Made by a program: the position numbers and the translations under genes
The notes under the pieces: model-generated
Database searches by the model: none
The model's input: only the letters and a program-made list of their open reading frames with translations
What the model was told of the DNA's origin: nothing
Source of the DNA: Dehalococcoidia bacterium
Lineage (GTDB): Bacteria > Chloroflexota > Dehalococcoidia > Bin125
Length of the DNA stretch: 64,000 bases
Direction of reading: 5' to 3'
NCBI GenBank assembly: GCA_022826965.1
Contig: JAJDTU010000009.1
Coordinates: forward strand, 186,001-250,000
Part shown: one piece after another, positions 1-64,000 of the stretch
How the letters are laid out: each line of letters starts with the position of its first letter
How positions within the stretch are numbered: position 1 is the first letter of the stretch

Positions 1-1
1 G

Positions 2-3000
2 ATCGAGCTCGCGGTTCCGAAGCTCGGTCGGTGGCAAGGCTGGCTGGACGCGACTCGAATCGACGAACTGCTGGCGATCGATGGTGTGGTTGGCGTTCAG
101 CGTCCGCTCTACGCGAGCTTCGCCGCGGGCAGCGCCCTGACCGAGGGCGATGAAGCGCTCAACGCCTCGTTGGCGCGCACACGATTCAACGTCGACGGAT
201 CCGGGATTCGGGTCGCGGTGATCTCGGATGGCATCAAGGGGCTCGAACAGGCGCAGCGGGCCGGAGAGGCTCCCAAACTGGTCGACGCGAGGGCATTCGG
301 CGCCGGGGATCTCAACCGAGGTCAAGAAGGCACCGTGATGATTGAGATCGTCCACGATCTCGCACCCGGCGCTGAAATCTTCTTCGCGGCCGTCACGACC
401 GATCTCGACCACATCGCCGCCGTCAACCACTACGCGCGATATGTCGACATCATCGTCGACGACGTCTCGTATGCCTTTCCCGCCGATCAGCGCAGCGACG
501 TCTCAGTGAACACCACGCGGGCTCTGGAGCATCCCAACTGGCCGTTGCGACTCTACGTGACCGCCGCAGGCAACTGGGCTGAATCGCACTGGGCCGGCGC
601 ATGGCAGGCCGGTGTGAGCGCGGTCGAGCTCGGTCTGCCGCAGCCGGGGACGGTCCATGCCTTCAGCGGCGCGAGGGGGACGGAGCCTCTGTACGGGGCC
701 GGCAACGGCTTCCGCATTGAGCCGGGTGATCACATCCGCCTCGCGCTGTTCTGGGATGACAGCTGGGGCGGATCCACAAACGACTACGACCTCTACCTCA
801 TGTCGGGCGTCGGCACGATCCTGGCCTCGAGCGAGACCCGCCAGGGCATCGGCATCCTCAATCACTATCCACGTGAACACCTGGAATACGTGCATGAAGG
901 AGAAGCGATCTACGCCTATGTCGTCATTCAGAACCACAACGATGACGCGGGTCAGGTGCACTTCGACCTCTTCGCCTTCCATTTCGGCGGGGTTCAGCTT
1001 CGGCTGGATCACCGCATAGCCGAGGGCAGCATCCTCGCCCAATCCGACGCCGACGGCGCGCTCACGGTTGGCGCGGTCAACGTCGGCCAACAGATGGTGG
1101 CGCCTTACTCGAGCCGCGGCCCGACGGTCAACGGTGTCTTCAAGCCCGAAATCACCGCCGTTGACCGCGTGACAGTGTCCGACACGACGCACTTTGCACC
1201 GCGCTTCTCCGGCTCGTCGGCGGCGGCGCCTCACGTCGCCGGTGTGGCGGCGTTGTTGCTCGAGGCGCAACCGGCCCTGCTATCGCTTGACGGCGGCAAT
1301 GCCATCCTTGAGCGTCGGCTGATTCGCGAGATTCTGATCGACACGGCAGTCGACATTGCGCCGGCGGGGCCCGACATGGCTTCGGGAGCGGGCCTGATCA
1401 ATGCCGATGCAGCGCTGGACCTTGCAAGAGAGAGCGTGGCGATCGTCACGTTGGAAGCGGACAGCGGCCCCGGGACGCTCAGACAGGCGCTGTTGAGCGG
1501 GGCCGGAGTCATCGTTCTCCGCGCGGACCGATCGACACCGACGATCGTGCTGGAGTCGCCACTTCCTGCCGTTCCAGCACGCACAATCCTCGACGGCACT
1601 GGTTGGAGTATCGATGCGTCCGCTGTCGACGTAGGTCTTGAACTCGGCGATAGCGCTGAAGTCTGGGGTCTGACCGTGTACGGCGCGAACGAAGTTGCCA
1701 TCCTGCTGAGCGGAGATGACACGCGAGTCGCGAAGGTCGAGACCCGTTACAACCAGGTCGGCATCCTGGTGGCCGGCTCCAACGCGCATATCGAAGCCGC
1801 CAGCATTGTCAATAGCGCCTCGCACGGCATCGTCGTGGGACCGGCGGCGTCCGCCTCCATCTCCGCCAGCATGATCGAGCGCAACCGCGCCTCCGGCGTG
1901 AGCATCGACCCAGCCGCCGGCGATGTGCTCATCGGGCCATTCGAGGTTCCGCCGTTGCTGGCGCCGGCCAGTGAGTCCTGGCCGCCGATCGGCCCGATCG
2001 ATTCGGCCGCGATCGAGCCTCGGACGGGCCGCTCGCACCGCGTCGTGGGAACGGTCAGCATCGATGGCCTGCCCGCGCCGACCGGCACTTCCGTGGACAT
2101 CTATCTGGATCGTCGGCTCGCGGCATCGGTCAGCGTTGACGATCTCGCCCGTTTCAGCGCGACGGTCATAGGCCCAGGCGCCGAGTTGCGGTTTGCGGTC
2201 AATAGTGTTGCGATCGCGGAGCGGCTCGACTTCGCCGCTGGCGCCGACTCGAGACTGACCTTGCGGGCAACAACGGCGTCGATGTTGGTCTCGGCGAACG
2301 GCGGCGGTGACCTCTCGGGTCGAGCCAACCTGATCCGTGACAACCAGGTGGGAATCGACATTCGTGCAACGCCGGCGGCGCAGACGGGCAGGCGGTTTGT
2401 TTGGGGCAATCGCATGCAAGGCAATCGCTCGAACATTTCCTCGACGCTGAGCGCGCCGGTCATCGAGGACTACCGCTGGAGCGCTGCCGGTCTCAACGTT
2501 TCGGGCACAGAGCCGCAGGCGACAATCGTTCATCTCTACGCCGGACCCCACAATGATCGGCGCTTCGCCGCTGCGGTTCCCGTCGTTGACGGGCGATTCC
2601 GCTTCGCGGACATCTCCGTCGATTCGCTGGCCTCGGAGTTCTCCATAATCGGACACAGCCAGTCGGGCCATGCCACGTCCGAGAGCGAGGTCCTCCGGCT
2701 GCCTGCGCAGGGCGAGATCGTCAGCATCACACCGGATCGGGGATACGTCGAAGGAGGCGAATCCGTCCGGATCTGTGGCTCTGGGCTGGCCACCGACGCC
2801 ATGGCGCCGAGAGTCTGGTTCGGAAATCAGCAGGCTCGCGTCGCTTTCTGGTCCGAGCAATGCGTGACGGTGACGACCCCAGCCGCCGCCGCTGGTCCCA
2901 CGGACGTCGCCCTGCTGCTGACCGGTCAGCGTCCGATCGTGGTCGAGAATGCCTTTGAGTACCGCGCGGAGCGGATCGTCCGACTGCGGCAGGGCTGGAA

Positions 3001-3229
3001 CTTCGTCACATGGGGCGGGCCCACGACGCGCATAACCAATGCGCTCGCCCCGCTCGCCGGTGCGACGCTGCGCGTCTACTCGTGGGACGCAAACCAGCAG
3101 CAATGGCGGCTGTTCTCCACGAGTTTGCCTCCGAACCTCAATACGCTGCGGACGATTAGCCACGACCAGCCGCTCTGGATCTTCCTCGATTCACCCGATG
3201 TCGATTGGCATCAGCCGTCGCCCGACTAG
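2..3229 (+). CDS. S8/S53-type subtilase surface protein with beta-helix and IPT/TIG domains (5' end outside window)
   Basis: The reading frame is open from base 2, so the N-terminus lies upstream; residue numbers count from the GTG at 86. The protease domain shows Asp48 in VAVISDG, the Asn163 oxyanion residue in AAGN, and the nucleophile Ser378 in GSSAAAPHVAG. Where classical subtilases carry the HGT histidine this protein has EGT (Glu81), followed by EIVHDLAPGA. That points to a Ser-Glu-Asp arrangement as in sedolisins, or to a subtilase variant. After about residue 450 come parallel beta-helix-like repeats (GILVAGSNAHIE, HGIVVGPAASAS). An IPT/TIG-like domain lies near 895-985 (ITPDRGYVEGGESVRICG). 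The last ~70 residues contain GWNFVTW, a motif I associate with exported Chloroflexota proteins. It is probably secreted or cell-surface attached. The substrate is unknown. Confidence 0.85.
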   Translation: MELAVPKLGRWQGWLDATRIDELLAIDGVVGVQRPLYASFAAGSALTEGDEALNASLARTRFNVDGSGIRVAVISDGIKGLEQAQRAGEAPKLVDARAFGAGDLNRGQEGTVMIEIVHDLAPGAEIFFAAVTTDLDHIAAVNHYARYVDIIVDDVSYAFPADQRSDVSVNTTRALEHPNWPLRLYVTAAGNWAESHWAGAWQAGVSAVELGLPQPGTVHAFSGARGTEPLYGAGNGFRIEPGDHIRLALFWDDSWGGSTNDYDLYLMSGVGTILASSETRQGIGILNHYPREHLEYVHEGEAIYAYVVIQNHNDDAGQVHFDLFAFHFGGVQLRLDHRIAEGSILAQSDADGALTVGAVNVGQQMVAPYSSRGPTVNGVFKPEITAVDRVTVSDTTHFAPRFSGSSAAAPHVAGVAALLLEAQPALLSLDGGNAILERRLIREILIDTAVDIAPAGPDMASGAGLINADAALDLARESVAIVTLEADSGPGTLRQALLSGAGVIVLRADRSTPTIVLESPLPAVPARTILDGTGWSIDASAVDVGLELGDSAEVWGLTVYGANEVAILLSGDDTRVAKVETRYNQVGILVAGSNAHIEAASIVNSASHGIVVGPAASASISASMIERNRASGVSIDPAAGDVLIGPFEVPPLLAPASESWPPIGPIDSAAIEPRTGRSHRVVGTVSIDGLPAPTGTSVDIYLDRRLAASVSVDDLARFSATVIGPGAELRFAVNSVAIAERLDFAAGADSRLTLRATTASMLVSANGGGDLSGRANLIRDNQVGIDIRATPAAQTGRRFVWGNRMQGNRSNISSTLSAPVIEDYRWSAAGLNVSGTEPQATIVHLYAGPHNDRRFAAAVPVVDGRFRFADISVDSLASEFSIIGHSQSGHATSESEVLRLPAQGEIVSITPDRGYVEGGESVRICGSGLATDAMAPRVWFGNQQARVAFWSEQCVTVTTPAAAAGPTDVALLLTGQRPIVVENAFEYRAERIVRLRQGWNFVTWGGPTTRITNALAPLAGATLRVYSWDANQQQWRLFSTSLPPNLNTLRTISHDQPLWIFLDSPDVDWHQPSPD

Positions 3230-3301
3230 GATCAGCGGGCCACTCGTTATCATCGAATCGAACCAGATTCCGCAATATTCCGCACCGCAGAGGAGCCGCA
3301 C

Positions 3302-4138
3302 GTGGCCATCAACAAGTATGAAGATCCGCAAGCCGGTGTCGACCTCGGATCCGCAACCGTCGTCATCGACGAGACCGCATTGAGCGACTATTTCGAGGGT
3401 CTGGAGCTCGAGCAGCCCAGCGAACTCGATAGCGCTCCCTCGATGGTCGCCGCCAACGCCGACCTCTCGACCCGCATGCACTACGCCAACGACTTCGGCA
3501 ATCTCTGGCTACGCCAGGAGTGGGATTTCCGAAAGCCGCTCAAGCCGGGCGGAAGCTACGAGGCCTCGGCCAAGTCGATCGACATCTACGAGCGACGCGA
3601 CCGCAGCGTGATCTTGACCGAAACCGTGGTCAAGGACGATGTCGGCGACATTGCCGTGGCGATGCGCCACCACCAGTCGTTCGTGCTCTACCAGAGCGAC
3701 GGCAATGTCACGCTGCGCGACCCGTCGAAGAAGGAGGGCGCGAGAAGCTATTCGTTGCCCGAGGGCGAGGCGTTCGGACCGCTAGTGCGGACCATTTCGC
3801 TTGAAATGTGCGGCTCCTTCTTCCATGGCGACCGCAACTACCACACCGACAAGGAAGCGTCCGAGGAACTCGGCTTCACCGATGTCGTCGTCGGCGGCAA
3901 GATGACGATGTCGCTGATCGGCGAGCTGCTGGACCAGCGCTTCGGCGACGCCTGGAAGTCGTCTGGCAAGCTGCTCGTCAAGTTCGCCAACATCGTCTGG
4001 CCGAACGAGACCGTCGCGGTCAAGGGCGTGCTGCAGGGCGTCAACGAGGACGATCCCGAGCGCCGCGACATCGCCTGCTGGGTCGAGAAGGACAACGGCG
4101 TGATCGCCGTGGTCGCCGAGGGCAGCCTCAAGCTCTAG
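3302..4138 (+). CDS. MaoC-like double hot-dog protein
   Basis: 278 residues from a GTG start preceded by GAGGAG at good spacing. Its length and composition fit a double hot-dog (MaoC/FAS1-like dehydratase) protein: an N-terminal hot-dog half to about residue 135 and a C-terminal half that includes FTDVVVGGKMTMSLIGELLDQRFG. This half resembles the hydratase segment that precedes the central hot-dog helix. Members of this superfamily hydrate or dehydrate acyl-CoA thioesters. I cannot identify the catalytic Asp/His pair with certainty, so the reaction is not assigned. It lies just upstream of a MoaD-like gene (24 bp gap) and the molybdo-hydroxylase gene on the same strand, which suggests a common catabolic role. 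Confidence 0.6.
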   Translation: MAINKYEDPQAGVDLGSATVVIDETALSDYFEGLELEQPSELDSAPSMVAANADLSTRMHYANDFGNLWLRQEWDFRKPLKPGGSYEASAKSIDIYERRDRSVILTETVVKDDVGDIAVAMRHHQSFVLYQSDGNVTLRDPSKKEGARSYSLPEGEAFGPLVRTISLEMCGSFFHGDRNYHTDKEASEELGFTDVVVGGKMTMSLIGELLDQRFGDAWKSSGKLLVKFANIVWPNETVAVKGVLQGVNEDDPERRDIACWVEKDNGVIAVVAEGSLKL

Positions 4139-4162
4139 TCAGTTCGCAGCGGGGAAGCTGCG

Positions 4163-4435
4163 ATGCCTGCCGATGTCACCGTCTTCGTACCGATCGGCAT
4201 GAGGCCGTTGACCGACGGTCAGCGCATCGTGTCGGCAACGGGAAGCACCATCGCGGAGGTGGTCGACGATCTCGAAGCGAACTACCCGGGCTTCCACGAC
4301 TCGCTGGTCGAGGGCAATCGCCTGAAGCGCGGCTTGACCATCGCAGTCAACAGCGTCGAGCAGCCCCTGGGCCTATTGGCGAAGGTGCCCGAGGGGGCTG
4401 AGGTCCACATCCTCCCCGCCATGGCAGGCGGCTAA
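4163..4435 (+). CDS. MoaD/ThiS-like small sulfur-carrier protein
   Basis: 90 residues with a beta-grasp pattern and a C-terminal Gly-Gly after LPAMAGG. That diglycine is what MoaD/ThiS-type carriers need for adenylation and thiocarboxylation by an E1-like enzyme. MoaD supplies sulfur for molybdopterin synthesis. The gene sits 24 bp after the MaoC-like gene and upstream of a molybdopterin-dependent hydroxylase, so a molybdopterin role is plausible. No moaE or E1-like partner is in the window, and another sulfur-transfer pathway is possible. Its stop overlaps the stop of the convergent small membrane-protein gene by 4 bp. Confidence 0.75.
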   Translation: MPADVTVFVPIGMRPLTDGQRIVSATGSTIAEVVDDLEANYPGFHDSLVEGNRLKRGLTIAVNSVEQPLGLLAKVPEGAEVHILPAMAGG

Positions 4436-4698
4436 AGGACCGCGATCAGAATCGCGATTACGCCGGTGAAGACGGCTTGCGCGGCAATCACAGCCAAGAG
4501 GAAACGCAGCATCCTGCGCTCGGCTTCCGCATGAGCTTCCGCAAACCAGCGCTGAATCTCTTCCCGTGTCGGCAGATGGCCTAAGCCCTCCTGAAGTTCC
4601 TCGTCGAGGGTTACCGCCAACTCCAACGCAGGGCTTTCATTGGCCACCTCAGCCTTGACGAATGCGTCCCGCACCCGCCGCACGTTGATGATCGCCAT
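4432..4698 (-). CDS. Small tail-anchored DUF1640/CCDC90-like protein
   Basis: 88 residues. It starts MAIINVRRVRDAFV, continues through a helical acidic middle (ELAVTLDEELQEGL, LPTREEI), and ends in a hydrophobic C-terminal segment at about residues 64-88 that looks like one membrane anchor. Its N-terminus and LDE / L-P/A-T-K/R blocks resemble two other small proteins in this window (starting at 8051 and 43647), so it looks like a member of a local family. The coiled-coil-plus-tail-anchor architecture is that of DUF1640/CCDC90-type proteins, whose bacterial function is not established. The stop is convergent with and overlaps that of the MoaD-like gene. Confidence 0.65.
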   Translation of the reverse strand: MAIINVRRVRDAFVKAEVANESPALELAVTLDEELQEGLGHLPTREEIQRWFAEAHAEAERRMLRFLLAVIAAQAVFTGVIAILIAVL

Positions 4699-4819
4699 GC
4701 CGTCTCCTTGTAGTCATTCTAGGCGAGCAACGGGACTGCATTGACCTGCTCGAAACCACCGAGACCCCAGAGCGCATATCCTGTCCACGACAGCCATTCA
4801 GATTCCGGAGGAGCCGCCG

Positions 4820-7108
4820 ATGACCACCGAGACCAAGCCCGCGTACAACGTCGTCGGAAGCCGACCGCTTCGCCCCGACGGGGTCGACAAGGTCACGGGC
4901 CGCGCGCGTTACGGCGCCGACATCAATCTGCCCGACATGCTCTACGGCCGCCTGCTGCGCTCGCCGCATGCCCACGCTCGGATTGTCAGGATCGACACCT
5001 CCAGGGCCAAGGCGTTGGACGGCGTCAAATGTGTGATCACCCACGACGACCTGCCCGGTGCGACCGACGAGATCGTCGACCTGGGCGAGAGCGTATCGCC
5101 CTACAAGTGGGTGCTGCAGAACGTGCTCGCCTCGGACAAGGCGCTCTACCAGGGGCACGCGGTGGCGGCGGTTTGCGCCACCGACCCGCACATTGCCGAA
5201 GACGCGCTGGCCCTGATTGACGTCGAGTACGAGGTGCTGCCTCCCGTGCTCTCGGTGCACGACGCGATGGCCGACGGCGCGCCGATTCTCCACGACGGCA
5301 TGAAGACCGTGGAGATGGTTGCCCGGTTCGTGCCGGGCGAGGGACGCGGCGAGCGCGAGACGAACATCGCCTCACAGTTGGAGTTCGAGCACGGCGATCC
5401 GGCGGCAGGGTTCGAAGAAGCAGACATCGTTCTTGAAGGCGAGTTTGAGACCGCAGCCGCGCACCAGGGTTACATCGAGCCGCAGAATGGCACCGCCCAC
5501 TGGAACTCGGACGGCACGCTGACGGTCTGGGTCTCGACCCAGGGACCGTTCGCCGTGCGCGCAACGGTGAGCAAGATGCTGGACATTGCGCTGGCGAACG
5601 TGAAGGTGATCCCGATGGAGATCGGCGGCGGCTTCGGCGGCAAACTGCCCGCCTACATGGAGCCCACCGCGGCCGTCATGTCCAGGCTGACCGGACGGCC
5701 GGTCAAGATGTACATGAATCGCGAAGAGGTGCTGATCGGTACCGGCCCGACCTCGGCGACCTACGTGCGTTGCAAGATCGGCGCCAGGAACGATGGCACG
5801 ATCATTGCGGCCGAGGCCACGCTCGCCTACGAGGCGGGCGCGTTTCCCGGCTCTCCGGTCGGCGCCGGCGCAACCTGCATGTTCTCGTCGTACGACATCC
5901 CCAACATTTATGTCGATGCGCTCGATGTCGTGACGAACAAGCCGAAGTGCCAGGCCTACCGCGCGCCCGGCTCGCCGCAGGGCACGTTCGCGGTCGAGTC
6001 GTTAATCGATCAGCTCGCCGAGCGCCTCGAGCGCGATCCGATGGAACTGCGGGCGCAAAACTCTGCCCATGAGGGCACCCGCCGCGCCGACGGCGTCGTG
6101 CTGCCGAAGATCGGCGCCGAAGAGACGATGCAGGCCGCGATCGACTCGCCGCACTATCGCTCCGAGATCGGAATCGACGAGGATGGCCGCCTGGTCGGTC
6201 GCGGTGTCTCGATGGGCTTCTGGACGAACGCCGGCATGGAATCGGCGGCCTACGCATCGGTCAACGAGGATGGAACCGTCAATCTGTCGGTCGGCTCGGT
6301 CGACATCGGCGGGCAGCGGGCCGGTCTGGCGATGCAATTCGCGGAGACGATGGGGATCGAATACGACCTCGTGCGCCCGCAGGTGGTCGACACCGACTCC
6401 ATTGGCTTCACCCACGTGACCGGCGGCTCGCGGGTCGCCTACGCCACCGGCATCGCCGTGCACGAAGCGGCGCTGGACGTCCGCGCGCAGATGGAAGCGC
6501 GCGCGGCCATGATCTGGGACGTCAACGCGGACGCGGTGTCCTACGAGAACGGCGTGATCAGCGGGCCGGACGGCCAGCAGTTCACCTTCGAGGAGCTATG
6601 CGGACGAATGCCATCAACCGGTGGTCAGATCCAGGGTCAGGCCGATGTCCTTCCGACCCAGCCCGGTCCCGCCTACGGCTGCCACATCGTCGACGTCGCG
6701 GTCGACCGCGACACCGGCAAGGTCGACATCCTCCGCTACTCGGCCGTCCAGGACGTCGGCACGGCGATTCACCCGTCCTACGTCGAAGGCCAGGTTCAGG
6801 GCGGCGTCGCCCAGGGCGCCGGCATGGCGCTGACCGAGGAGTACGTCTACTCGCCGGAGGGTCGGATGACCAACGCCAGCCTGCTCGACTACCGGATGCC
6901 CACCGCTCTGGACCTCCCGGAGATCGAAACGATCCTGGTCGAGGTTCCCAACCCGAGCCATCCGTACGGCGTCCGCGGAGTCGGTGAAGTACCGATCGTG
7001 CCGCCGCTGGCGGCGATCGCCAACGCAATCTACGACGCCACCGGAATCCGGATGAACTCGCTCCCGGCCAGCCCGACGAAACTCCTCGATCGGCTGCTGG
7101 ACGACTAG
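4820..7108 (+). CDS. Xanthine dehydrogenase-family molybdopterin-binding large subunit
   Basis: 762 residues from an ATG preceded by GGAGGAG. It is the Mo-cofactor subunit of the xanthine oxidase / CO-dehydrogenase-like family. The N-terminal domain begins with VGSRPLRPDGVDKVTGRA and LLRSPHAHARI. The GGGFGGK motif lies at about 268-274, AYRAPGSPQ follows the active-site region, and GVRGVGEVP near 717-725 supplies the conserved glutamate that acts as base. Enzymes of this family hydroxylate aromatic heterocycles, aldehydes or related substrates and need an FeS subunit and usually a FAD subunit. Neither partner is adjacent here, so electrons must pass to a subunit encoded elsewhere. The active-site signature is not diagnostic for CO dehydrogenase or for xanthine, so no substrate is assigned. 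Confidence 0.9.
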   Translation: MTTETKPAYNVVGSRPLRPDGVDKVTGRARYGADINLPDMLYGRLLRSPHAHARIVRIDTSRAKALDGVKCVITHDDLPGATDEIVDLGESVSPYKWVLQNVLASDKALYQGHAVAAVCATDPHIAEDALALIDVEYEVLPPVLSVHDAMADGAPILHDGMKTVEMVARFVPGEGRGERETNIASQLEFEHGDPAAGFEEADIVLEGEFETAAAHQGYIEPQNGTAHWNSDGTLTVWVSTQGPFAVRATVSKMLDIALANVKVIPMEIGGGFGGKLPAYMEPTAAVMSRLTGRPVKMYMNREEVLIGTGPTSATYVRCKIGARNDGTIIAAEATLAYEAGAFPGSPVGAGATCMFSSYDIPNIYVDALDVVTNKPKCQAYRAPGSPQGTFAVESLIDQLAERLERDPMELRAQNSAHEGTRRADGVVLPKIGAEETMQAAIDSPHYRSEIGIDEDGRLVGRGVSMGFWTNAGMESAAYASVNEDGTVNLSVGSVDIGGQRAGLAMQFAETMGIEYDLVRPQVVDTDSIGFTHVTGGSRVAYATGIAVHEAALDVRAQMEARAAMIWDVNADAVSYENGVISGPDGQQFTFEELCGRMPSTGGQIQGQADVLPTQPGPAYGCHIVDVAVDRDTGKVDILRYSAVQDVGTAIHPSYVEGQVQGGVAQGAGMALTEEYVYSPEGRMTNASLLDYRMPTALDLPEIETILVEVPNPSHPYGVRGVGEVPIVPPLAAIANAIYDATGIRMNSLPASPTKLLDRLLDD

Positions 7109-7174
7109 GCGCTCAAGCGCGGGCAAGTCCTTCAGGCGCGACCGCTGTGGTCGCCCCTGGTCAATCGGGACCGC

Positions 7175-7903
7175 CTACCCGGCGTACTCCCGCGCGAGAT
7201 TGTCGAGCAGGTCGATCATCAGGTTTGGCGCGGAGAAGAAGGGCGAGTGGTCGGTGGCCCACTCGACGACCCGGTCGGCTCGTCGCGCGAGGGTCCGCTG
7301 ACCTTCCGCCAGCAGCGCCTGATCCTCAGTGCAAACGACGTAGGTCGTGGTGATCTTGCTCCACGCCGTGTCTCGAGGAACGTCGCCGAGCGGAATCGCG
7401 GCCTCGTCGCGGACCAACTCACTCATGGCCAGTTCGTAGTCTTCATCGCTGCACTGCCCGTAGAAGATCGGGCGAATCAGATCCTCCTGGACCGTCGTTG
7501 AGCCATCTTCTCCGGGCTGGATCGCACCCACCAGGTCGGGATTGGCGAAGTTATCCGGAATCGAGCCGTCCGTGTCGGGCATGATCGCGGTCAAGTAGAC
7601 GAGGTGTTTGACATCGTCGTTGCCGAGCGGCGCGGTCGTAATCGGCACGCCGCCGAACGAGTGTCCGAGCAGAACGACCGGTCCGTCGACCTCGTCAAGC
7701 GCTTCGCGGACGATTCGCTCATTCTCAGCGGAGTCGGTCACCCCGCGCAGGGCGCCGCTCGGCTCGTGAGTGCGACGCCGTTCTACGGCGACGACCGGGA
7801 CGCCTCGCGCCTCCAGGCCGGCGACAACCTTGTCGAAGCACCAGGGTCCATGCCACGCGCCGTGTACGAGCACGACAGTCGCGGGAGTCGTTGATGTGGT
7901 CAT
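7175..7903 (-). CDS. Alpha/beta hydrolase
   Basis: 242 residues with the complete alpha/beta-hydrolase signature: an oxyanion-hole HGAWHG near residue 14, the nucleophile elbow GHSFGG with Ser82, an acidic residue in CTEDQ (Asp194), and His219 in ATDHSPFF. The closest general match is the EstC / pyrethroid-hydrolase / methylesterase-like group of small single-domain esterases, which lack a lid insertion. It is probably cytoplasmic, since no signal peptide is seen. It is convergent with the molybdo-hydroxylase gene and lies next to tRNA-Pro. Neighbours do not define the ester substrate. Confidence 0.85.
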
Positions 7904-7924
7904 GTCAGGTTCCTTGCGTCATGG

Positions 7925-7998
7925 TCGGAGCGGCCGGATTTGAACCGGCGACCTCTTGACCCCCAGTCAAGTGCGCTACCAGACTGCGCCACGCTCCG
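7925..7998 (-). tRNA. tRNA-Pro (anticodon GGG)
   Basis: Read on the minus strand this forms a complete 74-base cloverleaf. The acceptor arms are CGGAGCG / CGCTCCG with discriminator A. The D-arm is GCGC/GCGC, the anticodon stem is CTTGA/TCAAG around the loop CTGGGGG (anticodon GGG), and the T-arm is GCCGG-TTCAAAT-CCGGC. CCA is not encoded. Nothing in it looks degenerate. Confidence 0.97.
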
Positions 7999-8050
7999 AC
8001 GGGGGTCAGCCTATCATCGCATGGACCGGCTGACGCGATAGGATGCACCT

Positions 8051-8308
8051 ATGGCGCTCAACAGACTCCGGCTTCACAACATCCTGGTCCAAGACATGGA
8101 TGCACCTTCAGGGGCTGCGACAGAAGTCGCAGAGGTGATCGACGAAGGAATCAAGGGTTCGACCGACGGCCTTGCAACCAAGCTGGATGTCGAGCACGCA
8201 ATCACGAGTGAAGTGAATCGATTACTGCGTTGGCTCATGACCGCGGGCATCACAATTGGAGGCGCAATCATTGCGCTGCTCATTGCGATCATCGTGCGAG
8301 GAAGCTAG
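8051..8308 (+). CDS. Small tail-anchored DUF1640/CCDC90-like protein
   Basis: 85 residues, ATG start with AGGA upstream. It has the N-terminal block LRLHNILV, the acidic VAEVIDEGI and the LATKLDVE motif typical of DUF1640/CCDC90-like proteins. A single C-terminal transmembrane helix covers about residues 60-82. It is very similar in design to the protein starting at 43647 (LRFRNILV, GNLATKADL) and to that at 4432-4698. The likely topology is a cytosolic coiled coil anchored by its tail. The function is unknown. Its stop touches the stop of the convergent MaoC gene. Confidence 0.65.
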   Translation: MALNRLRLHNILVQDMDAPSGAATEVAEVIDEGIKGSTDGLATKLDVEHAITSEVNRLLRWLMTAGITIGGAIIALLIAIIVRGS

Positions 8309-8767
8309 TCAATCCTCTGTCGGTCGCTTGAGCATCATCCCCGTCCGCCGACATTTGACCACCAACTCGCCTCGCTGGTTGATGCCGCGATGCTCAAAGA
8401 CCACGATCCCTCGATCAGGACGGCTTCGCGACTCTCGCCGTTCGATCACCTCGGTCTCGCAGGTGATCGTGTCTCCAATGAAGACGGGGTTCGGGAAGGT
8501 CGTTTCGTCGAAACCGAGATTGCCCAGGGTCGTGCCGAGCGTGGTGTCGGCAACGCTCAGGCCGACGGCGAGTCCCAACGTGAAGATGCTGTTGACGATC
8601 CGCTGACCAAACTGCGTGCCTCCGGCGAACTCGGCGTCGAGATGCAGCGGTTGTGAGTTGTGGGTCAGCGCCGTGAACAGCAGATTGTCGGCTTCGGTCA
8701 CGGTGCGCGACGGCTCGTGTTTCACGACGAGCCCGGGCTCAAGCTCCTCGAACCACAGACCAGCCAC
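8309..8767 (-). CDS. MaoC-family dehydratase/hydratase
   Basis: 152 residues, a single hot-dog domain. It shows the MaoC pattern of an N-terminal RTVTEADN segment, then [11 protein letters not shown], which corresponds to the hydratase motif with catalytic Asp and His, and [10 protein letters not shown] in the second half. The length is usual for single-domain R-specific enoyl-CoA or mesaconyl-CoA-type hydratases. These add water to an acyl-CoA double bond in fatty-acid or dicarboxylic-acid routes. It precedes nothing co-directional at close range except the DUF169 gene upstream (14 bp), with which it may be co-transcribed. Confidence 0.85.
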
Positions 8768-8781
8768 TGCACATCTCCCAA

Positions 8782-9492
8782 CTAGGCGAAGCGGGCCATG
8801 TCGTCCGCCGCGTATTGCGCGACCGCATGGTCAGCCACGGCGGTTTCGCTGAGGCGCTCCAGCAGACCCTCGAGCTGGGATGCCGGAATGGCACAGGTCA
8901 TTTCCGCGTTCGGCATCTGGGTGCGCACTCGCGATAGCTGGCAACCGACCGACGCCGCCATCTCGCCGGCCTTCGCGATCGCAATGATGTGGCACTGCGG
9001 CTTGCCTTCAATCCGCAGCGTCGGAAAGGCGTCGTGCAGAACCATGAGTTGTCGGCCGGTGATCCGCAGAAGCACCACATCCGGGTCGCTCGGGGAATCG
9101 CCGAGCGGTCCGTAGACAACCTCTTCCGGCTTCTCTTCGACCACGGGGATCCCCATCGCGGCTTCGGCGGTCACCCAGCCGGACTCGAGCAAGGCTCCAA
9201 CATCGCCGCTCTCGAGTACGTCGCCGAGCTCAAGGAATCCGTGCGTCACTGATCCGACAGAGCAGTTGCGGTGATCGGCTGCCACCGTCGAGAACGTGCG
9301 GTCGGCAGCGTGCATCCAGAAGACGCAGCCCGCGGGAACGCGACCGGTACGGCCGTCGTCAGCCGGTTCAGGCATCGGGTTGTCGAATCCGGCAACCCCG
9401 GAGGCGGAGTCATGGAAGGTGATGGCGAGTGGCTTGGTTGCCAGTCCCAACGCGCTCTGGAGTTGATCTGCGAGGTCGGCCCACTGTGTCAT
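8782..9492 (-). CDS. DUF169-family protein
   Basis: 236 residues. The features of DUF169 are present: an N-terminal KPLAITF, then [20 protein letters not shown] and [10 protein letters not shown], and a C-terminal [11 protein letters not shown]. The conserved cysteines suggest metal or cofactor binding. Family members are scattered through anaerobes, archaea and Chloroflexota, and I know of no established activity. The ATG overlaps the stop of the upstream CaCA exchanger gene by 4 bp (ATGA), so the two are translationally coupled. The MaoC gene follows at 14 bp. The three may form one transcript. Confidence 0.85.
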
Positions 9493-10862
9493 TCGTGTTT
9501 GCCTTCTGTTTCTAGGTCCGGCGTTGCGTCGTGGCCATGGTGGTGAAGCGCCGCTGCCGCAGCGGGCGAGCGGAATGCTTCGCGCAACGTCGGCATGATG
9601 CTACGCCAGTGCTGGGTGGCCATCAATGCCGTGATGGCGAGATAGATGATGCCGAACACGATTCGCGGCGTGTTGTTCTCCTGCAAGAAGAACTGCGTAA
9701 TCAGTTGCGCCAGGAAGAGACTCAGCAGCGCGAAGCCTGCTCTGGCAGTGAGGCGGCGATCGATAATCAACATCACACCGAACGCGGATTGCGCCGCGGT
9801 GATAAAGACCTCCGCGCGCTGCACATCGCTCGACGCGATGCCTTCAATGATGCCGCCGCCGGCAATGAAGGCGATGGGGATCGAAGCAATCAGCAGGGTC
9901 CACTGGTTGACCTTGCTCGAGATCAGCATATTGACGCCCATGCCGGCCGAGCCCCGCCAGACGAGATAGAGCGCGGCGAGGAACTCCGGCGACTCCGAGG
10001 CCAGCGGAGCGATCCACTGGATCACGAAGAACTCGCCGATACCAACGTCGCGACCAACCTGTTCCAGTCCGTGAACGAACGGCTCGGCGGACAGCGCGAT
10101 CACAGCCGCCGAGTAGCCAATCAGGAAGATCACGGCAATTCGCCGCTGCACTGTCGGAAGATTGCCGACCCTCGCCGCCGGACCCTCGAGTTCCGGCGCC
10201 TCCACGGGCGAGCGAGTCAGACGGAGCACGTACCACAGGAAGAGCAATCCGAGAACGATTGTGTCTTCAATCGCCAGGCGTCCCTTCGCGACGATGATGA
10301 ACGAATAGACCGTCGCGACGGCGAGAATGCCGATCTCGAGGCCGATCCCGCCCGGCAGCCTCAGCAACGGCTCGTCCGGGTCTGGGTCCCGACGCCGCAG
10401 GTAGCGCCAGGCGCTTCTCGCAGCAGTCACAACGATCTTGCGCGGTCCCCCTCGCTTCCAGGCAAAGAGGAAGATGACGGTCGCCCAGCCAACGCCGAGC
10501 AGGAGCCGGTTCGCGCCGGTCATGTTGGCCAACGCCAGCTCGCGCTTACATTCCGGCTGACCGGCGGCTCCGCACAGTGCGAGATCCTCACCGCCCGCTT
10601 CAAAGGCGAGCAGAAGGTCGACCGCGTACTCAGGCAGCACCGCGATGAACGCGATCAGGGCAACCGAGAGCGCCGCCGGGATGTCGTGCTGCGCCGCCTC
10701 GGCGCCGGTCGAGATCAGAAATGCAGCCGAGAGGATGCCCAGCCCGAAGATCGTGACCTCGAGCTCGGTGCTGACATGGATTCCGCCGATGCGAAAGATC
10801 AGCGCCGGCACTCCAATGAGCGTCGCGCCGATCAGCAGGGTCCAGGCGGATCGAAACTGCAC
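9489..10862 (-). CDS. CaCA-superfamily (Na+/Ca2+-type) cation exchanger-like membrane protein
   Basis: 457 residues with about ten to eleven hydrophobic helices arranged in two halves. The alpha-repeat-like segments are VLPEYAVDLLLAF followed by NMTGANRLLLG, and in the second half APLASESPEFLAALYLVW followed by NMLISSKVNQWTLL. Acidic residues after a proline (PEY, PEF) and the SSKVNQ-type segment are the expected ion-coordinating positions of the CaCA fold. A long loop of about 35 residues separates helix groups near residue 150. The C-terminal tail ends in a histidine cluster (HHHGHD) that may bind metal. The ion specificity is not determined. It overlaps the DUF169 gene by 4 bp. Confidence 0.75.
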   Translation of the reverse strand: MQFRSAWTLLIGATLIGVPALIFRIGGIHVSTELEVTIFGLGILSAAFLISTGAEAAQHDIPAALSVALIAFIAVLPEYAVDLLLAFEAGGEDLALCGAAGQPECKRELALANMTGANRLLLGVGWATVIFLFAWKRGGPRKIVVTAARSAWRYLRRRDPDPDEPLLRLPGGIGLEIGILAVATVYSFIIVAKGRLAIEDTIVLGLLFLWYVLRLTRSPVEAPELEGPAARVGNLPTVQRRIAVIFLIGYSAAVIALSAEPFVHGLEQVGRDVGIGEFFVIQWIAPLASESPEFLAALYLVWRGSAGMGVNMLISSKVNQWTLLIASIPIAFIAGGGIIEGIASSDVQRAEVFITAAQSAFGVMLIIDRRLTARAGFALLSLFLAQLITQFFLQENNTPRIVFGIIYLAITALMATQHWRSIMPTLREAFRSPAAAAALHHHGHDATPDLETEGKHE

Positions 10863-10996
10863 CGGCCCAGCCTATCCAGCCTCCCGGCAACGGTCAGCGA
10901 CTGACATTACTCGCCCCACAGCTCGCAGATTGGAGAGAGGCTGAGATGGTCCAATCGAACGTGCTCGCGAACGCATGGGTTGATGGCTCCGCACTG

Positions 10997-13900
10997 CTAC
11001 GTCGCGCTCAGCTGCTGCAGCACGCCGCTCACCACCTCTTCCCAGTTCGCCTCGACCAACCTCCGTGATGGGGTGTATCGGAGCTGGGTTGAGCCGATCT
11101 GGATCTGCCGTGGGACCCTGATCTGCCGTTGCTCCTGACTGAACCGCAGTCCCGGCGCGAGTCTGAGGATGACCTGTTCGCCCTCCGACTGGATGGCTTC
11201 GGCTCCGATCCTTGAGGCGAGAACCTTGAGCTTCACTGCTCCAAGGAGATTGGTTGTCGGAACCGGCAGGGGACCGAACCGGTCGACGAGTTCGCGGGCG
11301 AAGTCCTCGACCTCGTCGGGCGACTCCGCTGCGGCAAGGCGCTGGTAGAGCGTCATCCTCAGGCCGAGGTCTGGGACGTACGCCTCGGGCAGGAACCGGG
11401 GTAGTGCCAGATCGACGTTGACCCTCGTCCCTTGCCTGCCACTGACCGTCCGGTCTCCGTTTCGTTTGGATCGCGCCCGGTCCACGGCTTCGGCGAGGAG
11501 CTGGGTGAAGAGCGTGAATCCGACGGCTCCAATGTGGCCCGACTGCTGCGCGCCCAGCAGGTTCCCGGCGCCCCGGATCTCGAGATCCTTCAGCGCGATC
11601 TGGAAACCGGCGCCGAGATCGTCCGCCTCCATGATCGTCGCCAGCCGCCGCTGCGCAACTTCGGTCAGCGAGCGGTACGGCTCGGTCATCAGGTAGGCGT
11701 AGGCGCGCACGCTGGACCGTCCGACGCGGCCGCGCAACTGGTACATCTGCGCCAGCCCCAGACGCTCGGCACGGTCGAGAACGATCGTGTTGACACGCGG
11801 GATGTCGACCCCGGACTCGATGATGGTCGAGCAGACGAGCACATCGGCGTCACCGTTGATAAATCGCTCCATGTGATCGCGCAGGACGTTGGCGGGCATC
11901 TGACCGTGGGCGATCAGGAAGCGGGCCTCCGGCACCAGACGCCGCAGTTCCATCGTCTCGCTGTCAATCGAGCGGACCTCGTTGTGCAGGAAGTAGACCT
12001 GCCCGCCACGGTCCATCTCGCGCAGGATCGCCTCGCGGATCACGCTGTCGTCGCGCTCCATGACATAGGTGCTGATCGGCAGACGTTCCTCCGGCGGAGT
12101 GGCAATCGTCGACATGTCGCGGATGCCGGTCACTGCCTGGTGCAGCGACCTGGGAATCGGCGTCGCCGAAAGCGTCAGTACGTCGACTTCGCGGCGCAGC
12201 TTCTTGAGGCGTTCCTTGTGCTCGACACCGAAGCGTTGTTCCTCGTCGATCACCACGAGGCCGAGACTCTTGAAGGCGATGTCCTTCTGCAGCAGCCGAT
12301 GCGTGCCGATCACGATGTCAACCGCGCCCGCGCGCAGACCCGCGAGCGTCATCTGCTGCTCGGCCGACGTGCGAAGTCGTGACAACAGATCGACCTCCAC
12401 CTGCATCGCGGCGAGGCGTTGACGGAATGTGTCGAAGTGCTGCTGGGCGAGGACCGTTGTCGGCACGAGCACGGCAACCTGGTGCCCCGAGATCACCGCT
12501 TTGAACGCTGCTCTTACGGCGACCTCGGTCTTGCCGTAGCCGACGTCGCCGACGACCAGGCGGTCCATCGGCTTGGTCGCCTCCTGATCTTGTCGCACTT
12601 CCTCAATCGCTCGGTGTTGATCGAGCGTTTCCACATACGGGAACGAGGCCTCGAGTTCGATCTGCCAGGGCGTATCTGGTTCGATCGCGATGCCTGGTTC
12701 GGTCTCCCGCGCGGCGTGGACCTCGAGCAGCTCGTCGGCGATCTCGGCGACCGCGCCTCGTACTCTCGCCTTGGCTCGCTGCCATTGACCGCCGCCCAGG
12801 CGCGTGAGCGTGGGCGAGGCGTCGGATGGTCCCACGTACGGCTGCACGCGGTCGAGCTTGTCGGTCGGAACCAGCAGTCGATCCCCCTTGGCGTAGCGCA
12901 GGTCGAGATATTCGCCCTCGCGTCCACCGAGCCGTTCACGCACGATGCCATGGAATCGTCCGATGCCGCTGTCGATGTGGACGACGAAATCGCCGGGCTT
13001 GAGCGTCTCCAGCAGGTGCGGATCGGCGGCCTGCCCGCCGCGTGTTCGCAGCGGACGACGCTGGCGTTGCCGCTCGAAGCCGAAAATCTCGGTGTCGCTG
13101 ATCAGCGTGAGCAGCCGCTCGCCGCTGGTTGGATGGTCGAGCTGCCAGCCCTCGGCGATCGCTGCACGCCCCACCGAGATCGCGGCAGGAACCGGCGCAG
13201 CTTCGGCGGCGAGCGTCGCCCGCGGCAGCCCGAGATCGGCCATCAACTCCGACAGGCGAGCCTCTTGCAGCGAGACAAGTACCCGAGCGCCGGCCTGCGG
13301 CTGGCCTCGGAGCGATTCAAACAGTTGGGCGAGCTTGCCCGCGAGCCTGGGTGTGGAGCGGAACGGCAGGCGTTGGTCGCCGCTGGCGAGTCTGGAAAGT
13401 GAACGGACGTGTTGCGGCGCGCGCCTCAGTCTCGCTTCGAGCTCTTCTTGCTCAAGCCAGGGGTGAGGCAGCCCGAGCGGGATACGGCCGCCGCGCTCCA
13501 GTTCATCGCGAGCGTGCCGGGCTCGTTCGTCGCGGTCCTCCAGCCTCGCCGCGAGATCGTGCGGTTCATCGACCAGGATCATGGCGTCAGGCGGCAGGTG
13601 GTCGAACACCGAGCTCGACGCCAGGAACTGGGTCCAGAAGTCAGGACGAGACGTCGGCGTACCGTTGCGCAGGTGTTCGATGTCGAGCGCCAGGACCGCG
13701 GCTTCGTCGTTCAACTCAGCAGCCGTTTCATTACGCTCGGCGGCGTCGAGCGAGCAGAGCAGGTCCTGGATCCGTTGACCGGTTCCGTCGTCCTGGCTCC
13801 ACTCACGCGCCGGCCTGACTCCGACACGCTCGACCGATTCCGTCGAGCGCTGGGTCATCGGATCGAAGCGGCGCATCGATTCGACTTCGTTGCCGAACAG

Positions 13901-14491
13901 TTCGATCCGCACCGGCGCGTCGTCTGCAGGCGGCCACAGATCGATGATCCCGCCTCGGACGGCGAAGCAGGCCGGCTCGACCACGATCCGGCTTCGCTGA
14001 TACCCGCTCGCGTCGAGCGAGCGGACAAGTTCGTCGAGGCGAACGTCCGAACCTTGGCGCACCTCGATGGGCGCCGATGTCACGGACACCGTGCGTTGAG
14101 CGACGGCGTCGATGTCGGCGACGATGATCGGCGATCGGCGTCGTAGGGCTTCGACTGCGCTGAGGCGGGCCTCGACGACGTCCGGCGCCGGACGTTGCCG
14201 TTCGTAGGGCGCGGTCTCGCGGGCGGGGAATGACAGCAGTCGGTCTCGATCCTTGCGGCCCAGCCAGAGCGGCAGCGCGTCGAGCAGGTCGGCGGCCGCG
14301 GCGGGCGTCGGGGTCAGGACCAGGACCGGGTGTTGGTGCCGCGCCGCGAGCGTGGCGATCACCGCCGGCTTCGCCGCGTCGATAACTCCAAGCGTGTCCT
14401 CTTGGTCGAAGGGCTCGATCGCGCTGAGCACAACGGGCCCCAGCCCGGCGAGCAGGCCCACTGGTTGGTCGTGCGGGTCGGCGGCGCTCAC
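10997..14491 (-). CDS. mfd: Transcription-repair coupling factor Mfd
   Basis: 1164 residues, the normal length for Mfd, from a GTG with GGAG upstream. Order of parts: UvrB-homology region at the N-terminus, RNA-polymerase-interacting (CarD-like) domain with GDFVVHIDSGIGRFHGI, then the RecG-type translocase. The Walker A GDVGYGKTE lies near 645, DEEQRFGVEHKE near 745, and the motif VI QLRGRVGRSS follows. A TRCF domain closes the protein. Mfd removes RNA polymerase stalled at DNA lesions and recruits UvrA. The next gene on the same strand upstream is pth, 84 bp away, a pairing also common in other bacteria. Confidence 0.98.
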   Translation of the reverse strand: MSAADPHDQPVGLLAGLGPVVLSAIEPFDQEDTLGVIDAAKPAVIATLAARHQHPVLVLTPTPAAAADLLDALPLWLGRKDRDRLLSFPARETAPYERQRPAPDVVEARLSAVEALRRRSPIIVADIDAVAQRTVSVTSAPIEVRQGSDVRLDELVRSLDASGYQRSRIVVEPACFAVRGGIIDLWPPADDAPVRIELFGNEVESMRRFDPMTQRSTESVERVGVRPAREWSQDDGTGQRIQDLLCSLDAAERNETAAELNDEAAVLALDIEHLRNGTPTSRPDFWTQFLASSSVFDHLPPDAMILVDEPHDLAARLEDRDERARHARDELERGGRIPLGLPHPWLEQEELEARLRRAPQHVRSLSRLASGDQRLPFRSTPRLAGKLAQLFESLRGQPQAGARVLVSLQEARLSELMADLGLPRATLAAEAAPVPAAISVGRAAIAEGWQLDHPTSGERLLTLISDTEIFGFERQRQRRPLRTRGGQAADPHLLETLKPGDFVVHIDSGIGRFHGIVRERLGGREGEYLDLRYAKGDRLLVPTDKLDRVQPYVGPSDASPTLTRLGGGQWQRAKARVRGAVAEIADELLEVHAARETEPGIAIEPDTPWQIELEASFPYVETLDQHRAIEEVRQDQEATKPMDRLVVGDVGYGKTEVAVRAAFKAVISGHQVAVLVPTTVLAQQHFDTFRQRLAAMQVEVDLLSRLRTSAEQQMTLAGLRAGAVDIVIGTHRLLQKDIAFKSLGLVVIDEEQRFGVEHKERLKKLRREVDVLTLSATPIPRSLHQAVTGIRDMSTIATPPEERLPISTYVMERDDSVIREAILREMDRGGQVYFLHNEVRSIDSETMELRRLVPEARFLIAHGQMPANVLRDHMERFINGDADVLVCSTIIESGVDIPRVNTIVLDRAERLGLAQMYQLRGRVGRSSVRAYAYLMTEPYRSLTEVAQRRLATIMEADDLGAGFQIALKDLEIRGAGNLLGAQQSGHIGAVGFTLFTQLLAEAVDRARSKRNGDRTVSGRQGTRVNVDLALPRFLPEAYVPDLGLRMTLYQRLAAAESPDEVEDFARELVDRFGPLPVPTTNLLGAVKLKVLASRIGAEAIQSEGEQVILRLAPGLRFSQEQRQIRVPRQIQIGSTQLRYTPSRRLVEANWEEVVSGVLQQLSAT

Positions 14492-14575
14492 GCGCGCGAT
14501 CTCCGTCCGCTGATGCCTGGGCTCAGCTTACGTGAGCAGGAGGCAGCGAACGTTATGCCCAACTCAACTCTGGGC

Positions 14576-15229
14576 TCAACTCTGGCTGTTCTCGGCGACC
14601 CGGTTGTACTCGTTCATTGCTGATTCGACGCCGTGCTCAAGCAGGTGGACCACAGCCTCGGCAGCGCGTTTCTCGGCGGCGAATAGTAGTTGTCGCTCGG
14701 CGGGCGTCGGGTCGCTGAGCAGCCAGTCGGCGACATCGTCGGGATGGTGCGACGGCTTCCCGTCGACCATGGGCCGTCCGACACCGATGCGCACGCGCGG
14801 GAAGTCGAGCTCGCCGATCGTGGCTCGAATCGAGCGCATGCCGCGTTGTCCGGCGTCGGACCCGGAGGGTCGGATGCGGATCCGCCCGGGCTCCAGATCC
14901 AGCTCGTCGACGACCAGGATGAGGTCGGAAGGATCGGCGCGGTACTTGTCCAGCAATGCCTGCACCGCCTTGCCCGACTCGTTCATGAATGTCCGTGGGA
15001 TCACCACCGCGACGGGGCCATGGTTGGTCGTTCCCTGGGCCACGCGGAACCGCGATTCGCGCTGCGGCTGAGGCAGACCCAACGATCGCCTGACGTGTTC
15101 CACAGCACGCGCACCGGCGTTATGTCGGTTCTGCGAGTAGTCCGGACCGGGATTGCCCAGCCCCACGATCAGCCGGGCGCCCTGGAGCGGTTTGAGTCCG
15201 CGACGTCGGAGCCTGGGCAGTCGGACCAT
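14576..15229 (-). CDS. pth: Peptidyl-tRNA hydrolase
   Basis: 217 residues. It has GLGNPGPDYSQNRHNAG with the catalytic His36 in RHNAG, then VVDELDLEPGRIRIRPSGS and GQRGMRSI. Pth hydrolyses the ester bond of peptidyl-tRNA released by drop-off. The N-terminus carries about 20 extra basic residues before the canonical LIVGLGNPG start; no internal ATG offers a shorter alternative. Another deviation is GQRG where E. coli has GHNG, a position with a peptide-binding histidine. It lies upstream of mfd on the same strand and 32 bp downstream of the multi-rhodanese gene. Confidence 0.95.
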   Translation of the reverse strand: MVRLPRLRRRGLKPLQGARLIVGLGNPGPDYSQNRHNAGARAVEHVRRSLGLPQPQRESRFRVAQGTTNHGPVAVVIPRTFMNESGKAVQALLDKYRADPSDLILVVDELDLEPGRIRIRPSGSDAGQRGMRSIRATIGELDFPRVRIGVGRPMVDGKPSHHPDDVADWLLSDPTPAERQLLFAAEKRAAEAVVHLLEHGVESAMNEYNRVAENSQS

Positions 15230-15261
15230 GCGTCAAGTGTCGCACGGCTCCGGGGCGCGGG

Positions 15262-16851
15262 CTACGAAGACTCGCCGACGTACTTCTCGCCCAGCGCCGT
15301 CTCCCAGCGGAGGTAGTGCTGCATGTCGGCATAGCCCCGCTGCGGACCGAAGGTAAGGATGTCGCTCGGTGGCGACATCACGCCCGTCAAGCCGATCTCG
15401 AGCGGCAGACCTTTCTCGCGATACGCCACCATGCCGCCGGCGGTCGCACTGACCGATGTGCGGCCGAGCAGCAGGAGGGTCTGCGCGGCGAGCAGCGATT
15501 GGTTCCCGTCCTCGCAGATCGTGATGATCGGCGTCGATTCTTCGGGCGAGAGCTGCCTGACGTCTGCTTCGAGCGTGCCTCTAGGCGCCCAATGAGCGCC
15601 CGGCGGGTGGCCTTCGGCAAACTCCTGGCTGGTGCCGACATGAAGGACGACTGCATCGGCCTGATCGAAGAGGTCCGCGGGTTCAATCGTGTCCACTGAC
15701 TCACGCGCCTCGGACAACAGTCTCGGCATCGCAGCCTGGAAGCCTTGCTCCAGCGTCCGACCCGCGGCAGTCCACGCAGCCGAGCCGCCGTCGAGCGCGT
15801 AGATGTGCCGATGCCCCATCTGTCGATACCAGGAAGCGCTCAACGCCGCGCGGGCGACGCCGTCGCAGGCGAAGACGATCGGGGCGTGCTGAACGACGGC
15901 GACATCGTCGCTGCGCTGCACCGCCTGTCCGCCGGGGAACCAGCGGAACCCGGGAATGTGACCCGCCTCGTGCTCGGCGTCGGTGCGGACATCGACAAAG
16001 TAGACGCTCTCGCTCCGCGAGCGCTCTCGTAGCTCGTCCAGTTCATCAACGCCGATCAGTCCCACGCCATCTTCCTCGGCGCATCGACGCGCGTATTGCT
16101 CGGCGGCTGCCTGGCCCTCGGACGTGACCGTCGGCAGTGCGTCGCGGTCCGCGCCGAACTCGAGCTCGTGACCGGCCAGCATCCAACCGGCCGTGCCGTT
16201 CTTCAGCCCCACAACCTCGCGGCCGAGCGACATCCGCTGGAGCACGCGCGTACCGATGATGCTGCGCGTCCGCCCGGCACAGTTGACCACGACAGTCGCA
16301 TCGTCGGGCTCATCGTCGAGCACATCGGTGATCCGAAACGCGAGTTCGCCGCCGGGCATACTCCGCCCGCCGGGAATACACGAGCGGCGGTACTCCTCCG
16401 GCGTCCGCGTGTCGAGGATCACCAGAGGGTCGCCCCGCTCGATCCGCGCGCGCAGGTCGTCCGCGTCGATCTCGGGCACGTGGTGGACAACCTCGACCCG
16501 CTCGCCAAAGTCCTTGCTCGGAACATTCACGCCCCACTCGGTCGGCAAATCAAGAAACGCCCAGCGGTTCGTCCCACCCGACAGCGTCGAGACATCGCTG
16601 TAGCCCATCCGCTCCGCGGTCGCGGCTGAGTAGTGGACAAGTTGCTCGTCCTCGTCGCACAGCACGATCGGCGTCTCCGGATGCGGCACCGCCTCAGCCA
16701 GCTCAAACTCCAGCATCCGCCGAGGAATCAGGCTCGCCCCAATGATGTGCGACGCGTTGTAATCGGGAGCATCGCGAACATCGATCAAAGCGATCGGCGC
16801 ATCTTCGGCAAGTCGAACATGGAGGTCGTCGGGTGTGATTGGAGTTGGCAT
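15262..16851 (-). CDS. Four-domain rhodanese protein
   Basis: 529 residues built from four consecutive rhodanese domains. Each keeps the active-site cysteine at the end of its central strand: Cys65 (VLCDEDE), Cys191 (VNCAGRTRS), Cys329 (FACDGVAR) and Cys446 (TICEDGNQS). Typical rhodanese entry motifs ALIDVRD, VILDTRT and FVDVRTD precede the first three; the fourth is more divergent (VVLHVGT). Rhodaneses carry persulfide sulfur on this cysteine. Domain 2 has the cysteine loop CAGRTRS of thiosulfate-type enzymes. The physiological acceptor is unknown. It is upstream of pth on the same strand. Confidence 0.93.
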   Translation of the reverse strand: MPTPITPDDLHVRLAEDAPIALIDVRDAPDYNASHIIGASLIPRRMLEFELAEAVPHPETPIVLCDEDEQLVHYSAATAERMGYSDVSTLSGGTNRWAFLDLPTEWGVNVPSKDFGERVEVVHHVPEIDADDLRARIERGDPLVILDTRTPEEYRRSCIPGGRSMPGGELAFRITDVLDDEPDDATVVVNCAGRTRSIIGTRVLQRMSLGREVVGLKNGTAGWMLAGHELEFGADRDALPTVTSEGQAAAEQYARRCAEEDGVGLIGVDELDELRERSRSESVYFVDVRTDAEHEAGHIPGFRWFPGGQAVQRSDDVAVVQHAPIVFACDGVARAALSASWYRQMGHRHIYALDGGSAAWTAAGRTLEQGFQAAMPRLLSEARESVDTIEPADLFDQADAVVLHVGTSQEFAEGHPPGAHWAPRGTLEADVRQLSPEESTPIITICEDGNQSLLAAQTLLLLGRTSVSATAGGMVAYREKGLPLEIGLTGVMSPPSDILTFGPQRGYADMQHYLRWETALGEKYVGESS

Positions 16852-16946
16852 GGGCTCTATTGCTCCACTTCTGGTGTTTGTCGGATGATCTTGGACACCT
16901 CGATGTGTGCCGACTAGCCTACGGGCTGCGTTTCGGAGGTGATTCC

Positions 16947-18194
16947 ATGGTCATGCCGTCACAATCGCACATTCGCCCTGTCTTGCTTAGAGTGCTCCAT
17001 CAGTGGCCAGATGGCGCATCCGTGGACGAAGCAGTCCAGGAAGTTACGCTGCGCTTTCCGCAACTCACGCCGCAAGATCTTGCAGAAACGACCAAGATCG
17101 GTGCAAACAAGTGGAAGAACAGAGTCATGTGGGCTCGGCTTGACCTTGTCCACGCGGGCTATATCGACAACTCAATCTGGGGGGTCTGGAAGCTCACTGA
17201 CGCTGGTGCGGCCGCAGCATTGCAAGATGAAACTGACTTCTCACCAGCCCCAACCGGAGGAGATGCTTCTACCGACCGCAAGGTGGCTGAAACAGCCGCT
17301 GACGAGATTTCGACGATCACAGAGACCGACGATAGATATCACATCTCCATTTTGCCGAATCGACCAGCCCAGATCGCGGAAGACCTCCAGTCTCTGTCAA
17401 AGGACGGGCAGAAGTCGGCTGAGTTTGAGCAGATCATTGCTGACGCACTCTCCTTCCTTGGATTCGAAACCAAGGTGATTGGCGGCCCTGGCAAAACCGA
17501 TGTAGTGGCCATTGCCCCGTTAGGCCCACTGCGTTTCAAGGTAGTCATAGACGCGAAGACGACTTCAAACAGCACAGTGGGAAACCACTTGATCGATTGG
17601 CTTGCCATTAAGAAACACAAGGACGATGAATCGGCTGACCACGCCTGCGTGGTAGGCCGGGCATTCAGCGGCGGTGTACTCCGTACTCAGGCCGAAGAGT
17701 TTGAAGTGGCCCTGCTCAAGGCGGAAGATCTCGCGGAGATAGTCCTTGTCCACAGCCATACGCCCGTGTCCCTCGCCGAACTCAGAACCGTGTTCGCAAC
17801 GATTCCGGACACGTCACCTGCCGTCGCGGGCATTCGCTTGAGTGCCAATCACCGCGAACGTCGGCTCCGCCTCATCAACTATCTCCTGAGGCAAATCGAT
17901 CAATTCAATCGAGAGCAAGAGGACATAGTGATGGCGAAGCCCGACATGATGTGGGCAGCGGTGGCAGCTTCACCAGATCAATCGATCAAGGGCACGACAC
18001 GTGATGATGTTGTCAATGCGTTGCACCTTCTCGAGACGATCGGCGTTCTCGCGAAGAGCAATGGTGATGGGTACGTAAGCCAGACCTCGCTTGACGGAGC
18101 AATGCAAATGCTGGCAGCCGTGGCAGCGCTAGCACAGGAAGCTGCCGTTGGCCAACGACCTGCACAATCGAAGAGCAACGTCGCCTCGCGATAG
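16947..18194 (+). CDS. Mrr-N / PD-(D/E)XK restriction endonuclease-like protein
   Basis: 415 residues; the ATG at 16947 is chosen because GGAGG sits 7 bases upstream. The first ~100 residues look like an Mrr-type winged-helix DNA-binding domain (IGANKWKNRVMWARLDLVHAGYID, WKLTDAG). A nuclease core follows with GFETKVIGGPGKTDVVAI and VVIDAKTT near residues 180-215. That gives the D...(D/E)XK pattern with Asp in GKTD and IDAK, as in Mrr_cat and related enzymes. The C-terminal ~130 residues are helical and unassigned. No methyltransferase, helicase or specificity gene is adjacent, so it may be a methyl-dependent solitary nuclease. Its base composition is visibly less GC-rich than the neighbours, which suggests transfer. 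Confidence 0.75.
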   Translation: MVMPSQSHIRPVLLRVLHQWPDGASVDEAVQEVTLRFPQLTPQDLAETTKIGANKWKNRVMWARLDLVHAGYIDNSIWGVWKLTDAGAAAALQDETDFSPAPTGGDASTDRKVAETAADEISTITETDDRYHISILPNRPAQIAEDLQSLSKDGQKSAEFEQIIADALSFLGFETKVIGGPGKTDVVAIAPLGPLRFKVVIDAKTTSNSTVGNHLIDWLAIKKHKDDESADHACVVGRAFSGGVLRTQAEEFEVALLKAEDLAEIVLVHSHTPVSLAELRTVFATIPDTSPAVAGIRLSANHRERRLRLINYLLRQIDQFNREQEDIVMAKPDMMWAAVAASPDQSIKGTTRDDVVNALHLLETIGVLAKSNGDGYVSQTSLDGAMQMLAAVAALAQEAAVGQRPAQSKSNVASR

Positions 18195-18200
18195 CGCCAG

Positions 18201-19613
18201 CTAAACCGCCGCTAACTCCGACGCTTTCCTCAAAGCATTCGCCGCCCGCTCGAAGCTCGGGAACGTCGCAATCCCCTCCTCCTGCAGCCGCATCCTCGCC
18301 GTCAGCGCCGCTTCCTCGACGTGGCTCGGATGCAGAGCCGCGAGGAACGGCTTGTCGGACTCGGCCATGAACTTCTTGAGTGAGCCGATCAGGCGGTCGA
18401 ACTCCTCCGGCTTGTCCTGCCAGCGCCGAGCCATGAACGTGGCCGAGAGCTCCATCCCGACGGCATCGATGTTCTCGTCGGCGTTGAGGATGTCGAAGAT
18501 CGTGTCGAGGTGCTTGGGGTCCTGGCCGATGGTGCCGGCGGCGTCGAGCGGGTTGCGGTAGCTGCCGCCGATGATGTTGAAGAACTCGGCGAGCTGGGCG
18601 TAGCTCTCGTCCGAGAGGGTCGGGACCTTCCAGCCCGCCTTCTCGAACGCGTCGGTCAGCACGACCGACTGACCGCCGGTCATCGCGATCAGGCCGAGTC
18701 GGTTGCCCTGGGTGCGCTTGGTCAGCAGGGTGGCCTTGACCACGTCGATCATCTCGTCGAGGTTGTGCACCGCGACCGCGCCGACCTGCTTGATCATCGC
18801 CTCCCAGATCGCCTGGTCGCTGGCCAGCGAGGCGGTGTGCGAGCGGATCGCGCGGCCGCCGCCCTCGGTCTGGCCGCCCTTCCAGATCACGACCGGCTTC
18901 TTCGCCGCGACCTCGCGCAGCGTCTTGAACAGGCGCTGGCCGTCGCGCGCGCCCTCGATGTACATGCCGATCACTTCGGTCTGCGGATCGTCGGCGAGGT
19001 ATTCAAGGTAGTCGGCGGCTTCGAGGATGATCCCGTTGCCGAAGCTGACCAGGGTGGAGCAGTAGAGTCCGTGGGCGGCGCCGGTCAGGGAGAAGTTCAT
19101 TCCGTGGGTGCCCGACTGCGAGACGAAGCCGATGTTGCCCTGCACGCCGGCGGGCTGGTCGCGATTGAAGCGCACGCCGAGTCCGGGCACGTGCAGACCC
19201 ATGCAATTGGGGCCGATCAGGGCCAGCCCGGACGGGTCGGCGATTTCGAAGATCTTGTCTTGCAGTTCGACGCCGATGTCCTCGCCGGTTTCGGCGAAGC
19301 CGGAGGTGAACAGCGTCACCCCGCCGACATTGGCCTCGACGCAGCCCTGCACGATGAACGGCGCGACCTGCCGCGGCACGGCGCAGACCGCGAAGTCGAC
19401 CTGGTCGGGAATGTCGGTCAGCGACTTGTAGTTGGGAATGCCCAACTCTTCGATCCCGGGAATCTCGTTCTCGTCGACCTGGACGCTGTAGACGGGCCCA
19501 TCGAACTCCTTCATCGAGCGCAGCCAGTTGTAGCCGCTGGCCTTCTTGTCGCCGATCACGGCGACAACCTTGGGCGCAAGCGCGCGGGTCAGGCGTTCAC
19601 GTGTGACTGCCAT
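18201..19613 (-). CDS. NDP-forming acyl-CoA synthetase, alpha-type (CoA-binding) subunit
   Basis: 470 residues; the ATG has AGGAG 7 bases upstream, and the longer open frame reading through from 20570 is not used. It begins with a CoA-binding Rossmann domain (KVVAVIGDKKASG), then succinyl-CoA-ligase-like domains with FVSQSGTHG near 164-171 and the phosphohistidine candidate His259 in RSHTASLA. It corresponds to domains 1, 2 and 5 of ADP-forming acetyl-CoA synthetase (Acd), which makes ATP from acyl-CoA. The beta/ATP-grasp subunit is encoded just upstream on the same strand, separated by a family A palindromic repeat. The acyl substrate is not predictable. Confidence 0.9.
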   Translation of the reverse strand: MAVTRERLTRALAPKVVAVIGDKKASGYNWLRSMKEFDGPVYSVQVDENEIPGIEELGIPNYKSLTDIPDQVDFAVCAVPRQVAPFIVQGCVEANVGGVTLFTSGFAETGEDIGVELQDKIFEIADPSGLALIGPNCMGLHVPGLGVRFNRDQPAGVQGNIGFVSQSGTHGMNFSLTGAAHGLYCSTLVSFGNGIILEAADYLEYLADDPQTEVIGMYIEGARDGQRLFKTLREVAAKKPVVIWKGGQTEGGGRAIRSHTASLASDQAIWEAMIKQVGAVAVHNLDEMIDVVKATLLTKRTQGNRLGLIAMTGGQSVVLTDAFEKAGWKVPTLSDESYAQLAEFFNIIGGSYRNPLDAAGTIGQDPKHLDTIFDILNADENIDAVGMELSATFMARRWQDKPEEFDRLIGSLKKFMAESDKPFLAALHPSHVEEAALTARMRLQEEGIATFPSFERAANALRKASELAAV

Positions 19614-19634
19614 TGCAGTTCTCCTGTATCTCTT

Positions 19635-19684
19635 TCTCCCCCCGCTCCGCGGGGGGAGATGTCCCGTAGGGACAGAGGGGGGCT
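19635..19684 (-). repeat. Family A double-hairpin repeat, copy 1
   Basis: Two adjacent hairpins, here in reverse orientation: CTCCCCCCGC-TCC-GCGGGGGGAG followed by GTCCC-TAC-GGGAC, then AGAGGGGGG. It lies between the beta and alpha acyl-CoA synthetase genes, inside what would otherwise be one operon. It has no downstream T-tract. Confidence 0.9.
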
Positions 19685-19714
19685 CTCCCAGCGGCCGCTT
19701 CGTTTGGATTGTCC

Positions 19715-20410
19715 TTACGACTCCGAAGTCAGCAGGATCCGCGCATCCACCGCGATCGCGCCATCGGGGCGAGCGAAGACGGGGTTGAGGTCCAGTTCCG
19801 CGACCTCGGGGTTCGCTTCCGCGAACTCTGAGAGCTGGAGCAGCATCGACTCGATCGCCTCGAGGTTGGCGGCGGGCTGTCCGCGGAAGCCTTCGAGCAG
19901 CGGGAAGCCCTGGATCTCGCGAATCATCTCGGCGGCGTCGCGCGGCTCGAGCGGGACGATGCGGAAGGCGACATCCTTGAGCACCTCGACGAAGACGCCG
20001 CCGAGGCCGAACATCAGCACCGGCCCGAACTGCTGGTCCTGGGTGATGCCGAGGATCACTTCCGCGCCGGGCTCGGCCATCGGCTGCACCGAGACGCCCT
20101 GCGCCTGCGCGTCGGGGACGGCGGCGATGACCCGCTCGTGGATGCGCTGACAGGCCGCGCGCAGCGCCTCCTCGTCGGCGACGCCCAGCTCGACGCCGCC
20201 GACATCGGTCTTGTGCGTGATCTTGTCGGAGACGACCTTGAGCGCGACCGGGTAGCCGAGCTCGGCCGCGTGCGCGGCGGCCTCGTCGATGGAGGTGGCC
20301 AGTCGGGTCTCGGTCACATTGATTCCGGCCTCGGCGAGCATCTGCTTGGCCTCGACCTCGGACAGGATGGTGCGGTTCGCGGCGCGCGCGGCGGCGATGA
20401 CATCGGTCAT
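19715..20410 (-). CDS. NDP-forming acyl-CoA synthetase, beta-type (ATP-grasp) subunit
   Basis: 231 residues, ATG with GGAG 7 bases upstream. It is an ATP-grasp_5 domain: LSEVEAKQMLAEAGI at the start, YPVALKVVSDKITHKTDVGGVELGV near 50-80, GPVLMFGLGGVFVEVLKDVAFR in the middle and ELDLNPVFARPDG near the end. In the Acd family this subunit binds nucleotide and exchanges phosphate with the phosphohistidine of the alpha subunit. It is the partner of the gene at 18201-19613. In many genomes the two are fused; here they are separate, with a palindromic repeat between them. Confidence 0.92.
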   Translation of the reverse strand: MTDVIAAARAANRTILSEVEAKQMLAEAGINVTETRLATSIDEAAAHAAELGYPVALKVVSDKITHKTDVGGVELGVADEEALRAACQRIHERVIAAVPDAQAQGVSVQPMAEPGAEVILGITQDQQFGPVLMFGLGGVFVEVLKDVAFRIVPLEPRDAAEMIREIQGFPLLEGFRGQPAANLEAIESMLLQLSEFAEANPEVAELDLNPVFARPDGAIAVDARILLTSES

Positions 20411-20471
20411 GGGCAGCTCCGGATGGGTAGCGATTGGCTGACGGCAGTTTACACTCCGCCTCTGCCGGTTC

Positions 20472-20567
20472 CTCTCTCTCCCGCTCCGTGGAGGGCGATG
20501 TCCCCTTCCCTCTTCTTCTCTCCCCCCGCAGAGCGGGGGGAGATGTCCCGTAGGGACAGAGGGGGGC
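20472..20567 (-). repeat. Family A double-hairpin repeat, copy 2, with a degenerate half-copy beside it
   Basis: Bases 20517-20567 hold a full reverse-oriented copy: stem CTCCCCCCGC / GCGGGGGGAG with loop AGA, then GTCCC-TAC-GGGAC. Bases 20472-20508 hold a weaker relative (CTCTCTCCCGCTCCGTGGAG). Together they fill most of the 222 bp gap between the ATP-grasp gene and the divergent HTH gene. Confidence 0.85.
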
Positions 20568-20632
20568 CATCGCCCCTCACCTGCTATTCTGTATACTCAG
20601 TTTCGCAGTTAGCGAGCGTTGAGGAGTTGGCC

Positions 20633-20851
20633 ATGGCCGAGGGTGACCCGTTCGAGGACTGGCTGGACATCGTCGAGGCGGCGCGAGAGCTGAACATCCA
20701 CCCGCAGTCCATGCGCCGGCTGATCAAGCAGGGCCGAGTCCCCGCCCGCCTCTACGGAGGCAAGTACCTGATCGAGCGGGACCAGCTCCTCATGTTCAAG
20801 TCCAACTACGACCCCCGCCCCGGCCGCAAACGCTCCCCGCGCTTGCTCTAA
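20633..20851 (+). CDS. Small helix-turn-helix (excisionase/MerR-like) DNA-binding protein
   Basis: 72 residues; the ATG is set by GAGGAG 6 bases upstream. Nearly the whole protein is one HTH_17-type domain: DIVEAARELNIHPQSMRRLIKQGRVPARLYGGKYLIERDQL. The tail is basic (RPGRKRSPRLL). Such proteins are excisionases or small transcription factors. TATACT at 20592-20597 is a possible -10, but no convincing -35 is visible. No integrase is nearby, so a phage origin is not supported by context. Confidence 0.8.
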   Translation: MAEGDPFEDWLDIVEAARELNIHPQSMRRLIKQGRVPARLYGGKYLIERDQLLMFKSNYDPRPGRKRSPRLL

Positions 20852-20868
20852 CGCCCGAGCGACCACCG

Positions 20869-21048
20869 ATGAGCAACGCACCAGGCCCAAACGAACAACC
20901 CGCACCCCGACGAACAGGCTGGCGACGCCTGCTCAAACCATTCATCTTCGTCATCTCCGGCATCTTCACGCTAATCGTCATCGCCATGGGAGACGACCCC
21001 AGCCAGCAAATGGGCGCCAACAAATCGAGCGGCCGCCGCAACCGCTGA
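20869..21048 (+). CDS. Putative small single-pass membrane protein
   Basis: 59 residues beginning 17 bases after the HTH gene. A basic proline-rich N-terminus (PAPRRTGWRRLLKP) precedes one hydrophobic helix at about 25-40 (FIFVISGIFTLIVIAM), followed by a polar tail. The ribosome site is weak. It is supported only by its transmembrane pattern and its position directly after an expressed small gene. No family is recognised. Confidence 0.45.
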   Translation: MSNAPGPNEQPAPRRTGWRRLLKPFIFVISGIFTLIVIAMGDDPSQQMGANKSSGRRNR

Positions 21049-21215
21049 TGCGGCAACGCCCCAGCCCATGACGAACACCAGTGCTAACCATACCACACCA
21101 TCACCCCCAAACCCTCGCCCGTCCAGTGGCCCGCCGCGGCTGCTCTGGGCCGGGAACCTCCTGACAGCCAAGTTCGTCTCACTAGCAGCATCGTTTCGCA
21201 GGAGCAGGACCGACA

Positions 21216-22859
21216 GTGCACCGCGTTCCACCTTTGCTGCTGGTCGTTGCCATTGGTCTTGCCCTGTGTTCGTCCTTGAATCCGAGCGCCCAGGGACAAC
21301 AACCTCCCCAAGCGCAATGGGACTACCTCGAGGTTGACCCGTGGTGCACGCACGAGGGAACCTTCAAGGTCCGCTGGCAAGTCAGCGGGGAGTCGCATTG
21401 GTATCGCATCTACCTCTTGGACCTTGGGGAGATCGGTCGAACCGACAGCGGAGAAGAGGGTTCAGCAACACTGCCCTGCACTGATATGCGCGACCATTAT
21501 GGGAATCCGCTGTTGGAGAACAAGTACGTCGAGCTGATCTTCCATGCCTCAGGTTCCAACTCCAACGATTCAGCACAGCGGGCTGTCGTGCTCGGATTGC
21601 TCGCCGCTGCACCGCCGGAGCGAATTGACAACGTTGCTCTCTTTGCAGGCTGGAGTAGCTTTGCCGGCACTCCAGTCTGGGTACACGATACCTACCCCTC
21701 GCACCGCCCCCGTTCCAGGCTCGCAACCAATCAACCTTGGAGCTTCGATGTCGTTGCGGTCGGACGCTTTCGGAGATTGTCTCAAGACACGTGGGAGTAT
21801 TTCCTGCCGTATCCTCCCTGTCTACAACCCCCGTTTACTTGCCGTAGATCGCATGTTGAAAGCTTGGCTCCAGACACGCTGTACGAGATCGAGTTAGCGT
21901 GGGCCTGGCTCCCGCGCGACGTCCATTCGCGAGGTCTGCGCGACGACCCCTACTCCATACAAACCGATCCCCCGCCGTTCGCGACACTGTATCTATTGTG
22001 GCAACCACATAACGATCTACGGGCGATGCAGTGGTCCGAGGCACGAGTGATTCGTACGCCTCCCCCGCCAACCTTGAGTGTGAGCGCAAGTTCCGATGCG
22101 ATACGGGTGTCCTGGCCAACCGCGGAAGGCCTTCATTGGGTTAGCCTGACCTCGCCAACCTGGCCGGGTGTCATCTGGGCGGACCGCCATAACTCTCGTC
22201 CTTGGGATCGAGTAGGCGGGGACCTTGGCGCAGAGGCGATGACCTCGACGATTGCCGGACTGCCAGGCGACACTCCCTTCGACATCACGGTCTCCACCTC
22301 TAGGTACTCTTCTGTTACCGTTCCTTCCGAGTTGCAGATCCTGTCACGAACAACGCCCGCCGAGCCGCGACCGTTCCACGCACCGGCTGACCCGTTAGGC
22401 ATTAGAGTTTCAACGCACGATCGCAGCATCTACGCCAGCTGGGTAGAGCATCAGGGTATGTTGACAGACGCCCAAGTCGTTTACACTTGCCCGGGAGTGG
22501 AGTGCATAGAGCCGCGATACACGCAGCGAGTTGATCGTCTGAACAGCGTTGATAGCTGGATGCCACCTCTGCTGCGCCGGGCACAGACAACATATCGATT
22601 TGGGCCGCTGCCTGAGATGACGACCTGGCGGCTCATCGTCAACCGCTATCCTTACTATTGGAACTTGAATGATTTGAACGACCTACCCTTCGTTTGCATG
22701 GAGTGGGAGATTCGGATTGGCGTTACTAATCCGGAGTTGTACTACGACCATTACGCCTTCAGCTACGATCGAGACTTACCCAGCCCCGTCCAGGGACCGG
22801 ACCAGATAGCAGAACCAACATTCGACGGCTGTCTGCTCGCGGAACCCCGGGGCGAGTAA
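21216..22859 (+). CDS. Secreted protein of unknown function with fibronectin-III-like segments
   Basis: 547 residues from a GTG with AGGAG upstream. The N-terminus (HRVPPLLLVVAIGLALCSS) is a clear signal peptide with likely cleavage near residue 28. The body is rich in Trp, Tyr and Pro. It has at least two segments with the rhythm of fibronectin-type-III strands (PPTLSVSASSDAIRVSWP near 285; DPLGIRVSTHDRSIYASW near 395). Six or more cysteines occur in pairs, consistent with disulfides outside the cytoplasm. No catalytic motif is seen. The DNA is less GC-rich and uses rarer codons than neighbours, which suggests acquired or fast-evolving surface protein. Confidence 0.7.
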   Translation: MHRVPPLLLVVAIGLALCSSLNPSAQGQQPPQAQWDYLEVDPWCTHEGTFKVRWQVSGESHWYRIYLLDLGEIGRTDSGEEGSATLPCTDMRDHYGNPLLENKYVELIFHASGSNSNDSAQRAVVLGLLAAAPPERIDNVALFAGWSSFAGTPVWVHDTYPSHRPRSRLATNQPWSFDVVAVGRFRRLSQDTWEYFLPYPPCLQPPFTCRRSHVESLAPDTLYEIELAWAWLPRDVHSRGLRDDPYSIQTDPPPFATLYLLWQPHNDLRAMQWSEARVIRTPPPPTLSVSASSDAIRVSWPTAEGLHWVSLTSPTWPGVIWADRHNSRPWDRVGGDLGAEAMTSTIAGLPGDTPFDITVSTSRYSSVTVPSELQILSRTTPAEPRPFHAPADPLGIRVSTHDRSIYASWVEHQGMLTDAQVVYTCPGVECIEPRYTQRVDRLNSVDSWMPPLLRRAQTTYRFGPLPEMTTWRLIVNRYPYYWNLNDLNDLPFVCMEWEIRIGVTNPELYYDHYAFSYDRDLPSPVQGPDQIAEPTFDGCLLAEPRGE

Positions 22860-22892
22860 GCCCGCGGTAATGGGCTTGTGCGAGAACACGCC

Positions 22893-24875
22893 CTAGTGCG
22901 CGTCCGATGCTCCCTGGATGATTTCTTCGACGACGTGGGGCTCAGCCAGGGTGGTCACGTCGCCGACGTTTTCGGGCTCGCCTTCGGCGACTTTGCGGAG
23001 GATTCGGCGCATGATCTTGCCGGAGCGGGTTTTCGGGAGGCCTCCGACGAACTGGATCTTGTCGGGGGTGGCGATAGGGCTGATCTCGGCTCGGACTTGC
23101 CTCTTGAGTTCCACTGCCAGGTCGGGGCCGGGGTCGAAGCCGTCCTTGAGCAGGACGTAGGCGTAGATGCCTTCTCCCTTGATCTCATGGGGATAGCCGA
23201 CGACGGCGGCCTCGGCGCAGCCGGCGTGGCCGACGAGCGCGCCCTCGATCTCGGCCGTGCCCAGGCGGTGACCCGAGACGTTGAGCACGTCGTCGACTCG
23301 GCCCGTGAGCCAGTAGTAGCCGTCGTGGTCGCGGAATGAGCCGTCGCCGGTGAAGTACTTGCCGGGATATTGAATGAAGTACGTGTTGATGAAGCGCTCG
23401 TGGTCGCCGTAGACGGTGCGCATCATGCCGGGCCAACTGCGGGCCATGCAGAGCAGACCGCTCTGCTGGTTGCCCTCGAGTTCGTTGCCCTCCGGGTCGA
23501 CCAGTACCGGCTCGATCCCGAAGAAGGGCAGCGAGGCCGAGCCCGGCTTCATGTCGTTGGCGCCGGCCAGGCCGGTGAGCACGTGGCCGCCGGTCTCGGT
23601 CTGCCAGTAGGTGTCGACGATCGAGCAATGTCCGTCTCCGACCACGCCGTGGTACCAGCGCCAGGCCTCGGGATTGATCGGCTCGCCGACCGTGCCCAGC
23701 ACGCGCAAACTGGCGCGCTGGTGGACCTTGACCCACTCGTCGCCCTCGCGCATCAGCGCGCGGATGGCGGTCGGCGCGGTGTAGAGGATGTTGATCCCCA
23801 GGCGGTCGACCATGTCCCAGTAGCGTCCGGCGTCGGGATAGGTCGGGATCGACTCGAACATGACCGAGGTCGCGCCGTTACCCAGCGGTCCGTAGACGAT
23901 GTAGCTGTGGCCGGTGATCCAGCCGACGTCGGCGGCGCAGCAGTAGATGTCGCCCTCGCGGTAGTCGAAGGTGTAGCGATGGCTGAGCATCGTGAAGAGC
24001 AGGTAGCCGGCCTGGGTGTGGAGGACGCCCTTGGGCTTGCCGGTCGAGCCTGAGGTGTAGAGGATGAAGAGCGGGTCTTCGGCATCCAGGACCTCGGGCT
24101 CGCATTCGGCCGACTGGTGTGCGACGGTCTCGTGCCACCAGACGTCGCGGCCGTCCTTCATCGTGACGTCGCCGCCGGTGTGCTGATGGACGAGGACGAA
24201 CTCGACGCAGTCCACGCCGGCCGCGTCGAGCTGGTCCATGGCGGCGTCGACGTTCGCCTTGAGCGGCACGGTGCGTCCGCCGCGCTTGCCTTCGTCCTGA
24301 GTGATGACGGCCTTGCAGAGCGAGTCCTCGACGCGGTCGGCGATGGCGGTCGCGGAGAAGCCGCCGAAGATGACCGAGTGGATCGCGCCGATGCGGGCGC
24401 AGGCGAGCATGGCGGCGACGACCTCGGGAGTCATGCCCATGTAGATGGCGACTCGGTCGCCCTTGCCGACGCCGCGGCTGCGCAGCTCGTTGGCCAGGCG
24501 GCAGACCTCGGCGTGCAGCTCGCGGTAGGAGATCGACTCGTTGTCGGCCGGCTCGTCGCCCTCCCACAGGATCGCGGTCTGGTCGCCCTTGGTCGCGAGG
24601 TGCCGGTCGAGGCAGTTGACGGAGACGTTGAGTTTGGCGCCGAGGAACCAGGCGATCTCACCTGCGGCCAGGTTCTCTTCCTTGAGCGTGTGCCAGGGCT
24701 CGATCAGGTCGAGGTGCTGGTTGGCCATCTCGGTCCAGAAGGCGTCGGGCTCGTCGAGCGAGCGTCGCCAGAGGGCCTCGTAGCCCTCGCGGGAGGTGAC
24801 GAGCGCGCCGTCGCGGACGTTGGCGGGCGGTGAGTAGGTCTCGTTGACGGGCATGGCGGCGTCGGGCGTGGTCAT
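22893..24875 (-). CDS. acs: Acetyl-CoA synthetase (AMP-forming)
   Basis: 660 residues, full length for Acs. It has the adenylate-forming motif [15 protein letters not shown], then [25 protein letters not shown] and the C-terminal [11 protein letters not shown] with the catalytic lysine that is acetylated in other bacteria. The Acs-specific start ([16 protein letters not shown]) and [16 protein letters not shown] support acetate as substrate rather than longer acids. It makes acetyl-CoA through acetyl-AMP. With the NDP-forming pair at 18-20 kb, the locus offers two energetically different acyl-CoA-forming systems. The small anchored protein at 24961-25155 lies upstream on the same strand. Confidence 0.96.
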
Positions 24876-24960
24876 GTCAGCATCCTCATCTGCGTCGGGG
24901 TAAGGCTCCTGGTGCAGATGCTACCGCTCTGGCTTGGGAGGCCCTTGCCTGGGACGGGCG

Positions 24961-25155
24961 TTACGAGCCTCGGGCCAGCAACGCGCCGAGCGTCGCAAGT
25001 ACTGCGGCGAACCCGATTCCGATGCCCCACATCATCAACTTCAGCCTTGCGTCGACGTCTGCGCGCAGATCGTCGATTCGCCGGTCGATCCGGGCCAGGG
25101 CATCGCGCACTCCCAGCGGCTCTTCGGCATCGGAGGGATGCTCGGTCGTGACCAT
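24961..25155 (-). CDS. Small tail-anchored coiled-coil protein
   Basis: 64 residues. A helical charged N-terminal half (VRDALARIDRRIDDLRADVDARLKLM) is followed by a C-terminal transmembrane helix at about 41-60. It resembles the other small anchored proteins of this window in layout, but lacks their NILV and LATK blocks, so it is only a possible relative. It lies 85 bp upstream of acs on the same strand. The function is unknown. Confidence 0.55.
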   Translation of the reverse strand: MVTTEHPSDAEEPLGVRDALARIDRRIDDLRADVDARLKLMMWGIGIGFAAVLATLGALLARGS

Positions 25156-25220
25156 GCGTGTCCTTTATCGCTGCATGCCGGTCTGATGTCAAGTGTAGGC
25201 CTCGGGTCGACTTCGGGAGT

Positions 25221-25270
25221 GCCCCCCTCTGCCTGCGGCATCTCCCCCCGCTTGCGCGGGGGGAGAGGGG
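25221..25270 (+). repeat. Family A double-hairpin repeat, copy 3
   Basis: First hairpin GCC-TGC-GGC, second hairpin CTCCCCCCGC / GCGGGGGGAG with a 4-base loop TTGC that differs from other copies. It lies in the 256 bp gap between two minus-strand genes; the rest of the gap is G-rich with no gene. Confidence 0.9.
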
Positions 25271-25411
25271 GAATGCGGGATTGGGGCGTGCTGAGGTGCC
25301 CCTGGCGGCCTCGGCAGGTTGGGCGCGGGGTGTGTGGGGCTGACCCGGTCGGAAGGGGTTGGATCTTCGGCGGGGGCCCGGAAAAAAACGGGGGTGGGGG
25401 CGGGACGGGTA

Positions 25412-25789
25412 TTAGAGGGGATCGTCCTCTTCTGGGCCGGAGGGGTCTTCGTCGTCTTCGGCGTCGTCGGTCTCGGCTTGCTTCTCGGCTGGCTGGGCGT
25501 CGGCCTGGGCGGCGAGCGCTTGCTCGACAGCGGCTTTCTGGGCGGCGATCACTCGGTCGACCTGTTCGTCGTTCATCACCACCATGGCGGCCGGGTCGTT
25601 TGGGTCGATCCGGTGCGGTCCGGCTTCGGACTCGCAGGCGAAGAAGGCGGGATGTTTGGGTCTGGGGAAGAGGTCGAGGAGCCGCGAGAGGGAGTCGAGG
25701 GCGCGGACACGGACATAGCCGGGCTCAGCACCGGAGGCGAGTTCCCAGTACTGGTTGCGGATGGCTTGCGGAGTTGATTCGGCGGACAT
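25412..25789 (-). CDS. Possible terminase small-subunit-like protein
   Basis: 125 residues. The helical N-terminal half ends in VRVRALDSLSRLLDLF, which resembles the ALELLGKHLGLF-type helix seen in many terminase small subunits. The C-terminal third is strongly acidic (DDAEDDEDPSGPEEDDPL). It is divergent to an intact terminase large subunit, with a 232 bp region between the two starts. Matching by this short pattern is weak, and it could be an unrelated acidic protein. The context makes a terminase role worth testing. Confidence 0.5.
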   Translation of the reverse strand: MSAESTPQAIRNQYWELASGAEPGYVRVRALDSLSRLLDLFPRPKHPAFFACESEAGPHRIDPNDPAAMVVMNDEQVDRVIAAQKAAVEQALAAQADAQPAEKQAETDDAEDDEDPSGPEEDDPL

Positions 25790-25948
25790 GTTCGGCTTCC
25801 CTTCAGCACAACGTCTTCCTGCGTCTTCCTAGTCAGCATATATGTTCTGTCTGCGACCGGGGGCCTGAGCGGGCGGCAGCTGTAAGCGAGGACACTCAGT
25901 GGATGATCAGGCGGGTCGGGGGCGTGCGAGGGGGTTGAATCTTCGTAA

Positions 25949-25960
25949 GAACACATGTAC
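25949..25960 (+). promoter_or_regulatory. LexA/Cheo-box-like site upstream of terminase
   Basis: GAACACATGTAC differs at one of the eight fixed positions from the Gram-positive SOS box GAAC-N4-GTTC. A weaker relative, GCATATATGTTC, lies at 25836-25847 nearer the divergent gene. Whether this organism's LexA uses such a box is unknown. Confidence 0.35.
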
Positions 25961-25969
25961 TGTCAGGGG

Positions 25970-25990
25970 TCATTCCCGAGGCGGGAATGA
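25970..25990. promoter_or_regulatory. Perfect inverted repeat between divergent terminase-like genes
   Basis: TCATTCCCG-AGG-CGGGAATGA: 9 bp arms around 3 bases, about 30 bp before the terminase start. It is suited to binding a dimeric repressor. It differs from families A, B and C and is seen once in the window. Confidence 0.5.
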
Positions 25991-26021
25991 GGTTGTGGGT
26001 CGTTGTGTGGAGGAGGATTCG

Positions 26022-27425
26022 ATGAGGTATCCGGTGGAGGCGGAACGGATGATGGCGAGGCTGGCGGGGCTACACGCGGCGCGCCCGTACGAGCCGACGG
26101 CGCGTCAGCGGAGTCTGCTGGAGGCGTTGTCAGAGGGACCGGCGGAGGGGGTGTCGCTGGTGGGCTACGGGGGCGCGATGGGGGGAGGGAAGACGCGGCT
26201 GCTGGCCGAGCTGGCGCTGGACGCGGCGCTGTTGCACCCGGGGAACAACGTCCTGGTCGGCCGGCAGCACTACACGGACCTGCACACGACGACGCTGGCG
26301 GAGTTTTTCCGAGCGTGTCCGGAGCGGTTCATCCGCGACCGCAGCGAATCGCCGAGCCAGCGAGTGGAAGTGAGCGTGGCCCCGGGCATTCCGAGTTCGA
26401 CGATTCACTTTCGGCACCTGTCGTCGTGGACGGGCCTGGGATCGCAGGAGTACGGTTCGGTGTTCATCGACGAGGCCGGCGAAGTCGCCGAAGAGGCAGC
26501 GCGGATGCTGCTGACTCGACTGCGCCATCCCGCCCAGACGCGGCGCTGGTTTGTGGCGGCGTCGAATCCGTGGCCGGGCTGGTTTGAGCGCTGGTTTGCG
26601 AGGCGGGAGTTGGACGAGGAGGCGCTGGCGCTGGCGGACGGCCGCGTGATCTTCATTCCGGCGCGGATCGAGGACAATCCACACCTGCCCGAGCGATACG
26701 CCGATCAGCAGCGGGCGCTGCATCCCGGCGACTGGGTGGAGCGCTTCATCGAGGGACGCTTCGACGCGTTCGCGGGGCAGGTGTACGGCCGGTTCGATGC
26801 GAAGGAGCACACCTGGAACGGACGGCTGCCGGCGTTCTCGCGGTACGTCGGCGGGCTCGATTTCGGCGGGCCCTCCGAGGACGCGCACTTCACGGCCGGC
26901 GTTGTGGCGGGGATCACCGACTCGCGCGCACCGTGCGGCCCGGACGTGCTGATCCGGCTGGACGAGTTCGAGGAGCGCGGGCCGGACGTGATCCAGCGGC
27001 TGGAGGCGTGGCAGCGGCGCTGCGTCAGCCAGTTCGGGGGCAAGCTCGGCCGGATTCGTTGGTGCGCCGACCGCTCGCAGAGCGCCTGGATTGATCATCA
27101 ACGGCGTCAGGGGATCGACGTGGTTCCGAGCCGCGGGGGCGAGGGGTCGGTCAACTGGGGGATCTCGCTGGTGCAGGAGCGGTTGGCGGCGGATCCGCCG
27201 CGCTCGTACTACGTGCCGCAGTTGGTGAGGTTTCCGGAGCGGATGCGGGAGTATCGCTGGAATCTGCGGGAGGGCGGGGAGCCGAAGCCGGTGAAACGCC
27301 GGGACGACCTGCTGGACGCCGATCGCTACCTGCATGAACTGGCGCAGGAGAAGCCGGAGGCGCTTCCACGGATCGAGGTCGTGCATGCGCCTCGGGGTCG
27401 GCTGGCTCACTGGCGGGGTCGGTGA
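26022..27425 (+). CDS. Phage-type terminase large subunit (orphan)
   Basis: 467 residues from the ATG with GGAGGAGG 5 bases upstream. The ATPase has Walker A GYGGAMGGGKTR (50-59) and Walker B SVFIDEAGE (146-154). The RNase-H-like nuclease has Asp279 in GGLDFG, Asp349 in WCADRS and a third acidic site in RRDDLLDADRYLHEL near 431-433. All catalytic sites of a TerL motor are therefore kept. TerL packages concatemeric DNA into proheads. No portal, capsid, protease or tail gene lies in the window, so it is either a remnant or a domesticated packaging enzyme such as a gene-transfer-agent component. A divergent TerS-like gene and an inverted repeat lie upstream. Confidence 0.85.
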   Translation: MRYPVEAERMMARLAGLHAARPYEPTARQRSLLEALSEGPAEGVSLVGYGGAMGGGKTRLLAELALDAALLHPGNNVLVGRQHYTDLHTTTLAEFFRACPERFIRDRSESPSQRVEVSVAPGIPSSTIHFRHLSSWTGLGSQEYGSVFIDEAGEVAEEAARMLLTRLRHPAQTRRWFVAASNPWPGWFERWFARRELDEEALALADGRVIFIPARIEDNPHLPERYADQQRALHPGDWVERFIEGRFDAFAGQVYGRFDAKEHTWNGRLPAFSRYVGGLDFGGPSEDAHFTAGVVAGITDSRAPCGPDVLIRLDEFEERGPDVIQRLEAWQRRCVSQFGGKLGRIRWCADRSQSAWIDHQRRQGIDVVPSRGGEGSVNWGISLVQERLAADPPRSYYVPQLVRFPERMREYRWNLREGGEPKPVKRRDDLLDADRYLHELAQEKPEALPRIEVVHAPRGRLAHWRGR

Positions 27426-27473
27426 GGGGCGTTTGGGGTGAGTGGGACTGGCGCCCTCGGTGGAAAGCGGAGT

Positions 27474-27522
27474 GCCCCCCTCTGCCTTCGGCCTCTCCCC
27501 CCGCTCCGCGGGGGGAGAGGGG
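27474..27522 (+). repeat. Family A double-hairpin repeat, copy 4
   Basis: GCC-TTC-GGC then CTCCCCCCGC-TCC-GCGGGGGGAG, directly after the terminase gene. Confidence 0.9.
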
Positions 27523-27591
27523 AAGTGGGGGTGCGGTGAGGGGGTGCGGCCTTCATGCTTGAGCGTGTTCAGACTGGCCGGATTGCACGTT

Positions 27592-27757
27592 GCCCCGTGC
27601 TTGACACGGGGCCCAGACCTCGGAGGTTGAATGCAGCGACGCCGTTGTCTCTGGCTCAAATGTGCTGGGCGCGTGCTCGCGGGCACGCATCGAATCGAGA
27701 CCTACGTCGTTGCAGGTACGAACCTGGCAGCTCTGGGCCCCGTGTCAAGCACGGGGC
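27592..27757. repeat. ~165 bp element with long imperfect inverted arms ending in family C palindromes
   Basis: The ends are CCCCGTG-CTTGA-CACGGGG (27593-27611) and its reverse complement (27738-27756). Homology between the arms continues inward for about 55 bases through CCCAGA, AGGTT, GCAGCGACG and TCTC blocks. This leaves a centre of about 40 bases. It contains no open frame and could fold as one long hairpin. Confidence 0.75.
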
Positions 27758-27802
27758 ATCGGACGGGGGTACGGGGCGTCGGAGGGGGTCCGGCGTTGGA
27801 GG

Positions 27803-27861
27803 GCCCTCACCCCCCGCCTACGCGGGGGCAGGCTCTATCCCTCTCCCTCGGGGAGAGGGGA
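27803..27861 (+). repeat. Family B repeat interrupted by a GC palindrome
   Basis: It begins GGCCCTCACC and ends CTCTCCCTCGGGGAGAGGGG like other family B copies. Between them lie about 24 extra bases containing CCCCCGC-CTAC-GCGGGGG followed by CAGGCT. The uninterrupted copies have only TAA-like bases at this point. Confidence 0.8.
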
Positions 27862-27912
27862 TCGGAGGGAGGGGGGATTGCGTTGGGGGGAGGATGGTGT
27901 CGGTAAGGGAGA

Positions 27913-27961
27913 GCCCCCCTCTGCCTTCGGCATCTCCCCCCGCTGCGCGGGGGGAGAGGGG
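27913..27961 (+). repeat. Family A double-hairpin repeat, copy 5
   Basis: GCC-TTC-GGC then CTCCCCCCGC-TGC-GCGGGGGGAG; a typical copy. Confidence 0.9.
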
Positions 27962-28115
27962 ACCGCAGGGAGGAGGAAGCGGGGCCCTGCCTTCGCGGGG
28001 CCGACTTTGGTTGGGCTGGGCGCGGGGTGTGCTCAGGGGTGAGGGGATCGGGCGGGGGGTGGGCGGTGATACGATGCGGAATAGGGCACAGAGAGCTGAG
28101 TCGAGAGGTCGGACG

Positions 28116-28460
28116 ATGGCGCAGCAGGAACCGTTTCAGCGGATTTCGGTTGAGGAAGCGGAGGCGAAGCGACAGGCCGGCGTGACGCTGGTCGACACGC
28201 GGGAGCTGGATGAGTACCAGGACGGGCACGCGGCGGGTGCGCCACTGATGCCGCATATGTCGGTGATGACCCGGGCTGACGAACTGGAACAGATTTCGGG
28301 CGGCAAGGATGAGCCGATCATGTTCATCTGCGCCAAGGGTCAGCGCTCGGCGGTGGCCTGTGAGTTTGCGGCGGCGCTGGGCTTCACCGATCTGTACAAC
28401 GTCGAGGGCGGCACCGACGCGTGGATCGCCGCCGGTCTGCCGATCGAGCATCCCGAGTAG
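28116..28460 (+). CDS. Single-domain rhodanese
   Basis: 114 residues from an ATG preceded by GAGAGG at 7 bases; upstream in-frame sequence is repeat-derived and not used. It is a compact rhodanese of the GlpE/PspE type: VTLVDTRELDEYQDGHAAGA, the active-site Cys72 in MFICAKGQRS, then YNVEGGTDAWIAAGLP. It carries persulfide sulfur on that cysteine. It is cytoplasmic, with no signal peptide. It is followed 48 bp later by a membrane protein gene on the same strand. Confidence 0.93.
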   Translation: MAQQEPFQRISVEEAEAKRQAGVTLVDTRELDEYQDGHAAGAPLMPHMSVMTRADELEQISGGKDEPIMFICAKGQRSAVACEFAAALGFTDLYNVEGGTDAWIAAGLPIEHPE

Positions 28461-28508
28461 CGTGCGCACGGTGCACCGGGCCGACGCCACGACGAGCGGC
28501 CGCAGCCC

Positions 28509-29081
28509 ATGCTGAGCAGCTTGAGCGGGACCCAGCGCTATGCGCTGTTCGTCCTGGTCGTGGTCGTGGTGGTGGTGATCTACCTGGTGGTGTCGGGCGG
28601 GCTGGACGAGCTGCTGGGCGGCGGCGAAGAAGAGGAGCGGGCGCCGACGGAGGTGACGACGTCTCCGGCGCTGCGGACGGTGGCCATCGAGTTTGGTCAC
28701 GCGAAGCTGGTCGGTCCGGTTGAGGTGACGATCATCGGGATTACGTTCCCGGATCAGATCCGGGCGGAGGGGCTGTGGCGAACTCCGGCGCAACGCTTCG
28801 CGTCGGTGCAACTGACGATGACGAATCGCTCGAACCAGGCGGTCGAGCTGCCGCTGGAGGGATTGCAGCTGGTGACGGTGGACGGTCGGGCCTACCTGGC
28901 CGATGCGGCGCTGTCGCTGGGCGCGGCTCGGACGGGGGAGGGGGTGGTCTACGCGCCGCCGCTGATCCTGCAGCCGGAACTGACGATCACGGTCGTGGCG
29001 GTGTACGACATTCCGATCGACGCGAGCGGGTTGCAGCTACGGGTGATGGGCGGTTGGTCGGACTTTGAGTTGTTTGAGTAG
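28509..29081 (+). CDS. Membrane-anchored DUF4352-like protein
   Basis: 190 residues. One N-terminal transmembrane helix (about 11-29, very valine-rich) is followed by a Gly/Glu linker and a beta-rich extracytoplasmic domain. This domain has the DUF4352/Telo-bind-like rhythm: RFASVQLTMTNRSNQAVELPLEGLQLVTVDGRAY, then a final strand VAVYDIP. Such domains are found on many exported Gram-positive and Chloroflexota lipoproteins and have no defined activity. It may be co-transcribed with the rhodanese upstream. Confidence 0.7.
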   Translation: MLSSLSGTQRYALFVLVVVVVVVIYLVVSGGLDELLGGGEEEERAPTEVTTSPALRTVAIEFGHAKLVGPVEVTIIGITFPDQIRAEGLWRTPAQRFASVQLTMTNRSNQAVELPLEGLQLVTVDGRAYLADAALSLGAARTGEGVVYAPPLILQPELTITVVAVYDIPIDASGLQLRVMGGWSDFELFE

Positions 29082-29091
29082 GGGGAGGGGA

Positions 29092-29142
29092 GCCCCCCTC
29101 TGTCCCTACGGGACATCTCCCCCCGCTACGCGGGGGGAGAAA
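29092..29142 (+). repeat. Family A double-hairpin repeat, copy 6
   Basis: GTCCC-TAC-GGGAC then CTCCCCCCGC-TAC-GCGGGGGGAG. The first stem is five base pairs here against three in the GCC/GGC type. Confidence 0.9.
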
Positions 29143-29152
29143 AGAATGGCGG

Positions 29153-29188
29153 GCCCTCACCCTAACCCTCTCCCTCAGGGAGAGGGGA
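29153..29188 (+). repeat. Family B repeat
   Basis: GGCCCTCACCCTAA followed by CCTCTCCCTCAGGGAGAGGG, an uninterrupted copy 11 bases after a family A copy and just upstream of the HAD gene. Confidence 0.85.
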
Positions 29189-29216
29189 TAAGAGGGAACG
29201 GGGAGATGAGGATGTT

Positions 29217-29876
29217 ATGACGATTTTGCTGTTTGATATTGATGGGACGCTTTCGACGTCTCAGGGGGCGGGGACGGTGGCGATGACTCGGACGTTTCGT
29301 GAGCTGTGGGGGATTGAGCGTGCGCTGGAGGGGATGAACTTCGCGGGTCGGAGCGATAGCTGGATCGTGCCCACGGCGCTGGCGAACCAGGGGCGGGACT
29401 GCTCGGCGGAGGATCTGGCTCTGTTCGTCGATCACTATGTGCCGAATCTGGGCAAGGCAGTGGTGGAACGGAACTCGCGGCTGTGTCCGGGGGTCCGGCC
29501 GCTGCTGGAGGCGTTGGCGGGCGAGGATGTGACACTGGGTCTGGGGACCGGCAACTTCCGTCGGGCGGCGGAGGCGAAGCTGGCGCCTCTGGGGATCTGG
29601 GAGTACTTCGTCGACGGGGGGTTCGGGGATGATCATCCCGACCGGACGGAGTTGCTGGCGGCGGGTCTGGAACGGCTGCGGCGGCACTCGAACGACGGGG
29701 CGGAGGCGGTGGTGATCGGCGATACGGGGCATGATGTCGAGGCGGGGCACGCGATCGGGGCGAAGGTGGTGGCGGTACGGACGGGCTACGCGCAGGCGGG
29801 GGAGCTGGAAGGGGCGGATGTGATTCTGGATGATCTGTCGGACTTGCGGGCCTCGATGTCGGCGCTGTTGGGATAA
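29217..29876 (+). CDS. HAD-family phosphatase (phosphoglycolate phosphatase-like)
   Basis: 219 residues. Motif I is LFDIDGTL with nucleophile Asp7 and acid/base Asp9. A cap domain of about 70 residues (class I) follows, then motif II GLGTGN, and motif IV VVIGDTGHDVEAG with the magnesium-binding Asp. The Gph-like order and length support hydrolysis of a small phosphomonoester such as 2-phosphoglycolate or a repair product. The exact substrate is not defined. It is the first of a run of plus-strand genes up to 32580. Confidence 0.9.
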   Translation: MTILLFDIDGTLSTSQGAGTVAMTRTFRELWGIERALEGMNFAGRSDSWIVPTALANQGRDCSAEDLALFVDHYVPNLGKAVVERNSRLCPGVRPLLEALAGEDVTLGLGTGNFRRAAEAKLAPLGIWEYFVDGGFGDDHPDRTELLAAGLERLRRHSNDGAEAVVIGDTGHDVEAGHAIGAKVVAVRTGYAQAGELEGADVILDDLSDLRASMSALLG

Positions 29877-29885
29877 TCTGAGCGC

Positions 29886-30566
29886 ATGTCTACAGGGCTG
29901 ATCGTTGGCATCATCATCATCCTGCTGGTGGTCGGGGTTCCGATTTTGCAGGCTCTGATTCGGGCGGGGCAGCGGCGTCGCTCGTTGGGGGCGGCGGGGG
30001 TGGCGGAGCTTCGGGCGGCGGGGCTGCGGGGCGACGAGGTTCCGCAGGGACTGGCCCGGCAGGCGGCGGAGGCGGTGACGTCGGAGGAGATTGCGCTGGC
30101 CGACGAGAATCCGGAGGCGACGATTGCGCAGTTGGATGCTTCGGGGCGGGTGATCGGCTATCGCGAGAGTTTCCGCGATCCACGGTCGCTGGGCGAGTTC
30201 ATGGACTGGCTGCTGACGCAGACGATCTACCGGAATCGGGCGCATCGTCGGGTGGAGATCGAGTTGACGCGCTACGAGTCGGCGGAGCAAGCGTCGGAGG
30301 CGTTGGCGATTGAGCCGCAACTTGATGCGAGCGACGGCTCGGTGGCGGTGGAGGATGTCGGCGAACTGGATGGCGTGTTGGGGGGAGTATTGGCTCGGGA
30401 ATGGACGAGAACTGAGGACGGCTCGGCGGTGCAACGGATGCTGGAGCTGCGCTGGGCGTCGAGGGACGTGGTGGCGGTGGTGCGCGGCGACTCGGAACCG
30501 TCGGGGGCGCTCGAAGATGATGAGGTTCAGCGGTTGGCGGGGTTGGTCAAGGGTCGATTGGGTTGA
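29886..30566 (+). CDS. Membrane-anchored protein of unknown function
   Basis: 226 residues beginning 9 bases after the HAD gene. A single N-terminal transmembrane helix (about 5-27) is followed by a basic segment (RAGQRRRS) and a soluble domain. The soluble part contains LSGRVIGY-like strands (QLDASGRVIGYRESFRDP) and a C-terminal RWASRDVVAVVRGD. I do not recognise the family. Tight spacing between its neighbours suggests that it belongs to the same transcript. Confidence 0.65.
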   Translation: MSTGLIVGIIIILLVVGVPILQALIRAGQRRRSLGAAGVAELRAAGLRGDEVPQGLARQAAEAVTSEEIALADENPEATIAQLDASGRVIGYRESFRDPRSLGEFMDWLLTQTIYRNRAHRRVEIELTRYESAEQASEALAIEPQLDASDGSVAVEDVGELDGVLGGVLAREWTRTEDGSAVQRMLELRWASRDVVAVVRGDSEPSGALEDDEVQRLAGLVKGRLG

Positions 30567-30569
30567 GTG

Positions 30570-31043
30570 ATGGGGGTTGAGGCGCGGGGTGAGTTGTTGG
30601 CTCGGTACCGGGCGGGGCCGGCGGCGTTGCGGGCGTCGGTGGCGGGGGCTTCGATTGCTCAGCTTGATGGGGCTCCGCCGGAGCCGGGGTGGACGGCTCG
30701 GGAGAACGTGCATCATGTTTCCGATGTTGCGGTGATGGGGGCGTTGCGTTTGCGGATGATGCTGCTCGATATCGAGGTGGAGATGTGGCCGATCGACGGG
30801 GACGTGATGCAGAAACGGCTGCGCAACGATAAGCGTCCGGTGACTCCGGCGTTGCAGACGGTGGAGGCGCTGGTTATGTCGGCGTCGTCGATTCTCGATT
30901 CGCTGCGCGAGGAAGAGTGGACGCAACCGCGTCCGGTGCCGGGGGCGCGTTCGCGGACGGTTGAGGAATGGCTTGAGGCGAGCGTTCGGCACGTCGAGCA
31001 GCACATCGAGCAGATTCGCTACGCGCTGACCGGAACTTGTTAG
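30570..31043 (+). CDS. DinB/YfiT-family putative metalloenzyme (first of three)
   Basis: 157 residues from ATG (a GTG three bases earlier is also possible). It is a four-helix DinB fold with histidines at the expected metal positions: ARENVHHVSDV near 47-52 and VRHVEQHIEQI near the C-terminus. Family members are thiol-dependent metal enzymes or of unknown activity; DinB itself is induced by damage in Bacillus. Start and stop of the preceding membrane gene are 3 bases apart, so it is coupled. Two further DinB genes follow. Confidence 0.8.
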   Translation: MGVEARGELLARYRAGPAALRASVAGASIAQLDGAPPEPGWTARENVHHVSDVAVMGALRLRMMLLDIEVEMWPIDGDVMQKRLRNDKRPVTPALQTVEALVMSASSILDSLREEEWTQPRPVPGARSRTVEEWLEASVRHVEQHIEQIRYALTGTC

Positions 31044-31074
31044 GACAGCCAAGGAACAGGCGAGGAGGAGGCGG

Positions 31075-31530
31075 ATGAACGACCGTCCGGCGTTACTGGC
31101 GGAGTACCTCGAGGCGACGTATGAGATCGAGGTCGTGCTGGAGGAGCTGTCGGAGCCGGAGCTGGAGGCTCGGGAGGGCGCGGATGACTGGTCGGTGCGG
31201 CAGATCGTGCATCACCTGGCGGATGTCGAGGTCGGCGATGCGATGCGTCTGCGGCAGATGCTGGCTCATGAGTCGCCACTGATCGTGGCGTACGACGAGG
31301 GGCTGTTCGCTGCGGGTCTGCATTACGAGCGGCCGATTGAGACGTCGGTGGCGACGTTCTTCGCGCTGCGGGCGTCGAATGGGGCGATCCTCGAACAGAT
31401 CGGTGAGGGTGCCTGGTCGCGGGAGGGTCGGCATGAGGAGCATGATCGGTACACGGTTGAGATACTGGTGCGCAGGAGCATCGAGCATGATCGGCTGCAC
31501 CTGGCGCAGATCCAGCGCGCCCTGAGGTGA
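31075..31530 (+). CDS. DinB-family putative metalloenzyme (second of three)
   Basis: 151 residues with GAGGAGG before the ATG. Four-helix DinB fold with WSVRQIVHHLADVEV near 42-56 and SIEHDRLHLAQIQRAL at the end, which provide the usual histidine ligands. It is related to but clearly different from the genes on either side, so this is an old tandem duplication. The substrate is unknown. Confidence 0.82.
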   Translation: MNDRPALLAEYLEATYEIEVVLEELSEPELEAREGADDWSVRQIVHHLADVEVGDAMRLRQMLAHESPLIVAYDEGLFAAGLHYERPIETSVATFFALRASNGAILEQIGEGAWSREGRHEEHDRYTVEILVRRSIEHDRLHLAQIQRALR

Positions 31531-31557
31531 CGGCCGTTGGCTGAGAGGAGCGTTGAG

Positions 31558-32145
31558 ATGACGACGACGCCGACCTACAGGCAGGACGATGTCGAAGCGC
31601 TGCTGTCGAAGATGGCGCTGGAGCGAGGCAAGCTGATTCAGGCGGCGGAGGGTCTGCGCGGCGACGACGCCGACCGCGTGCCGGTCGATGCGGTGGGGGA
31701 GGAGCAGTGGACGGCCAAGGAGCAACTGGCGCACCTGATGGAGATGGAGCGCGGGTACATCGCCTGGTGCCGGGCGGGGCTGGCGGAGAGCGGGGTCGAC
31801 GTGAGCAATGTGCGAGGGATCGCGGTCGGGATTCCGATCGAGGATGCGCCGGAGCATTCGGTTCGCGAGCTGTTGGATGAGCTGATCGGGGAACGGGAGC
31901 GGACGAATCACTTCATTCGGTCGCTGTTGCCGGAGCAGTTCTCGAACACGGCGGTGACGCCGGGGTTCGGCGAATTGACGGTGATGCAGTACCTGCGCTC
32001 GTTCTATCGGCATGATCGGCAGCACACGGCGCAGATCGAGGGTCGGCAGTCGGATTATCGGCCGAACTTTGCGTCGGGGGTGGAGCCGAACCAGCGTCAG
32101 ATGCGGATCGATCAGGTGGCTGGGCGGCAGGGAACGGGAAGCTAG
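31558..32145 (+). CDS. DinB-family putative metalloenzyme (third of three)
   Basis: 195 residues; the ATG is chosen because AGGAG lies 7 bases upstream. It has WTAKEQLAHLMEMERGY in the first helix pair and YRHDRQHTAQIEGR in the last, again supplying DinB histidines. It is longer than its two upstream relatives, mainly through a C-terminal extension of about 30 polar residues. All three have different spacing around the metal site, which may reflect different substrates. Confidence 0.82.
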   Translation: MTTTPTYRQDDVEALLSKMALERGKLIQAAEGLRGDDADRVPVDAVGEEQWTAKEQLAHLMEMERGYIAWCRAGLAESGVDVSNVRGIAVGIPIEDAPEHSVRELLDELIGERERTNHFIRSLLPEQFSNTAVTPGFGELTVMQYLRSFYRHDRQHTAQIEGRQSDYRPNFASGVEPNQRQMRIDQVAGRQGTGS

Positions 32146-32154
32146 GATCGGGCT

Positions 32155-32580
32155 ATGAGTAGCAGAGGTGATGAGGCGTTGGATCCGGACTCGGTGTCGG
32201 ATTGGGCTGAGTGGGGTCGGCGGCAGGGAAGCCACTGGGGCAAGGAGTTCAGCGGTCGGGCGCGGGGCTGGAGGAGTGAGGCGTGGTCGTGGAGTCATCC
32301 GCAGGATCGTCCGCCTGCGCCGTGGTGGAGTCGGCTGTTCTGGAGCATTTTCAACTTGCCTCTGGCAGTGATCGGCACGGTGTTGTTGTTGGGGCTGGTG
32401 ATCATGGCGGCGGGGGCGATGCTGGTTTGCGGGGCGCTGGTGATCTGGCTGGCCTGCGGGGCGGGCGGGGCGGCCTTCGCGTCTCGTCGGGGATGGCCGT
32501 CGCAGGTTGGGGCGTTGCTGGGGTTTGGGTTGGGTCCGATTGGCGTGTTGCTGGCTCGGAGGTTGCCGGAGCGTCGGTGA
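32155..32580 (+). CDS. Putative membrane protein
   Basis: 141 residues, starting 9 bases after the third DinB gene. A Trp-rich polar N-terminus (DWAEWGRRQGSHWGK) is followed by two or three hydrophobic helices from about 60 to 130 with cysteines in the second (MLVCGALVIWLACG). The short basic tail (RRLPERR) predicts a cytoplasmic C-terminus. No family is recognised. Confidence 0.6.
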   Translation: MSSRGDEALDPDSVSDWAEWGRRQGSHWGKEFSGRARGWRSEAWSWSHPQDRPPAPWWSRLFWSIFNLPLAVIGTVLLLGLVIMAAGAMLVCGALVIWLACGAGGAAFASRRGWPSQVGALLGFGLGPIGVLLARRLPERR

Positions 32581-32589
32581 GGGTGGGAA

Positions 32590-32625
32590 GGCCCTCACCC
32601 TAGCCCTCTCCCTCGGGGAGAGGGG
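32590..32625 (+). repeat. Family B repeat
   Basis: GGCCCTCACCCTAG then CCTCTCCCTCGGGGAGAGGG, immediately after the membrane-protein stop. Confidence 0.85.
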
Positions 32626-32685
32626 ACCGGAAGGGGCGGAGGGGAGTGGGAGGAGTCTCGGGTCTGGGTGGCGCAGTCTGGGGAG

Positions 32686-32733
32686 GCCCCCTCTGCCTTC
32701 GGCATCTCCCCCCGCTTCGCGGGGGGAGATGGG
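32686..32733 (+). repeat. Family A double-hairpin repeat, copy 7
   Basis: GCC-TTC-GGC then CTCCCCCCGC-TTC-GCGGGGGGAG. The gap 32581-32783 otherwise has only G-rich filler. Confidence 0.9.
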
Positions 32734-32783
32734 ATCGGAGGGGGAGGGGGTCGGAGGGGGAGGGAGATGGGGAGAGCTTGGGG

Positions 32784-33203
32784 TTAGAGGCAGCCGGGTT
32801 GGGTTAGGGATTGGCGGGTGTCGGGGGGGATGTCTTCGATGGCTCGGCGGAGTTGGGTGGCGATTTGGATGGCGTTGAGGCCGAAGGCGAGGGGGTTGGC
32901 GAGTTCTTCGGGGGGATGCTGCCGGGCTTCTTCGACGACGAACTCGAGGGCTTTGAGGCTGAGTCGGTGGAAGGTGGCGAGCTCTTCGGGTGGGTTGATG
33001 GTCCGCAGGCGCTCGATTGAGGGCTCTCCGAGCTGGACGAGGTCGCCCCAGGTGACGTTCTCGGGTTCGATGAGTTGTGCGGCGGAGGCGACGCCCGCGG
33101 CGCAGAAGCGGGCGTACTGCTCGACGGTGAGGCGATCGCCTCCGCCGCAGGCGGCGGCGAGGAGGGGGACGACCATCAACATGACCAGGACGGGGGATCT
33201 CAT
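32784..33203 (-). CDS. Small lipoprotein of unknown function
   Basis: 139 residues. The first 19 form a lipoprotein signal ending in LLAAAC with Cys19 as lipidation site, then GGGD, a common lipid-anchor spacer. The mature part is mostly helical with two further cysteines (RFCAAG and the terminal PGCL) that could form a disulfide. It is divergent to the 2-hydroxyacid dehydrogenase gene and ends close to a family A repeat. No domain is recognised. Confidence 0.7.
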   Translation of the reverse strand: MRSPVLVMLMVVPLLAAACGGGDRLTVEQYARFCAAGVASAAQLIEPENVTWGDLVQLGEPSIERLRTINPPEELATFHRLSLKALEFVVEEARQHPPEELANPLAFGLNAIQIATQLRRAIEDIPPDTRQSLTQPGCL

Positions 33204-33312
33204 TTTGGCTTCACGTGTCTCTGGATGTCCGTGGGCGTTCCTGTTTGTCAGAACGCTGAATCGTCAGTCGTTGTCACTCCCATTATCTTGAGCCTGAAGC
33301 GGGAGGCTGCCG

Positions 33313-34305
33313 ATGACCGCGCCGTATCGGGTGTTCGTGACTCGCGTGCTACCGGGCGACGGGTTTGCCGAGCTGGTTGAGGATCCGGCGTTTGATCTCG
33401 ATGTCTGGCCGGTGGACTTTCCTCCGACGCGCGACGAGTTGCTGGAGCACGCAGTCGGCGTGGACGCGCTGGTCTGCCTGATTACGGACACGATCGACAG
33501 CGCGGTGCTCGACGCGGCGGGCGAGCAGTTGAAGGTCGTGTCGCAGATGGCGGTCGGTGTCGACAACGTGGACGTCGCGGCCTGCGCGGCGCGGGGGATT
33601 CCGGTGGGCAACACGCCGGGGGTGTTGACCGAGACGACGGCGGACATGGCCTGGGCGCTGATCCTGTCGTCAGCGCGGCGGGTGGTGGAGGCGGCGGAGT
33701 ACGTGAAGGACGGCGAATGGAAGACGTGGACGCCGACGCAGATGGCGGGCATTGATGTGTACGGTTCGACGTTGGGGATTGTCGGTTTCGGCGCGATCGG
33801 CCAGGCGATCGCTCGGAGGGCGCAGGGATTCGGGATGCGGGTGCTGTGCTGGAATCGGACGCCTCGGCCCGAGGAAGCGGCGGCGGTTGGCGCGGAGCAG
33901 TGCGGGTTCGACGATGTGCTGTCGCAGTCGGACTTCGTCTGTGTGAGCATTGCGCTGACCGACGACACGCGGCAACTGATTGACGCGCGCGCGTTCGAGT
34001 TGATGCAGCCGGGGGCGATCCTGGTGAACACGGCGCGCGGTCCGATTGTCGATGAGGAGGCGCTGGTCGGTGCGCTGCAGGCGGGACAGATCGGCGGGGC
34101 GGGGCTGGACGTGACGGCGATTGAGCCGCTGTCGATGGATTCGCCGCTGCTGACGATGCCGAACGTGGTGGTGCTGCCGCACATCGGATCGGCCTCGATG
34201 GCGACGCGGGGCAAGATGGCGGACATCGCGGTGGCGAACCTGAGGGCGGGTCTGGCGGGCGAGCCGCTGCCGCATTCAGTGTCGTTGGCGGCGGGCGGCC
34301 GATGA
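33313..34305 (+). CDS. D-isomer-specific 2-hydroxyacid dehydrogenase (glyoxylate/hydroxypyruvate reductase-like)
   Basis: 330 residues. The Rossmann motif is GIVGFGAIGQAIARRA near 156-171. The segments VNTARGPIVDEEALVGAL and LPHIGSAS give the catalytic Arg and Glu region and the catalytic His (LPHIG). The N-terminal PVDFPPTRDELLEH is typical for the glyoxylate reductase branch. It reduces a 2-oxoacid with NAD(P)H. The stop overlaps the start of the PRTase gene by 4 bp (ATGA), so the two are coupled. Confidence 0.92.
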   Translation: MTAPYRVFVTRVLPGDGFAELVEDPAFDLDVWPVDFPPTRDELLEHAVGVDALVCLITDTIDSAVLDAAGEQLKVVSQMAVGVDNVDVAACAARGIPVGNTPGVLTETTADMAWALILSSARRVVEAAEYVKDGEWKTWTPTQMAGIDVYGSTLGIVGFGAIGQAIARRAQGFGMRVLCWNRTPRPEEAAAVGAEQCGFDDVLSQSDFVCVSIALTDDTRQLIDARAFELMQPGAILVNTARGPIVDEEALVGALQAGQIGGAGLDVTAIEPLSMDSPLLTMPNVVVLPHIGSASMATRGKMADIAVANLRAGLAGEPLPHSVSLAAGGR

Positions 34306-34979
34306 CGGACCCGAGCGGCCCGGCCTGGACGCCGCAAGGCGAGGAACCGTCCAACTTCTGGTTGGCGCGGGCGTTGTGGGACTCGGGCGGGATCATGTTC
34401 GGCGACTTCGACCTCGGCGCGACGCTGGGGTCGCCGGTCTACATCAATGTGCGGCGGCTGATCGCGCACCCGTGGGCGTTGCGGCGGATCGGCGACCTGC
34501 TGAGCGACGAGACGCGGATGCTGGGCGGGATGCTGCGACCGACGATTGCTCCGTTCGAGCTGATCGCGGGCGTGCCGATGGGCGGATTGCACGCGGCGAC
34601 GGCGTTCTCGCTATCGAGCAACGTGCCGATGATCTACGTGCATCCGCCGAGTCAGAGTCACGTGGCGGAGGAGATCGAGGGCGCCTACTATCCCGGTCAG
34701 ACCGTGATCCTTGTGGACGACCTGATGACGCGGGGCGGGTCGCTGGCGGAGACGGCGGATCTGCTGCGCTCGGCGGGGCTGATGGTGCATGATGCGTTCG
34801 TGCTGATCGATCGCGGAGCGGGCGGGGTGGAGCGGATGCGTCGTGAAGGGGTGACGGTGCACTCGTTGCTGACGCTGGAGGGGTTGTTGAACTATCTGCT
34901 GGCGCGGGAGTTGATCACGGAGGCGGTCTACGCGAAGTGTCTGACGTGGCTTGAGGGCGTGCGGGGGGACGAGCGGTGA
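34302..34979 (+). CDS. Phosphoribosyltransferase (PyrE-like)
   Basis: 225 residues. The PRPP-binding motif is VILVDDLMTRGGSLAE near 137-152, as in orotate phosphoribosyltransferases, and LIAGVPMGGLHAAT earlier corresponds to the PPi loop. The pyrimidine-binding residues cannot be judged by eye, so PyrE is likely but not certain. Its start overlaps the dehydrogenase stop and its stop overlaps the start of the next gene, so three genes are translationally coupled. Confidence 0.8.
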   Translation: MTDPSGPAWTPQGEEPSNFWLARALWDSGGIMFGDFDLGATLGSPVYINVRRLIAHPWALRRIGDLLSDETRMLGGMLRPTIAPFELIAGVPMGGLHAATAFSLSSNVPMIYVHPPSQSHVAEEIEGAYYPGQTVILVDDLMTRGGSLAETADLLRSAGLMVHDAFVLIDRGAGGVERMRREGVTVHSLLTLEGLLNYLLARELITEAVYAKCLTWLEGVRGDER

Positions 34980-35722
34980 GGCTGCTGCAAACGCTGTTGG
35001 CGTTCGTGACGGGGGTGGTCGCTGCGGTGATGTGGTTGGAGCGTCAGACATCGCCGGAGCGGGCGCGTCCGGCTCCGGAGCCTCCACGCTCGTCGCCGCC
35101 GGCTGAGCCGGAGCGGGTTGTTGAGGAGGTGGTGGTGGCTGATCCGGAGCAGGCGGAGCGGATTGCGGCGCTGGAGTCGGAGCTGGCGGAGCAGCGGGCG
35201 CTGCGGACGGAGGCGCCGGGCGACTCGCACCCGGGCGTGGACGCGATTCGGGCGGCGCGGATGCGGGCGTTGGAGCTGGAGCGCCAGCTCTCGCAGAACC
35301 GCGCGGACGGCGGTCCGCGGTGGTTTGAGATTGAGCCGCCCTCGGCGGAGGAGCTGGTGGACGCTGCGGCGGAGCACCTGCCCAGGGTCGCGATCTGGAT
35401 TGCGCCGGACTCGTTGGACTCGAACGCGTTGTGGGCTGCGCTGGGGGCAATGCAGGAGTTCGCGGAGGCGTCTGGGGGCGCGTGGTTCGAGTTCGACGGA
35501 GAATTTGCTCGCTGGTGCGCGGAGAGCGGTCACGCGCATGCGCTTGATCCCGAGTTGCCGGGCAGCGACGAGGCTCGGCCGACGTTCCCGGTTGCGCCGA
35601 GTGTGAATCGGTCGGGGGTGCTGGTGGTGCCGAACTATGTGCAGGTGGGTGAGTCGAGGTTGTACTGGGTCGACGACGTGGCGGGGGAGACGGGTCGGAT
35701 GCACGTGGTCGGATTGGGTTGA
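34976..35722 (+). CDS. Membrane-anchored coiled-coil protein of unknown function
   Basis: 248 residues from a GTG overlapping the PRTase stop. A short N-terminal hydrophobic segment (LLQTLLAFVTGVVAAVMW) is followed by a Pro/Glu linker and a coiled coil (ERIAALESELAEQRAL). A C-terminal mixed domain lies from about 110 and has the pattern VAIWIAPDSLDSNALWAALGAMQEFAE. I do not recognise the domain. Tight coupling with a nucleotide-type enzyme gives no clear functional hint. Confidence 0.65.
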   Translation: MRLLQTLLAFVTGVVAAVMWLERQTSPERARPAPEPPRSSPPAEPERVVEEVVVADPEQAERIAALESELAEQRALRTEAPGDSHPGVDAIRAARMRALELERQLSQNRADGGPRWFEIEPPSAEELVDAAAEHLPRVAIWIAPDSLDSNALWAALGAMQEFAEASGGAWFEFDGEFARWCAESGHAHALDPELPGSDEARPTFPVAPSVNRSGVLVVPNYVQVGESRLYWVDDVAGETGRMHVVGLG

Positions 35723-35825
35723 GCAATCGAGTCGTACGACGTCACGTTTCCTTGAACCGTCGAGGCTGCGACCTGCGGGCAGTTGACAGCAGGCGGCAGG
35801 GACGGGAGTGACGGGGATGGGGGCG

Positions 35826-36152
35826 CTAGGCCAACGTGTTTAGCTTGGCGATGAGGCGCTCGACGTGGTTTAGGTAGAGCTCGACGTCTTCTGGTGGCAG
35901 CCAGGCCTCGTAGAAGTTGATGTGCAGGGTTTCAGCGAGTCCGAAGTGTTCGCTCAACTGTTGGTCGCCGGTCTCGTCCACGAGCTGGCGGAGGATGCGC
36001 CGCAAAAGGAAGTGACCGTTGTGTTCAAGCCCTCGGTGCTCAGCGACCGCCTTGATCGCCGTGGCCGCGGCGCCCCATCCCTTCTCGGACGCCTGGGTCA
36101 GGTCGCCCTCGGCGAGGTGCAGGCGCGCCTTGCGCATGTACTCGGCGCTCAA
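35826..36152 (-). CDS. HEPN/PaREP1-like small helical protein
   Basis: 108 residues. The conserved stretch LTQASEKGWGAAATAIKAVAEHRG and the helix HINFYEAWLPPEDVELYLNHVERL are those of the PaREP1/HEPN-like group. A second copy with the same core (ASEKGWGAAAQMMKAVAAQRG) is encoded at 56406-56777. The Rx4H RNase motif of toxic HEPN proteins is not obvious, so it may be a substrate-binding or antitoxin-like variant. No nucleotidyltransferase (MNT) partner lies next to it. Confidence 0.7.
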   Translation of the reverse strand: MSAEYMRKARLHLAEGDLTQASEKGWGAAATAIKAVAEHRGLEHNGHFLLRRILRQLVDETGDQQLSEHFGLAETLHINFYEAWLPPEDVELYLNHVERLIAKLNTLA

Positions 36153-36209
36153 ATCGCTGTAGTGGTCGGTCTGCGCTGTCGTGATTGCCCCAGGTTACCA
36201 ATGCGGGCA

Positions 36210-36245
36210 GGCCCTCACCCTAACCCTCTCCCTCGGGGAGAGGGG
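36210..36245 (+). repeat. Family B repeat
   Basis: GGCCCTCACCCTAA then CCTCTCCCTCGGGGAGAGGG, in the gap 36153-36266, upstream of the HEPN-like gene. Confidence 0.85.
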
Positions 36246-36266
36246 AATAGAGTGGGGCGGGCGTGG

Positions 36267-36539
36267 CTAGCGGCGGGGGTTGTAGACGTGGCAGGCGGGG
36301 GTCTGGGATTCGGGGCGGAGGACTCCGCTGGCGGGGTGGGTGCATGTACCTCGGCCGGCGAGGGATTCGGCCCCGGGTGGGAGCCATTCCAGGCAGCTTC
36401 CGCACTGCTTGGGCAGGCTGGGCTTGGGCTGTTCGTCGAGGACGACGAGCTCGCGGCGCTCGCGGCGCGATTCCCGGCTGGAGTGGAACCTTCGGGGGCG
36501 TTGGCCGGGTCGGCGGCCCTTGCGGTTGCGGCGCGGCAC
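36267..36539 (-). CDS. Small four-cysteine protein
   Basis: About 90 residues if the GTG at 36537-36539 is the start; a longer frame from 36701 would overlap the zinc-ribbon gene. The C-terminal half has the pattern QCGSCLEWLPPG...GTCTHPASGV...PACHVYNPRR, giving CxxC plus two later cysteines. This spacing suggests a zinc or FeS site. The N-terminal half is basic and uncertain. It follows the zinc-ribbon gene on the same strand. No family name is assigned. Confidence 0.5.
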   Translation of the reverse strand: MPRRNRKGRRPGQRPRRFHSSRESRRERRELVVLDEQPKPSLPKQCGSCLEWLPPGAESLAGRGTCTHPASGVLRPESQTPACHVYNPRR

Positions 36540-36573
36540 GTCGGTGGTCCTCGCGGCGGTTCTAACGGCGGTT

Positions 36574-37101
36574 CTAACGGGGAGCCAGGGCGTAGCGGTC
36601 GGCGTTGAGGAGCATCTGCAGGGCGGAGAGCCAGCGGTCTCGGACGACGGTGTAGTCGCGTCCGGTGCGTCGATTGGGGTTGCGCGGGACGCGGTGTCCA
36701 TAGGGTCGGCGCAGGGCGTAGTGGGAGCCGATCCACTCGGTGCGCAGGGTGCGGTCGGCCTGCGGGGCCCAGCGGACGCGGAGTCGGGTGCGTCGGGCGC
36801 GCTTGCGGTTGGGCGGCGTCCACTTGATCACGAGGTCGCGTCCGCGCGAGGGCTTGACGTGATCGACGGATGAGGCGGGGATGTGGACCAGGGGGCGGCC
36901 GTCCTCGCGCAGGAAGGTGACGCCGTCGACATCGAGGATGAGGTCGCCCTGGTGGTCGGTGAAGGGGATCGGGCTGACGAGGGTGGCGGCGTCGCGGCTG
37001 GGCAGCGCGATCGGTCGGAGCTCGGCGACGTCGGCGCCGCAGCGGTGACAGGCGTAGCGTCCGTCGAAGGTCTCCTGGTGGCAGGCAGAGCAGATTTTCA
37101 T
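36574..37101 (-). CDS. Zinc-ribbon protein of unknown function
   Basis: 175 residues. It begins with a clear zinc ribbon: CSACHQ at 4-9 and CHRCGA at 18-23 (CxxC twice). Residues ~50-110 form a beta-rich region (GDLILDVDGVTFLREDGRPLVHIPASSVDHV) that could be a PH-like or GRAM-like barrel. The C-terminal portion is very basic (RRTRLRVRW, RRPYGHRVPRNPNRR), suggesting nucleic-acid contact. The stop codon lies inside a 12 bp tandem duplication (36555-36578). Confidence 0.65.
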   Translation of the reverse strand: MKICSACHQETFDGRYACHRCGADVAELRPIALPSRDAATLVSPIPFTDHQGDLILDVDGVTFLREDGRPLVHIPASSVDHVKPSRGRDLVIKWTPPNRKRARRTRLRVRWAPQADRTLRTEWIGSHYALRRPYGHRVPRNPNRRTGRDYTVVRDRWLSALQMLLNADRYALAPR

Positions 37102-37484
37102 CGGTATCGGAGGCCATTATCGCAGGCCAGGGCGTGAGGGACGAATTCGTTCGCTGCGGTGGTGGGGAGGGGAGAGCGGATTCGGCGCGTTGCCTCGGAG
37201 TGCCCCCCTCTGTCGCTCCGCGACATCTCCCCCCGCTGCGCGGGGGGAGAAAAGAGGAAGCTCAGCATCTCCCGCGCGCGCAGCGGGGGAAGAAAGGGAA
37301 CGAGCTCGGCATCTCCCGCCGTGGAGGGGAGGGGTTACGAAGCCGAGGCGGGGGCGGCCGGGGAGCCCCCCTCTCCCTGCGGCATCTCCCCCCGCTGCGC
37401 AGGGGGAGAGAAGAAGAAGCTCAGCATCTCCCGCCCGCGCAGCGGGGGGAGAAATGGAACGAGCGAATGGGCGGCCGATGGGGA
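37102..37484. repeat. Repeat-filled gap with two family A copies and three degenerate half-copies
   Basis: Full copies lie at 37202-37251 (first stem GTCGC-TCC-GCGAC) and 37375-37411 (CCCTGCGG then CTCCCCCCGC-TGC with a mismatched right arm). Second-hairpin-only pieces lie near 37266-37292, 37308-37333 and 37423-37453, each after CAGCATCTC or GGCATCTC. The intervening sequences (GGAAGCTCAG, GAACGAGC) also recur, so the block grew by local duplication. No gene is seen. Confidence 0.8.
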
Positions 37485-38621
37485 CTAGACGCCGACGGGT
37501 GAGCCGAAGTTTTCGATGAGTTCTTCGGCCTGGGTGACCATCTGCTCGACGACTTCGGTGGCGGGTCGGATGGCTTTGATCAGGCCGGCTCCGTTGCCGG
37601 CGGGGCCTCCGACGAGCTCTTCGATGTGGGCTTCTCGCGCGCCTCGGAGGGCTTCTCCGACGAGCAATCCCTGGAGCGGCATCGGGAGGGTGGGCGGGGC
37701 TTCGGGGCGTTCCCAGGCCTCGGTCCAGGCGTTGTACATGTGGCGCATGGTCTTGCCGGAGTACATGCGGCCGATGCGGGTGTCCTCGTCGACGGCGGCG
37801 AGGAGCTTGTCCCACTGGACCTTGCGGGTCCATTCGTCGGTCTCGCCGCGTTCCTCGGAGTCCTGATAGGCCTCCCAGGTGCCGAGGAAGGCGGTGCCGC
37901 ACCAGATCGCCTCGGCGCCGAGGGCGAGGGCGGCGAGCAGTCCGCGCCCGTCCATGATGCCGCCGGCGGCGATGGTCTTGGTCGGAGCGATGGCGTCGGC
38001 GACCTGGGGGACGAGCGCGAGGGTGCCGATGCGTCCGGTGTGACCGCCGGCCTCGGTGCCCTGAGCGACGACGGCGTCGACCTTGGCGGCGGCGACGCGT
38101 CGGGCGTTGCGGGTGTTGCCGACGAGGCCGATGACCTTCATGCCCTGGGCGTGGGCGTCGTCGACCATCCAGCCGGGGCTGCCCAGGCCGGAGGCGAAGA
38201 CGGGCACGTGCTCGTCGAGGATGACCTCAACCTGTTTGCGGAAGTAGTCCTGAGTGAGGGGCGGTCGGTCGAGCTGCTGGGACGGCTCGGGGATTTCGAA
38301 CTCCTGCTTGAGCTGGTCGACGAAGTGGTGGTGCTCGGCGGAGATCTCGAGTTCGAGGTCCTCGCGGTTGCCGGAGTCGGCGATCGAGGAGGGCAGGAGC
38401 AGGTCGACGCCGAAGGGCTTGTCGGTGAGCGAGCGGACCTTGGCGATCATGCCGTGGAGTTCGTCGGGCGTGTAGCCGGTCGCGCCGACGACACCGAGTC
38501 CACCGGCCTCGGAGACGGCAGCGGCGAGGGTCGGTCCGGCGGCGCCGCCCATACCGGCGAGGATGACCGGGATCTCGATGCCGAGCATGTCGCAGAGTTC
38601 GGTCTTGAGTGGGGAAGCCAT
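37485..38621 (-). CDS. Nitronate monooxygenase / 2-nitropropane dioxygenase-like FMN enzyme
   Basis: 378 residues. It begins LCDMLGIEIPVILAGMGGAAGP, and the FMN-barrel motif GTEAGGHTGRIGTLALVPQ contains the active-site histidine (GGHTG). AAGGIMDGRGLLAALALGAEAI binds the FMN phosphate. These are the hallmarks of the NMO family, which oxidises nitronates or acts as an enoyl reductase-like oxidase. A ~40 residue insertion around 80-125 is longer than in class I NMO. The substrate is uncertain; related proteins are common in Chloroflexota and actinobacterial catabolic clusters. Confidence 0.88.
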   Translation of the reverse strand: MASPLKTELCDMLGIEIPVILAGMGGAAGPTLAAAVSEAGGLGVVGATGYTPDELHGMIAKVRSLTDKPFGVDLLLPSSIADSGNREDLELEISAEHHHFVDQLKQEFEIPEPSQQLDRPPLTQDYFRKQVEVILDEHVPVFASGLGSPGWMVDDAHAQGMKVIGLVGNTRNARRVAAAKVDAVVAQGTEAGGHTGRIGTLALVPQVADAIAPTKTIAAGGIMDGRGLLAALALGAEAIWCGTAFLGTWEAYQDSEERGETDEWTRKVQWDKLLAAVDEDTRIGRMYSGKTMRHMYNAWTEAWERPEAPPTLPMPLQGLLVGEALRGAREAHIEELVGGPAGNGAGLIKAIRPATEVVEQMVTQAEELIENFGSPVGV

Positions 38622-38716
38622 ATGCGGCCTTTCGCTGAGTTGCGGGTGTGCGGAGGGTTTGGAGGTATGGTACCAGCGCCTCGGAGGGGGACTTGAGGCG
38701 TGCCTATAGTGACTGC

Positions 38717-38899
38717 ATGGAAGCCAGAGCGACGGCGACGGCGTGGTTCAAGATCGAGCAGGAGACGATCTACGCGGTCGCGTTGATCGCGGTGTGCGTG
38801 CTGGTGGCGTCGGTGGTGTTGGCCTGGTCGGCGGGAATGTCTCGGGGGCAACCGAGGGATAGGCGGGCTGGGCTTGACGAGGCGGAGTTGGGTGACTAG
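38717..38899 (+). CDS. Putative small single-pass membrane protein
   Basis: 60 residues from ATG 38717. The N-terminal polar helix (TATAWFKIEQE) is followed by one hydrophobic helix (TIYAVALIAVCVLVASVVLAW, about 19-39) and a basic tail. There is no ribosome site; TATAGT lies only 6 bases upstream and could be a -10 of a leaderless transcript, but no -35 is visible. A start further upstream (38648) is possible. The call rests on the transmembrane pattern alone. Confidence 0.45.
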   Translation: MEARATATAWFKIEQETIYAVALIAVCVLVASVVLAWSAGMSRGQPRDRRAGLDEAELGD

Positions 38900-38912
38900 T
38901 CTGATGACTAGT
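38893..38912. promoter_or_regulatory. Repeated palindromic operator upstream of the Phd/VapC pair
   Basis: TGACTAGT occurs twice with a 4-base spacer (CTGA). ACTAGT is itself palindromic, so two dimer sites lie 12 bp apart centre to centre. The position, about 30 bp before the antitoxin start, fits Phd-type autoregulation. TATAGA at 38923-38928 is a possible -10. Confidence 0.6.
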
Positions 38913-38942
38913 TAGAGCAGAGTATAGACGGGGAGGTGGATC

Positions 38943-39209
38943 TTGGCAAAGACGTGGAAAGTTCAAGAGGCAAAAGCCCAGTTCAGTGCGCTGATTGACA
39001 CCACGCTCGCTGAAGGCCCTCAAGTCGTCACGCGGCGCGGCGTTGAAACCGCAGTCATCGTGCCATACGAGCAATGGCGCCGGCTGCAGCGTCCCAAGTA
39101 TGCCGACATCAAGGAGTGGCTACTGGCACCGGAAGCGCGGGGCGACATCCCGATTCCCCCTCGCCGGGGCGTTCGGCTGCGCGAGGGATCAGACTTTAGC
39201 GACGATTGA
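38943..39209 (+). CDS. Phd/YefM-type antitoxin
   Basis: 88 residues from a TTG with GGAGG 6 bases upstream. The N-terminal half has the Phd/YefM pattern: KVQEAKAQFSALIDTTLAEGPQVVTRRGVETAVIVPYEQWRRL. That half binds operator DNA; the C-terminal half (residues 50-88) would wrap the toxin. The stop overlaps the toxin ATG by one base (TGATG), so the pair is translationally coupled. The double ACTAGT site upstream is its likely operator. Confidence 0.9.
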   Translation: MAKTWKVQEAKAQFSALIDTTLAEGPQVVTRRGVETAVIVPYEQWRRLQRPKYADIKEWLLAPEARGDIPIPPRRGVRLREGSDFSDD

Positions 39210-39622
39210 TGTATCTCGTCGACACGAACGTGGTCTCGGAGACCCGCCGTCTGCGACCGAATCCGGCGGTGCTCGCCTGGCTGCGTTCCACACGCAGCGG
39301 CGAGTTACAGGTCAGCGCCCTCACGATTGGTGAGATTCAACAGGGGGTCGAGAAGCTGCGGGACCGCGATCCGACTCGGGCGAGCGCGATTGAGTCGTGG
39401 CTCGACGAAGCGGTGCTGCAGCACTTCGAGGTGCTGCCACTCAACGGCGCCGCCGCCCGTGAGTGGGCTCGATTGATGCGCGGGCAGTCCGAAGAACTGA
39501 CCATGGATGCAACGATCGCGGCTACTGCCGTGGTTCACGGACTGATCGTCGTGACCCGCAACGAGCGCGACTTTGATCGGCTCGCGGTGCGGACGCTCAA
39601 CCCATTTGAGTACATCGGCTAA
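39209..39622 (+). CDS. VapC/FitB-type PIN-domain toxin
   Basis: 137 residues. PIN acidic residues are Asp5 in YLVDTNVVSE, Glu42 in LTIGEIQQG, Asp100 in TMDATIAATA and Asp121 in TRNERDF, all present, so the RNase site looks intact. VapC toxins cut tRNA or rRNA. The protein is paired with a Phd-type antitoxin rather than VapB, a combination known in mixed TA modules. Because the ATG overlaps the antitoxin stop, expression depends on the upstream gene. Confidence 0.92.
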   Translation: MYLVDTNVVSETRRLRPNPAVLAWLRSTRSGELQVSALTIGEIQQGVEKLRDRDPTRASAIESWLDEAVLQHFEVLPLNGAAAREWARLMRGQSEELTMDATIAATAVVHGLIVVTRNERDFDRLAVRTLNPFEYIG

Positions 39623-39635
39623 GAGCGCCAACCGC

Positions 39636-40859
39636 TCAGGTGCCGGCGGGGCCGACGATGGTGATTTCTTCTCCGAGGGCGGCGAGGCCGAGGGAATGCT
39701 GGAGTTCGTCGGTCTTCCAGGCCATGACGATGCCTCCGGTGAGGTCCCGGTAGAGGCGTTCGAGGGGGTGGCCCTTGACGTAGGCGTGAGCGCCGGTGGT
39801 CTTGATGCTGATCTGCGCGACTTCCTCGGCCATGCGGCGCAGGTGATGGGTGGTGCGGACCTGCATACGGACGAAAGACTGGCGGTCGGTGTAGGCGCGG
39901 TCGACCTCGTCGACGGCGTGGTAGAGCATCGTGCGGGCGGAGGCGAGCCAGCTGTCCATCTCGCCGAGCGCCATCTGCGCCCAGGCCTGCTGCGAGCGGA
40001 GTTCGTTGGTGCCGCCGAGTGGACTGTTGGCCGAGGCGAGGTAGCCGCGGCGTTGCTGCAGATAGTCGATCGTCTCGTCGAACATGGCCTGGGCGTTGCC
40101 GAGCCAGATGGCGCAGATGCCGAGGCCGGGCAGGGCTCGCCGCTGCCACTGGAGCTGCGGGATCATCTGCTCGCCCATGCGCAGGAGCGCGAGCGGGACG
40201 ACGAAGCAATCGGCGCGGGGAATGCGCAGGTCTTCGATCAGCATGTCGTGGGAGGCGGTGGCGCGCAGGCCCATGCCGTTCCAGTTGCCTCGGTTGACGA
40301 TGGCGTCGTTGTCGAGCCGGGGCAGGGCGATGACCAGATCCGGCTCGGTCGGACGCTCGATCAGAGCGCCGAGCATCGCGTAGGTTGCGGCATCGGAGCC
40401 GGAGGCGAAGCCGGCCCGGCCGGAGATGACGAGGTCGGCGCCATCCTCGACGGCCATGAAGCCGGTTGTGGTGTTGTCGAGCTCGCGAGCGGGGATGCTG
40501 CCCGGCGCGCAGCACCAGGCGCCCTCGGCGCAGGCGGCGAGCATTCGGTCGCGGTGGGGGAAGGGCGGCAAGGCGGCGGCGATGCTGGTGACGAGCAGGT
40601 GCATGTTGAGCGCGACGGCGGTCGATGCGTCGCCGTAGGCGATCTCTTCGATCAGGCGAATGAAGGTGTCGCCGTCGGCCTCCAACCCACCGAAGGCTTC
40701 GGAGATCAGCAGTCCGGGAATGCCGAGTTCGGCGAGTTCGTTGAAGTTGTCGATCGGCAGCTGGCCGTCGCGATCGGCGTCGGCGGCGCGTTCGCGAAAC
40801 GGTCCGCGGGACAGTTCGCGGACCTGCTCGATCAGATGTGCTGAAGCTTCGGCATCCAT
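39636..40859 (-). CDS. Acyl-CoA dehydrogenase family flavoprotein
   Basis: 407 residues with three-domain acyl-CoA dehydrogenase architecture: alpha-helical N-terminus (DNFNELAELGIPGLLISEAFGGLEAD), central beta domain (WNGMGLRATASHDMLIEDLRIP) and C-terminal four-helix bundle (KTTGAHAYVKGHPLERLYRDLTGG). The catalytic glutamate position of classical ACADs is not clearly seen. The order of motifs also fits flavin-dependent monooxygenases such as the DszC-like group. The substrate is therefore not assigned. It is convergent with the VapC gene. Confidence 0.82.
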   Translation of the reverse strand: MDAEASAHLIEQVRELSRGPFRERAADADRDGQLPIDNFNELAELGIPGLLISEAFGGLEADGDTFIRLIEEIAYGDASTAVALNMHLLVTSIAAALPPFPHRDRMLAACAEGAWCCAPGSIPARELDNTTTGFMAVEDGADLVISGRAGFASGSDAATYAMLGALIERPTEPDLVIALPRLDNDAIVNRGNWNGMGLRATASHDMLIEDLRIPRADCFVVPLALLRMGEQMIPQLQWQRRALPGLGICAIWLGNAQAMFDETIDYLQQRRGYLASANSPLGGTNELRSQQAWAQMALGEMDSWLASARTMLYHAVDEVDRAYTDRQSFVRMQVRTTHHLRRMAEEVAQISIKTTGAHAYVKGHPLERLYRDLTGGIVMAWKTDELQHSLGLAALGEEITIVGPAGT

Positions 40860-41011
40860 GGGGGCTCCCGTGATCGACTCGACTGAGGGACACGATAGAG
40901 AGAGTGAGAACGAAGTCAGCGTATCGGGCTGCTTGCTGGCCCTGCGCGAGCGTTAGCATTTCGGCAGGAATGTGAGTCCTCTAGGAAGGGTCTCGAGAAA
41001 GGACCAGGCTG

Positions 41012-41965
41012 ATGCCGTCGATCAACACGCTGCACGGAGAAGTGGACACGTCGGAGCTAGGTCGGACGCTGATCCACGAGCACATCGGGATTAAGTCTCC
41101 CGGCATATCGGAGAACTGGCCGGAGCTGTGGGACGAGGCCGGATGCGTGGCGTCCGCGGACGAGAAGCTGAACGCGCTTCAGCAACGCGGCGTGAGCACG
41201 GTGGTCGACCTCTCGACGGCGGACCTGGGCCGCGACATGGGTTTCCTGCAGAAGGTGTCGGAGGTGACCTCGATTAATGTGGTGCTCTGCACCGGGATCT
41301 ACTGGCTGCGCTCGATGTACTGGCGCGGACGCCCGGCGGAGCTGATGACCGAGGTGTTTGTCAAGGACATCACCGAAGGGATTGCGGGAACGGGCGTCAA
41401 GGCCAACATCATCAAGCTGGCTTCGGACGAACAGGGTGGCGGGGTGGACAGATACAACGAGAAGTGCCTGCGAGCGGGCGCGCGAGCGCACCGCGCCACC
41501 GGGGTGCCGATCGCGACCCATAACGGCCCGCCCGAGCTGGGCGCGAAGCAGCAAGACGTTTTCGAGGACGAGGGCTGCGACCTTTCGCGCATCGTGATCG
41601 GTCACGTCGGGGACACGGCCGACACCGACTACTTGAAGTCGCTGATGGACCGCGGATCGTACGTCGGGTTGGACCGCTTCGGGCTGGACCAGATTCTGTC
41701 GTTCGACGATCGGGTGAACACGGTGGTCAAACTTGCTGCGGACGGCTATACCGAGCGCATGCTGCTGGCGCACGACGCGTCGTGCTGCCTGGACTGGATT
41801 CCAGACATCGACGCGATGCGTCAGGCGCAGCCGAACTGGCACTTCAACCACATCTCGGACGATGTGGTGCCGGCGCTGCTGGAGCGCGGCGTGAGCGAGG
41901 CGCAGGTCGACCAGATGCTGGTCGGCAACCCGCGCGAGCTGTTCGAGAAGCAGGGCGCTTACTAG
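41012..41965 (+). CDS. Phosphotriesterase-like lactonase/hydrolase
   Basis: 317 residues with a complete binuclear metal site for the PTE family: His22 and His24 in IHEHIG, the carboxylatable Lys135 in NIIKLAS, His170 in IATHNG, His198 in VIGHVGD and Asp255 in LLAHDAS. Family members hydrolyse lactones or organophosphates. IATHNG replaces the usual IxTHT, so the substrate pocket may differ. AAAGGA before the ATG is a good ribosome site. The stop is immediately followed by the GTG of the next gene, so the two are co-translated. Confidence 0.92.
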   Translation: MPSINTLHGEVDTSELGRTLIHEHIGIKSPGISENWPELWDEAGCVASADEKLNALQQRGVSTVVDLSTADLGRDMGFLQKVSEVTSINVVLCTGIYWLRSMYWRGRPAELMTEVFVKDITEGIAGTGVKANIIKLASDEQGGGVDRYNEKCLRAGARAHRATGVPIATHNGPPELGAKQQDVFEDEGCDLSRIVIGHVGDTADTDYLKSLMDRGSYVGLDRFGLDQILSFDDRVNTVVKLAADGYTERMLLAHDASCCLDWIPDIDAMRQAQPNWHFNHISDDVVPALLERGVSEAQVDQMLVGNPRELFEKQGAY

Positions 41966-43639
41966 GTGGCCCAATCAGCTGCGACATCGGCCCTCGAGCC
42001 GGCCGATCTGTTATCGGCTGCGCGTGCCGGCTTCGCCGGAGCGCCGCTTGAAGACTCCAGCGGCGACATCGCAGCGCGCGCCCGGCTCTGGCGCGCCGGT
42101 CTCGTGGTCGCCGAAGCGGAAGCATCGGCGTCGGATGGTTTGGCTGCTGCTCAGGCTGCCGGCTCGGCGCTGCAGGCGGCGCTCGGCGAACAGAGCGATC
42201 AGCCGGGAGACGTGCTGGGCATCGAAGTTGAAGCACAACGTGAGCCGCGGAGTCCTGAAGGTCTGATCGGCCTGATCCAGACGCCGCTGCCGGGCCGACA
42301 CGGGCTGATCCTGCGAGACGGCGAATCGGTCGCTCGCGGCTGGCCGTTCGATGCGCTGCGGACCGACGGTCGGACAGCGGCCTGGGTGAAACAGCTGAAT
42401 CGGGAGGTGCGGCGGCCGGGGGCGCGGCTGGCGTCGAGCACGTCGGTCGAAGTGTTCACGACGGTCGAAGCCCTGGGCACGGTGGGGCCGACGGACGGCG
42501 AGCGGATTTCACCACGGGCCGGAGGGTTTCGGCTCGTGGATCAGGCGGAGGTGCTGCCCGATCGAGTGGCGGGATCGGCGCTGCAGGCGGCGGCCTGGCT
42601 GTTGCGGCATCAACGTGGGGACGGATCGTTCGCGTACGAGTACGCGCCAGCGAGCGGCGACAAGGCAGGCGGCAAGGCGGGCGGCTGGACGCCGTTCGAC
42701 CAGTTGGTTCGCCAGTGCGGCTGCGCCTGGGCGATCGCGATGGTGGCGCGCATTTCTCGGGATCGCAAGATCGGCGAGGCGGCGGCGAGGGCGATCAGCG
42801 GGGTCCTCGAGCGTCACCTGCGGCGAGACGGACCGGGTCGGCTGTTCTACCTGGAGGACATGTACGGAGAAGCGAAGCTGGGCGCTCCGCCGCTGCTGCT
42901 GCTGGCGATCTGCGAACTTGGTTCGGCGCTGAGGATTCCGCGCGAGACGGTCGACCAGCTGACAGCCTCATTGCTCGCGGTGCAGTCGCGAGACGGCCGC
43001 CTGGGTACCAAGGCGCGCGGGATGGAGCTTGAGGGGTCGGAGACGTATTACGCCGGCCAGATCGTACTGGCGCTGGCGAGGTTGTTTGCGATCCGCAAGC
43101 GACCGCGTCTGCGCACGGCCGTGGAACGGTCGCTCAAGCACTACCGGGGTCGTTGGGATGACGAGGACGAGCGAGATTTGTCGTTTACGACGTGGATGAT
43201 CCAGGCCTGCGACCAGTGGCACGCGAATGTTGGAGACGACTTGTCGCGCGACTACGCCTACGAGATGGCGGACTGGGCGCTGGAGGAACAGCACGGCGAG
43301 GACAGCGGGAATCCGCTCTGGGTCGGCGCGTTCCAGAACACGCCGGGGATCGGGACGGCGGCGTACAGCGAGGGGATTGCGAGTGCGCTCTCGATCGCGC
43401 AGCGGACAGGAGACCAGGAGCGGGCGGAGCGGTATCGGTCCGCGTTGCTATCGAGCGTGCGGTTCCTGCTTTCGCTGTCGCTGGATGGTCCCGAGTATGC
43501 GCTGGTCGGGGGTAGCGAGCATGTGGGAGCGGTGCGGTCGGCGCTGCATCGATCGGGGTTGCGCTGCGACAATGCGCAGCACTACGTGATGTCGATGCTG
43601 CGGGCTCGGGCCTTATGCTGGGATGGGAACGGGGAGTAA
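41966..43639 (+). CDS. Alpha/alpha-toroid protein with unassigned N-terminal domain
   Basis: 557 residues from GTG directly after the phosphotriesterase stop. Residues 1-190 are alanine-rich and mixed; they contain HGLILRDGESVARGWPF and STSVEVFTTVEAL and resemble no family I can name. From ~205 there is a repeated helix-pair pattern typical of (alpha/alpha)6 toroids, with GDGSFAYEYAP, NPLWVGAFQNTPGIGTAAYSEG and IASALSIA. This is the fold of glycosidases, epimerases and terpene cyclases. The residues needed to assign a reaction are not identified. The partner lactonase suggests that the pair processes one compound. Confidence 0.65.
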   Translation: MAQSAATSALEPADLLSAARAGFAGAPLEDSSGDIAARARLWRAGLVVAEAEASASDGLAAAQAAGSALQAALGEQSDQPGDVLGIEVEAQREPRSPEGLIGLIQTPLPGRHGLILRDGESVARGWPFDALRTDGRTAAWVKQLNREVRRPGARLASSTSVEVFTTVEALGTVGPTDGERISPRAGGFRLVDQAEVLPDRVAGSALQAAAWLLRHQRGDGSFAYEYAPASGDKAGGKAGGWTPFDQLVRQCGCAWAIAMVARISRDRKIGEAAARAISGVLERHLRRDGPGRLFYLEDMYGEAKLGAPPLLLLAICELGSALRIPRETVDQLTASLLAVQSRDGRLGTKARGMELEGSETYYAGQIVLALARLFAIRKRPRLRTAVERSLKHYRGRWDDEDERDLSFTTWMIQACDQWHANVGDDLSRDYAYEMADWALEEQHGEDSGNPLWVGAFQNTPGIGTAAYSEGIASALSIAQRTGDQERAERYRSALLSSVRFLLSLSLDGPEYALVGGSEHVGAVRSALHRSGLRCDNAQHYVMSMLRARALCWDGNGE

Positions 43640-43646
43640 TGGCCTG

Positions 43647-43925
43647 ATGGCGATCATCGACACCCTCAGGTTCCGCAACATTCTGGTCGACGGCGAGATC
43701 GCTGAAGAGGAGCCGGCCCGAGAGTTCGTCGGCGCGCTTGATGAGTCTCTCGAAGAGATCACGGGCAACCTAGCAACGAAGGCCGACCTGACAGCATTCA
43801 AGGCGGAGATTCTGGCTGCTATCGCTCAAAGCGATGCTGCCAACGCTCGCGGCCGATTGGCGCTGTTTGCCGCCATCACTGCGGTCCTCGGCGTTGCAGT
43901 GGGGCTGATTCTCGGTCTCAACTGA
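43647..43925 (+). CDS. Small tail-anchored DUF1640/CCDC90-like protein
   Basis: 92 residues from ATG 43647, chosen over 43623 because GGGGAG lies 10 bases upstream and the sequence then begins MAII like the protein at 4432-4698. It contains LRFRNILV, REFVGALDESL and the DUF1640-type GNLATKADLTAFKAE, and ends in a membrane helix at about 70-90. It follows the toroid gene by 7 bases and so belongs to that transcript. The function is unknown. Confidence 0.68.
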   Translation: MAIIDTLRFRNILVDGEIAEEEPAREFVGALDESLEEITGNLATKADLTAFKAEILAAIAQSDAANARGRLALFAAITAVLGVAVGLILGLN

Positions 43926-43927
43926 CC

Positions 43928-44827
43928 TCAGCCCTTGAGGTCGGGCCAGACTTCTCGCCAGGCGGTTTCGATGGTTTGTAGGTATTGGTCGACGGGGATG
44001 GCGAGTTCCCGGTCGTAGTTGGGCATTCCGATGCCGAGGCGGGTGATGCCCATGTCGCGGGCGGCGCTGAGCAGGCGCTGGGTGTTGGCCATGTCGGCGT
44101 CGAGCGGCGGCAGCCACTGGATAGGGAAGTCGTCGGGGTCGCGGTCGTTGGCCTCGAGCTGCGCGCGCAGGCGGCCGATCAGCTCGGCTAGTTGATCCAC
44201 GGTGGACTGAACGGGCGCGATCCAGCCGTCGCCCAGGCGGGCGGTACGCTCGATCGCGGCCTGAGCGAAGCCGCCGAAGAGGATCGGCGGACCGCCGGGC
44301 GTGACCGGCTTGGGCATGACCGACATCTGGTCGATGTTGACGTAGCGGCCGCTGAAGGTGATGGGTTCCTCGGTCCAACATGCTCGGAGGACGCGGATGT
44401 ACTCCTCCATGCGGCTCGGGCGCTGGCGGAAGTTGGCGGTGAGGGCGTCGAACTCCTGCCATTGCCAGCCGATGCCGATGCCGAGGCGCATGCGTCCGCG
44501 GGAGAGGATGTCGATCTCGGCGGCCTGCTTGGCGACGAGGACGGGTTCGCGCTGGGGCAGGACGAGGACGTTGGTCTGCAGGGCGACGCGGTTGGTGATG
44601 CCGGCGAGCCAGGCGAGGGTAGTCAGAACCTCGTGCTGGTGGACATCGTCGGTGTAGGGGCCGGTCTGGGGGCGGTCGTCGCGAGCGTAGGCGTAGATGA
44701 CGTGGTCTGCCATGGAGATGAAGTCGCAGCCGATCGCCTCGACGCCCTGAGCCCAGTCGCGCAGTTCCGAGACATCCCAGTGCCAGTGCCAGGCGGGAAT
44801 CTGACAGCCGAATTCGAACTGTGCCAT
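43928..44827 (-). CDS. LLM-class F420-dependent oxidoreductase
   Basis: 299 residues. TIM-barrel of the luciferase-like monooxygenase family: FGCQIPAWHWHWDV at the start, DHVIYAYARDDR near 41, NVLVLPQREPVLVAKQAAEIDILSRGRMRLGIGIGW and ILFGGFAQAAIERTARLGDGWIAP. This loop-and-barrel order matches F420-dependent members rather than FMN luciferases. Such enzymes are abundant in Chloroflexota and actinobacteria. The substrate cannot be predicted. It is convergent with the small anchored-protein gene. Confidence 0.9.
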   Translation of the reverse strand: MAQFEFGCQIPAWHWHWDVSELRDWAQGVEAIGCDFISMADHVIYAYARDDRPQTGPYTDDVHQHEVLTTLAWLAGITNRVALQTNVLVLPQREPVLVAKQAAEIDILSRGRMRLGIGIGWQWQEFDALTANFRQRPSRMEEYIRVLRACWTEEPITFSGRYVNIDQMSVMPKPVTPGGPPILFGGFAQAAIERTARLGDGWIAPVQSTVDQLAELIGRLRAQLEANDRDPDDFPIQWLPPLDADMANTQRLLSAARDMGITRLGIGMPNYDRELAIPVDQYLQTIETAWREVWPDLKG

Positions 44828-44918
44828 TGGTCGCTCTCCTCGGAATCGCTTGGGTTCAACGCCGTTCAGTCAGGTGTATCCTAGGCGCATCCCGACGGCA
44901 CCTGGAGACCTGAGTGAT

Positions 44919-45158
44919 ATGGCGTTGGATGAGCGGCATGCGGGAGAAGAAGGCGTCCTACGGAGCGACATCGCGGACGTGATCGACCGCGCAGCGGCGA
45001 TGGCGGTGTATGCGTATGCGTCGGTCACCCAGGCCGGGGCGACCGAGGGTCTGCAACTGCCTCCGCAGTTGGCGGAGCACCTGGCCGAGGCGACGTACGT
45101 GGACGTGATGCGTTACTCGTTGGACGAGTGCACGTGTCCGTGCCATCAGGAGCACTAG
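44919..45158 (+). CDS. Small protein of unknown function with terminal Cys/His cluster
   Basis: 79 residues from ATG 44919 with GGAG upstream at a long spacing. Mostly helical (VIDRAAAMAVYAYASVTQAG, LAEHLAEATYVDVMRYSL), it ends DECTCPCHQEH, a compact cysteine/histidine motif that could bind a metal. It is divergent to the LLM gene. No family is recognised. Confidence 0.5.
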   Translation: MALDERHAGEEGVLRSDIADVIDRAAAMAVYAYASVTQAGATEGLQLPPQLAEHLAEATYVDVMRYSLDECTCPCHQEH

Positions 45159-45181
45159 CGGCGAGCATCATCTCTCGGCGA

Positions 45182-45284
45182 GCCCCCCTCTGCCTTCGGC
45201 ATCTCCCCCCGCTGCGCGGGGGGAGATGGGAGACGTGGTGCGGGGATGGCGCGGCGTGCTCTGGGCCCCGCGTCGAGCGCGGGG
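45182..45284 (+). repeat. Family A repeat copy 10 and a family C palindrome
   Basis: Bases 45182-45230 are a typical family A copy (GCC-TTC-GGC; loop TGC). Bases 45266-45284 are CCCCGCG-TCGAG-CGCGGGG, which matches the palindrome at 27738 with both sides of two stem pairs changed together. The gap 45159-45407 holds no gene. Confidence 0.88.
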
Positions 45285-45407
45285 CATCGGATTTGTCTCG
45301 CGGCGGCGAAACCGGGTATCGGCAGCTTCTACAGGTCGGGGCTACACTGCGGTTGACTGCGTTTGTGCAGATTGATTTTCACGCGACGACATGAAGGAGC
45401 ATGTGCG

Positions 45408-46043
45408 ATGACCACGGCGACCAAGGACTCGGTGGTGACCCCGGAGCGGTTCAAGTCGGGAATGACCTGGAACCAGTACCTGGCATTCATCAACTCGGAA
45501 GAGAACTTCCAGCGCCTGACCCCGGGCGGCGACCCCCGCGGCGACGCGAACGTGGAGCGGTTCATCCGCAACATGAGCGCCTGGCAGGTTTCGGAAGCAG
45601 GGCGCGAGGCGCTGCAGTCGCTGCCGCGGCTGAAGATGCTGGTGCTGGGCGAGGACTGGTGCCCGGACGTGTATCGCGGACTGCCGGTGCTGGCGGAGAT
45701 CGCGGCGACGGCGGGCTGGGAGATCCGGATCTTCGCGCGCGACGAGAACAACGACATCATGTCCGAGTTCCTGAAGGACGGACAGCACGAGTCGATTCCG
45801 ACGGCGGTGATGTACACGCTGGACCATGAGTACGTTGGTCACTGGATCGAGCGTCCGGCGGTGGCGAACGAGCATATGGCCAACATGCAGAAGCTGTTCA
45901 GCCGCAAAGAGGGCGAGTCGGAAGACGAGATGCGGGCTCGGATTCGCCAGGGCTACCGAGACCTTCAGTCGTCGGACGAGTGGGCGTCGTGGCGCGACGC
46001 GACGGTCGACGAGATTGTGGAGTTGGTTCGGAGCAACACGTAG
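45408..46043 (+). CDS. Thioredoxin-fold protein
   Basis: 211 residues; the ATG at 45408 has AAGGAG 8 bases upstream. A thioredoxin-like centre begins near residue 73: LKMLVLGEDWCPDVYRG, with Cys85 as the only cysteine of the CxxC position (CPDV), and HESIPTAVMYTLDHEYVGHW supplies the cis-proline strand. The second active-site cysteine is missing, so it is more likely a thiol peroxidase-like or binding protein than a disulfide reductase. The N-terminal 60 residues are unassigned. Confidence 0.75.
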   Translation: MTTATKDSVVTPERFKSGMTWNQYLAFINSEENFQRLTPGGDPRGDANVERFIRNMSAWQVSEAGREALQSLPRLKMLVLGEDWCPDVYRGLPVLAEIAATAGWEIRIFARDENNDIMSEFLKDGQHESIPTAVMYTLDHEYVGHWIERPAVANEHMANMQKLFSRKEGESEDEMRARIRQGYRDLQSSDEWASWRDATVDEIVELVRSNT

Positions 46044-46044
46044 G

Positions 46045-46147
46045 GGCCCTCAGCCCGGCTCTCTCCCTCGGGGAGAGGGAATCGAATTCAGTGGCACCAG
46101 AGCGGAATCCCCTCTCCCCCTGGGACAGGGCGAGGGTGCGGGTTCCC
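46045..46147. repeat. Two family B repeats in opposite orientation
   Basis: Bases 46045-46080 are a plus copy (CTCTCCCTCGGGGAGAGGG). Bases 46107-46147 are a reversed, degenerate copy (CCCCTCTCCCCCTGGGACAG). They flank about 26 bases and form a BIME-like pair after the thioredoxin-fold gene. Confidence 0.75.
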
Positions 46148-46228
46148 AATCGGCGTCAGTCCTGACGACCGGTCGTTCGATTCCGTCCTGCGATTCGTAT
46201 GCGGGAGTCCCGCTGGAGGCGTGCGGAT

Positions 46229-46301
46229 GCCCCCCTCTGCCCCCGCATCAAGTGCGGGGCAGGCTTCGGCATCTCCCCCCGCTTACGCGGGGGGAGAGGG
46301 G
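46229..46301 (+). repeat. Family A repeat copy 11 with a nested family C palindrome
   Basis: The outer parts match family A (CCCCCCTCTG and GGCATCTCCCCCCGC with loop TTAC). The first hairpin is split by about 24 bases carrying CCCCGCA-TCAAG-TGCGGGG (46241-46259) followed by CAGGCT. Confidence 0.85.
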
Positions 46302-46341
46302 ATCGCATCGAGGCGGCGACTGAGTCAGTTTGGCAACTGAC

Positions 46342-47007
46342 TCAACGTCTGGTTGAGGACCCGAAGGGGCTGTCGGGTGGGTCATTGGGGTCGGGTTGGT
46401 CTTCGATGACTGGTGCGCCCTGCTCGATGGCTCGCATGGCTCGCCAGGTGATGAACCAGCGCTGGAGGGCGGTGAGGTTGGTGAGGACGGCGAGGATCCA
46501 GAGGATCGGGAGGATCTGCGCGGAGAGCAGGCCAATCGAGAGGATGAGGACGCGCTCGAGGCGGGTACCGAGTCCGGTGCGGATGCTGATGCCGAACTCG
46601 CCGGCCTTGGAGCGGGTGTAGCTGACCATCATGCTGCCGAAGAGGGAGACGCCGATTAAGACGATGGCGGTGCGGTCGAAGCGCTCGGCGGCGCTGTACC
46701 AGATGAGGAGTCCGAAGAGCAGGGCGAAGTCGGCGAGCCGGTCGGAGACGGCGTCGAAGACGGCGCCCCAGTCGGAGGCGCGGTCGGTGGCTCGGGCGAC
46801 GGCGCCGTCGAGCAGGTCGAAGAAGGCGGCGGCGAGCATGGTGATGCCGGCCTGCCAGAACATGCCGTGGGCGGCGAATGCGCCGGCGCCGCCCATGCCG
46901 AGCAGGCCGATCACGGTCAGGGCGTTTGGGGTGAGTCCGGTGCGGGCGACGGCGCGTCCGAGGCGCTCGGAGATGTCGGTTGATATCGAGTGGGGGAGAA
47001 GTGACAC
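46342..47007 (-). CDS. CDP-alcohol phosphatidyltransferase, probable phosphatidylinositol-phosphate synthase
   Basis: 221 residues, multi-pass membrane enzyme. The CDP-OH-P motif is complete: DLLDGAVAR then GAVFDAVSDR, giving Asp64, Asp67, Gly68, Arg72, Gly81, Asp85 and Asp89. Around it, GLTPNALTVIG, VSYTRSKAGEFG and TRLERVLIL line up with mycobacterial PgsA1 (PIP synthase), which joins CDP-diacylglycerol and inositol-3-phosphate. The same family also makes phosphatidylglycerophosphate; Ino1 and PimA-like genes in the same run favour the inositol reaction. It is the last gene of the minus-strand lipid cluster, with repeats beyond its stop. Confidence 0.85.
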   Translation of the reverse strand: MSLLPHSISTDISERLGRAVARTGLTPNALTVIGLLGMGGAGAFAAHGMFWQAGITMLAAAFFDLLDGAVARATDRASDWGAVFDAVSDRLADFALLFGLLIWYSAAERFDRTAIVLIGVSLFGSMMVSYTRSKAGEFGISIRTGLGTRLERVLILSIGLLSAQILPILWILAVLTNLTALQRWFITWRAMRAIEQGAPVIEDQPDPNDPPDSPFGSSTRR

Positions 47008-47073
47008 GTGGCTCTCGATCGGAGTCCGGCCGCCTTGGAGCCACTGTACACAGGGGACGGATCGGAAATCGGC

Positions 47074-47967
47074 CTAGTCGTAAAACAGTCGCTTGCCGAC
47101 GAAGAAGAGGAGGATGGCCACGGGGATCGCGGCGGCGATGGCGATGACGTGGTTGAGGTTGAGGCGTTCGTAGAAGGGCTGCTGCTGAGGCTCGATGTAG
47201 GGCCAGTTGAGCAGGAGGGCGCGCTCGGCGTTCTTCGTAAACTCTGCGATCAGGTTCTCTTCAGGGATGCCGTAGACCTGTTCGATGGCCTCATAGAACG
47301 CCACGCCGTCGCCGACGGCGCGAAAGAGTTCGGCGAGTGTCTCGGGACCCCAGTCCTGGATGAACCAGGCGAGCATGCCGCCGGCCTGGCCGAAGTACTT
47401 GGCCTGGAACTGCCAGGAGGTCGGAATTGTCTCCAGCTGCTCGACGGAGTAGTACTGCTCGTGGTCGAACAGGGCCACGGAACCGGCGCGCCTGAGGAAG
47501 AATCCGGGTAACGGACCGGCCGACCAGAAGCCCATCGCCGAGCGCATCCAGAGCGGCACCTGGGCCGCGTGAGCTCCGGTGGCGGCGTCAATCAGGGCGT
47601 TGGTGACGGCGCTGCGCACGTCGCCAGAGGCGTTGCGCACGACATGCCGGACATCGGCGTCCTCCTCCACTCCTGCGGGGAACAGGGAGGGGTCGGTCGG
47701 ATCGGAGCCGGCCGGCCAGACGATGATCGCGAGTGGAGCGTTGACGTCGACGTCGATCAGCTCGCTGACGAGGTCGTAGGCGCCCTGGCCGTGGTCGGCG
47801 AGGTCGTCGGCGCGGAGTTGTCCCTGGGTGTGCCAGAGGGTGAGGTTGTCGCGCTCGGCGCTGGACCACTCAATGTCGTCGCTCTGGGCGTGCAGTGCGA
47901 CCTGCGCCACGAATCCTGCCAAGATGGCAGCGACTATTGCCAGCGTCTTGAGTCCGAGCGGTCTCAC
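47074..47967 (-). CDS. Peptidase-MA-like membrane protein lacking the catalytic HExxH
   Basis: 297 residues, signal or anchor segment at 5-27 and a C-terminal transmembrane helix near 275-292. It lines up with the active-looking peptidase at 58909-60426. VTNALIDAATGAHAAQVPLWMRSAMGFWSAG matches the region with HELTH and WLDEGMA, but the zinc-binding HExxH has become NALIDA and the downstream glutamate is gone. YFGQAGGMLAWFIQDWG matches FYGQSAAIVLYLLTEYG of the same protein. So it is probably a pseudo-protease acting as a scaffold. It sits 15 bp from the PimA-like gene and before the PIP synthase. Confidence 0.7.
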   Translation of the reverse strand: MRPLGLKTLAIVAAILAGFVAQVALHAQSDDIEWSSAERDNLTLWHTQGQLRADDLADHGQGAYDLVSELIDVDVNAPLAIIVWPAGSDPTDPSLFPAGVEEDADVRHVVRNASGDVRSAVTNALIDAATGAHAAQVPLWMRSAMGFWSAGPLPGFFLRRAGSVALFDHEQYYSVEQLETIPTSWQFQAKYFGQAGGMLAWFIQDWGPETLAELFRAVGDGVAFYEAIEQVYGIPEENLIAEFTKNAERALLLNWPYIEPQQQPFYERLNLNHVIAIAAAIPVAILLFFVGKRLFYD

Positions 47968-47982
47968 TAGCCCAGCGTATGG

Positions 47983-48999
47983 TCAGAGCAGGGATCGATA
48001 CAGGTCGAGGTGTTGCAGGGCGATGCTGCGCGAGTCGAAGCGGGCGGCGGCCAGGCGGCCGCGGTTCGCCAGTTGTTCGCGGAGGGCGGAGTCGCTGAGC
48101 AGGCGGAGGAGGTTAGCGGCGAGGGCGTTGGGATCATTGGGCGCGGACAGCAGGGCGGCTGCGCCGTCGTCGGTGGCGATGCGGTAGCCATCGATATCGG
48201 AGGCGGCGACGGGGACGCCGGCGGCCATTGCTTCGACCAGTACGAGGCCGAGCGCTTCGCCGCCGGTCGCGGGGAAGGCGGCACAGGTGGCGGTGCGCAT
48301 GAGCGAGGCGATTTCGTCGTGCGGAACCGGTCCGAGGAAGATGACTCGGCTGTCTGCGCGTGATCGGGTGGCGTCCGTGACCGGTCCGGCGACCGCGAGC
48401 CGGACGTCGGGCAACCGCTGCAATGCCTGGAGCAGGATCGGCAAGCCCTTGCGGGGTTCGTCGCGACCGACGAAGAGGATGGTCTGCGGGTCCGGGTTGC
48501 GTTCGAGGTGGCGGAAGCTGGACAGGTCGAGACATGGGTGGATGATTGCGGGGTTCGGTCCGACGACCGATTGCGCTGCCCGACGTGAGACTTCGCTGGC
48601 GCAGACGACCGCGTCGGCGCGGTTGAGCAGCCGTCGGGAGATGGGATGGGTCCGGCGATAGAAGCGTCCGGCGACGGGCTCGGCCGAGTGCAGCGTGACC
48701 ACGGTCGGCGCTGCTCCGGGATGCAGCAACGACAGCGGGCCAAGCAGGGGCAGCATCGGCTCCTGGATGTGCAGGATGTCGTGCGGGCTGCGGAGAAAGC
48801 GGCGTAAGGCGAAGAGGTCGCGCGGGTGGAATGCGAGGTCGGCGCGAGTGCCGCCGAGGCTGACTCGGACGGGCCTGGACGGGGCGAAGATGTGGGACTC
48901 GTGGCCGAGTTCGTTGAGCGCCTCGGACAGGGCCGTCGTGTGGGTCTGGACGCCTCCGGGCTGTTCGGGATCGTAGGGCAGGAGGTGATGGATCCGCAC
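47983..48999 (-). CDS. PimA-like GT4 glycosyltransferase
   Basis: 338 residues from GTG 48999; upstream in-frame sequence is low-complexity and excluded, though the start lacks a strong ribosome site. GT-B fold: LLPYDPEQPGGVQTHTTALSEAL matches PimA's N-terminal GGVQxH donor/acceptor loop, and LFVGRDEPRKG (175-185) repeats PimA's GRxDEPRKG. The EX7E motif is Glu248/Glu256 in GGEALGLVLVE. PimA adds mannose from GDP-mannose to phosphatidylinositol at the cytoplasmic membrane face. Sugar specificity is not proven. Only one GT is present, so a mono-hexosylated lipid is expected. The PHP gene lies 23 bp upstream. Confidence 0.85.
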   Translation of the reverse strand: MRIHHLLPYDPEQPGGVQTHTTALSEALNELGHESHIFAPSRPVRVSLGGTRADLAFHPRDLFALRRFLRSPHDILHIQEPMLPLLGPLSLLHPGAAPTVVTLHSAEPVAGRFYRRTHPISRRLLNRADAVVCASEVSRRAAQSVVGPNPAIIHPCLDLSSFRHLERNPDPQTILFVGRDEPRKGLPILLQALQRLPDVRLAVAGPVTDATRSRADSRVIFLGPVPHDEIASLMRTATCAAFPATGGEALGLVLVEAMAAGVPVAASDIDGYRIATDDGAAALLSAPNDPNALAANLLRLLSDSALREQLANRGRLAAARFDSRSIALQHLDLYRSLL

Positions 49000-49022
49000 G
49001 GGTGGGGGTCTCGGTTCCGTCG

Positions 49023-49784
49023 TCAATCGCGGGCGCGGCGGCGTCGGAGGAGCGCGCGGGGGGTTGCGCTGATGCCTCGCCACTGTTGGTGGAGGAGGCG
49101 GCGGGCTCCGATGTTGCGCAGTCTTGGATAATGCCTGAGTTGGGCGTCGGTGGTTCGCGCGTTGAGGGCAGCACGGAGCGCATCCTGACCGCTTCCTTCG
49201 AACGTGGTCACGGACGAGCCGACCTGCTCGTGGAAGTGCGCATCGGAGCCGCCGGTGGTGGCGAGGCCCCAACGCCGGTTGGCATCGATGACGCTGTTGC
49301 GTCGCCAGCGGGCGGACGGGATCGGATTTGCGGTCTCGATTGCGAGGACGGGCGGTTGATCGCCGGCGCGCTCGGGGGCCAGATCGCGCACGAGCCGGTC
49401 GATGTCGCGGAGGTTGAGCGCGATCGGCATGACGGCGCAGGGATGAGCGATGACGGCCACGCCGCCCTGTTTCCAGATCGCTTCGACGGTCGCGGCGGCG
49501 CTGCGGAAGAATGGGATCGGTTCATCGATCCAGAGGGCGAGGATGTGTCCGTGGCGGCTGGTGACCTCGCTGCCGACGATCACGTCGACCGGATGATTGG
49601 CGCGAGCGGCGGCTTCGCGAGCGAGCTGCGCCCCGCGCGTCTGGTCGTGATCGGTGACGGCGATGATGTCGACGCCGCGTCCGTGGGCGGCGTTGAGGAT
49701 GGTCAGGGCGTCGTCCATGCCGTCCGATTCTTCGGTGTGGATCTGCAGGTCGGCGCGTCCGATGCTCTTCTCGGACTGAGTCAT
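49023..49784 (-). CDS. PHP-domain metal-dependent phosphoesterase
   Basis: 253 residues. PHP motifs are complete: ADLQIHTEESDG (12-23), AVTDHDQTRG near 42, VAVIAHPC near 110 and GGSDAH near 178. That supplies the usual histidines and acids for a trinuclear metal site, as in TrpH/YciV-type phosphoesterases. The C-terminal ~45 residues are basic and unassigned. The ATG overlaps the stop of the acyltransferase gene upstream by 4 bp, so it is made with the lipid enzymes. A phosphatidylinositol-phosphate phosphatase role would fill a gap in the pathway but is inference. Confidence 0.85.
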   Translation of the reverse strand: MTQSEKSIGRADLQIHTEESDGMDDALTILNAAHGRGVDIIAVTDHDQTRGAQLAREAAARANHPVDVIVGSEVTSRHGHILALWIDEPIPFFRSAAATVEAIWKQGGVAVIAHPCAVMPIALNLRDIDRLVRDLAPERAGDQPPVLAIETANPIPSARWRRNSVIDANRRWGLATTGGSDAHFHEQVGSSVTTFEGSGQDALRAALNARTTDAQLRHYPRLRNIGARRLLHQQWRGISATPRALLRRRRARD

Positions 49785-50713
49785 GATGGGACCTCGGCCA
49801 GGTGGTCTCGTGGGTGGGGTTCGTCCCAGCGCGTGTCGCGGCAGGGGGCCCAGGGCGACTCGACGACACGCCAGAGATGGGCGTGTTGCTCAATGATTGG
49901 CTCGTAGAGGCGGGCGAGGTTGGCGGTGTTGGTTCGAGTGTCGAGGGCTCGGTTGCCCTTGAGTAGCAGGTCGAGGGGCGGCAGGAACGTGACGTCGAAC
50001 TGCAGACGGTCCGGACCGGGTCGGCGTACCGCGTAGAGGGGAAGGACGTCCGCCTCGGCGCGGATCGCGAGGTCCACGGCGCCGACCGGGAATCGGGCCT
50101 GTCGTCCGAAGAAGGGCACGCAGGTTCCCCCACCCTGTCGGTCGCGGTCCCAGAGAATGCAGACTACGCCGCCCTCGCGGAGGGTGCGCAATGCCGAGGC
50201 GATGCCGGTTTGGGTTGCGGTGAGGAAGTCGATGCCGACGGCGGCGCGCGCCGCGTTGACGGCCTCGAGGTGGCCGTGCTCATCGAGCCGCTCGACGAGC
50301 GCTACCGCGGGGATGTCGAGGGCGGCGAGGGCCTTGACCGCGACCTCGGGATTGGAGATGTGGGCGGTGGTGAGGACGACGCCGCGTCCGGATCGGTGAG
50401 CGTCGAGCAGGTGGTCGAGGCCGGTGACGTGGAGGTGGCGGTCGAGCACTCGTTGGGGCGAGATGGAGGGCAGGATGGCGAGGTCGACGTAGTATCGGGC
50501 GGTCTCGGCGATGACCTCGGTCGCGTCGCGGTTGAGCTGGGCCGGGGTGTGTTCAGGATGGATGCGTTGGAGGTTGTTGCGGATGCGGATGCGTCGGCGT
50601 TCGAGGAGGGGGAGGGCGAGAGAGGCGGCGGTCTCGGCGATGGCGTAGAGGTAGTGGCGGGGGAGGAGTCGGGCGAGCCAGGCGAGGGCGGTCAGGGCGT
50701 AGGCGGTCGGCAT
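49781..50713 (-). CDS. LpxL/HtrB-type acyltransferase, PatA-like (1)
   Basis: 310 residues from ATG 50713; no good ribosome site, and a start 30 bases upstream is possible. It is a LpxL/HtrB-family acyltransferase: LERRRIRIRNNLQRIHP in the N-terminal helices, HX4E motif His118/Glu123 in TTAHISNPE, GVVCILWDRDRQGGGTCVPFFGRQARFPVGAV and AIRAEADVLPLYAVR. In mycobacteria the same family (PatA) acylates the mannose of PIM next to the PIP synthase and PimA genes; the layout here is alike. The gene overlaps the PHP start. Acyl donor and acceptor are not known. Confidence 0.85.
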   Translation of the reverse strand: MPTAYALTALAWLARLLPRHYLYAIAETAASLALPLLERRRIRIRNNLQRIHPEHTPAQLNRDATEVIAETARYYVDLAILPSISPQRVLDRHLHVTGLDHLLDAHRSGRGVVLTTAHISNPEVAVKALAALDIPAVALVERLDEHGHLEAVNAARAAVGIDFLTATQTGIASALRTLREGGVVCILWDRDRQGGGTCVPFFGRQARFPVGAVDLAIRAEADVLPLYAVRRPGPDRLQFDVTFLPPLDLLLKGNRALDTRTNTANLARLYEPIIEQHAHLWRVVESPWAPCRDTRWDEPHPRDHLAEVPS

Positions 50714-50772
50714 GGGGGTATGGTCGCACGGGAGCCCACCCATCGGCCACACAAACCGCTGTGTAAGTGTCA

Positions 50773-50786
50773 GATACATATGTTCG
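50773..50786 (+). promoter_or_regulatory. LexA/Cheo-box-like half-perfect site before the HEPN pair
   Basis: GATACATATGTTCG keeps the right half and centre of the Gram-positive SOS box (ACATATGTTCG exact), while the left half differs. It lies 34 bases upstream of the partner gene start in the divergent region. Weak evidence. Confidence 0.3.
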
Positions 50787-50819
50787 GTTCTGGTACCATA
50801 TGCACGAAGGAGATTCGAT

Positions 50820-51422
50820 GTGTCCACGACTGAGCAACTCACAGCCATCGTCGAGCGAGTTCGGGAGGCGACGAAGTCGCTGAGCGGTGATGAATTCCGG
50901 CTGCGTGAGATTGCGTTCGAAAAGCTGCTCGAGCATGAACTATCCAACGGAGGTTCCTCGAATGGTGCGGCAACCGTGTCGACCGCGGAACCGCAAGGGG
51001 AGGCCGAATCGCCCGATTCGAGCTACTCGACGCCGGAGATGCGGGCGGATGCAGTCGCGAGGTACTTCAAGATTGGCTCGGAAGAGGCTCGAGACATTTT
51101 CGACCTGACCGCCGAGGCTCCAACCTTGGATTTGCCGTCGCGGAAGATTGAAAGCAGCAAGGCCGCGGCTGTCCGCCAGATTGCGCTGTTGATTTGCGGT
51201 GCACGAACCGCGCTTGGGCTTGAGACGGGAACAGCACATATCCGAGAGGCCGCGGACAACTACGACAAGGCCGATCCAAACTTCATGACCTACTTGACCA
51301 ACTTCGACAAAATCGCTGTTCGGGGCAAGAAGAGCTCACCGAATCGGTTAGTGCGGATGCGGGTGATCGGCGCGGAAGAAGCGCAAGAGGTTGCCCGAAA
51401 GCTGGTCTCGAATGGCGGGTGA
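50820..51422 (+). CDS. Unknown protein, upstream partner of a HEPN/Ymh gene
   Basis: 200 residues from GTG with AAGGAG 7 bases upstream (an out-of-frame ATG overlaps it). It begins with a helical segment (TEQLTAIVERVREATKSLSGDEFRLREIAFEKLLEHEL). After a polar linker (residues 45-70) a compact helical domain follows (TPEMRADAVARYFKIGSEEARDIFDLTAE, then AVRQIALLICGARTALGLETG). Basic residues at the end (GKKSSPNRLVRMRV) suggest nucleic-acid binding. No known domain. It overlaps the HEPN-type gene by 11 bp, is less GC-rich than the neighbours, and is on the opposite strand to the lipid cluster. Confidence 0.65.
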   Translation: MSTTEQLTAIVERVREATKSLSGDEFRLREIAFEKLLEHELSNGGSSNGAATVSTAEPQGEAESPDSSYSTPEMRADAVARYFKIGSEEARDIFDLTAEAPTLDLPSRKIESSKAAAVRQIALLICGARTALGLETGTAHIREAADNYDKADPNFMTYLTNFDKIAVRGKKSSPNRLVRMRVIGAEEAQEVARKLVSNGG

Positions 51423-51894
51423 CCCGCCCGAACTCAGAGCGCAGCTCAGGTTCAGTGACCTCCATGCAGAGGTTCAGCTTGCTGCGGACCTATTCCAGGG
51501 GGGATTTCTCCAAGAGGCCGTTCGAAAGGCCTCGGAACGATTCAACAATCGGGTCGCCGAGAAGGCGGAACGGGAAGATCTCAGCGGCCGAGACCTCATG
51601 AATCAAGTGTTCTCGGCGGACAAGCCCGCCTTGGTCTTCAACGAGGAGCGGAAGACCGCAACGGAGCGGAACCGCCATGACGGATATCGTTCGCTGGCCG
51701 CCGGATTGGCTGCGGGTGTTCGGAACGTCTATACCCATCTCGACAATGTTCCTGTGGACCAGATTGAGGCACTGGAGTGGCTTGGATTCATCAGCGCCAT
51801 GCACCGGCGACTGGATCGCGCATTTCAATACGTCCCGCCTCCGGCCGACACTGAGTCCCAGGCAGATGCCAGCGAACCTGAAGAGCTCGATTAG
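51412..51894 (+). CDS. TIGR02391/Ymh-family protein with HEPN RNase motif
   Basis: 160 residues. It matches the TIGR02391 (Ymh) pattern in order: SDLHAEVQLAADLFQGGFLQEAVRKA, LSGRDLMNQVFSADKPALVFNE, RHDGYRSLAAGLAAGVRNVYTHL and EALEWLGFISAMHRRLDRA. The RNVYTH segment supplies the Rx4H motif of HEPN ribonucleases (Arg104, His109). HEPN proteins of this type are toxins or abortive-infection effectors. The ATG lies 11 bases before the stop of the upstream gene, so the pair is coupled like a toxin-antitoxin module. The stop overlaps the convergent acyltransferase stop by 4 bp. Confidence 0.8.
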   Translation: MAGDPPELRAQLRFSDLHAEVQLAADLFQGGFLQEAVRKASERFNNRVAEKAEREDLSGRDLMNQVFSADKPALVFNEERKTATERNRHDGYRSLAAGLAAGVRNVYTHLDNVPVDQIEALEWLGFISAMHRRLDRAFQYVPPPADTESQADASEPEELD

Positions 51895-52739
51895 CGGAGT
51901 TGTCGATCGCGGAACTGGTACCACTGGTCTGGGGCTTCGGCGAGGGGGGGCTCGAAGGCGGGGAGGAGCGGGGTGTGGGGGTCGTGGGTGAGGTCGAGGT
52001 GGGGGGTGAAGCGGAAGTCGTGGCCCTGGCGGGTTGCGGCGAGGGGGATGAGTTTGGCGTTGGTTGCGCTGGCGATTCGGTGGATCTCGTTGGAAAGGAT
52101 GACTTCCCGGCCGAAGAGAGTTTCGGTGGTGGTTTGCTCGTTGGGGCGGGGCGGGCGGTCGAAGAGGATGGCGGCGGTTCCGTTGTCGTTGAGGTGGTCG
52201 ACCAACTGACGTAGACCCCGGCGGCCGGCGACGGGGGTCATGCCGAGGCGGGCTCGTTGATCCTGGATGGCTTGGTTGAGGGCGGGGTGGCCGAGGTCGT
52301 CGACGAGGACCATCGAGGGTCCGATGCGGTGGGTGTAGGCGCCGCCGAGGATGTCCCAGTTGCCGAAGTGGATTGCCGCGAAGAGGACTGGTCGTCGTTG
52401 ATGCCACTCTTCGAGCTGGTCCCAGTGGTCGGACCAGGTTTGGTAGTGGCCGCCGACGGCTTCGAAGCACCGCGCGGGCGTCAACTCGTCGAGGCGGACG
52501 GCGTCGACGAGGTACTCGCCGTAGCGCCGGAACTGGGCTCGGGCGAGGGATGGGGCGGAGCCGCTCCAGTGGACGTGGGGGAGGAGGAACTCGGCGTTGC
52601 GTCGGGCGGCGTTTCGGCCTCGGGGCCAGCCGAGGTAGACGGCGTCCATGAGGCGTCGGGCGGCGGCGTAGGCGAGGGGACGCGGGAGGGTTCGGGCGGC
52701 TCGGCCGAGGGTCTGGTATCCGATGGCGAGGGGGTGCAT
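51891..52739 (-). CDS. LpxL/HtrB-type acyltransferase, PatA-like (2)
   Basis: 282 residues from ATG 52739. It is a second LpxL/HtrB-type acyltransferase: RNAARRNAEFLLPHV near 42-56, HX4D motif His124/Asp129 in AAIHFGNWDILGG, NGTAAILFDRPPRPNEQTTTETLFGREVILSNEI and ATNAKLIPLAATRQGHDFRFT. It differs in motif (HX4D) from the gene at 49781-50713 (HX4E), so they are separate enzymes, perhaps for two acyl positions or two acceptors. It lies between Ino1 and the HEPN pair. Confidence 0.82.
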   Translation of the reverse strand: MHPLAIGYQTLGRAARTLPRPLAYAAARRLMDAVYLGWPRGRNAARRNAEFLLPHVHWSGSAPSLARAQFRRYGEYLVDAVRLDELTPARCFEAVGGHYQTWSDHWDQLEEWHQRRPVLFAAIHFGNWDILGGAYTHRIGPSMVLVDDLGHPALNQAIQDQRARLGMTPVAGRRGLRQLVDHLNDNGTAAILFDRPPRPNEQTTTETLFGREVILSNEIHRIASATNAKLIPLAATRQGHDFRFTPHLDLTHDPHTPLLPAFEPPLAEAPDQWYQFRDRQLR

Positions 52740-52760
52740 GGGTACTCGGGACCTTAGGGA

Positions 52761-52805
52761 GCCCCCCTCTGCCTTCGGCATCTCCCCCCGCGTCGCGGGG
52801 GGAGA
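52761..52805 (+). repeat. Family A double-hairpin repeat, copy 12
   Basis: GCC-TTC-GGC then CTCCCCCCGC-GTC-GCGGGGGGAG, with the rare loop GTC. It lies between Ino1 and the acyltransferase on the lipid-cluster strand. Confidence 0.9.
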
Positions 52806-52855
52806 GTTGAGATTGGGCCGATCCTCACCTTCCGCTGGGGGGGGTTGCCGATCTG

Positions 52856-53959
52856 CTACTCGCCGTGGGCGAAGGCTTCGACGGAGTCTCGGGCGACGTC
52901 GTCGGTCCATTGCTCGGGCGGGGACTTCATGAAGTAGGCGGAGGGCGCGAGGAGTGGGCCTGAGAGTCCGCGGTCGAGGCCGAGCTTGGCGCAGCGGACG
53001 GCGTCGATCACGACGCCGGCCGAGTTGGGCGAGTCCCAGACCTCGAGTTTGAGTTCGAGGTTGAGCGGTACGTCGCCGAAAGTCGTGCCTTCGATGCGGA
53101 TGTGGCACCACTTGCGGTCTTCGAGCCAGGGGACGTGATCGGAGGGGCCGACGTGTACGTCGCCGGAGGGCATTTCGTATTCGATCTGCGAGGTGACGGC
53201 GTTGGTCTTGCTGATCTTCTTGGACTCGAGGCGTTCGCGCTCGAGCATGTTGTAGAAGTCGGTGTTGCCGCCGAAGTTGAGCTGGTAGGTGCGGTCGATC
53301 TGGACGCCGCGGTCGCGGAAGAGGCGCGAGAGCACGCGGTGGACGATCGTGGCTCCGACCTGGGACTTGATGTCGTCGCCGATGATCGGCGCGCCGGCGC
53401 GCCGGAAGCGGTTGGCCCAGTACTCCTCGCGGGCGATGAAGACGGGGATGCAGTTGATGAAACCGCAGCCGGCCTCGAGCACTTGCTCGACGTACCACTT
53501 GGTCGCTTCCTCGGAGCCGACCGGGAGGTAGTTGATGACGACATCGACGTCGCGGTCCTTGAGGATCTGCGCGACATCGACGGTTGAGCCGGGGGCCTTG
53601 TCGATGACCTGCGAGAGGTACTTGCCGAGGCCGTCGTGGGTCATGCCGCGTTCGACGGGGACGCCGAGGTTGGGGACGTCGGTGAACTTCACGGTGTTGT
53701 TGGGCTCGGTGAAGATGGCCTCGGAGAGATCGAGGCCGACTTTGCGCGAGTCGATGTCGAAGGCGGCGACGAAGTTGAGGTCGGAGATGGAATAGCCGCC
53801 GAGGACGGAGTGCATAATGCCGGGGATCTCGTCGCCGTCCTGGGCGTTCTGATAGTGGGTGACGCCCTGGACGAGCGAGGAGGCGCAGTTACCGACGCCG
53901 ATAATGGCTACGTTGATCTTTCCGGTCGGGTTGCTGACGCCGGATGCGTCGTCTGACAT
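52856..53959 (-). CDS. ino1: Inositol-1-phosphate synthase (Ino1 / myo-inositol-3-phosphate synthase)
   Basis: 367 residues from an ATG with GGAAGG upstream. It is of the short actinobacterial/archaeal type. The Rossmann motif is [16 protein letters not shown] (17-32), [12 protein letters not shown] is the NAD/substrate segment, and the C-terminus has [44 protein letters not shown] and [18 protein letters not shown]. It converts glucose-6-phosphate to inositol-3-phosphate, the substrate of the PIP synthase at the other end of this strand. The divergent gene encodes an IMPase/HisN-like phosphatase. A family A repeat follows its stop. Confidence 0.95.
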
Positions 53960-54150
53960 GAAGACATCCTTCCGCGGGGGCTGCGGTCGCATGGGTTTGC
54001 CGAGCCGAATCGGAAGCTCACAACGTGGAGACCGCGTCGTCCATCTGCGAGTACTGCAATGTATCAGCCGATGGGACTGGATGCAGTCATCGCAAACATA
54101 GATGGAGGGGCGGTAGCCGTTGCGATTCGGTGACGGGGTAGGCTGGCTTC

Positions 54151-54960
54151 ATGCCGGATCCACGCGAGCTGGTGGCGGAGACGTACCTGCAGTTCGCAGA
54201 GGATCTGGCGGACGCATCGGGCGAGGCGATCCGGCCTTGGTTTCGGAGTGAGCTGGAGGTTGAGCGCAAAGGTGACGGCTCGCCGGTGACGCAGGCGGAT
54301 CGGTCGGCCGAGCGGGCAATCCGGGAGCGGATCTCAGAGTTGTATCCCGACCATGGGGTGATCGGCGAGGAGTTCGGATCGGAACGGACGGATGCGGAAT
54401 GGGTGTGGGTGATCGATCCGATCGACGGGACCGGTGCGTTCGTCACGGGATTGCCGACGTTCGGCACGCTGATCGCACTGGTTCAGCACGGTCATCCGGT
54501 GCTGGGTGTACTTGACCAACCGATATTGCGTGAGCGCTGGTCGGGTATGTGTTTCCCGGATGTGCGGCCACGTACTACACACAACTCACAGGTTGTCCAC
54601 ACGTCGTCAACCACCGATTTACACGCGTCGATCGGCTTCGCGACCGACCCGACGATGTTCAAAGGCTCCGCCCGAAGTGGTTGGGAGACACTTTCATCAT
54701 CGTTCGAGCGGGTCAGGTACGGGATTGACTGTTACGCGTACGGTCTGCTGGCATCGGGCTTTGTGGACATTGTGTGCGAAGCCTCGTTGAAGTCCTGGGA
54801 TTACCTGGCGCTGGCGCCGATCGTGCGCGGCGCCGGTGGGCGAATGACCGACTGGAGCGGATCGGAGCTGACGCTGGAGTCGGGCGATCGCGTCCTGGCG
54901 AGCGCGAACATGCGACTACACCGGGCCGCGATCGCACGACTTGAGGCATCGGACGGGTAG
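54151..54960 (+). CDS. Inositol monophosphatase-family phosphatase (HisN-like)
   Basis: 269 residues. Metal-site motifs are complete: Glu73/74 in IGEEFG, Asp89/Asp92 in DPIDGTGAF, and Asp217 in KSWDYLALAPIVRGAGG. The motif DPIDGTGAFVTGLPTFGTLIAL is closer to HisN-type histidinol-phosphatases than to classical IMPases (DPLDGTTNF). But its position divergent to Ino1 suggests inositol phosphate as substrate. Both remain open. Members dephosphorylate small phosphomonoesters with magnesium. Confidence 0.85.
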   Translation: MPDPRELVAETYLQFAEDLADASGEAIRPWFRSELEVERKGDGSPVTQADRSAERAIRERISELYPDHGVIGEEFGSERTDAEWVWVIDPIDGTGAFVTGLPTFGTLIALVQHGHPVLGVLDQPILRERWSGMCFPDVRPRTTHNSQVVHTSSTTDLHASIGFATDPTMFKGSARSGWETLSSSFERVRYGIDCYAYGLLASGFVDIVCEASLKSWDYLALAPIVRGAGGRMTDWSGSELTLESGDRVLASANMRLHRAAIARLEASDG

Positions 54961-55066
54961 AACCAGGTCCAATTCGCGATAGACATGTGGACAGCAGGTG
55001 GAACGTACTGGCCACTTCGTGGATAACGAACCGGACGAGGAGATGCGCGGGGCGTCGCGTCCGGAG

Positions 55067-55288
55067 TTAGCCGGCGGCGTCGGCGTGGGCCTTGACCTTG
55101 CGCAGGACGGGGAGTCCGGTGCGCGGGTTCTCGACGATCTCGTAGCCATCGGGGACGGCATCAATCGCACCGGGCTTCTCCGACTTGGCGAAGAAGTAGA
55201 TGCGCTGCGAATGGTGGTTACGCAGTTCGATGTCGCGGGCGTGGAGGAAGTAGGTCTCGTGCCGACGGTTGGTGGTGGAAAAAGCCAT
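55067..55288 (-). CDS. Small conserved protein of unknown function (YFLHxRDIxLRN type)
   Basis: 73 residues from ATG 55288 with GGAAGG upstream. Very compact: YFLHARDIELRNHHSQRIYFFAKSEKPGAIDAVPDGYEIVENPRTGLPVLRK. I have seen this layout in many unrelated bacteria as a small hypothetical protein. Aromatic and basic residues fit a nucleic-acid or ribosome role but this is not established. It is divergent to the lipoprotein gene. Confidence 0.75.
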   Translation of the reverse strand: MAFSTTNRRHETYFLHARDIELRNHHSQRIYFFAKSEKPGAIDAVPDGYEIVENPRTGLPVLRKVKAHADAAG

Positions 55289-55334
55289 GCCTGGCAGCCT
55301 TCCGATCACTTGTCTTGTTATTGATCAAGTGCCT

Positions 55335-56399
55335 ATGCCGTTACGTCATATATTCAAGCGACTTTGGAGCGAGTTGTCAATCCAGCGTGGAAAACTCGTT
55401 ACGTCTAGTATTCACCAATTGTTGACGATCGGGGGGTGGCCGCTGGCGGCGATGATGATCGTCGGCGCAGCGTGTGCAAGTCCGGACGAGCAGCAGTCGA
55501 CCGCGGGTCCGCCGGACGCCGACGCCTGGACGGTCGCGCAGCGCGATGCGGACGCTCGCTGGCTACCGATCCTCGCCACACAGGACCTCGGGGTTGGCGT
55601 CAAACGGATTGCGTTCACGCTTGACGGGTTGTCTGCTAGCGAGGAAGTGCCGACCGTCCGCGTGTCGTTGTTTGAACTTGAGCAAGATCGCGAGAACCCG
55701 GTCTCCGTTCAGTACGCGCGATTCATCAGCTACGACCCGAGCGTCGGGATCGCCGCGCATGGCCATGCGAATGCGTCGGTTTCCGATCGGGCGCTGCCGG
55801 TTGGCCGGGGCGTGTATGTCGTGCCGGTGCGACTGAATTCTCAAGGGTTGTGGGGGTTGTTGCTTGAGATGTCGTCGGGCGCGGGCGATGAGATTGCTCG
55901 GCTGCGGTTCTCGGTCCGGGAGCGGCAGGCTGCGCCTCGGGTCGGCGAGCGGGCGCCGTCGGTCGAGTCGCGAACCCGCGGTGACGTTTCGGCGCTGGCG
56001 GAGTTGACGTCCGATCCAGATCCGGAGCCGGGACTGTACATGCTTTCGATCGCGGAGGCGCTGGCGCTGGAGCGGCCGCTGTTGCTGACGTTCGCCACGC
56101 CGGCGTTCTGCCACTCCCGGACCTGCGCACCGGTGCTTGAGGCGGTCAAGACGGTATGGCGCGAGTTCTCGACGGAGGTTTCGGGGATCCATGTCGAGGT
56201 GTTTGAGAATCCCGAGTCACCGAGGCAACTGGTGGAGGCGGAGGCGTTCGTGGCCTGGAGACTGCCCTCGGAGCCGTGGGTGTTCGTGATCGACGGCGAG
56301 GGGGTTATTCGGTACGCGTTCGAGGGGGCGGTGACGGAGGAGGAGCTGCGCTCGGCGGTTGAGTGGGTCGTGCAGCGAGGTCGGCAGGGAGGTCGGTAG
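55335..56399 (+). CDS. Thioredoxin-like lipoprotein
   Basis: 354 residues from ATG 55335; in-frame alternatives exist upstream. The lipobox VGAAC places the lipid at Cys47, after an unusually long N-region. The mature protein has a beta domain (VKRIAFTLDGLSASEEVPTVRVSLFELEQ) to about 210. A thioredoxin-like C-terminal domain follows: LLTFATPAFCHSRTCAPVLEAVKTVWREF (CHSRTC, a CX4C motif), with EPWVFVIDGEGVIRYAFEG. Such proteins probably handle disulfides or copper outside the membrane. It is convergent with a HEPN-like gene. Confidence 0.78.
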   Translation: MPLRHIFKRLWSELSIQRGKLVTSSIHQLLTIGGWPLAAMMIVGAACASPDEQQSTAGPPDADAWTVAQRDADARWLPILATQDLGVGVKRIAFTLDGLSASEEVPTVRVSLFELEQDRENPVSVQYARFISYDPSVGIAAHGHANASVSDRALPVGRGVYVVPVRLNSQGLWGLLLEMSSGAGDEIARLRFSVRERQAAPRVGERAPSVESRTRGDVSALAELTSDPDPEPGLYMLSIAEALALERPLLLTFATPAFCHSRTCAPVLEAVKTVWREFSTEVSGIHVEVFENPESPRQLVEAEAFVAWRLPSEPWVFVIDGEGVIRYAFEGAVTEEELRSAVEWVVQRGRQGGR

Positions 56400-56405
56400 G
56401 GGGAG

Positions 56406-56777
56406 CTAAGGCGAACCGTTGACGAGCACGGTCTCTACCCGTTCGACCAATTCGTCAACCCTCTGTAGATGGCGGTCGACGTCCTCAGGCCGAAGGAAGC
56501 CCTCGTAGAAATTGGCGTGCAAGCTGTTGGCGTAGACGAAGGAATCGTAAATCGCTTCATCGTCAACTTCTTCGGCCAGGCGCTGCGCGACGTCAAACAG
56601 CACGCGATGCTGACCGTGCCGCCAACCTCTTTGGGCAGCCACGGCCTTCATCATCTGCGCAGCGGCACCCCAGCCCTTTTCCGAGGCCTGCTCCAGGTCA
56701 TCGCGGGCCAGTTCCTCACTCGCCTGAGCAAGGAATTTTCGCCCTCGTGCGACATACTGCGTAGCAGCTTCATTCAT
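56406..56777 (-). CDS. HEPN/PaREP1-like small helical protein
   Basis: 123 residues. The core ASEKGWGAAAQMMKAVAAQRG and the helix YANSLHANFYEGFLRPEDVDRHLQRVDELVERV are shared with the protein at 35826-36152, so these are paralogs about 20 kb apart. RGRKFLAQASEELARDD begins the fold. No Rx4H RNase motif is evident. As with its paralog, no MNT partner is adjacent, so it is not a recognisable HEPN-MNT module. Confidence 0.72.
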   Translation of the reverse strand: MNEAATQYVARGRKFLAQASEELARDDLEQASEKGWGAAAQMMKAVAAQRGWRHGQHRVLFDVAQRLAEEVDDEAIYDSFVYANSLHANFYEGFLRPEDVDRHLQRVDELVERVETVLVNGSP

Positions 56778-56856
56778 TCGGCGCTCCTGTTACGGCATCT
56801 TATCAGGCGGGCGGAGTCGGCTGATACTACCCTCTGGGTTGAAGGCGAGGCTGGGC

Positions 56857-57714
56857 ATGGCGTTGGCGGCGTCGGAGCGGGCTCAGATTCGGCAGCAGTT
56901 TGCTGCGATTGAGGGACCGCTGAAGCTGGAGTACTACCACCAGAGCCCGCGTCGGGTGATGGTGCCCGGCCGCCCGGAGAAACCGAGCTGCGCGCTGGCG
57001 AAGGAACTGTACGAGGAGATCGCCGATCTCTCCGAGCACATATCGCTGACCATCTATGAGCACGAGGAGTCGGAGGAGCAGGCCGAGCGGCGAGACATCG
57101 TCGATGTGCCCTGCGTCCTGATTCGCGGCGAGTTGAATCGACCGCTGCGCTTCTACGGGGCGCCGAACGGTCACCTGATGGTGGCGATGATCCGGTCGAT
57201 GGTGCTGGCTTCGACGCTACAGGCGAAGCCGGCCGTCAAGATGAAGCGAGCGCTGGGCAAGCTGCGGCGTCCGACGCGTCTGCGCCTGCTGGGTTCGGCG
57301 TCGGATCCGACGGCTGGCCAGGCGGCGCTGGCAGCCTGTTCGGTCGCTCTGCTCTCACCCAAACTGCAGACGGACGTGTTTGCGATCGAGGAGTTCGGCG
57401 AGATCGGGGCGCGCTCGGGCGTGACAGCGCTGCCAGCGTTGTTTATCGACGATCGGCTGTTCGCCGCCGGATTGGTTGACCCGTTGGAGCTGGTTGAGTT
57501 CATTGGCGTCTGGCAGGCGAATCCGGAGAAGGCGCAGCTGAATCCACCGGCGACGCAGCCCGGCTCGGCGACCGCGTGGCGTCCGGCGCAGCCGCAGCGG
57601 GAGCCGGCGCCGCTCGATCCGATCGCGGCCGCCGCAGGCCGGGCTCGGGAACCGGTGGCGACGCCGGAGGGCATGCGCCGCACGGCGGGCGGCCTCATTG
57701 TGCCGAATCGGTAG
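56857..57714 (+). CDS. PDO-like double thioredoxin-fold protein lacking CxxC
   Basis: 285 residues; the ATG at 56857 is preferred since GAGG lies 6 bases upstream. Two thioredoxin-like folds in the PDO/AhpF-N order are recognisable by EIADLSEHISLTIYEHEE, DVPCVLIRGELNRPLRFYGAPNGH and GVTALPALFIDDRL. In the first domain only Cys45 remains of the CxxC; in the second the CPYC position reads DPTAG (150-154). It therefore cannot cycle disulfides like a PDO. A proline/alanine-rich tail of about 60 residues follows. It lies 60 bp upstream of prfB. Confidence 0.7.
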   Translation: MALAASERAQIRQQFAAIEGPLKLEYYHQSPRRVMVPGRPEKPSCALAKELYEEIADLSEHISLTIYEHEESEEQAERRDIVDVPCVLIRGELNRPLRFYGAPNGHLMVAMIRSMVLASTLQAKPAVKMKRALGKLRRPTRLRLLGSASDPTAGQAALAACSVALLSPKLQTDVFAIEEFGEIGARSGVTALPALFIDDRLFAAGLVDPLELVEFIGVWQANPEKAQLNPPATQPGSATAWRPAQPQREPAPLDPIAAAAGRAREPVATPEGMRRTAGGLIVPNR

Positions 57715-57774
57715 TACGCTCCAACATATAGTTGAGCGGTCGAGCAGTTGACGGACAGTTAGCGGAGATGTGCC

Positions 57775-58912
57775 GTGGTTGGTGTTGACGATCTGCGCGA
57801 GACGCTGACGTCGCTGTCGGAGCGATTGCACGACGTTTTGGAGCGTCTTTGACCTGACCTCGGTGGAGGCGGAGGCTTCGCGGCTGGAGGCCGAATCGAT
57901 GGCGTCCGGCTTCTGGGACGACGCGGAGCGTGCGCGGTCGGTGATGAAGCGGTTGGCGGCTCGCCAGCGCACGATCGAAACGTGGCGGGGTCTGGAGACG
58001 CGGCTGACGGAGGCGGTGGAGTTGTTGGAGCTGGCCGACGACGAGGAACTCGCCGATGACCTGGCCTCGGAAGCTGCGGCGATGGAGGAAGAGATCGAAC
58101 GGCGCTCGTTTGAGTTGGCGTTCTCGGGCCCATACGACGATCGCTCGGCCGTGATCGCGATCTATGCCGGCGCGGGCGGGATCGACTCGCAGGACTGGAC
58201 GGAGATGCTGCTGCGCATGTATCAGCGCTGGGCCGAGCGGGCGGGCTTCGGCGTCGACCTGGTGGACCTGGTGGAAGGTGAAGAGGCGGGGCTCAAGTCG
58301 GCGACGCTTGAGGTCAAGGGCGAAGCGGACGGCGGCGGGGCGTATGGGTGGCTGCGCTCGGAACATGGCGTGCACCGGTTGGTGCGGATCTCGCCGTTCG
58401 ACCAGAATCATGCGCGGCACACATCGTTCGCGCGGGTCGAGATCATGCCTGAGACGGAGGGCGCTGCGGAGGTGGAGATCGACGAGGAGGAGATCAAGAT
58501 CGATGTCTACCGCGCTTCGGGCAACGGCGGTCAGAACGTGCAGAAGAACTCGACGGCGGTACGGATTACGCACTTGCCGACCGGATTTGTCGTGAGCTGC
58601 CAGAACGAGCGCTCGTTGCGGCGCAACCGCGAGTCGGCGATGCGCGTGCTTGAGGCGCGATTGCTGATGCTGGAGGAGCAGAAGCGAGAGGAAGAGCGGC
58701 TGGCGATCCGGGGCGAGCATATCGAGGCGGGCTGGGGCAACCAGATTCGTTCGTACGTGTTGCAGCCGTACCGGATGGTGAAGGATCTGCGCACCCAGCA
58801 TGAGACATCGGACGCCGAGAGCGTGCTTGACGGCGAGCTCGACGAATTCCTCCGCGCATCGCTGAAGCATCAGATTGGGCAGGATGGCGCGCGGGCGGAG
58901 GCGGTGGCATGA
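57775..58912 (+). CDS. prfB: Peptide chain release factor 2, expressed by programmed +1 frameshift
   Basis: Translation starts at GTG 57775 (GGAG 7 bases upstream) and meets TGA at 57850 after 25 codons. Sliding +1 on CTT-TGA-C joins the frame that runs to 58912, for about 370 residues. In the main frame the protein has DLTSVEAEASRLEAES, the RF2 segment AGGIDSQDWTEMLLRMYQRWAER, the RF2-type tripeptide region (SPFDQNHARHTSFA), the GGQ at GNGGQNVQKN, and KMxx/RF2 C-terminus. RF2 terminates at UGA and UAA; the in-frame UGA makes its own synthesis respond to RF2 supply. The stop overlaps the next gene by 4 bp. Confidence 0.95.
57840..57851 (+). promoter_or_regulatory. prfB frameshift signal
   Basis: GGAG at 57840-57843 acts as the internal Shine-Dalgarno-like element, three bases before the slippery CTT, followed by TGA and C. 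This is the same spacing as in E. coli prfB. Confidence 0.93.
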
Positions 58913-60426
58913 AGCGGGTCGGGCTGCTGCTAGCGACGGCCGGGATCATTGCGGCGGCATGGACGTTCATGGCGTCCGTTTCGCCGTTGAACGCGCAGTC
59001 GGCCGAGGAGAGTCCGACGGTCCAGGGGACCCGGTTTGAGAACGCCTGGCCGGACTCGGTAACCGTGACGTCGCTGGTCGGCGGCGCGGAGAATGTCGAG
59101 TCGGCGACGTTCCTGTACGCGGTGCTGCCGGAAGGGGCGCTGACGCGGGAGCCCGCGGAAGTCGCGAGCGGTGACGTGACGCGGGTCACGGCCGTGTTCC
59201 CGACCCGCGATCCGATGCTCTGGATACCGGCAGGCGCCGACTTCGAGTGGCACTGGGAGTTCGTGTTTGCGAACGGTGAGAAGTTCGAGACCGAGCCGCA
59301 GATCTGGCGATACGAGGATCCTCGGTTCGAGTGGCAGTCGATGACGGAGGGCGTGCTGGAGGTCTCGTGGTACGACGACCGGGGCGTGGCGCAGACGATG
59401 CTGGATGAGGGGATTGCTGCGCTCGAGGAGATCTCGCCATTTCTTGGCCTGGACGAATTGATCCCGATCAAGGTGTACGTGTGGGCGAACACGGAAGACG
59501 CACGAGAGGTGGAGCGGATCCAGTCGGAGCGGTTTGAGGAGTCGGTGATTACCGGCGGGACGAGGGTGCTGGCCGATCTGGTGCACATCTACACTCCGTC
59601 GCGCTGGGTGGTACGGCATGAACTGACGCACGTGTTGACCAAGCTGGCCGGTGAGGGTCCGTACGGTGATCTACCGGCCTGGCTTGACGAAGGCATGGCC
59701 ACGCTCGCCGAAGGCGACTGGATCGAGCGTCGGGGCGGTGCGTTGCAGTACGCGATCAACAACGACATCGTGCTGTCGCTGCGGAGCATGGAGTCGCCGT
59801 CGAACCGACCGGGCTTCGTCGACATCTTCTACGGACAGTCGGCGGCCATCGTGTTGTATCTACTCACCGAGTACGGCAACGAGAAGATGAACGACCTGTT
59901 CCGGGCGTTCAAAGAGGGATCGAGCGTTGACGATGCGTTGCTGGAGGTCTACGGCCTCGATCGCGATGCCCTCGATAACGCGTGGCGCGACTCGGTGGGA
60001 CTGGGTCCGAGAGAAGAAGGGGAAGACCGCTCGACCGTGATCGAGGACGAGGTGATCTCGGGTCCCGAAGTGGCCGACGACGAACAGTCGTCGGAGCAGG
60101 CCGCGGAGGCCGAGCAGGACCGCGCGGAGGAATCCCAGATCGAAGACGACGGCGGGGACCAACAGGGATCGCAGCAGCAGGCAGGGCAGGCGGGCGAGGC
60201 GGGCGACGAGGAGCAGCAGGCGGCGGCGAGCGCGACGAGCCGGTCGGACGAGGAGATCGCCGATCGGGTGGCCGAGATCGAGCGGCGCCAGGACGAGCGT
60301 CGGCCGCGTCCGGTCTTTGAGGTCGCAGGTCCGTTCCCGTGGGAGTGGCCGTTGATCGGGATCGCCGGCGGACTGGTGGTATTGAGCGGGCTGTTGCTGG
60401 TCCGGGTGCTGACGGCGCGGGACTGA
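58909..60426 (+). CDS. Peptidase-MA-family membrane metalloprotease
   Basis: 505 residues with a signal/anchor at 5-25 and a C-terminal membrane helix near 475-500. The zinc motif HELTH (237-241) is followed by AWLDEGMA with Glu261, the gluzincin-type third ligand, so the active site looks intact. FYGQSAAIVLYLLTEYG is shared with the catalytically dead relative at 47074-47967. Residues 370-460 are a low-complexity Glu/Gln/Ala-rich linker. It is translationally coupled to prfB (ATGA overlap). The substrate is unknown. Confidence 0.82.
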   Translation: MKRVGLLLATAGIIAAAWTFMASVSPLNAQSAEESPTVQGTRFENAWPDSVTVTSLVGGAENVESATFLYAVLPEGALTREPAEVASGDVTRVTAVFPTRDPMLWIPAGADFEWHWEFVFANGEKFETEPQIWRYEDPRFEWQSMTEGVLEVSWYDDRGVAQTMLDEGIAALEEISPFLGLDELIPIKVYVWANTEDAREVERIQSERFEESVITGGTRVLADLVHIYTPSRWVVRHELTHVLTKLAGEGPYGDLPAWLDEGMATLAEGDWIERRGGALQYAINNDIVLSLRSMESPSNRPGFVDIFYGQSAAIVLYLLTEYGNEKMNDLFRAFKEGSSVDDALLEVYGLDRDALDNAWRDSVGLGPREEGEDRSTVIEDEVISGPEVADDEQSSEQAAEAEQDRAEESQIEDDGGDQQGSQQQAGQAGEAGDEEQQAAASATSRSDEEIADRVAEIERRQDERRPRPVFEVAGPFPWEWPLIGIAGGLVVLSGLLLVRVLTARD

Positions 60427-60433
60427 CTGCGCG

Positions 60434-61330
60434 TTAGCGCTGGCGCGAGATCCGCGCGGCGCGGGTGACGTTGTTGAGCAACATGGCGACGGTCATCGGT
60501 CCGACGCCGCCGGGCACCGGCGTGATCGCGGAGGCGACCTCGCTCACGGCTGCGAAGTCCACATCGCCGACCAGGCGATAGCCGCGCTTGCGGGTTGGAT
60601 CGTCCAGCCGATTGACGCCGACGTCGATCACGGTGACGCCGTTGTGGACCATGTCGGCCGAGATCGTGTTGGGGCGGCCGGTCGCGGCGACGAGGATGTC
60701 GGCTTCTCGGGTGATTGCGGGCAGGTCGGCCGTGTTGGTGTGACAGAGCGTGACGGTGGCGTTGGCGCCCTGCCGTTTCTGGGCGAGCATCGCGGCGAGC
60801 GGCATGCCGACCAGTCGGCTGCGTCCGACGATGACGACGTGTTTGCCGGCCGGATCGGCGCCGCTGCGGACGAGGAGTTGCTGAACGCCGTGCGGTGTGG
60901 CGGGCAGGTAGCGTTCGCGGCCCAGCAGGACGCGTCCCTGGTTGACCGGGTGGAGGCCGTCAACGTCCTTGAGGGGGTCGATGCGGTCGATCAGCAGGTC
61001 GGCATCGACGCCCTCGGGCAGCGGCAGTTGGAGGATGATTCCGTGTACATCGGGATCGGCGTTGAGCAGGTCGATGCGGTCGCGGATTCGACGCTCGGTC
61101 TGTCGGGGATCGAAGTCGGCTTCGATTCGGTGGATGACGACCTTGATCCCGGTTTCCTGACCGGCCTTGTGTTTGCCGCGTACGTAGCTGGCGGAGGCGG
61201 GGTTGTCGCCGACGAGGATGACGGCGAGATGCGGCAAGAGTCCGCCGACGATCATGTCCTCGACCTGCCGCGTCAACGCCTCGCGGATGCCGGCAGCGAT
61301 GGCGGCGCCGTCAATGATCGTGGCCGTCAT
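60434..61330 (-). CDS. folD: Bifunctional methylenetetrahydrofolate dehydrogenase/cyclohydrolase FolD
   Basis: 298 residues, full length. It shows VGDNPASASYVRGKHKAGQETGI with the catalytic lysine, LQLPLPEGVDADLLIDRIDPLKDVDGLH, CTPHGVQQLL-like (PATPHGVQQLL), VVIGRSRLVGMPLAAML and ITPVPGGVGPMTVAMLL. It interconverts methylene- and formyl-tetrahydrofolate in one-carbon metabolism. It lies convergent with the peptidase gene. Confidence 0.97.
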   Translation of the reverse strand: MTATIIDGAAIAAGIREALTRQVEDMIVGGLLPHLAVILVGDNPASASYVRGKHKAGQETGIKVVIHRIEADFDPRQTERRIRDRIDLLNADPDVHGIILQLPLPEGVDADLLIDRIDPLKDVDGLHPVNQGRVLLGRERYLPATPHGVQQLLVRSGADPAGKHVVIVGRSRLVGMPLAAMLAQKRQGANATVTLCHTNTADLPAITREADILVAATGRPNTISADMVHNGVTVIDVGVNRLDDPTRKRGYRLVGDVDFAAVSEVASAITPVPGGVGPMTVAMLLNNVTRAARISRQR

Positions 61331-61404
61331 GCGGTCAGGGTATGGCAGAGACCGAGGATGAAGTGTGACGTGGTTGCTGAGGCAGATTGGTAGGCTGCGA
61401 ATCG

Positions 61405-61794
61405 ATGTTCGGAGACCTGACCTGCGGCGTGGATCTGCTGTTGATTGAGCGGTTCGAAAGCGTGCTCAATCGGCATCCGGATCGATTTCCCAAGCGCATC
61501 CTGACTGATCGGGAGCGCGAGTACTGCGGTGATCGTCTGGCGGAGATGGCGGTGCGGTTTGCCGGCAAGGAAGCGGTGATGAAGTGCCTGGGCACCGGCG
61601 TTCGGGGGGTGAAATGGAAGGAGATCGAGATTCTTGCCAATGCACGCGGCAAGCCGGTGGTGATTCTGCACGGCGGGGCGCGTGAGCGGGCGCGGGAGAT
61701 CGGGCTCGAGCGGATCGAGATTAGTCTGACCCACGAGAAGAACATGGCCTGCGCGTTCGCGGTCGGACAGCCGCGATGGGGGGAGCGACGATGA
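61405..61794 (+). CDS. acpS: Holo-[acyl-carrier-protein] synthase
   Basis: 129 residues from ATG 61405. GVDLLLIERF supplies the metal-binding Asp and FAGKEAVMKCLGTG the conserved Glu and Lys of AcpS. RFPKRILTDREREYC lies between, and ISLTHEKNMACAFAV closes the fold. It attaches phosphopantetheine from CoA to acyl carrier protein. It overlaps the start of the NAD(P)HX repair gene by 4 bp, a common pairing. Confidence 0.95.
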   Translation: MFGDLTCGVDLLLIERFESVLNRHPDRFPKRILTDREREYCGDRLAEMAVRFAGKEAVMKCLGTGVRGVKWKEIEILANARGKPVVILHGGARERAREIGLERIEISLTHEKNMACAFAVGQPRWGERR

Positions 61795-63476
61795 AACTGC
61801 TGACATCAGCGGAGATGCGAGAGCTGGAGGAACGGACGGAGGCGGCGGGCGTCTCGACGGAGACGCTGATGGAGAACGCGGGGCTTGCGGTGGCCCAGGA
61901 AATCTGGATGCAGCTCGGTTCGCTGGAAGATCGACGCATCGCCGTTCTGGTCGGTCCGGGCAACAACGGCGGGGACGGTCTGGTCGCGGCGCGGCATCTG
62001 TTCGAGTGGGGCGCCCAGGTTCGCGTGTATGCGCTCCGAGCACGCAGCGATTCGCAGTGGACGCAAACGGTGGAGATGGGCGTGCCCTGCGGCACGGTGG
62101 CAGAGGACGACGGCTTCGAGGCGCTGGAGGCGCTGCTCTCGGGCGCGGAAGCGGTCGTGGACGCATTGCTGGGGACAGGGTCGTCGCGGCCGATCGAGGG
62201 CGACCTGGCGGGGATCATGGAGCGGCTGGGGGCGATTCGCTCTCGGACCGTGAAGCCGAAGCTGGTTGCGGTCGATCTGCCGACGGGTCTGGACGCCGAC
62301 AGCGGGCGGCTCGATCCGCTTGCCGTGGGGGCCGATGAGACGGTGACCTTCCATGCGCCAAAGGTGGGTCTGTACATGCAGCCGGGAGCGGCGGCGGCGG
62401 GCTCGGTGCAGCAGGTCGAGATCGGAATCCCGGCCGGGCTGGACGATGGTCTGCAGACGGAGGTGCTGGAGCGGCGCGGGGCCAAGGCGCTGCTGCCGGA
62501 GCGACCGTTGGACGGGCACAAGGGCACGTTCGGTCGGGTGCTGGTAATCGCCGGATCTGCGCGCTATCCCGGCGCGGCGGTGCTGGCGGCGCGCGGCGCG
62601 TATCGGGCCGGCGCGGGGCTGGTCACGATTGCGACGCCGCAATCGATCGCGTCGCAGATGGTCGCGGCCGTGCCCGAGGCGACCTTGCTGCCGCTGCCCG
62701 AGTACGACGAGGGCGTCATCTCAGGATTCGCTGCGTGGGAAGTGGTGCGCGACGAGCTTGGGTCGGTGGATGCGGTCGTGATTGGCTGCGGATTCGGGCG
62801 GCACGAGCACAGCGGGAAGTTTGTGCGCGAGTTCCTCATCTCTCCAGAAGTCGGCAGGGTGGGCGGAGTGGTGGTCGATGCCGACGGGTTGAACCTGCTC
62901 TCGGCGGACACGTCCAACCTGCCGCAGGCGGTCGCGCCGGTCATACTGACGCCGCATCCGGGAGAGATGGGCACGCTGGCGGGAATGAGCACGGACGACG
63001 TCCAGCGTCAACGGCTGACGCTGGCGCGAGATCGCGCCGCTGAGTGGAACTGCCACGTCGTGCTGAAGGGTGCGAACACGGTGGTCGCGACGCCCGACCA
63101 TCGCGCGCGGGTGTCGGAGGTCGCACAGCCGGCGCTGGCGACTGCAGGGACCGGCGACGTGCTGAGCGGCGTGATCGGGGCGCTGATCGCCCAGGGATTG
63201 AGCGCGTTTGACGCGGCGACGCTGGGCGTCTACCTGCACGGGGACGCGGGCAATCGGGCGGCTCGGGCGCGAGGGACCATCGGCGTGACCGCGGGTGACG
63301 TCGCCGATCAGATCGCGATGGCTTCACGATCGCTAGCGGGCGAGGAACCGGTCGAGGCGCCGTCGCTCGGGGGCGGATTCGGTATGGGCGGCGGCGACGC
63401 GGGCGGTCTGGGTCAACTGGCCGGCGCGGGAGGTCTGGGCGGCGGGCTTGAGGGTCTGCTCGGCGGCTCGCAATGA
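61791..63476 (+). CDS. nnr: Bifunctional NAD(P)HX epimerase/dehydratase (NnrE-NnrD)
   Basis: 561 residues from ATG 61791 with GGGGAG upstream. The N-terminal YjeF_N epimerase domain has GPGNNGGDGLVAARHL (55-70) and LGTGSSRPIEGDL. The C-terminal carbohydrate-kinase-like dehydratase domain has HKGTFGRVLVIAGSARYPGAAVLAARGAYRAGAGLV, LTPHPGEMGTL, VVLKGANTVV and GTGDVLSG. Together they repair hydrated NADH and NADPH. The last ~45 residues form a glycine-rich tail that is unusual for this family. It is coupled to acpS. Confidence 0.95.
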   Translation: MKLLTSAEMRELEERTEAAGVSTETLMENAGLAVAQEIWMQLGSLEDRRIAVLVGPGNNGGDGLVAARHLFEWGAQVRVYALRARSDSQWTQTVEMGVPCGTVAEDDGFEALEALLSGAEAVVDALLGTGSSRPIEGDLAGIMERLGAIRSRTVKPKLVAVDLPTGLDADSGRLDPLAVGADETVTFHAPKVGLYMQPGAAAAGSVQQVEIGIPAGLDDGLQTEVLERRGAKALLPERPLDGHKGTFGRVLVIAGSARYPGAAVLAARGAYRAGAGLVTIATPQSIASQMVAAVPEATLLPLPEYDEGVISGFAAWEVVRDELGSVDAVVIGCGFGRHEHSGKFVREFLISPEVGRVGGVVVDADGLNLLSADTSNLPQAVAPVILTPHPGEMGTLAGMSTDDVQRQRLTLARDRAAEWNCHVVLKGANTVVATPDHRARVSEVAQPALATAGTGDVLSGVIGALIAQGLSAFDAATLGVYLHGDAGNRAARARGTIGVTAGDVADQIAMASRSLAGEEPVEAPSLGGGFGMGGGDAGGLGQLAGAGGLGGGLEGLLGGSQ

Positions 63477-63521
63477 CAGCGCTCGGGACACATCTGTAGC
63501 CTTGATCGAGGAGGCCGACCA

Positions 63522-64000
63522 GTGGTCACAACGCCCGCCAAGCCAGAGAAGTCTACTGAGCGCCCGGAGGCTTCTCCTCTTCTGTCCGCTTCTGTCAGGG
63601 TGAAACTGCCCGAAGGCTGGGATACCACGGACGAGGCGCTCATGCGCTTGTCCAGTCTCAACGATTCGTGGCTGTTCGAACTGACTGCCGAAGGAGAGTT
63701 GGTGATCATGTCGCCAGAGGGATTCGGCAGCAGCCGAGTCGGGATGGACATTGCTATCCAGATTGGCGCCTGGAGCAATGCCGGCGGGGGCGGCGTGATG
63801 TTTGGCGCGCAACTGGGAGTGAGACTGGCAGATTCGTCCGTCTTATCTCCGGACACGGCCTGGATCAGCGACGAGCTGTTCGGCGAACGTGATGTCAGTG
63901 AGGGCTATCTGAGGGATTGCCCTGAGTTGATCGTGGAAGTCGTGTCGAGGACGGACTCGCTCGTCGAACAGCAAGAAAAGATGCAGCTCTGGATCAAGAA
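63522..64000 (+). CDS. Uma2-family putative endonuclease (3' end outside window)
   Basis: At least 159 residues from GTG 63522 with GAGGAGG 7 bases upstream; the frame is open at the window end. The Uma2 (DUF820) pattern is seen: LWLFELTAEGELVIMSPEGF-like start (WLFELTAEGELVIMSPEGFGS), GAQLGVRLADSSVLSPDTAWISDE and CPELIVEVVSRTDSLVEQQEKMQLW. Thus the D...EVxS catalytic arrangement of PD-(D/E)XK enzymes is kept. Uma2 proteins are abundant in Cyanobacteria and Chloroflexota; the role is uncertain. Confidence 0.9.
   Translation, partial: MVTTPAKPEKSTERPEASPLLSASVRVKLPEGWDTTDEALMRLSSLNDSWLFELTAEGELVIMSPEGFGSSRVGMDIAIQIGAWSNAGGGGVMFGAQLGVRLADSSVLSPDTAWISDELFGERDVSEGYLRDCPELIVEVVSRTDSLVEQQEKMQLWIK

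Follow-up and report, generated by a model that had tools for sequence, protein, structure and literature searches.

A phosphotriesterase-like lactonase gene coupled to the gene of a predicted AMMECR1-fold/toroid protein within a single Dehalococcoidia-type genus of Chloroflexota

Three plus-strand genes stand almost without intervening bases in a contig of a Dehalococcoidia bacterium, which raises the question of which of them belong together and what their products might do. The locus lies in a stretch of 64,000 nucleotides (positions 186,001 to 250,000 of JAJDTU010000009.1), hereafter the window. A first-pass annotation, made from the letters alone, had described the three as tightly coupled, and its coordinates, frames and spacings (0 and 7 bases) all proved correct. 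It had further proposed that the genes encode a membrane-linked pathway for a cyclic ester. Here we examined the make-up of each product, the conservation of the arrangement in related genomes and the distant relatives of the second gene product.

Arrangement and conservation of the locus

The first gene (41012..41965) encodes a phosphotriesterase-like lactonase (PLL) of 317 residues, and the second (41966-43639), which we call the toroid gene, begins with a GTG directly after the TAG stop codon of the first and encodes a protein of 557 residues. The PLL and toroid genes abut with zero spacing in all 15 genomes of the genus, although identity among their toroid proteins has fallen to about 75%. 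Retention of this spacing in 15/15 genomes exceeds what chance would give. Both products are under purifying selection: in comparisons of the window with 9 of the 13 other intact loci of the genus, dN/dS was 0.02-0.09 for the PLL and 0.07-0.28 for the N-terminal domain of the toroid protein, and eight of these nine comparisons gave 0.08-0.21 for its toroid (L024 was omitted, its dS being saturated). A scan of positions 40800-44000 for promoters and terminators found none, and many shuffled sequences likewise gave none.

The third gene (43647..43925, plus strand), which starts 7 bases past the TAA of the toroid gene, encodes a small tail-anchored coiled-coil protein of 92 residues with a hydrophobic C-terminus (maximal 19-residue hydropathy 2.68, at residue 71). 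Its close spacing in the window is what speaks for a membrane-linked trio acting on a cyclic ester, but the slot behind the toroid gene varies. By tblastn, 5/15 genomes of the genus have a homologue of the anchored protein there; a similar small ORF (three genomes, judged by eye) or a short ORF (one) occupies it in 4/15; the remaining 6/15 have another gene or none, namely a nuclease-like ORF, identified by reading, in three and neither in three. The variants of the slot are thus the small anchored protein, a nuclease-like gene, an insertion or nothing. Moreover, the source genome holds, besides the anchored protein itself, two further matches (E 7.7e-8 and 3.2e-6) and one weak match (0.038). 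We therefore rejected the three-gene trio, which these observations largely refute and which we regard as extremely improbable; the small anchored protein is probably not part of the unit.

A luciferase-like (LLM/FMNO) flavin monooxygenase gene (43928..44827, minus strand; PF00296, 164.4 bits) converges on the locus and is the convergent neighbor in 11/15 genomes of the genus. It was not seen at the other four loci, where 0.6-3.0 kb of contig remains beyond the toroid gene; in three genomes of the genus (G006, G007 and G012), it does not lie within 1.3-3.0 kb downstream. On the other side, a gene for an acyl-CoA dehydrogenase-like flavoprotein (39636..40859, minus strand; best model PF08028) diverges from the lactonase gene and adjoins it at 12 of the 14 loci of the genus that extend to this point. 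A nitronate monooxygenase-like gene (37485..38621, minus strand; PF03060, 201.4 bits) is a further conserved neighbor.

Outside the genus, the toroid protein is present in four of the five other genomes of the family, and none of these four, which are of the sister genus, has the zero-spaced pair. In G017, a lactonase is encoded 3 kb from the toroid gene on the opposite strand, while G016, G018 and G019 have no lactonase beside it and carry PLLs elsewhere that are 36-42% identical or less. G015, a sister genome that is 79% complete and has no toroid match, encodes a PLL at 52% identity with a THNGPP motif. Since the pair is not kept in the sister genus, the toroid protein does not need the lactonase. 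Accordingly, the conserved neighborhood that the first-pass annotation expected holds for the PLL/toroid pair within the genus; the pairing is lost outside it and the third gene varies.

These data bear on a rival reading in which the coupling is an operon accident at the level of the genus: the toroid protein would have a role of its own, and its gene would have come to follow that of the lactonase through a single event in the genus ancestor. The occurrence of the protein in nearly the whole family favors such an accident, as do its varied neighbors outside the genus, which are pth- and mfd-like in G017 and alcohol dehydrogenase-like in G016 (these three named from reading their sequences) and acyl-CoA dehydrogenase-like in G018 and G019. 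The exact zero spacing in 15/15 genomes, retained although the toroid proteins have drifted so far apart, argues against it. We consider this accident a serious possibility, not far short of an even chance. The PLL and toroid genes constitute a two-gene unit, closely coupled and confined to a single genus of Dehalococcoidia-type Chloroflexota.

The lactonase

The PLL matches PF02126 over its full length (profile positions 1-298 of 298; 271.9 bits against a cut-off of 22.4) and is the sole match to this family in the source genome. Among solved structures, its nearest is 4if2, designated 'Phosphotriesterase homology protein', and 4if2 and Sulfolobus-type entries outrank the PTE-type entries named phosphotriesterase. 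Of these structures, 4if2 is PHP from Mycobacterium, 4g2d is SisLac and 2vc5 is SsoPox; by this ranking, the PLL is nearer to lactonases than to bacterial phosphotriesterases. All six metal ligands (H22, H24, K135, H170, H198 and D255) are present in 16/16 aligned orthologs, as the first-pass annotation had anticipated for the window protein, and at the level of residues they would supply the four His, the carboxylated Lys and the Asp of a binuclear metal center. The set corresponds to the ligands listed for SisLac in a passage of PMC3468530. Judged from the family match, the nearest structures and these ligands, gene 1 encodes a metal-dependent PLL with predicted activity, in agreement with its initial description as lactonase-like.

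The IATHNG sequence, which had been singled out as replacing the usual THT, does occur in the protein. However, the position is variable within the class: in 36 aligned sequences, the invariant His is followed by any of N, T, A, H and S, or by P in a distant subfamily. As the position varies among paralogs, we rejected IATHNG as a special feature of this PLL.

A lactonase with quorum-quenching ability, SisLac, is among the nearest structures (described as such in PMC3468530), which is compatible with the window enzyme being a quorum-quenching lactonase to which the toroid protein is unrelated. No signaling gene was recognized among the nine neighbors scanned, and we consider quorum quenching very unlikely.

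Two domains of the toroid protein

Residues 1-191 (41966..42538) form an N-terminal domain that matches no Pfam or NCBIfam model, including PF01871, so that an earlier remark that the first ~190 residues resemble no family stands for sequence families; it does not extend to the predicted fold, which is that of AMMECR1. An AF2 model of the domain (pLDDT 82.3, pTM 0.80) was matched by Foldseek to 1vaj (9.2e-7), 1zq7 (2.0e-6) and 1wsc (3.4e-5), with the next match at 0.18, and the VIA structure comparison gave Z scores of 13.9, 11.7 and 10.5 for the three AMMECR1 structures, followed by 5.6. These three entries are the only PDB sequences that an AMMECR1 profile matches at E<=0.001. The models thus predict an AMMECR1 fold for residues 1-191.

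In sequence, the domain shows no detectable similarity to that family. The LRGCIG motif of AMMECR1 is named in a passage of PMC5502304; RGCIG is found in 0/19 toroid proteins versus 15/15 AMMECR1 proteins of the class. Profile-profile comparison by hhalign of the domain with an alignment of 15 AMMECR1 sequences gave a probability of 0.3%, or 0.14% when distant relatives were added, and 0.2% was obtained for the PLL against AMMECR1, which served as the control pair. Sequence proof of AMMECR1 homology was dropped, as the comparison was no better than the control. The second of these alignments happened to be collinear, to which we gave no weight. Given that LRGCIG is missing, the AMMECR1-fold domain is probably a binding domain.

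The C-terminal half (residues 192-557; 42539..43636) is predicted to be an (alpha/alpha)6 barrel of no named family, which bears out the initial reading of gene 2 as containing a toroid. When the full-length protein was modeled with AF2 (pLDDT 77.1), the top 50 VIA entries for the toroid had Z scores of 24.0-26.9 over 268-327 aligned residues at 7-16% identity, and included cellobiose 2-epimerases, GH76 enzymes, terpene cyclases, AprG and others; AprG was also the top Foldseek match. No Pfam family exceeded its cut-off in the 13 members searched, and a profile search of PDB sequences gave as its best match a single stretch of 138 positions in a cyclase (E 5.6e-4). Weak matches of individual relatives were set aside: the Thioclava relative matched GH88 below cut-off (E 7.9e-4), and others matched squalene cyclase and GH127. 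Across 13 divergent relatives, the invariant residues include a conserved polar set (R249, E469, R533, D535 and H539) plus Y224 and W410. No strongly hydrophobic segment was found in 19 toroid proteins (maximal 19-residue hydropathy 0.94-1.42); the protein comprises two domains with no evident membrane segment. We are confident of the domain make-up of genes 1 and 2 taken alone.

Distant relatives, proposed role and known systems

Relatives of the toroid protein occur in Alphaproteobacteria. That on a Rhizobium lusitanum plasmid is 30% identical to the Thioclava relative, and among plasmid records, one holds the protein of G159 and two hold the Thioclava protein. Within the class of G159, three of 29 genomes match, two of them weakly. 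In G365, the match lies on a contig of 4.9 kb; the 41 genomes of the G365 class include no other full-length match, G252 adding a 72-residue match (E 4.7e-4); the G365 match, whose N-terminus was shortened in the comparison because its start is uncertain, may possibly reflect contamination or transfer. Viral contigs gave 13 pattern stretches, none of which was a relative.

The alphaproteobacterial loci suggest that the AMMECR1-fold/toroid protein could modify or process peptides as an enzyme in RiPP-like systems, with the Chloroflexota form acting on a peptide or peptidyl conjugate. The gene of the R. lusitanum relative has that of a radical SAM protein on one side and those of an ABC exporter (HlyD plus C39 peptidase) on the other, and lies downstream of a 73-residue ORF with a GG-type leader and Asp-Gly repeats, and the Thioclava relative adjoins a MurF-like ligase near type I secretion genes. 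The alphaproteobacterial basis, however, amounts to two loci, and no exporter or radical SAM protein was among the nine proteins scanned around the window gene. Furthermore, a GG-leader pattern modeled on the Rhizobium peptide had no match in the Thioclava and G159 loci, and its only match in the window, at ~37589 in a frame rich in Arg that overlaps the nitronate monooxygenase gene, is implausible and was taken as chance. We consider this peptide reading rather improbable. A broader version, also unlikely though slightly less so, is that the fusions constitute an unnamed enzyme family in Chloroflexota and Alphaproteobacteria, whose alphaproteobacterial members mature exported peptides and whose branch in Chloroflexota was recruited to a place next to a lactonase; if true, the AMMECR1-fold domain would gain a testable biochemical role.

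We propose instead, tentatively, a shared lactone pathway. The dozens of luciferase-like flavin monooxygenases in the source genome (69 PF00296 matches in 3.0 Mb, some being halves of one frame, and one adjoining the unit) would make lactones from rings, which the PLL would open. The toroid protein would act on the same lactone or on the resulting carbohydrate-like hydroxy-acid; the barrel would carry out the chemistry, and the AMMECR1-fold domain would hold the substrate or gate it. Judged from the coupling alone, the toroid protein may be a partner of the lactonase; translational coupling, a common pathway and substrate, and catalysis by the barrel are what we infer. Against this proposal stand the unpaired toroid genes of the sister genus, the THNGPP-type PLL of G015, where no toroid match was found, the three genus genomes in which the monooxygenase is not close downstream, and the want of a sequence link to AMMECR1. 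The proposal as a whole, comprising the genus-specific coupled unit, the two-domain make-up and the lactone pathway, is plausible but somewhat less than probable.

AMMECR1 is conserved from archaea to humans, and to our knowledge its biochemical function is open. A divergent AMMECR1 fold on an enzyme-like barrel, set behind a lactonase in one lineage, offers a handle on the ligands of such domains. An AMMECR1 point mutation is tied to a human developmental disorder (PMC5502304). A limited literature search yielded no description of a fusion of the AMMECR1 fold with a toroid, nor does the AMMECR1 passage of PMC7159879 concern one; we make no claim that it is unpublished.

The luciferase-like monooxygenases of the source genome, among dozens of which this lactonase is now placed, belong to the broad type for which conversion of rings to lactones has been proposed in SAR202; for that group, PMC5395668 proposes that lactones arise as intermediates and that a lactonase or an esterase catalyzes one step. 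The PLL shares with known PLLs (4if2, 4g2d and 2vc5, its best PDB matches) full-length PF02126 and the six ligands, but differs in its THNGPP motif, where one residue is missing behind the metal-binding His of beta-6, a feature also present in the G015 paralog. The toroid is predicted to be the same (alpha/alpha)6 barrel as in AGE/cellobiose 2-epimerases, GH76, AprG and terpene cyclases (Z 24-27), but is only 7-16% identical to them, with no family-level sequence match. Compared with the AMMECR1 family (PF01871; 1vaj, 1zq7 and 1wsc), the N-terminal domain lacks the Pfam match, profile-profile similarity and RGCIG, and is fused to a toroid, whereas its predicted fold is the same, and only AMMECR1 structures reach E<=0.001. 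The Memo-Ammecr1 (AmmeMemoRadiSam) systems mentioned in PMC7159879 differ in that no Memo and no canonical AMMECR1 exceeded its cut-off in any of the 15 genus genomes (three have Memo matches below it); the points of likeness are the predicted AMMECR1 fold and the radical SAM neighbor of the Rhizobium relative.

The conserved gene pair and its variable third slot

The first-pass annotation gave correct coordinates, start codons and gaps for the lactonase gene (41012–41965), the toroid-protein gene (41966–43639) and the gene of a small tail-anchored protein (43647–43925), all on the plus strand, as re-checked on the window sequence. The toroid protein is present in all 15 genomes of the genus, including the window's own, and in four of five other family genomes. 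A single-sequence search (E ≤ 0.001) found it in none of 80 other genomes of the class, to which a profile search adds three distant relatives matching in the toroid part only. In all 15 genus genomes, zero bases separate the lactonase stop from the toroid-protein start, which is GTG in 12 and ATG in two of the 14 intact loci and also GTG in G007, where the gene is split over two contigs. Outside the genus, G017 carries a lactonase orthologue (78% identical) on the opposite strand, 3 kb from the toroid gene, and in G016, G018 and G019 different genes flank the toroid gene, with phosphotriesterase-like lactonases (PLLs) of at most 42% identity located elsewhere. The absence of a conserved neighbourhood, named beforehand as grounds for abandoning the proposed linkage, thus holds outside the genus but not within it.

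The proposal that the three genes form a membrane-linked trio for a cyclic ester was rejected, because the third-gene slot differs among the 15 genus genomes. The slot contains a homologue of the anchored protein in five genomes, a small ORF that looks alike by eye in three and a 61-residue ORF in one. In three others (G006, L032:6193; G007, L033:1466; G012, L029:2671), a large ORF, nuclease-like by reading of the sequence, begins at most 6 bases from the toroid stop in place of the small protein. The remaining three have neither an anchored-type nor a nuclease-like ORF, and one of them, G005, has a 2.3 kb insertion between the toroid and monooxygenase genes (L024:11657–13919). A homologue in locus L030 shows a weak, below-cut-off likeness to CCDC90-like proteins, and the window encodes more members of the small tail-anchored family at 4444–4698 (E 7.7e-8) and, weakly, at 8057–8218 (E 0.038).

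An ordinary lactonase

The lactonase is ordinary. It scores 271.9 bits against PF02126 and is the only match to this family in the window's genome; at least one match occurs in 38 of 61 genomes searched, and several in some. The nearest solved structure is 4if2, followed by Sulfolobus-type entries, and the six metal ligands are complete in all 16 orthologues. The IATHNG motif, previously singled out as unusual, is present but not special: in an alignment of 36 sequences (16 orthologues plus 20 others drawn from the same family and class), the invariant beta-6 His is followed by N, T, A, H or S, and in a distant subfamily by P, and IATHNG therefore lies inside normal variation. THNGPP is also present in a paralog from G015.

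Predicted folds and distant relatives of the toroid protein

The interesting part of the locus is the fusion protein. Searches of Pfam, NCBIfam and PDB sequences gave nothing over threshold, and none of 19 toroid proteins has a strongly hydrophobic segment. In a whole-protein model built from 19 sequences (pLDDT 77.1), the toroid begins at about residue 192; the best Foldseek match is AprG, and the best 50 VIA entries comprise cellobiose 2-epimerases, GH76, terpene cyclases, AprG and others (Z 24.0–26.9).

AMMECR1 was suspected for the N-terminal part from sequence, ahead of any structure search. Modelled separately from 18 sequences (pLDDT 82.3, pTM 0.80), this domain had just three Foldseek hits at E ≤ 0.001 in a set of 350,542 chains: 1vaj, 1zq7 and 1wsc (next E 0.18). 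Their VIA Z scores are 13.9, 11.7 and 10.5, respectively (next 5.6), and a profile built from 15 AMMECR1 proteins of this class likewise picks out these three entries, and no others, from the PDB sequences at E ≤ 0.001. Since the predicted fold matches, sequence comparison is blind (hhalign probabilities of 0.3% and 0.14% against AMMECR1, 0.2% for a control pair) and RGCIG is absent from all 19 proteins, we class this part as a predicted AMMECR1-fold domain rather than as an AMMECR1 family member. The earlier view of this part as lacking a known family is borne out by the Pfam and NCBIfam searches but not by the predicted fold.

Any profile match was found in 9 of 400 phylum genomes, four of the nine being in the genus. 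The relatives are full-length in G159 and G365 and toroid-only in G051, G077 and G093 (L060:8403–9578, L061:8239–9435 and L062:8084–9262), the latter each having, by reading, an N-terminal hydrophobic stretch and a YebC-like gene nearby. Length and pattern suggest that the N-terminal domains of distant relatives may also adopt the AMMECR1 fold. Two further relatives are plasmid-borne, one in Thioclava electrotropha and one in Rhizobium lusitanum, and the window protein is 26% identical to the Thioclava one over 381 columns, in the toroid part only. R249, E469, R533, D535, H539, Y224, W410 and some glycines are common to thirteen sequences and may form a candidate pocket. On Rhizobium plasmid p_2 (L104:5064–13111), a 73-aa peptide with a GG-type leader and Asp-Gly repeats, a 253-aa protein, a radical SAM protein, the fusion protein, HlyD and a C39 ABC exporter are encoded together, a neighbourhood that resembles a RiPP cluster. 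The Thioclava gene (pTElox9, L063:5364–8720) is divergent from a MurF-like ligase gene, near type I secretion genes.

Possible role and comparison with known systems

The window covers 186001–250000 of contig C12. Its genome (14 contigs, 3.0 Mb, 97% complete) has 69 matches to PF00296, the luciferase-like monooxygenase family, some being halves of one frame. Bin names of several relatives indicate what we take to be a sponge or coral origin. GC skew is near zero up to about 24 kb in the window and lies at about +0.15 to +0.28 beyond that point. Upstream, an acyl-CoA dehydrogenase-like gene (39636–40859, minus strand) adjoins the lactonase gene in 12 of the 14 loci reaching that far, and G006 and G007 have a nitronate monooxygenase-like gene in its place. 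A PIN-domain gene (39206–39622) is 49–83% identical in genus loci, versus 84–99% for both flanking genes, and varies as if replaced or fast-evolving. A luciferase-like monooxygenase gene (43928–44827, minus strand) follows the toroid gene or slot in 11 of the 15 genus genomes, a count limited in G014 by a contig part ending 0.6 kb past the toroid gene. Four genus loci (L026, L027, L028 and L031) have a tandem second copy, 68–70% identical to the window's.

In PMC5395668, SAR202 flavin monooxygenases are proposed to put oxygen into rings, yielding lactones that open spontaneously or via a lactonase or esterase. The lactonase's proximity to luciferase-like monooxygenase, acyl-CoA dehydrogenase-like and nitronate monooxygenase-like (37485–38621, minus strand) proteins fits such a scheme, and the gene coupling suggests a partner role for the toroid protein. 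Our best explanation as a whole, a genus-specific unit in which the lactonase opens a lactone with the toroid protein as partner, is tentative, with a probability somewhat below even. Alternatively, the pair may be a genus-level operon accident and the toroid protein may have a separate role, a possibility that we rate marginally higher, though also below an even chance. The monooxygenase is absent within 3.0, 1.6 and 1.3 kb downstream in G006, G007 and G012, respectively, which slightly weakens the coupled-pathway reading and slightly strengthens the accident.

Abundant PF00296-type monooxygenases, as in the window's genome, are described as a trait of part of SAR202 in PMC5395668 and PMC10444878. 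Canonical AMMECR1 exceeds the cut-off in 35 of 100 genomes searched and Memo in 16 of 61, but neither does so in any of the 15 genus genomes, three of which have Memo matches below the cut-off. The toroid protein therefore does not belong to a standard Memo-Ammecr1 system.

Follow-up and report, generated by a model that had tools for sequence, protein, structure and literature searches.

The small dispersed repeats of Nostoc, described by Elhai and colleagues in 2008, are reportedly 21-27 nt long and are said to show compensatory changes in their hairpins, to lie nested within other repeats and within one another, and to be thought recently mobile. They have reportedly been described as confined to one cyanobacterial group.

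CGTC-tagged REPs (Di Nocera et al. 2013, PMC3733652) are short hairpins located between genes in several phyla, for which a dedicated transposase is not known. Members of this superfamily share a terminal CGTC (or TGTC or CCTC) tag, an 8-9 bp stem that starts with A-T pairs and a loop of 4-5 nt, and the CGTC-1 dimers of H. neapolitanus, together with the GTAG elements of T. roseum and A. variabilis, have been found inside palindromes (PMC3733652). REP transposases cleave at CT, and one of them also at CA (PMC8266576), while palindromic elements are also found in genes, as in the case of REPs within tnpAREP genes (PMC6006769).

The hairpin described here interrupts a palindrome in a window of 64,000 nucleotides (G000:C12:186001-250000; 65.6% G+C) from a 3.0-Mb bacterial assembly of 14 contigs; other than a tRNA, no known RNA family was found in this window. 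The element belongs with the known kinds of small hairpin, and what is unusual about it is its exact identity across phyla and its insertion into palindromes, confirmed by empty sites. It resembles CGTC REPs in being a short hairpin with a 5-nt loop (TCAAG, within the 4-5 nt criterion) that occurs as single intergenic units in several phyla. However, the edge of its copies is GCAGGC/GCCTGC, with a GCCTG/CAGGC tag in place of CGTC, TGTC, CCTC or GTAG, and no A-T pairs stand next to the tag at the base of the stem (CCCGCA/TGCGGG). Unlike those REPs, it is a fixed monomer of 23-24 nt for which empty orthologous sites have been demonstrated and of which one sequence recurs in many phyla. Its size, compensatory hairpin changes and nesting recall the Nostoc repeats (no sequence comparison was made), but it spans several phyla rather than one group of cyanobacteria. 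With the REPs and REPINs mobilized by RAYT (TnpA-REP) it shares a hairpin with an unpaired tag, target steps that match CT/CA cutting and the lack of a target duplication, whereas it has no GTAG tag, and no RAYT or Y1 enzyme was found in the window genome or in 14 of 33 other carriers. A short, fixed adjoining target without duplication is likewise a trait of IS200/IS605-type single-strand transposition; the criteria for a MITE (terminal inverted repeats plus a target-site duplication) are not met, as no duplication is seen at the empty sites. No printed match to the core of the element was found in the literature searched.

The insertion itself, its size and boundaries and the preference for palindromic targets were all observed directly, as were several independent insertions and the occurrence of the identical sequence across several phyla. 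These observations are likely to mean that the insert represents one copy of a mobile hairpin, 23-24 nt long, REP-like and non-autonomous, that enters other palindromes; the single-strand route, dependent on an enzyme acting in trans, is inferred.

The inserted hairpin and its relatives

An earlier note on this DNA had claimed that one copy of palindrome family A is split by a CAGGCT-edged hairpin and that a family B copy near 27803 carries a similar insertion, and both descriptions were borne out. The A palindrome (46230-46301, plus strand; ends CCCCCCTCTGCC ... TTCGGCATCTCCCCCCGCTTACGCGGGGGGAGAGGGG) lies in a spacer flanked by a thioredoxin-like gene (45408-46043, plus strand) and a gene on the minus strand (46382-47044). 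Its first hairpin is split, between CTCTGCC and TTCGGCATCTCC, by the 23-nt insert CCCGCATCAAGTGCGGGGCAGGC (46242-46264, plus strand), of which identical copies occur elsewhere. The B palindrome (CCCTCACCC...CCCTCTCCCTCGGGGAGAGGGG; 27804-27860, plus strand) is split by CCCGCCTACGCGGGGGCAGGCTC (27813-27835, plus strand), a related hairpin with a short loop and the CAGGCT edge in common, which recurs in B copies of three other genomes (G004, G009 and G013). An uninterrupted A copy at 45181-45229 (plus strand), a potential target, is present in G004 too.

The same note had placed palindromes at 27593, 27738 and 45266 in one family with the insert. These do exist and their stems are compensated (CCCCGTG/CACGGGG versus CCCCGCG/CGCGGGG), but their edges (TCTGGG ... 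CATCGGA) are unlike those of the CAGGCT element; these ‘C1’ palindromes (the 27738 type) are not copies of the element but hosts for it, a role seen in relatives. The uninterrupted C1 palindrome GGGCCCCGTGTCAAGCACGGGGCATCGGA (27735-27763, plus strand) has the same sequence as the landing site TC^AAG in a congener, G014; another lies in reverse orientation at 27593-27611 (minus strand), and a third, with the compensated stem CCCCGCG/CGCGGGG, at 45266-45284 (plus strand), where the surrounding stretch is missing from the G004 ortholog. A terminase-large-subunit-like gene (25899-27425; PF04466, PF03237) adjoins the palindrome cluster at 27474-28010.

The element unit reads CCCGCA-TCAAG-TGCGGG-GCAGGC(T): a stem (CCCGCA/TGCGGG), a 5-nt loop (TCAAG) and a tag (GCAGGC), with a predicted fold of ((((((.....)))))) for the CCCGCATCAAGTGCGGGGCAGGC hairpin. 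Read against uninterrupted hosts, the inserts are 23 or 24 nt long, the T being the extra base of the longer form. A search of the 3.0-Mb window genome with CCCCGCATCAAGTGCGGGGCAGGCT, allowing up to 3 mismatches, returned 13 copies, compared with 0 for a reversed-pattern control. Variants with the stems CCCGTA/TACGGG and CCCGGA/TCCGGG keep the TCAAG loop and the tag; the covariation count is biased, since the CCCGCA stem was part of the pattern used to fetch most loci. The Dehalococcoidia genome C20_metabat.bin.39 (G045) harbors 96 copies, about one-third of which are of a compensated subtype, CCCGTATCAAGTACGGGG, and two subfamilies seem to have been amplified there side by side. At G000:C13:249562 (L008), an A copy contains an insert with a different stem, CCCGGGTCGGAGCCCGGGGCAGGC, at the identical position, such that different hairpins share both site and tag.

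Empty sites in a related genome

The nearest relative compared (G004) displays 98% protein identity at the locus of the 46242-46264 element. Its orthologous spacer reads GGCGGATGCCCCCCTCTGCC|TTCGGCATCTCCCCCCGCTTGCGCGGGG, and the window is nearly identical except for 23 extra bases at the bar; the site at 46241/46265 is thus empty in G004, which has an A copy in the same place without the hairpin. At C14:418956, a second clean gap of 23 bp is found in G004, inside CATACCCGCGCTTGCC|GCGGGTATC, with flanks that are approximately 90% identical; a further copy of the element 80 bp downstream, common to G000 and G004, is the older one. At C4:569027, alignment of the left flank extends to CTCTGCC, and G004 then continues as an uninterrupted A copy; judged from the alignment alone, this is probably a third empty site. 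A positional counterpart exists for the B palindrome as well: the G004 B copy bounded by the same pair of A copies has the sequence CACCC|TAGCCCTCTCCC and does not contain the CCCGCCTACGCGGGGGCAGGCTC insert.

At most other loci of the window genome, the host palindrome itself is missing from the G004 ortholog, and a direct empty site is therefore available at only two or three loci. The spacers of other congeners at the 46242-46264 locus have diverged and could not be aligned, and the comparison left out C13:249562 and one flank of C14:327553.

The earlier note had suggested that a tiny mobile element favors other palindromes, and had recommended that relatives be searched for empty sites (the absence of which would have refuted the idea) and for target duplications. 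With two clean empty sites in G004, at 46241/46265 and C14:418956, that refutation does not apply, and the empty sites, together with the fixed positions that copies occupy in six or more types of palindrome, support the proposal, although the mobilizing activity remains unidentified. The suggested duplications did not materialize, as neither of these two sites has one. The shared CAGGCT edge was correctly recognized only in part: CAGGC is carried by the element, and the final T is either derived from the target or added.

Palindromic hosts and insertion rules

All 13 CAGGCT-edged copies in the window genome (up to 3 mismatches) are located inside palindromes: seven at position 1 of family A, two at A position 2, two in family B and two in CGTC-like hosts. 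The host junctions are CTCTGCC^TTCGGCA (A position 1), GGCATC^TCCCCC (A position 2) and AGCCC^TCTCCC (B). Uninterrupted A cores number 84 in the window genome and 66 in G004. Automatic assignment placed at least 52 of the 58 distinct copies read in G014 in A, C1 or CGTC-like hosts (nine at A position 1, 20 at A position 2, two CGTC-like and 21 in the C1 loop, GGGCCCCGTGTC^AAGCACGGGGCATCGGA), and several of the six unassigned copies resemble degraded A or C1 copies. Triple nests occur at L320 and L321, and one A copy (L274) harbors two inserts.

In a more general test that scored palindromes straddling the insertion point, the shift was modest (5.6 versus 4.9 paired bases, P = 2e-4). The hairpin at A position 1 is short, and several of the sites fall within an arm and not within a loop, which explains the small difference; the assignment of host families is the more informative measure.

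Insertion takes place after a C, mostly at C^T and less often at C^A or C^G. Across 123 non-redundant sites, C occupies position -1 in 120 and T occupies position +1 in 114, counts to which the search pattern (CCCC...GGCT) itself contributes. The orientation of the element at the insertion site is fixed and no target bases are duplicated. In three Deltaproteobacterial loci (L172, L197 and L227), the element lies in CGTC-type repeats from which part of the host stem is apparently missing, an arrangement that looks more like replacement than insertion.

Identical junctions in many composites, and the near identity of the 21 C1-with-C composites of G014, might instead be explained if a few old composites (A-with-C, B-with-E and C1-with-C) had spread as units, with few true insertions, and if the empty sites were exact deletions. 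Some composites probably did spread in this manner, including the G014 set and the IS66- and IS1380-borne copies of another genome (G047), so that copy number overstates the number of insertion events. As a general account, however, this explanation is improbable and was already disfavored by the two clean empty orthologous sites and the likely third. Furthermore, repeated exact loss of the same 23 nt would itself require a specific enzyme, and no fewer than six unrelated hosts contain the same insert, among them the Bradyrhizobium repeats CCGGTATCCAC^TTTTCGGGATCATGC and CGAACCGGTATCCAC^TTTCGCTCGAAAACGC. Unchanged inserts also reside in A copies whose first hairpins differ from one another in a compensatory manner (GCCGCTTCGCGGC, GTCACTCCGTGAC and GTCTCTACGAGAC), which, combined with the use of other hosts in other lineages, indicates independent insertions.

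Distribution across bacteria

In a 257-Gb collection, the 25-mer CCCCGCATCAAGTGCGGGGCAGGCT is matched exactly at over 117 positions, where fewer than 0.01 matches would be expected by chance (an estimate from base composition). Among the matches listed are Dehalococcoidia and other Chloroflexota, Bradyrhizobium, Rhodoplanes and Rhodospirillales, as well as Deltaproteobacteria, Nitrospirota, Nitrospinota, Bacillota, Fibrobacteria, Gracilibacteria and Aliiglaciecola; several of the smaller carrier groups rest on metagenome bins. A search of 33 other carriers (up to 2 mismatches) yielded between 1 and 96 copies in each, and none with the reversed control. Copy numbers are high in G045 (96), G014 (61), G011 (26) and G008 (23), and the sister genomes G002, G006 and G012 contain no copies. 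Across phyla, the Alpha-, Gamma- and Deltaproteobacteria included, the copies sit inside each lineage's own palindromes. The recurrence of the same sequence across phyla implies horizontal movement. Carriage by phages was considered and rejected, as one viral contig among 2.9 million contains the element.

Most carriers are metagenome-assembled genomes, and an artefact of assembly or library preparation, or contamination of bins, must accordingly be considered. It can be set aside with near certainty: the element is also present in isolates (Bradyrhizobium erythrophlei GAS478, B. lablabi and Aliiglaciecola sp. CAU 1673) and in a complete chromosome (OX638345.1), its copies lie within lineage-specific repeats (those of B. 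erythrophlei being specific to the genus), and one orthologous copy is common to two species.

The complete chromosome (G047) also contains copies within transposase genes. At L327:367-1815, an intact IS1380 transposase of 482 amino acids harbors an in-frame 24-nt copy, read as PASSAGQA within IRD-PASSAGQA-LKYGVG, and the PASSAGQA residues are missing from the two IS1380 proteins aligned to it. The same IS1380 insertion is carried by at least eight loci of this chromosome, and the transposon thus seems to have been amplified together with its insert. At L341:486-1866, copies with a compensated stem (CCCGTA/TACGGG) are found inside a multi-copy IS66 transposase region. The in-frame copy is reminiscent of Rickettsia RPEs, palindromic elements that are inserted in frame in genes, and of the REPs in tnpAREP genes, but the element is mainly intergenic and much shorter than RPEs.

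Candidate enzymes and routes of movement

If the insert is a mobile hairpin, it would travel in folded, single-stranded form, and an enzyme acting in trans would perform the cutting and joining at C^N. Of the models for such an activity, a Y1/HUH-type endonuclease matches best; cleavage by REP transposases at CT and CA fits the element's target steps, C^T and C^A. The preference for palindromes might then arise because hairpins or loops are exposed when DNA becomes single-stranded, for example on the lagging-strand template. These steps are inferences, and GC skew in G047 and G055 was too weak to read the strand bias expected of lagging-strand transposition.

Searches for Y1_Tnp (PF01797) detected no match in the window genome or in 13 of its 14 congeners, including G014 with its 61 copies; within the genus, the transposase negatives rest on this profile only. 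The sole match among the 15 genomes of the genus lies at G008:C5:81494-81673. The same profile was undetected in 14 of 33 other carriers, including the complete chromosome OX638345.1. Reverse transcriptase (PF00078) exceeded the cut-off in only two of 17 carriers searched, with no match in G014 or G005. By these counts, neither enzyme tracks the presence of the element. The many carriers without a detectable PF01797 match leave room for another enzyme, for an enzyme that comes and goes, or for no dedicated enzyme. It is conceivable, though doubtful, that a 23-24-nt hairpin shared across phyla moves without a dedicated transposase from any known class, and that palindromes, including those of its own kin, act as ‘landing pads’ for a general host activity on single-stranded hairpins or for an unrecognized class of enzyme.

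An enzyme-free process in which template switching between hairpins during replication places a copy of one hairpin in an arm or the loop of a second palindrome would suit the many carriers in which no dedicated transposase was found, the palindromic nature of both partners and the Deltaproteobacterial sites (L172 and L197) that resemble partial replacement within CGTC-type repeats. It is nonetheless unlikely: random switching should yield variable ends, but the unit has a constant length of 23-24 nt and constant ends (an unpaired tag among them), enters at a fixed target step in one orientation, and is identical across phyla.

An RNA route, in which a folded transcript acquires the hairpin before being copied back, has been suggested for the Nostoc repeats, whose reported size and nesting the element resembles, and the target sequences would form hairpins in RNA. 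The scarcity of PF00078 matches noted above, and their absence from G014 and G005, render this explanation very unlikely.

Significance

How CGTC-type REPs spread without a known transposase has been an open question since their first description. The hairpin described here, interpreted as a mobile element, offers material for direct tests: its unit and junction are fixed, and it includes insertions that are young and species-specific. Should movement, and not constraint, underlie its identity across phyla, few known DNA mobile elements would be as small or as widely distributed. Within these genomes, nested insertion partly explains why intergenic palindromes are composite in structure.
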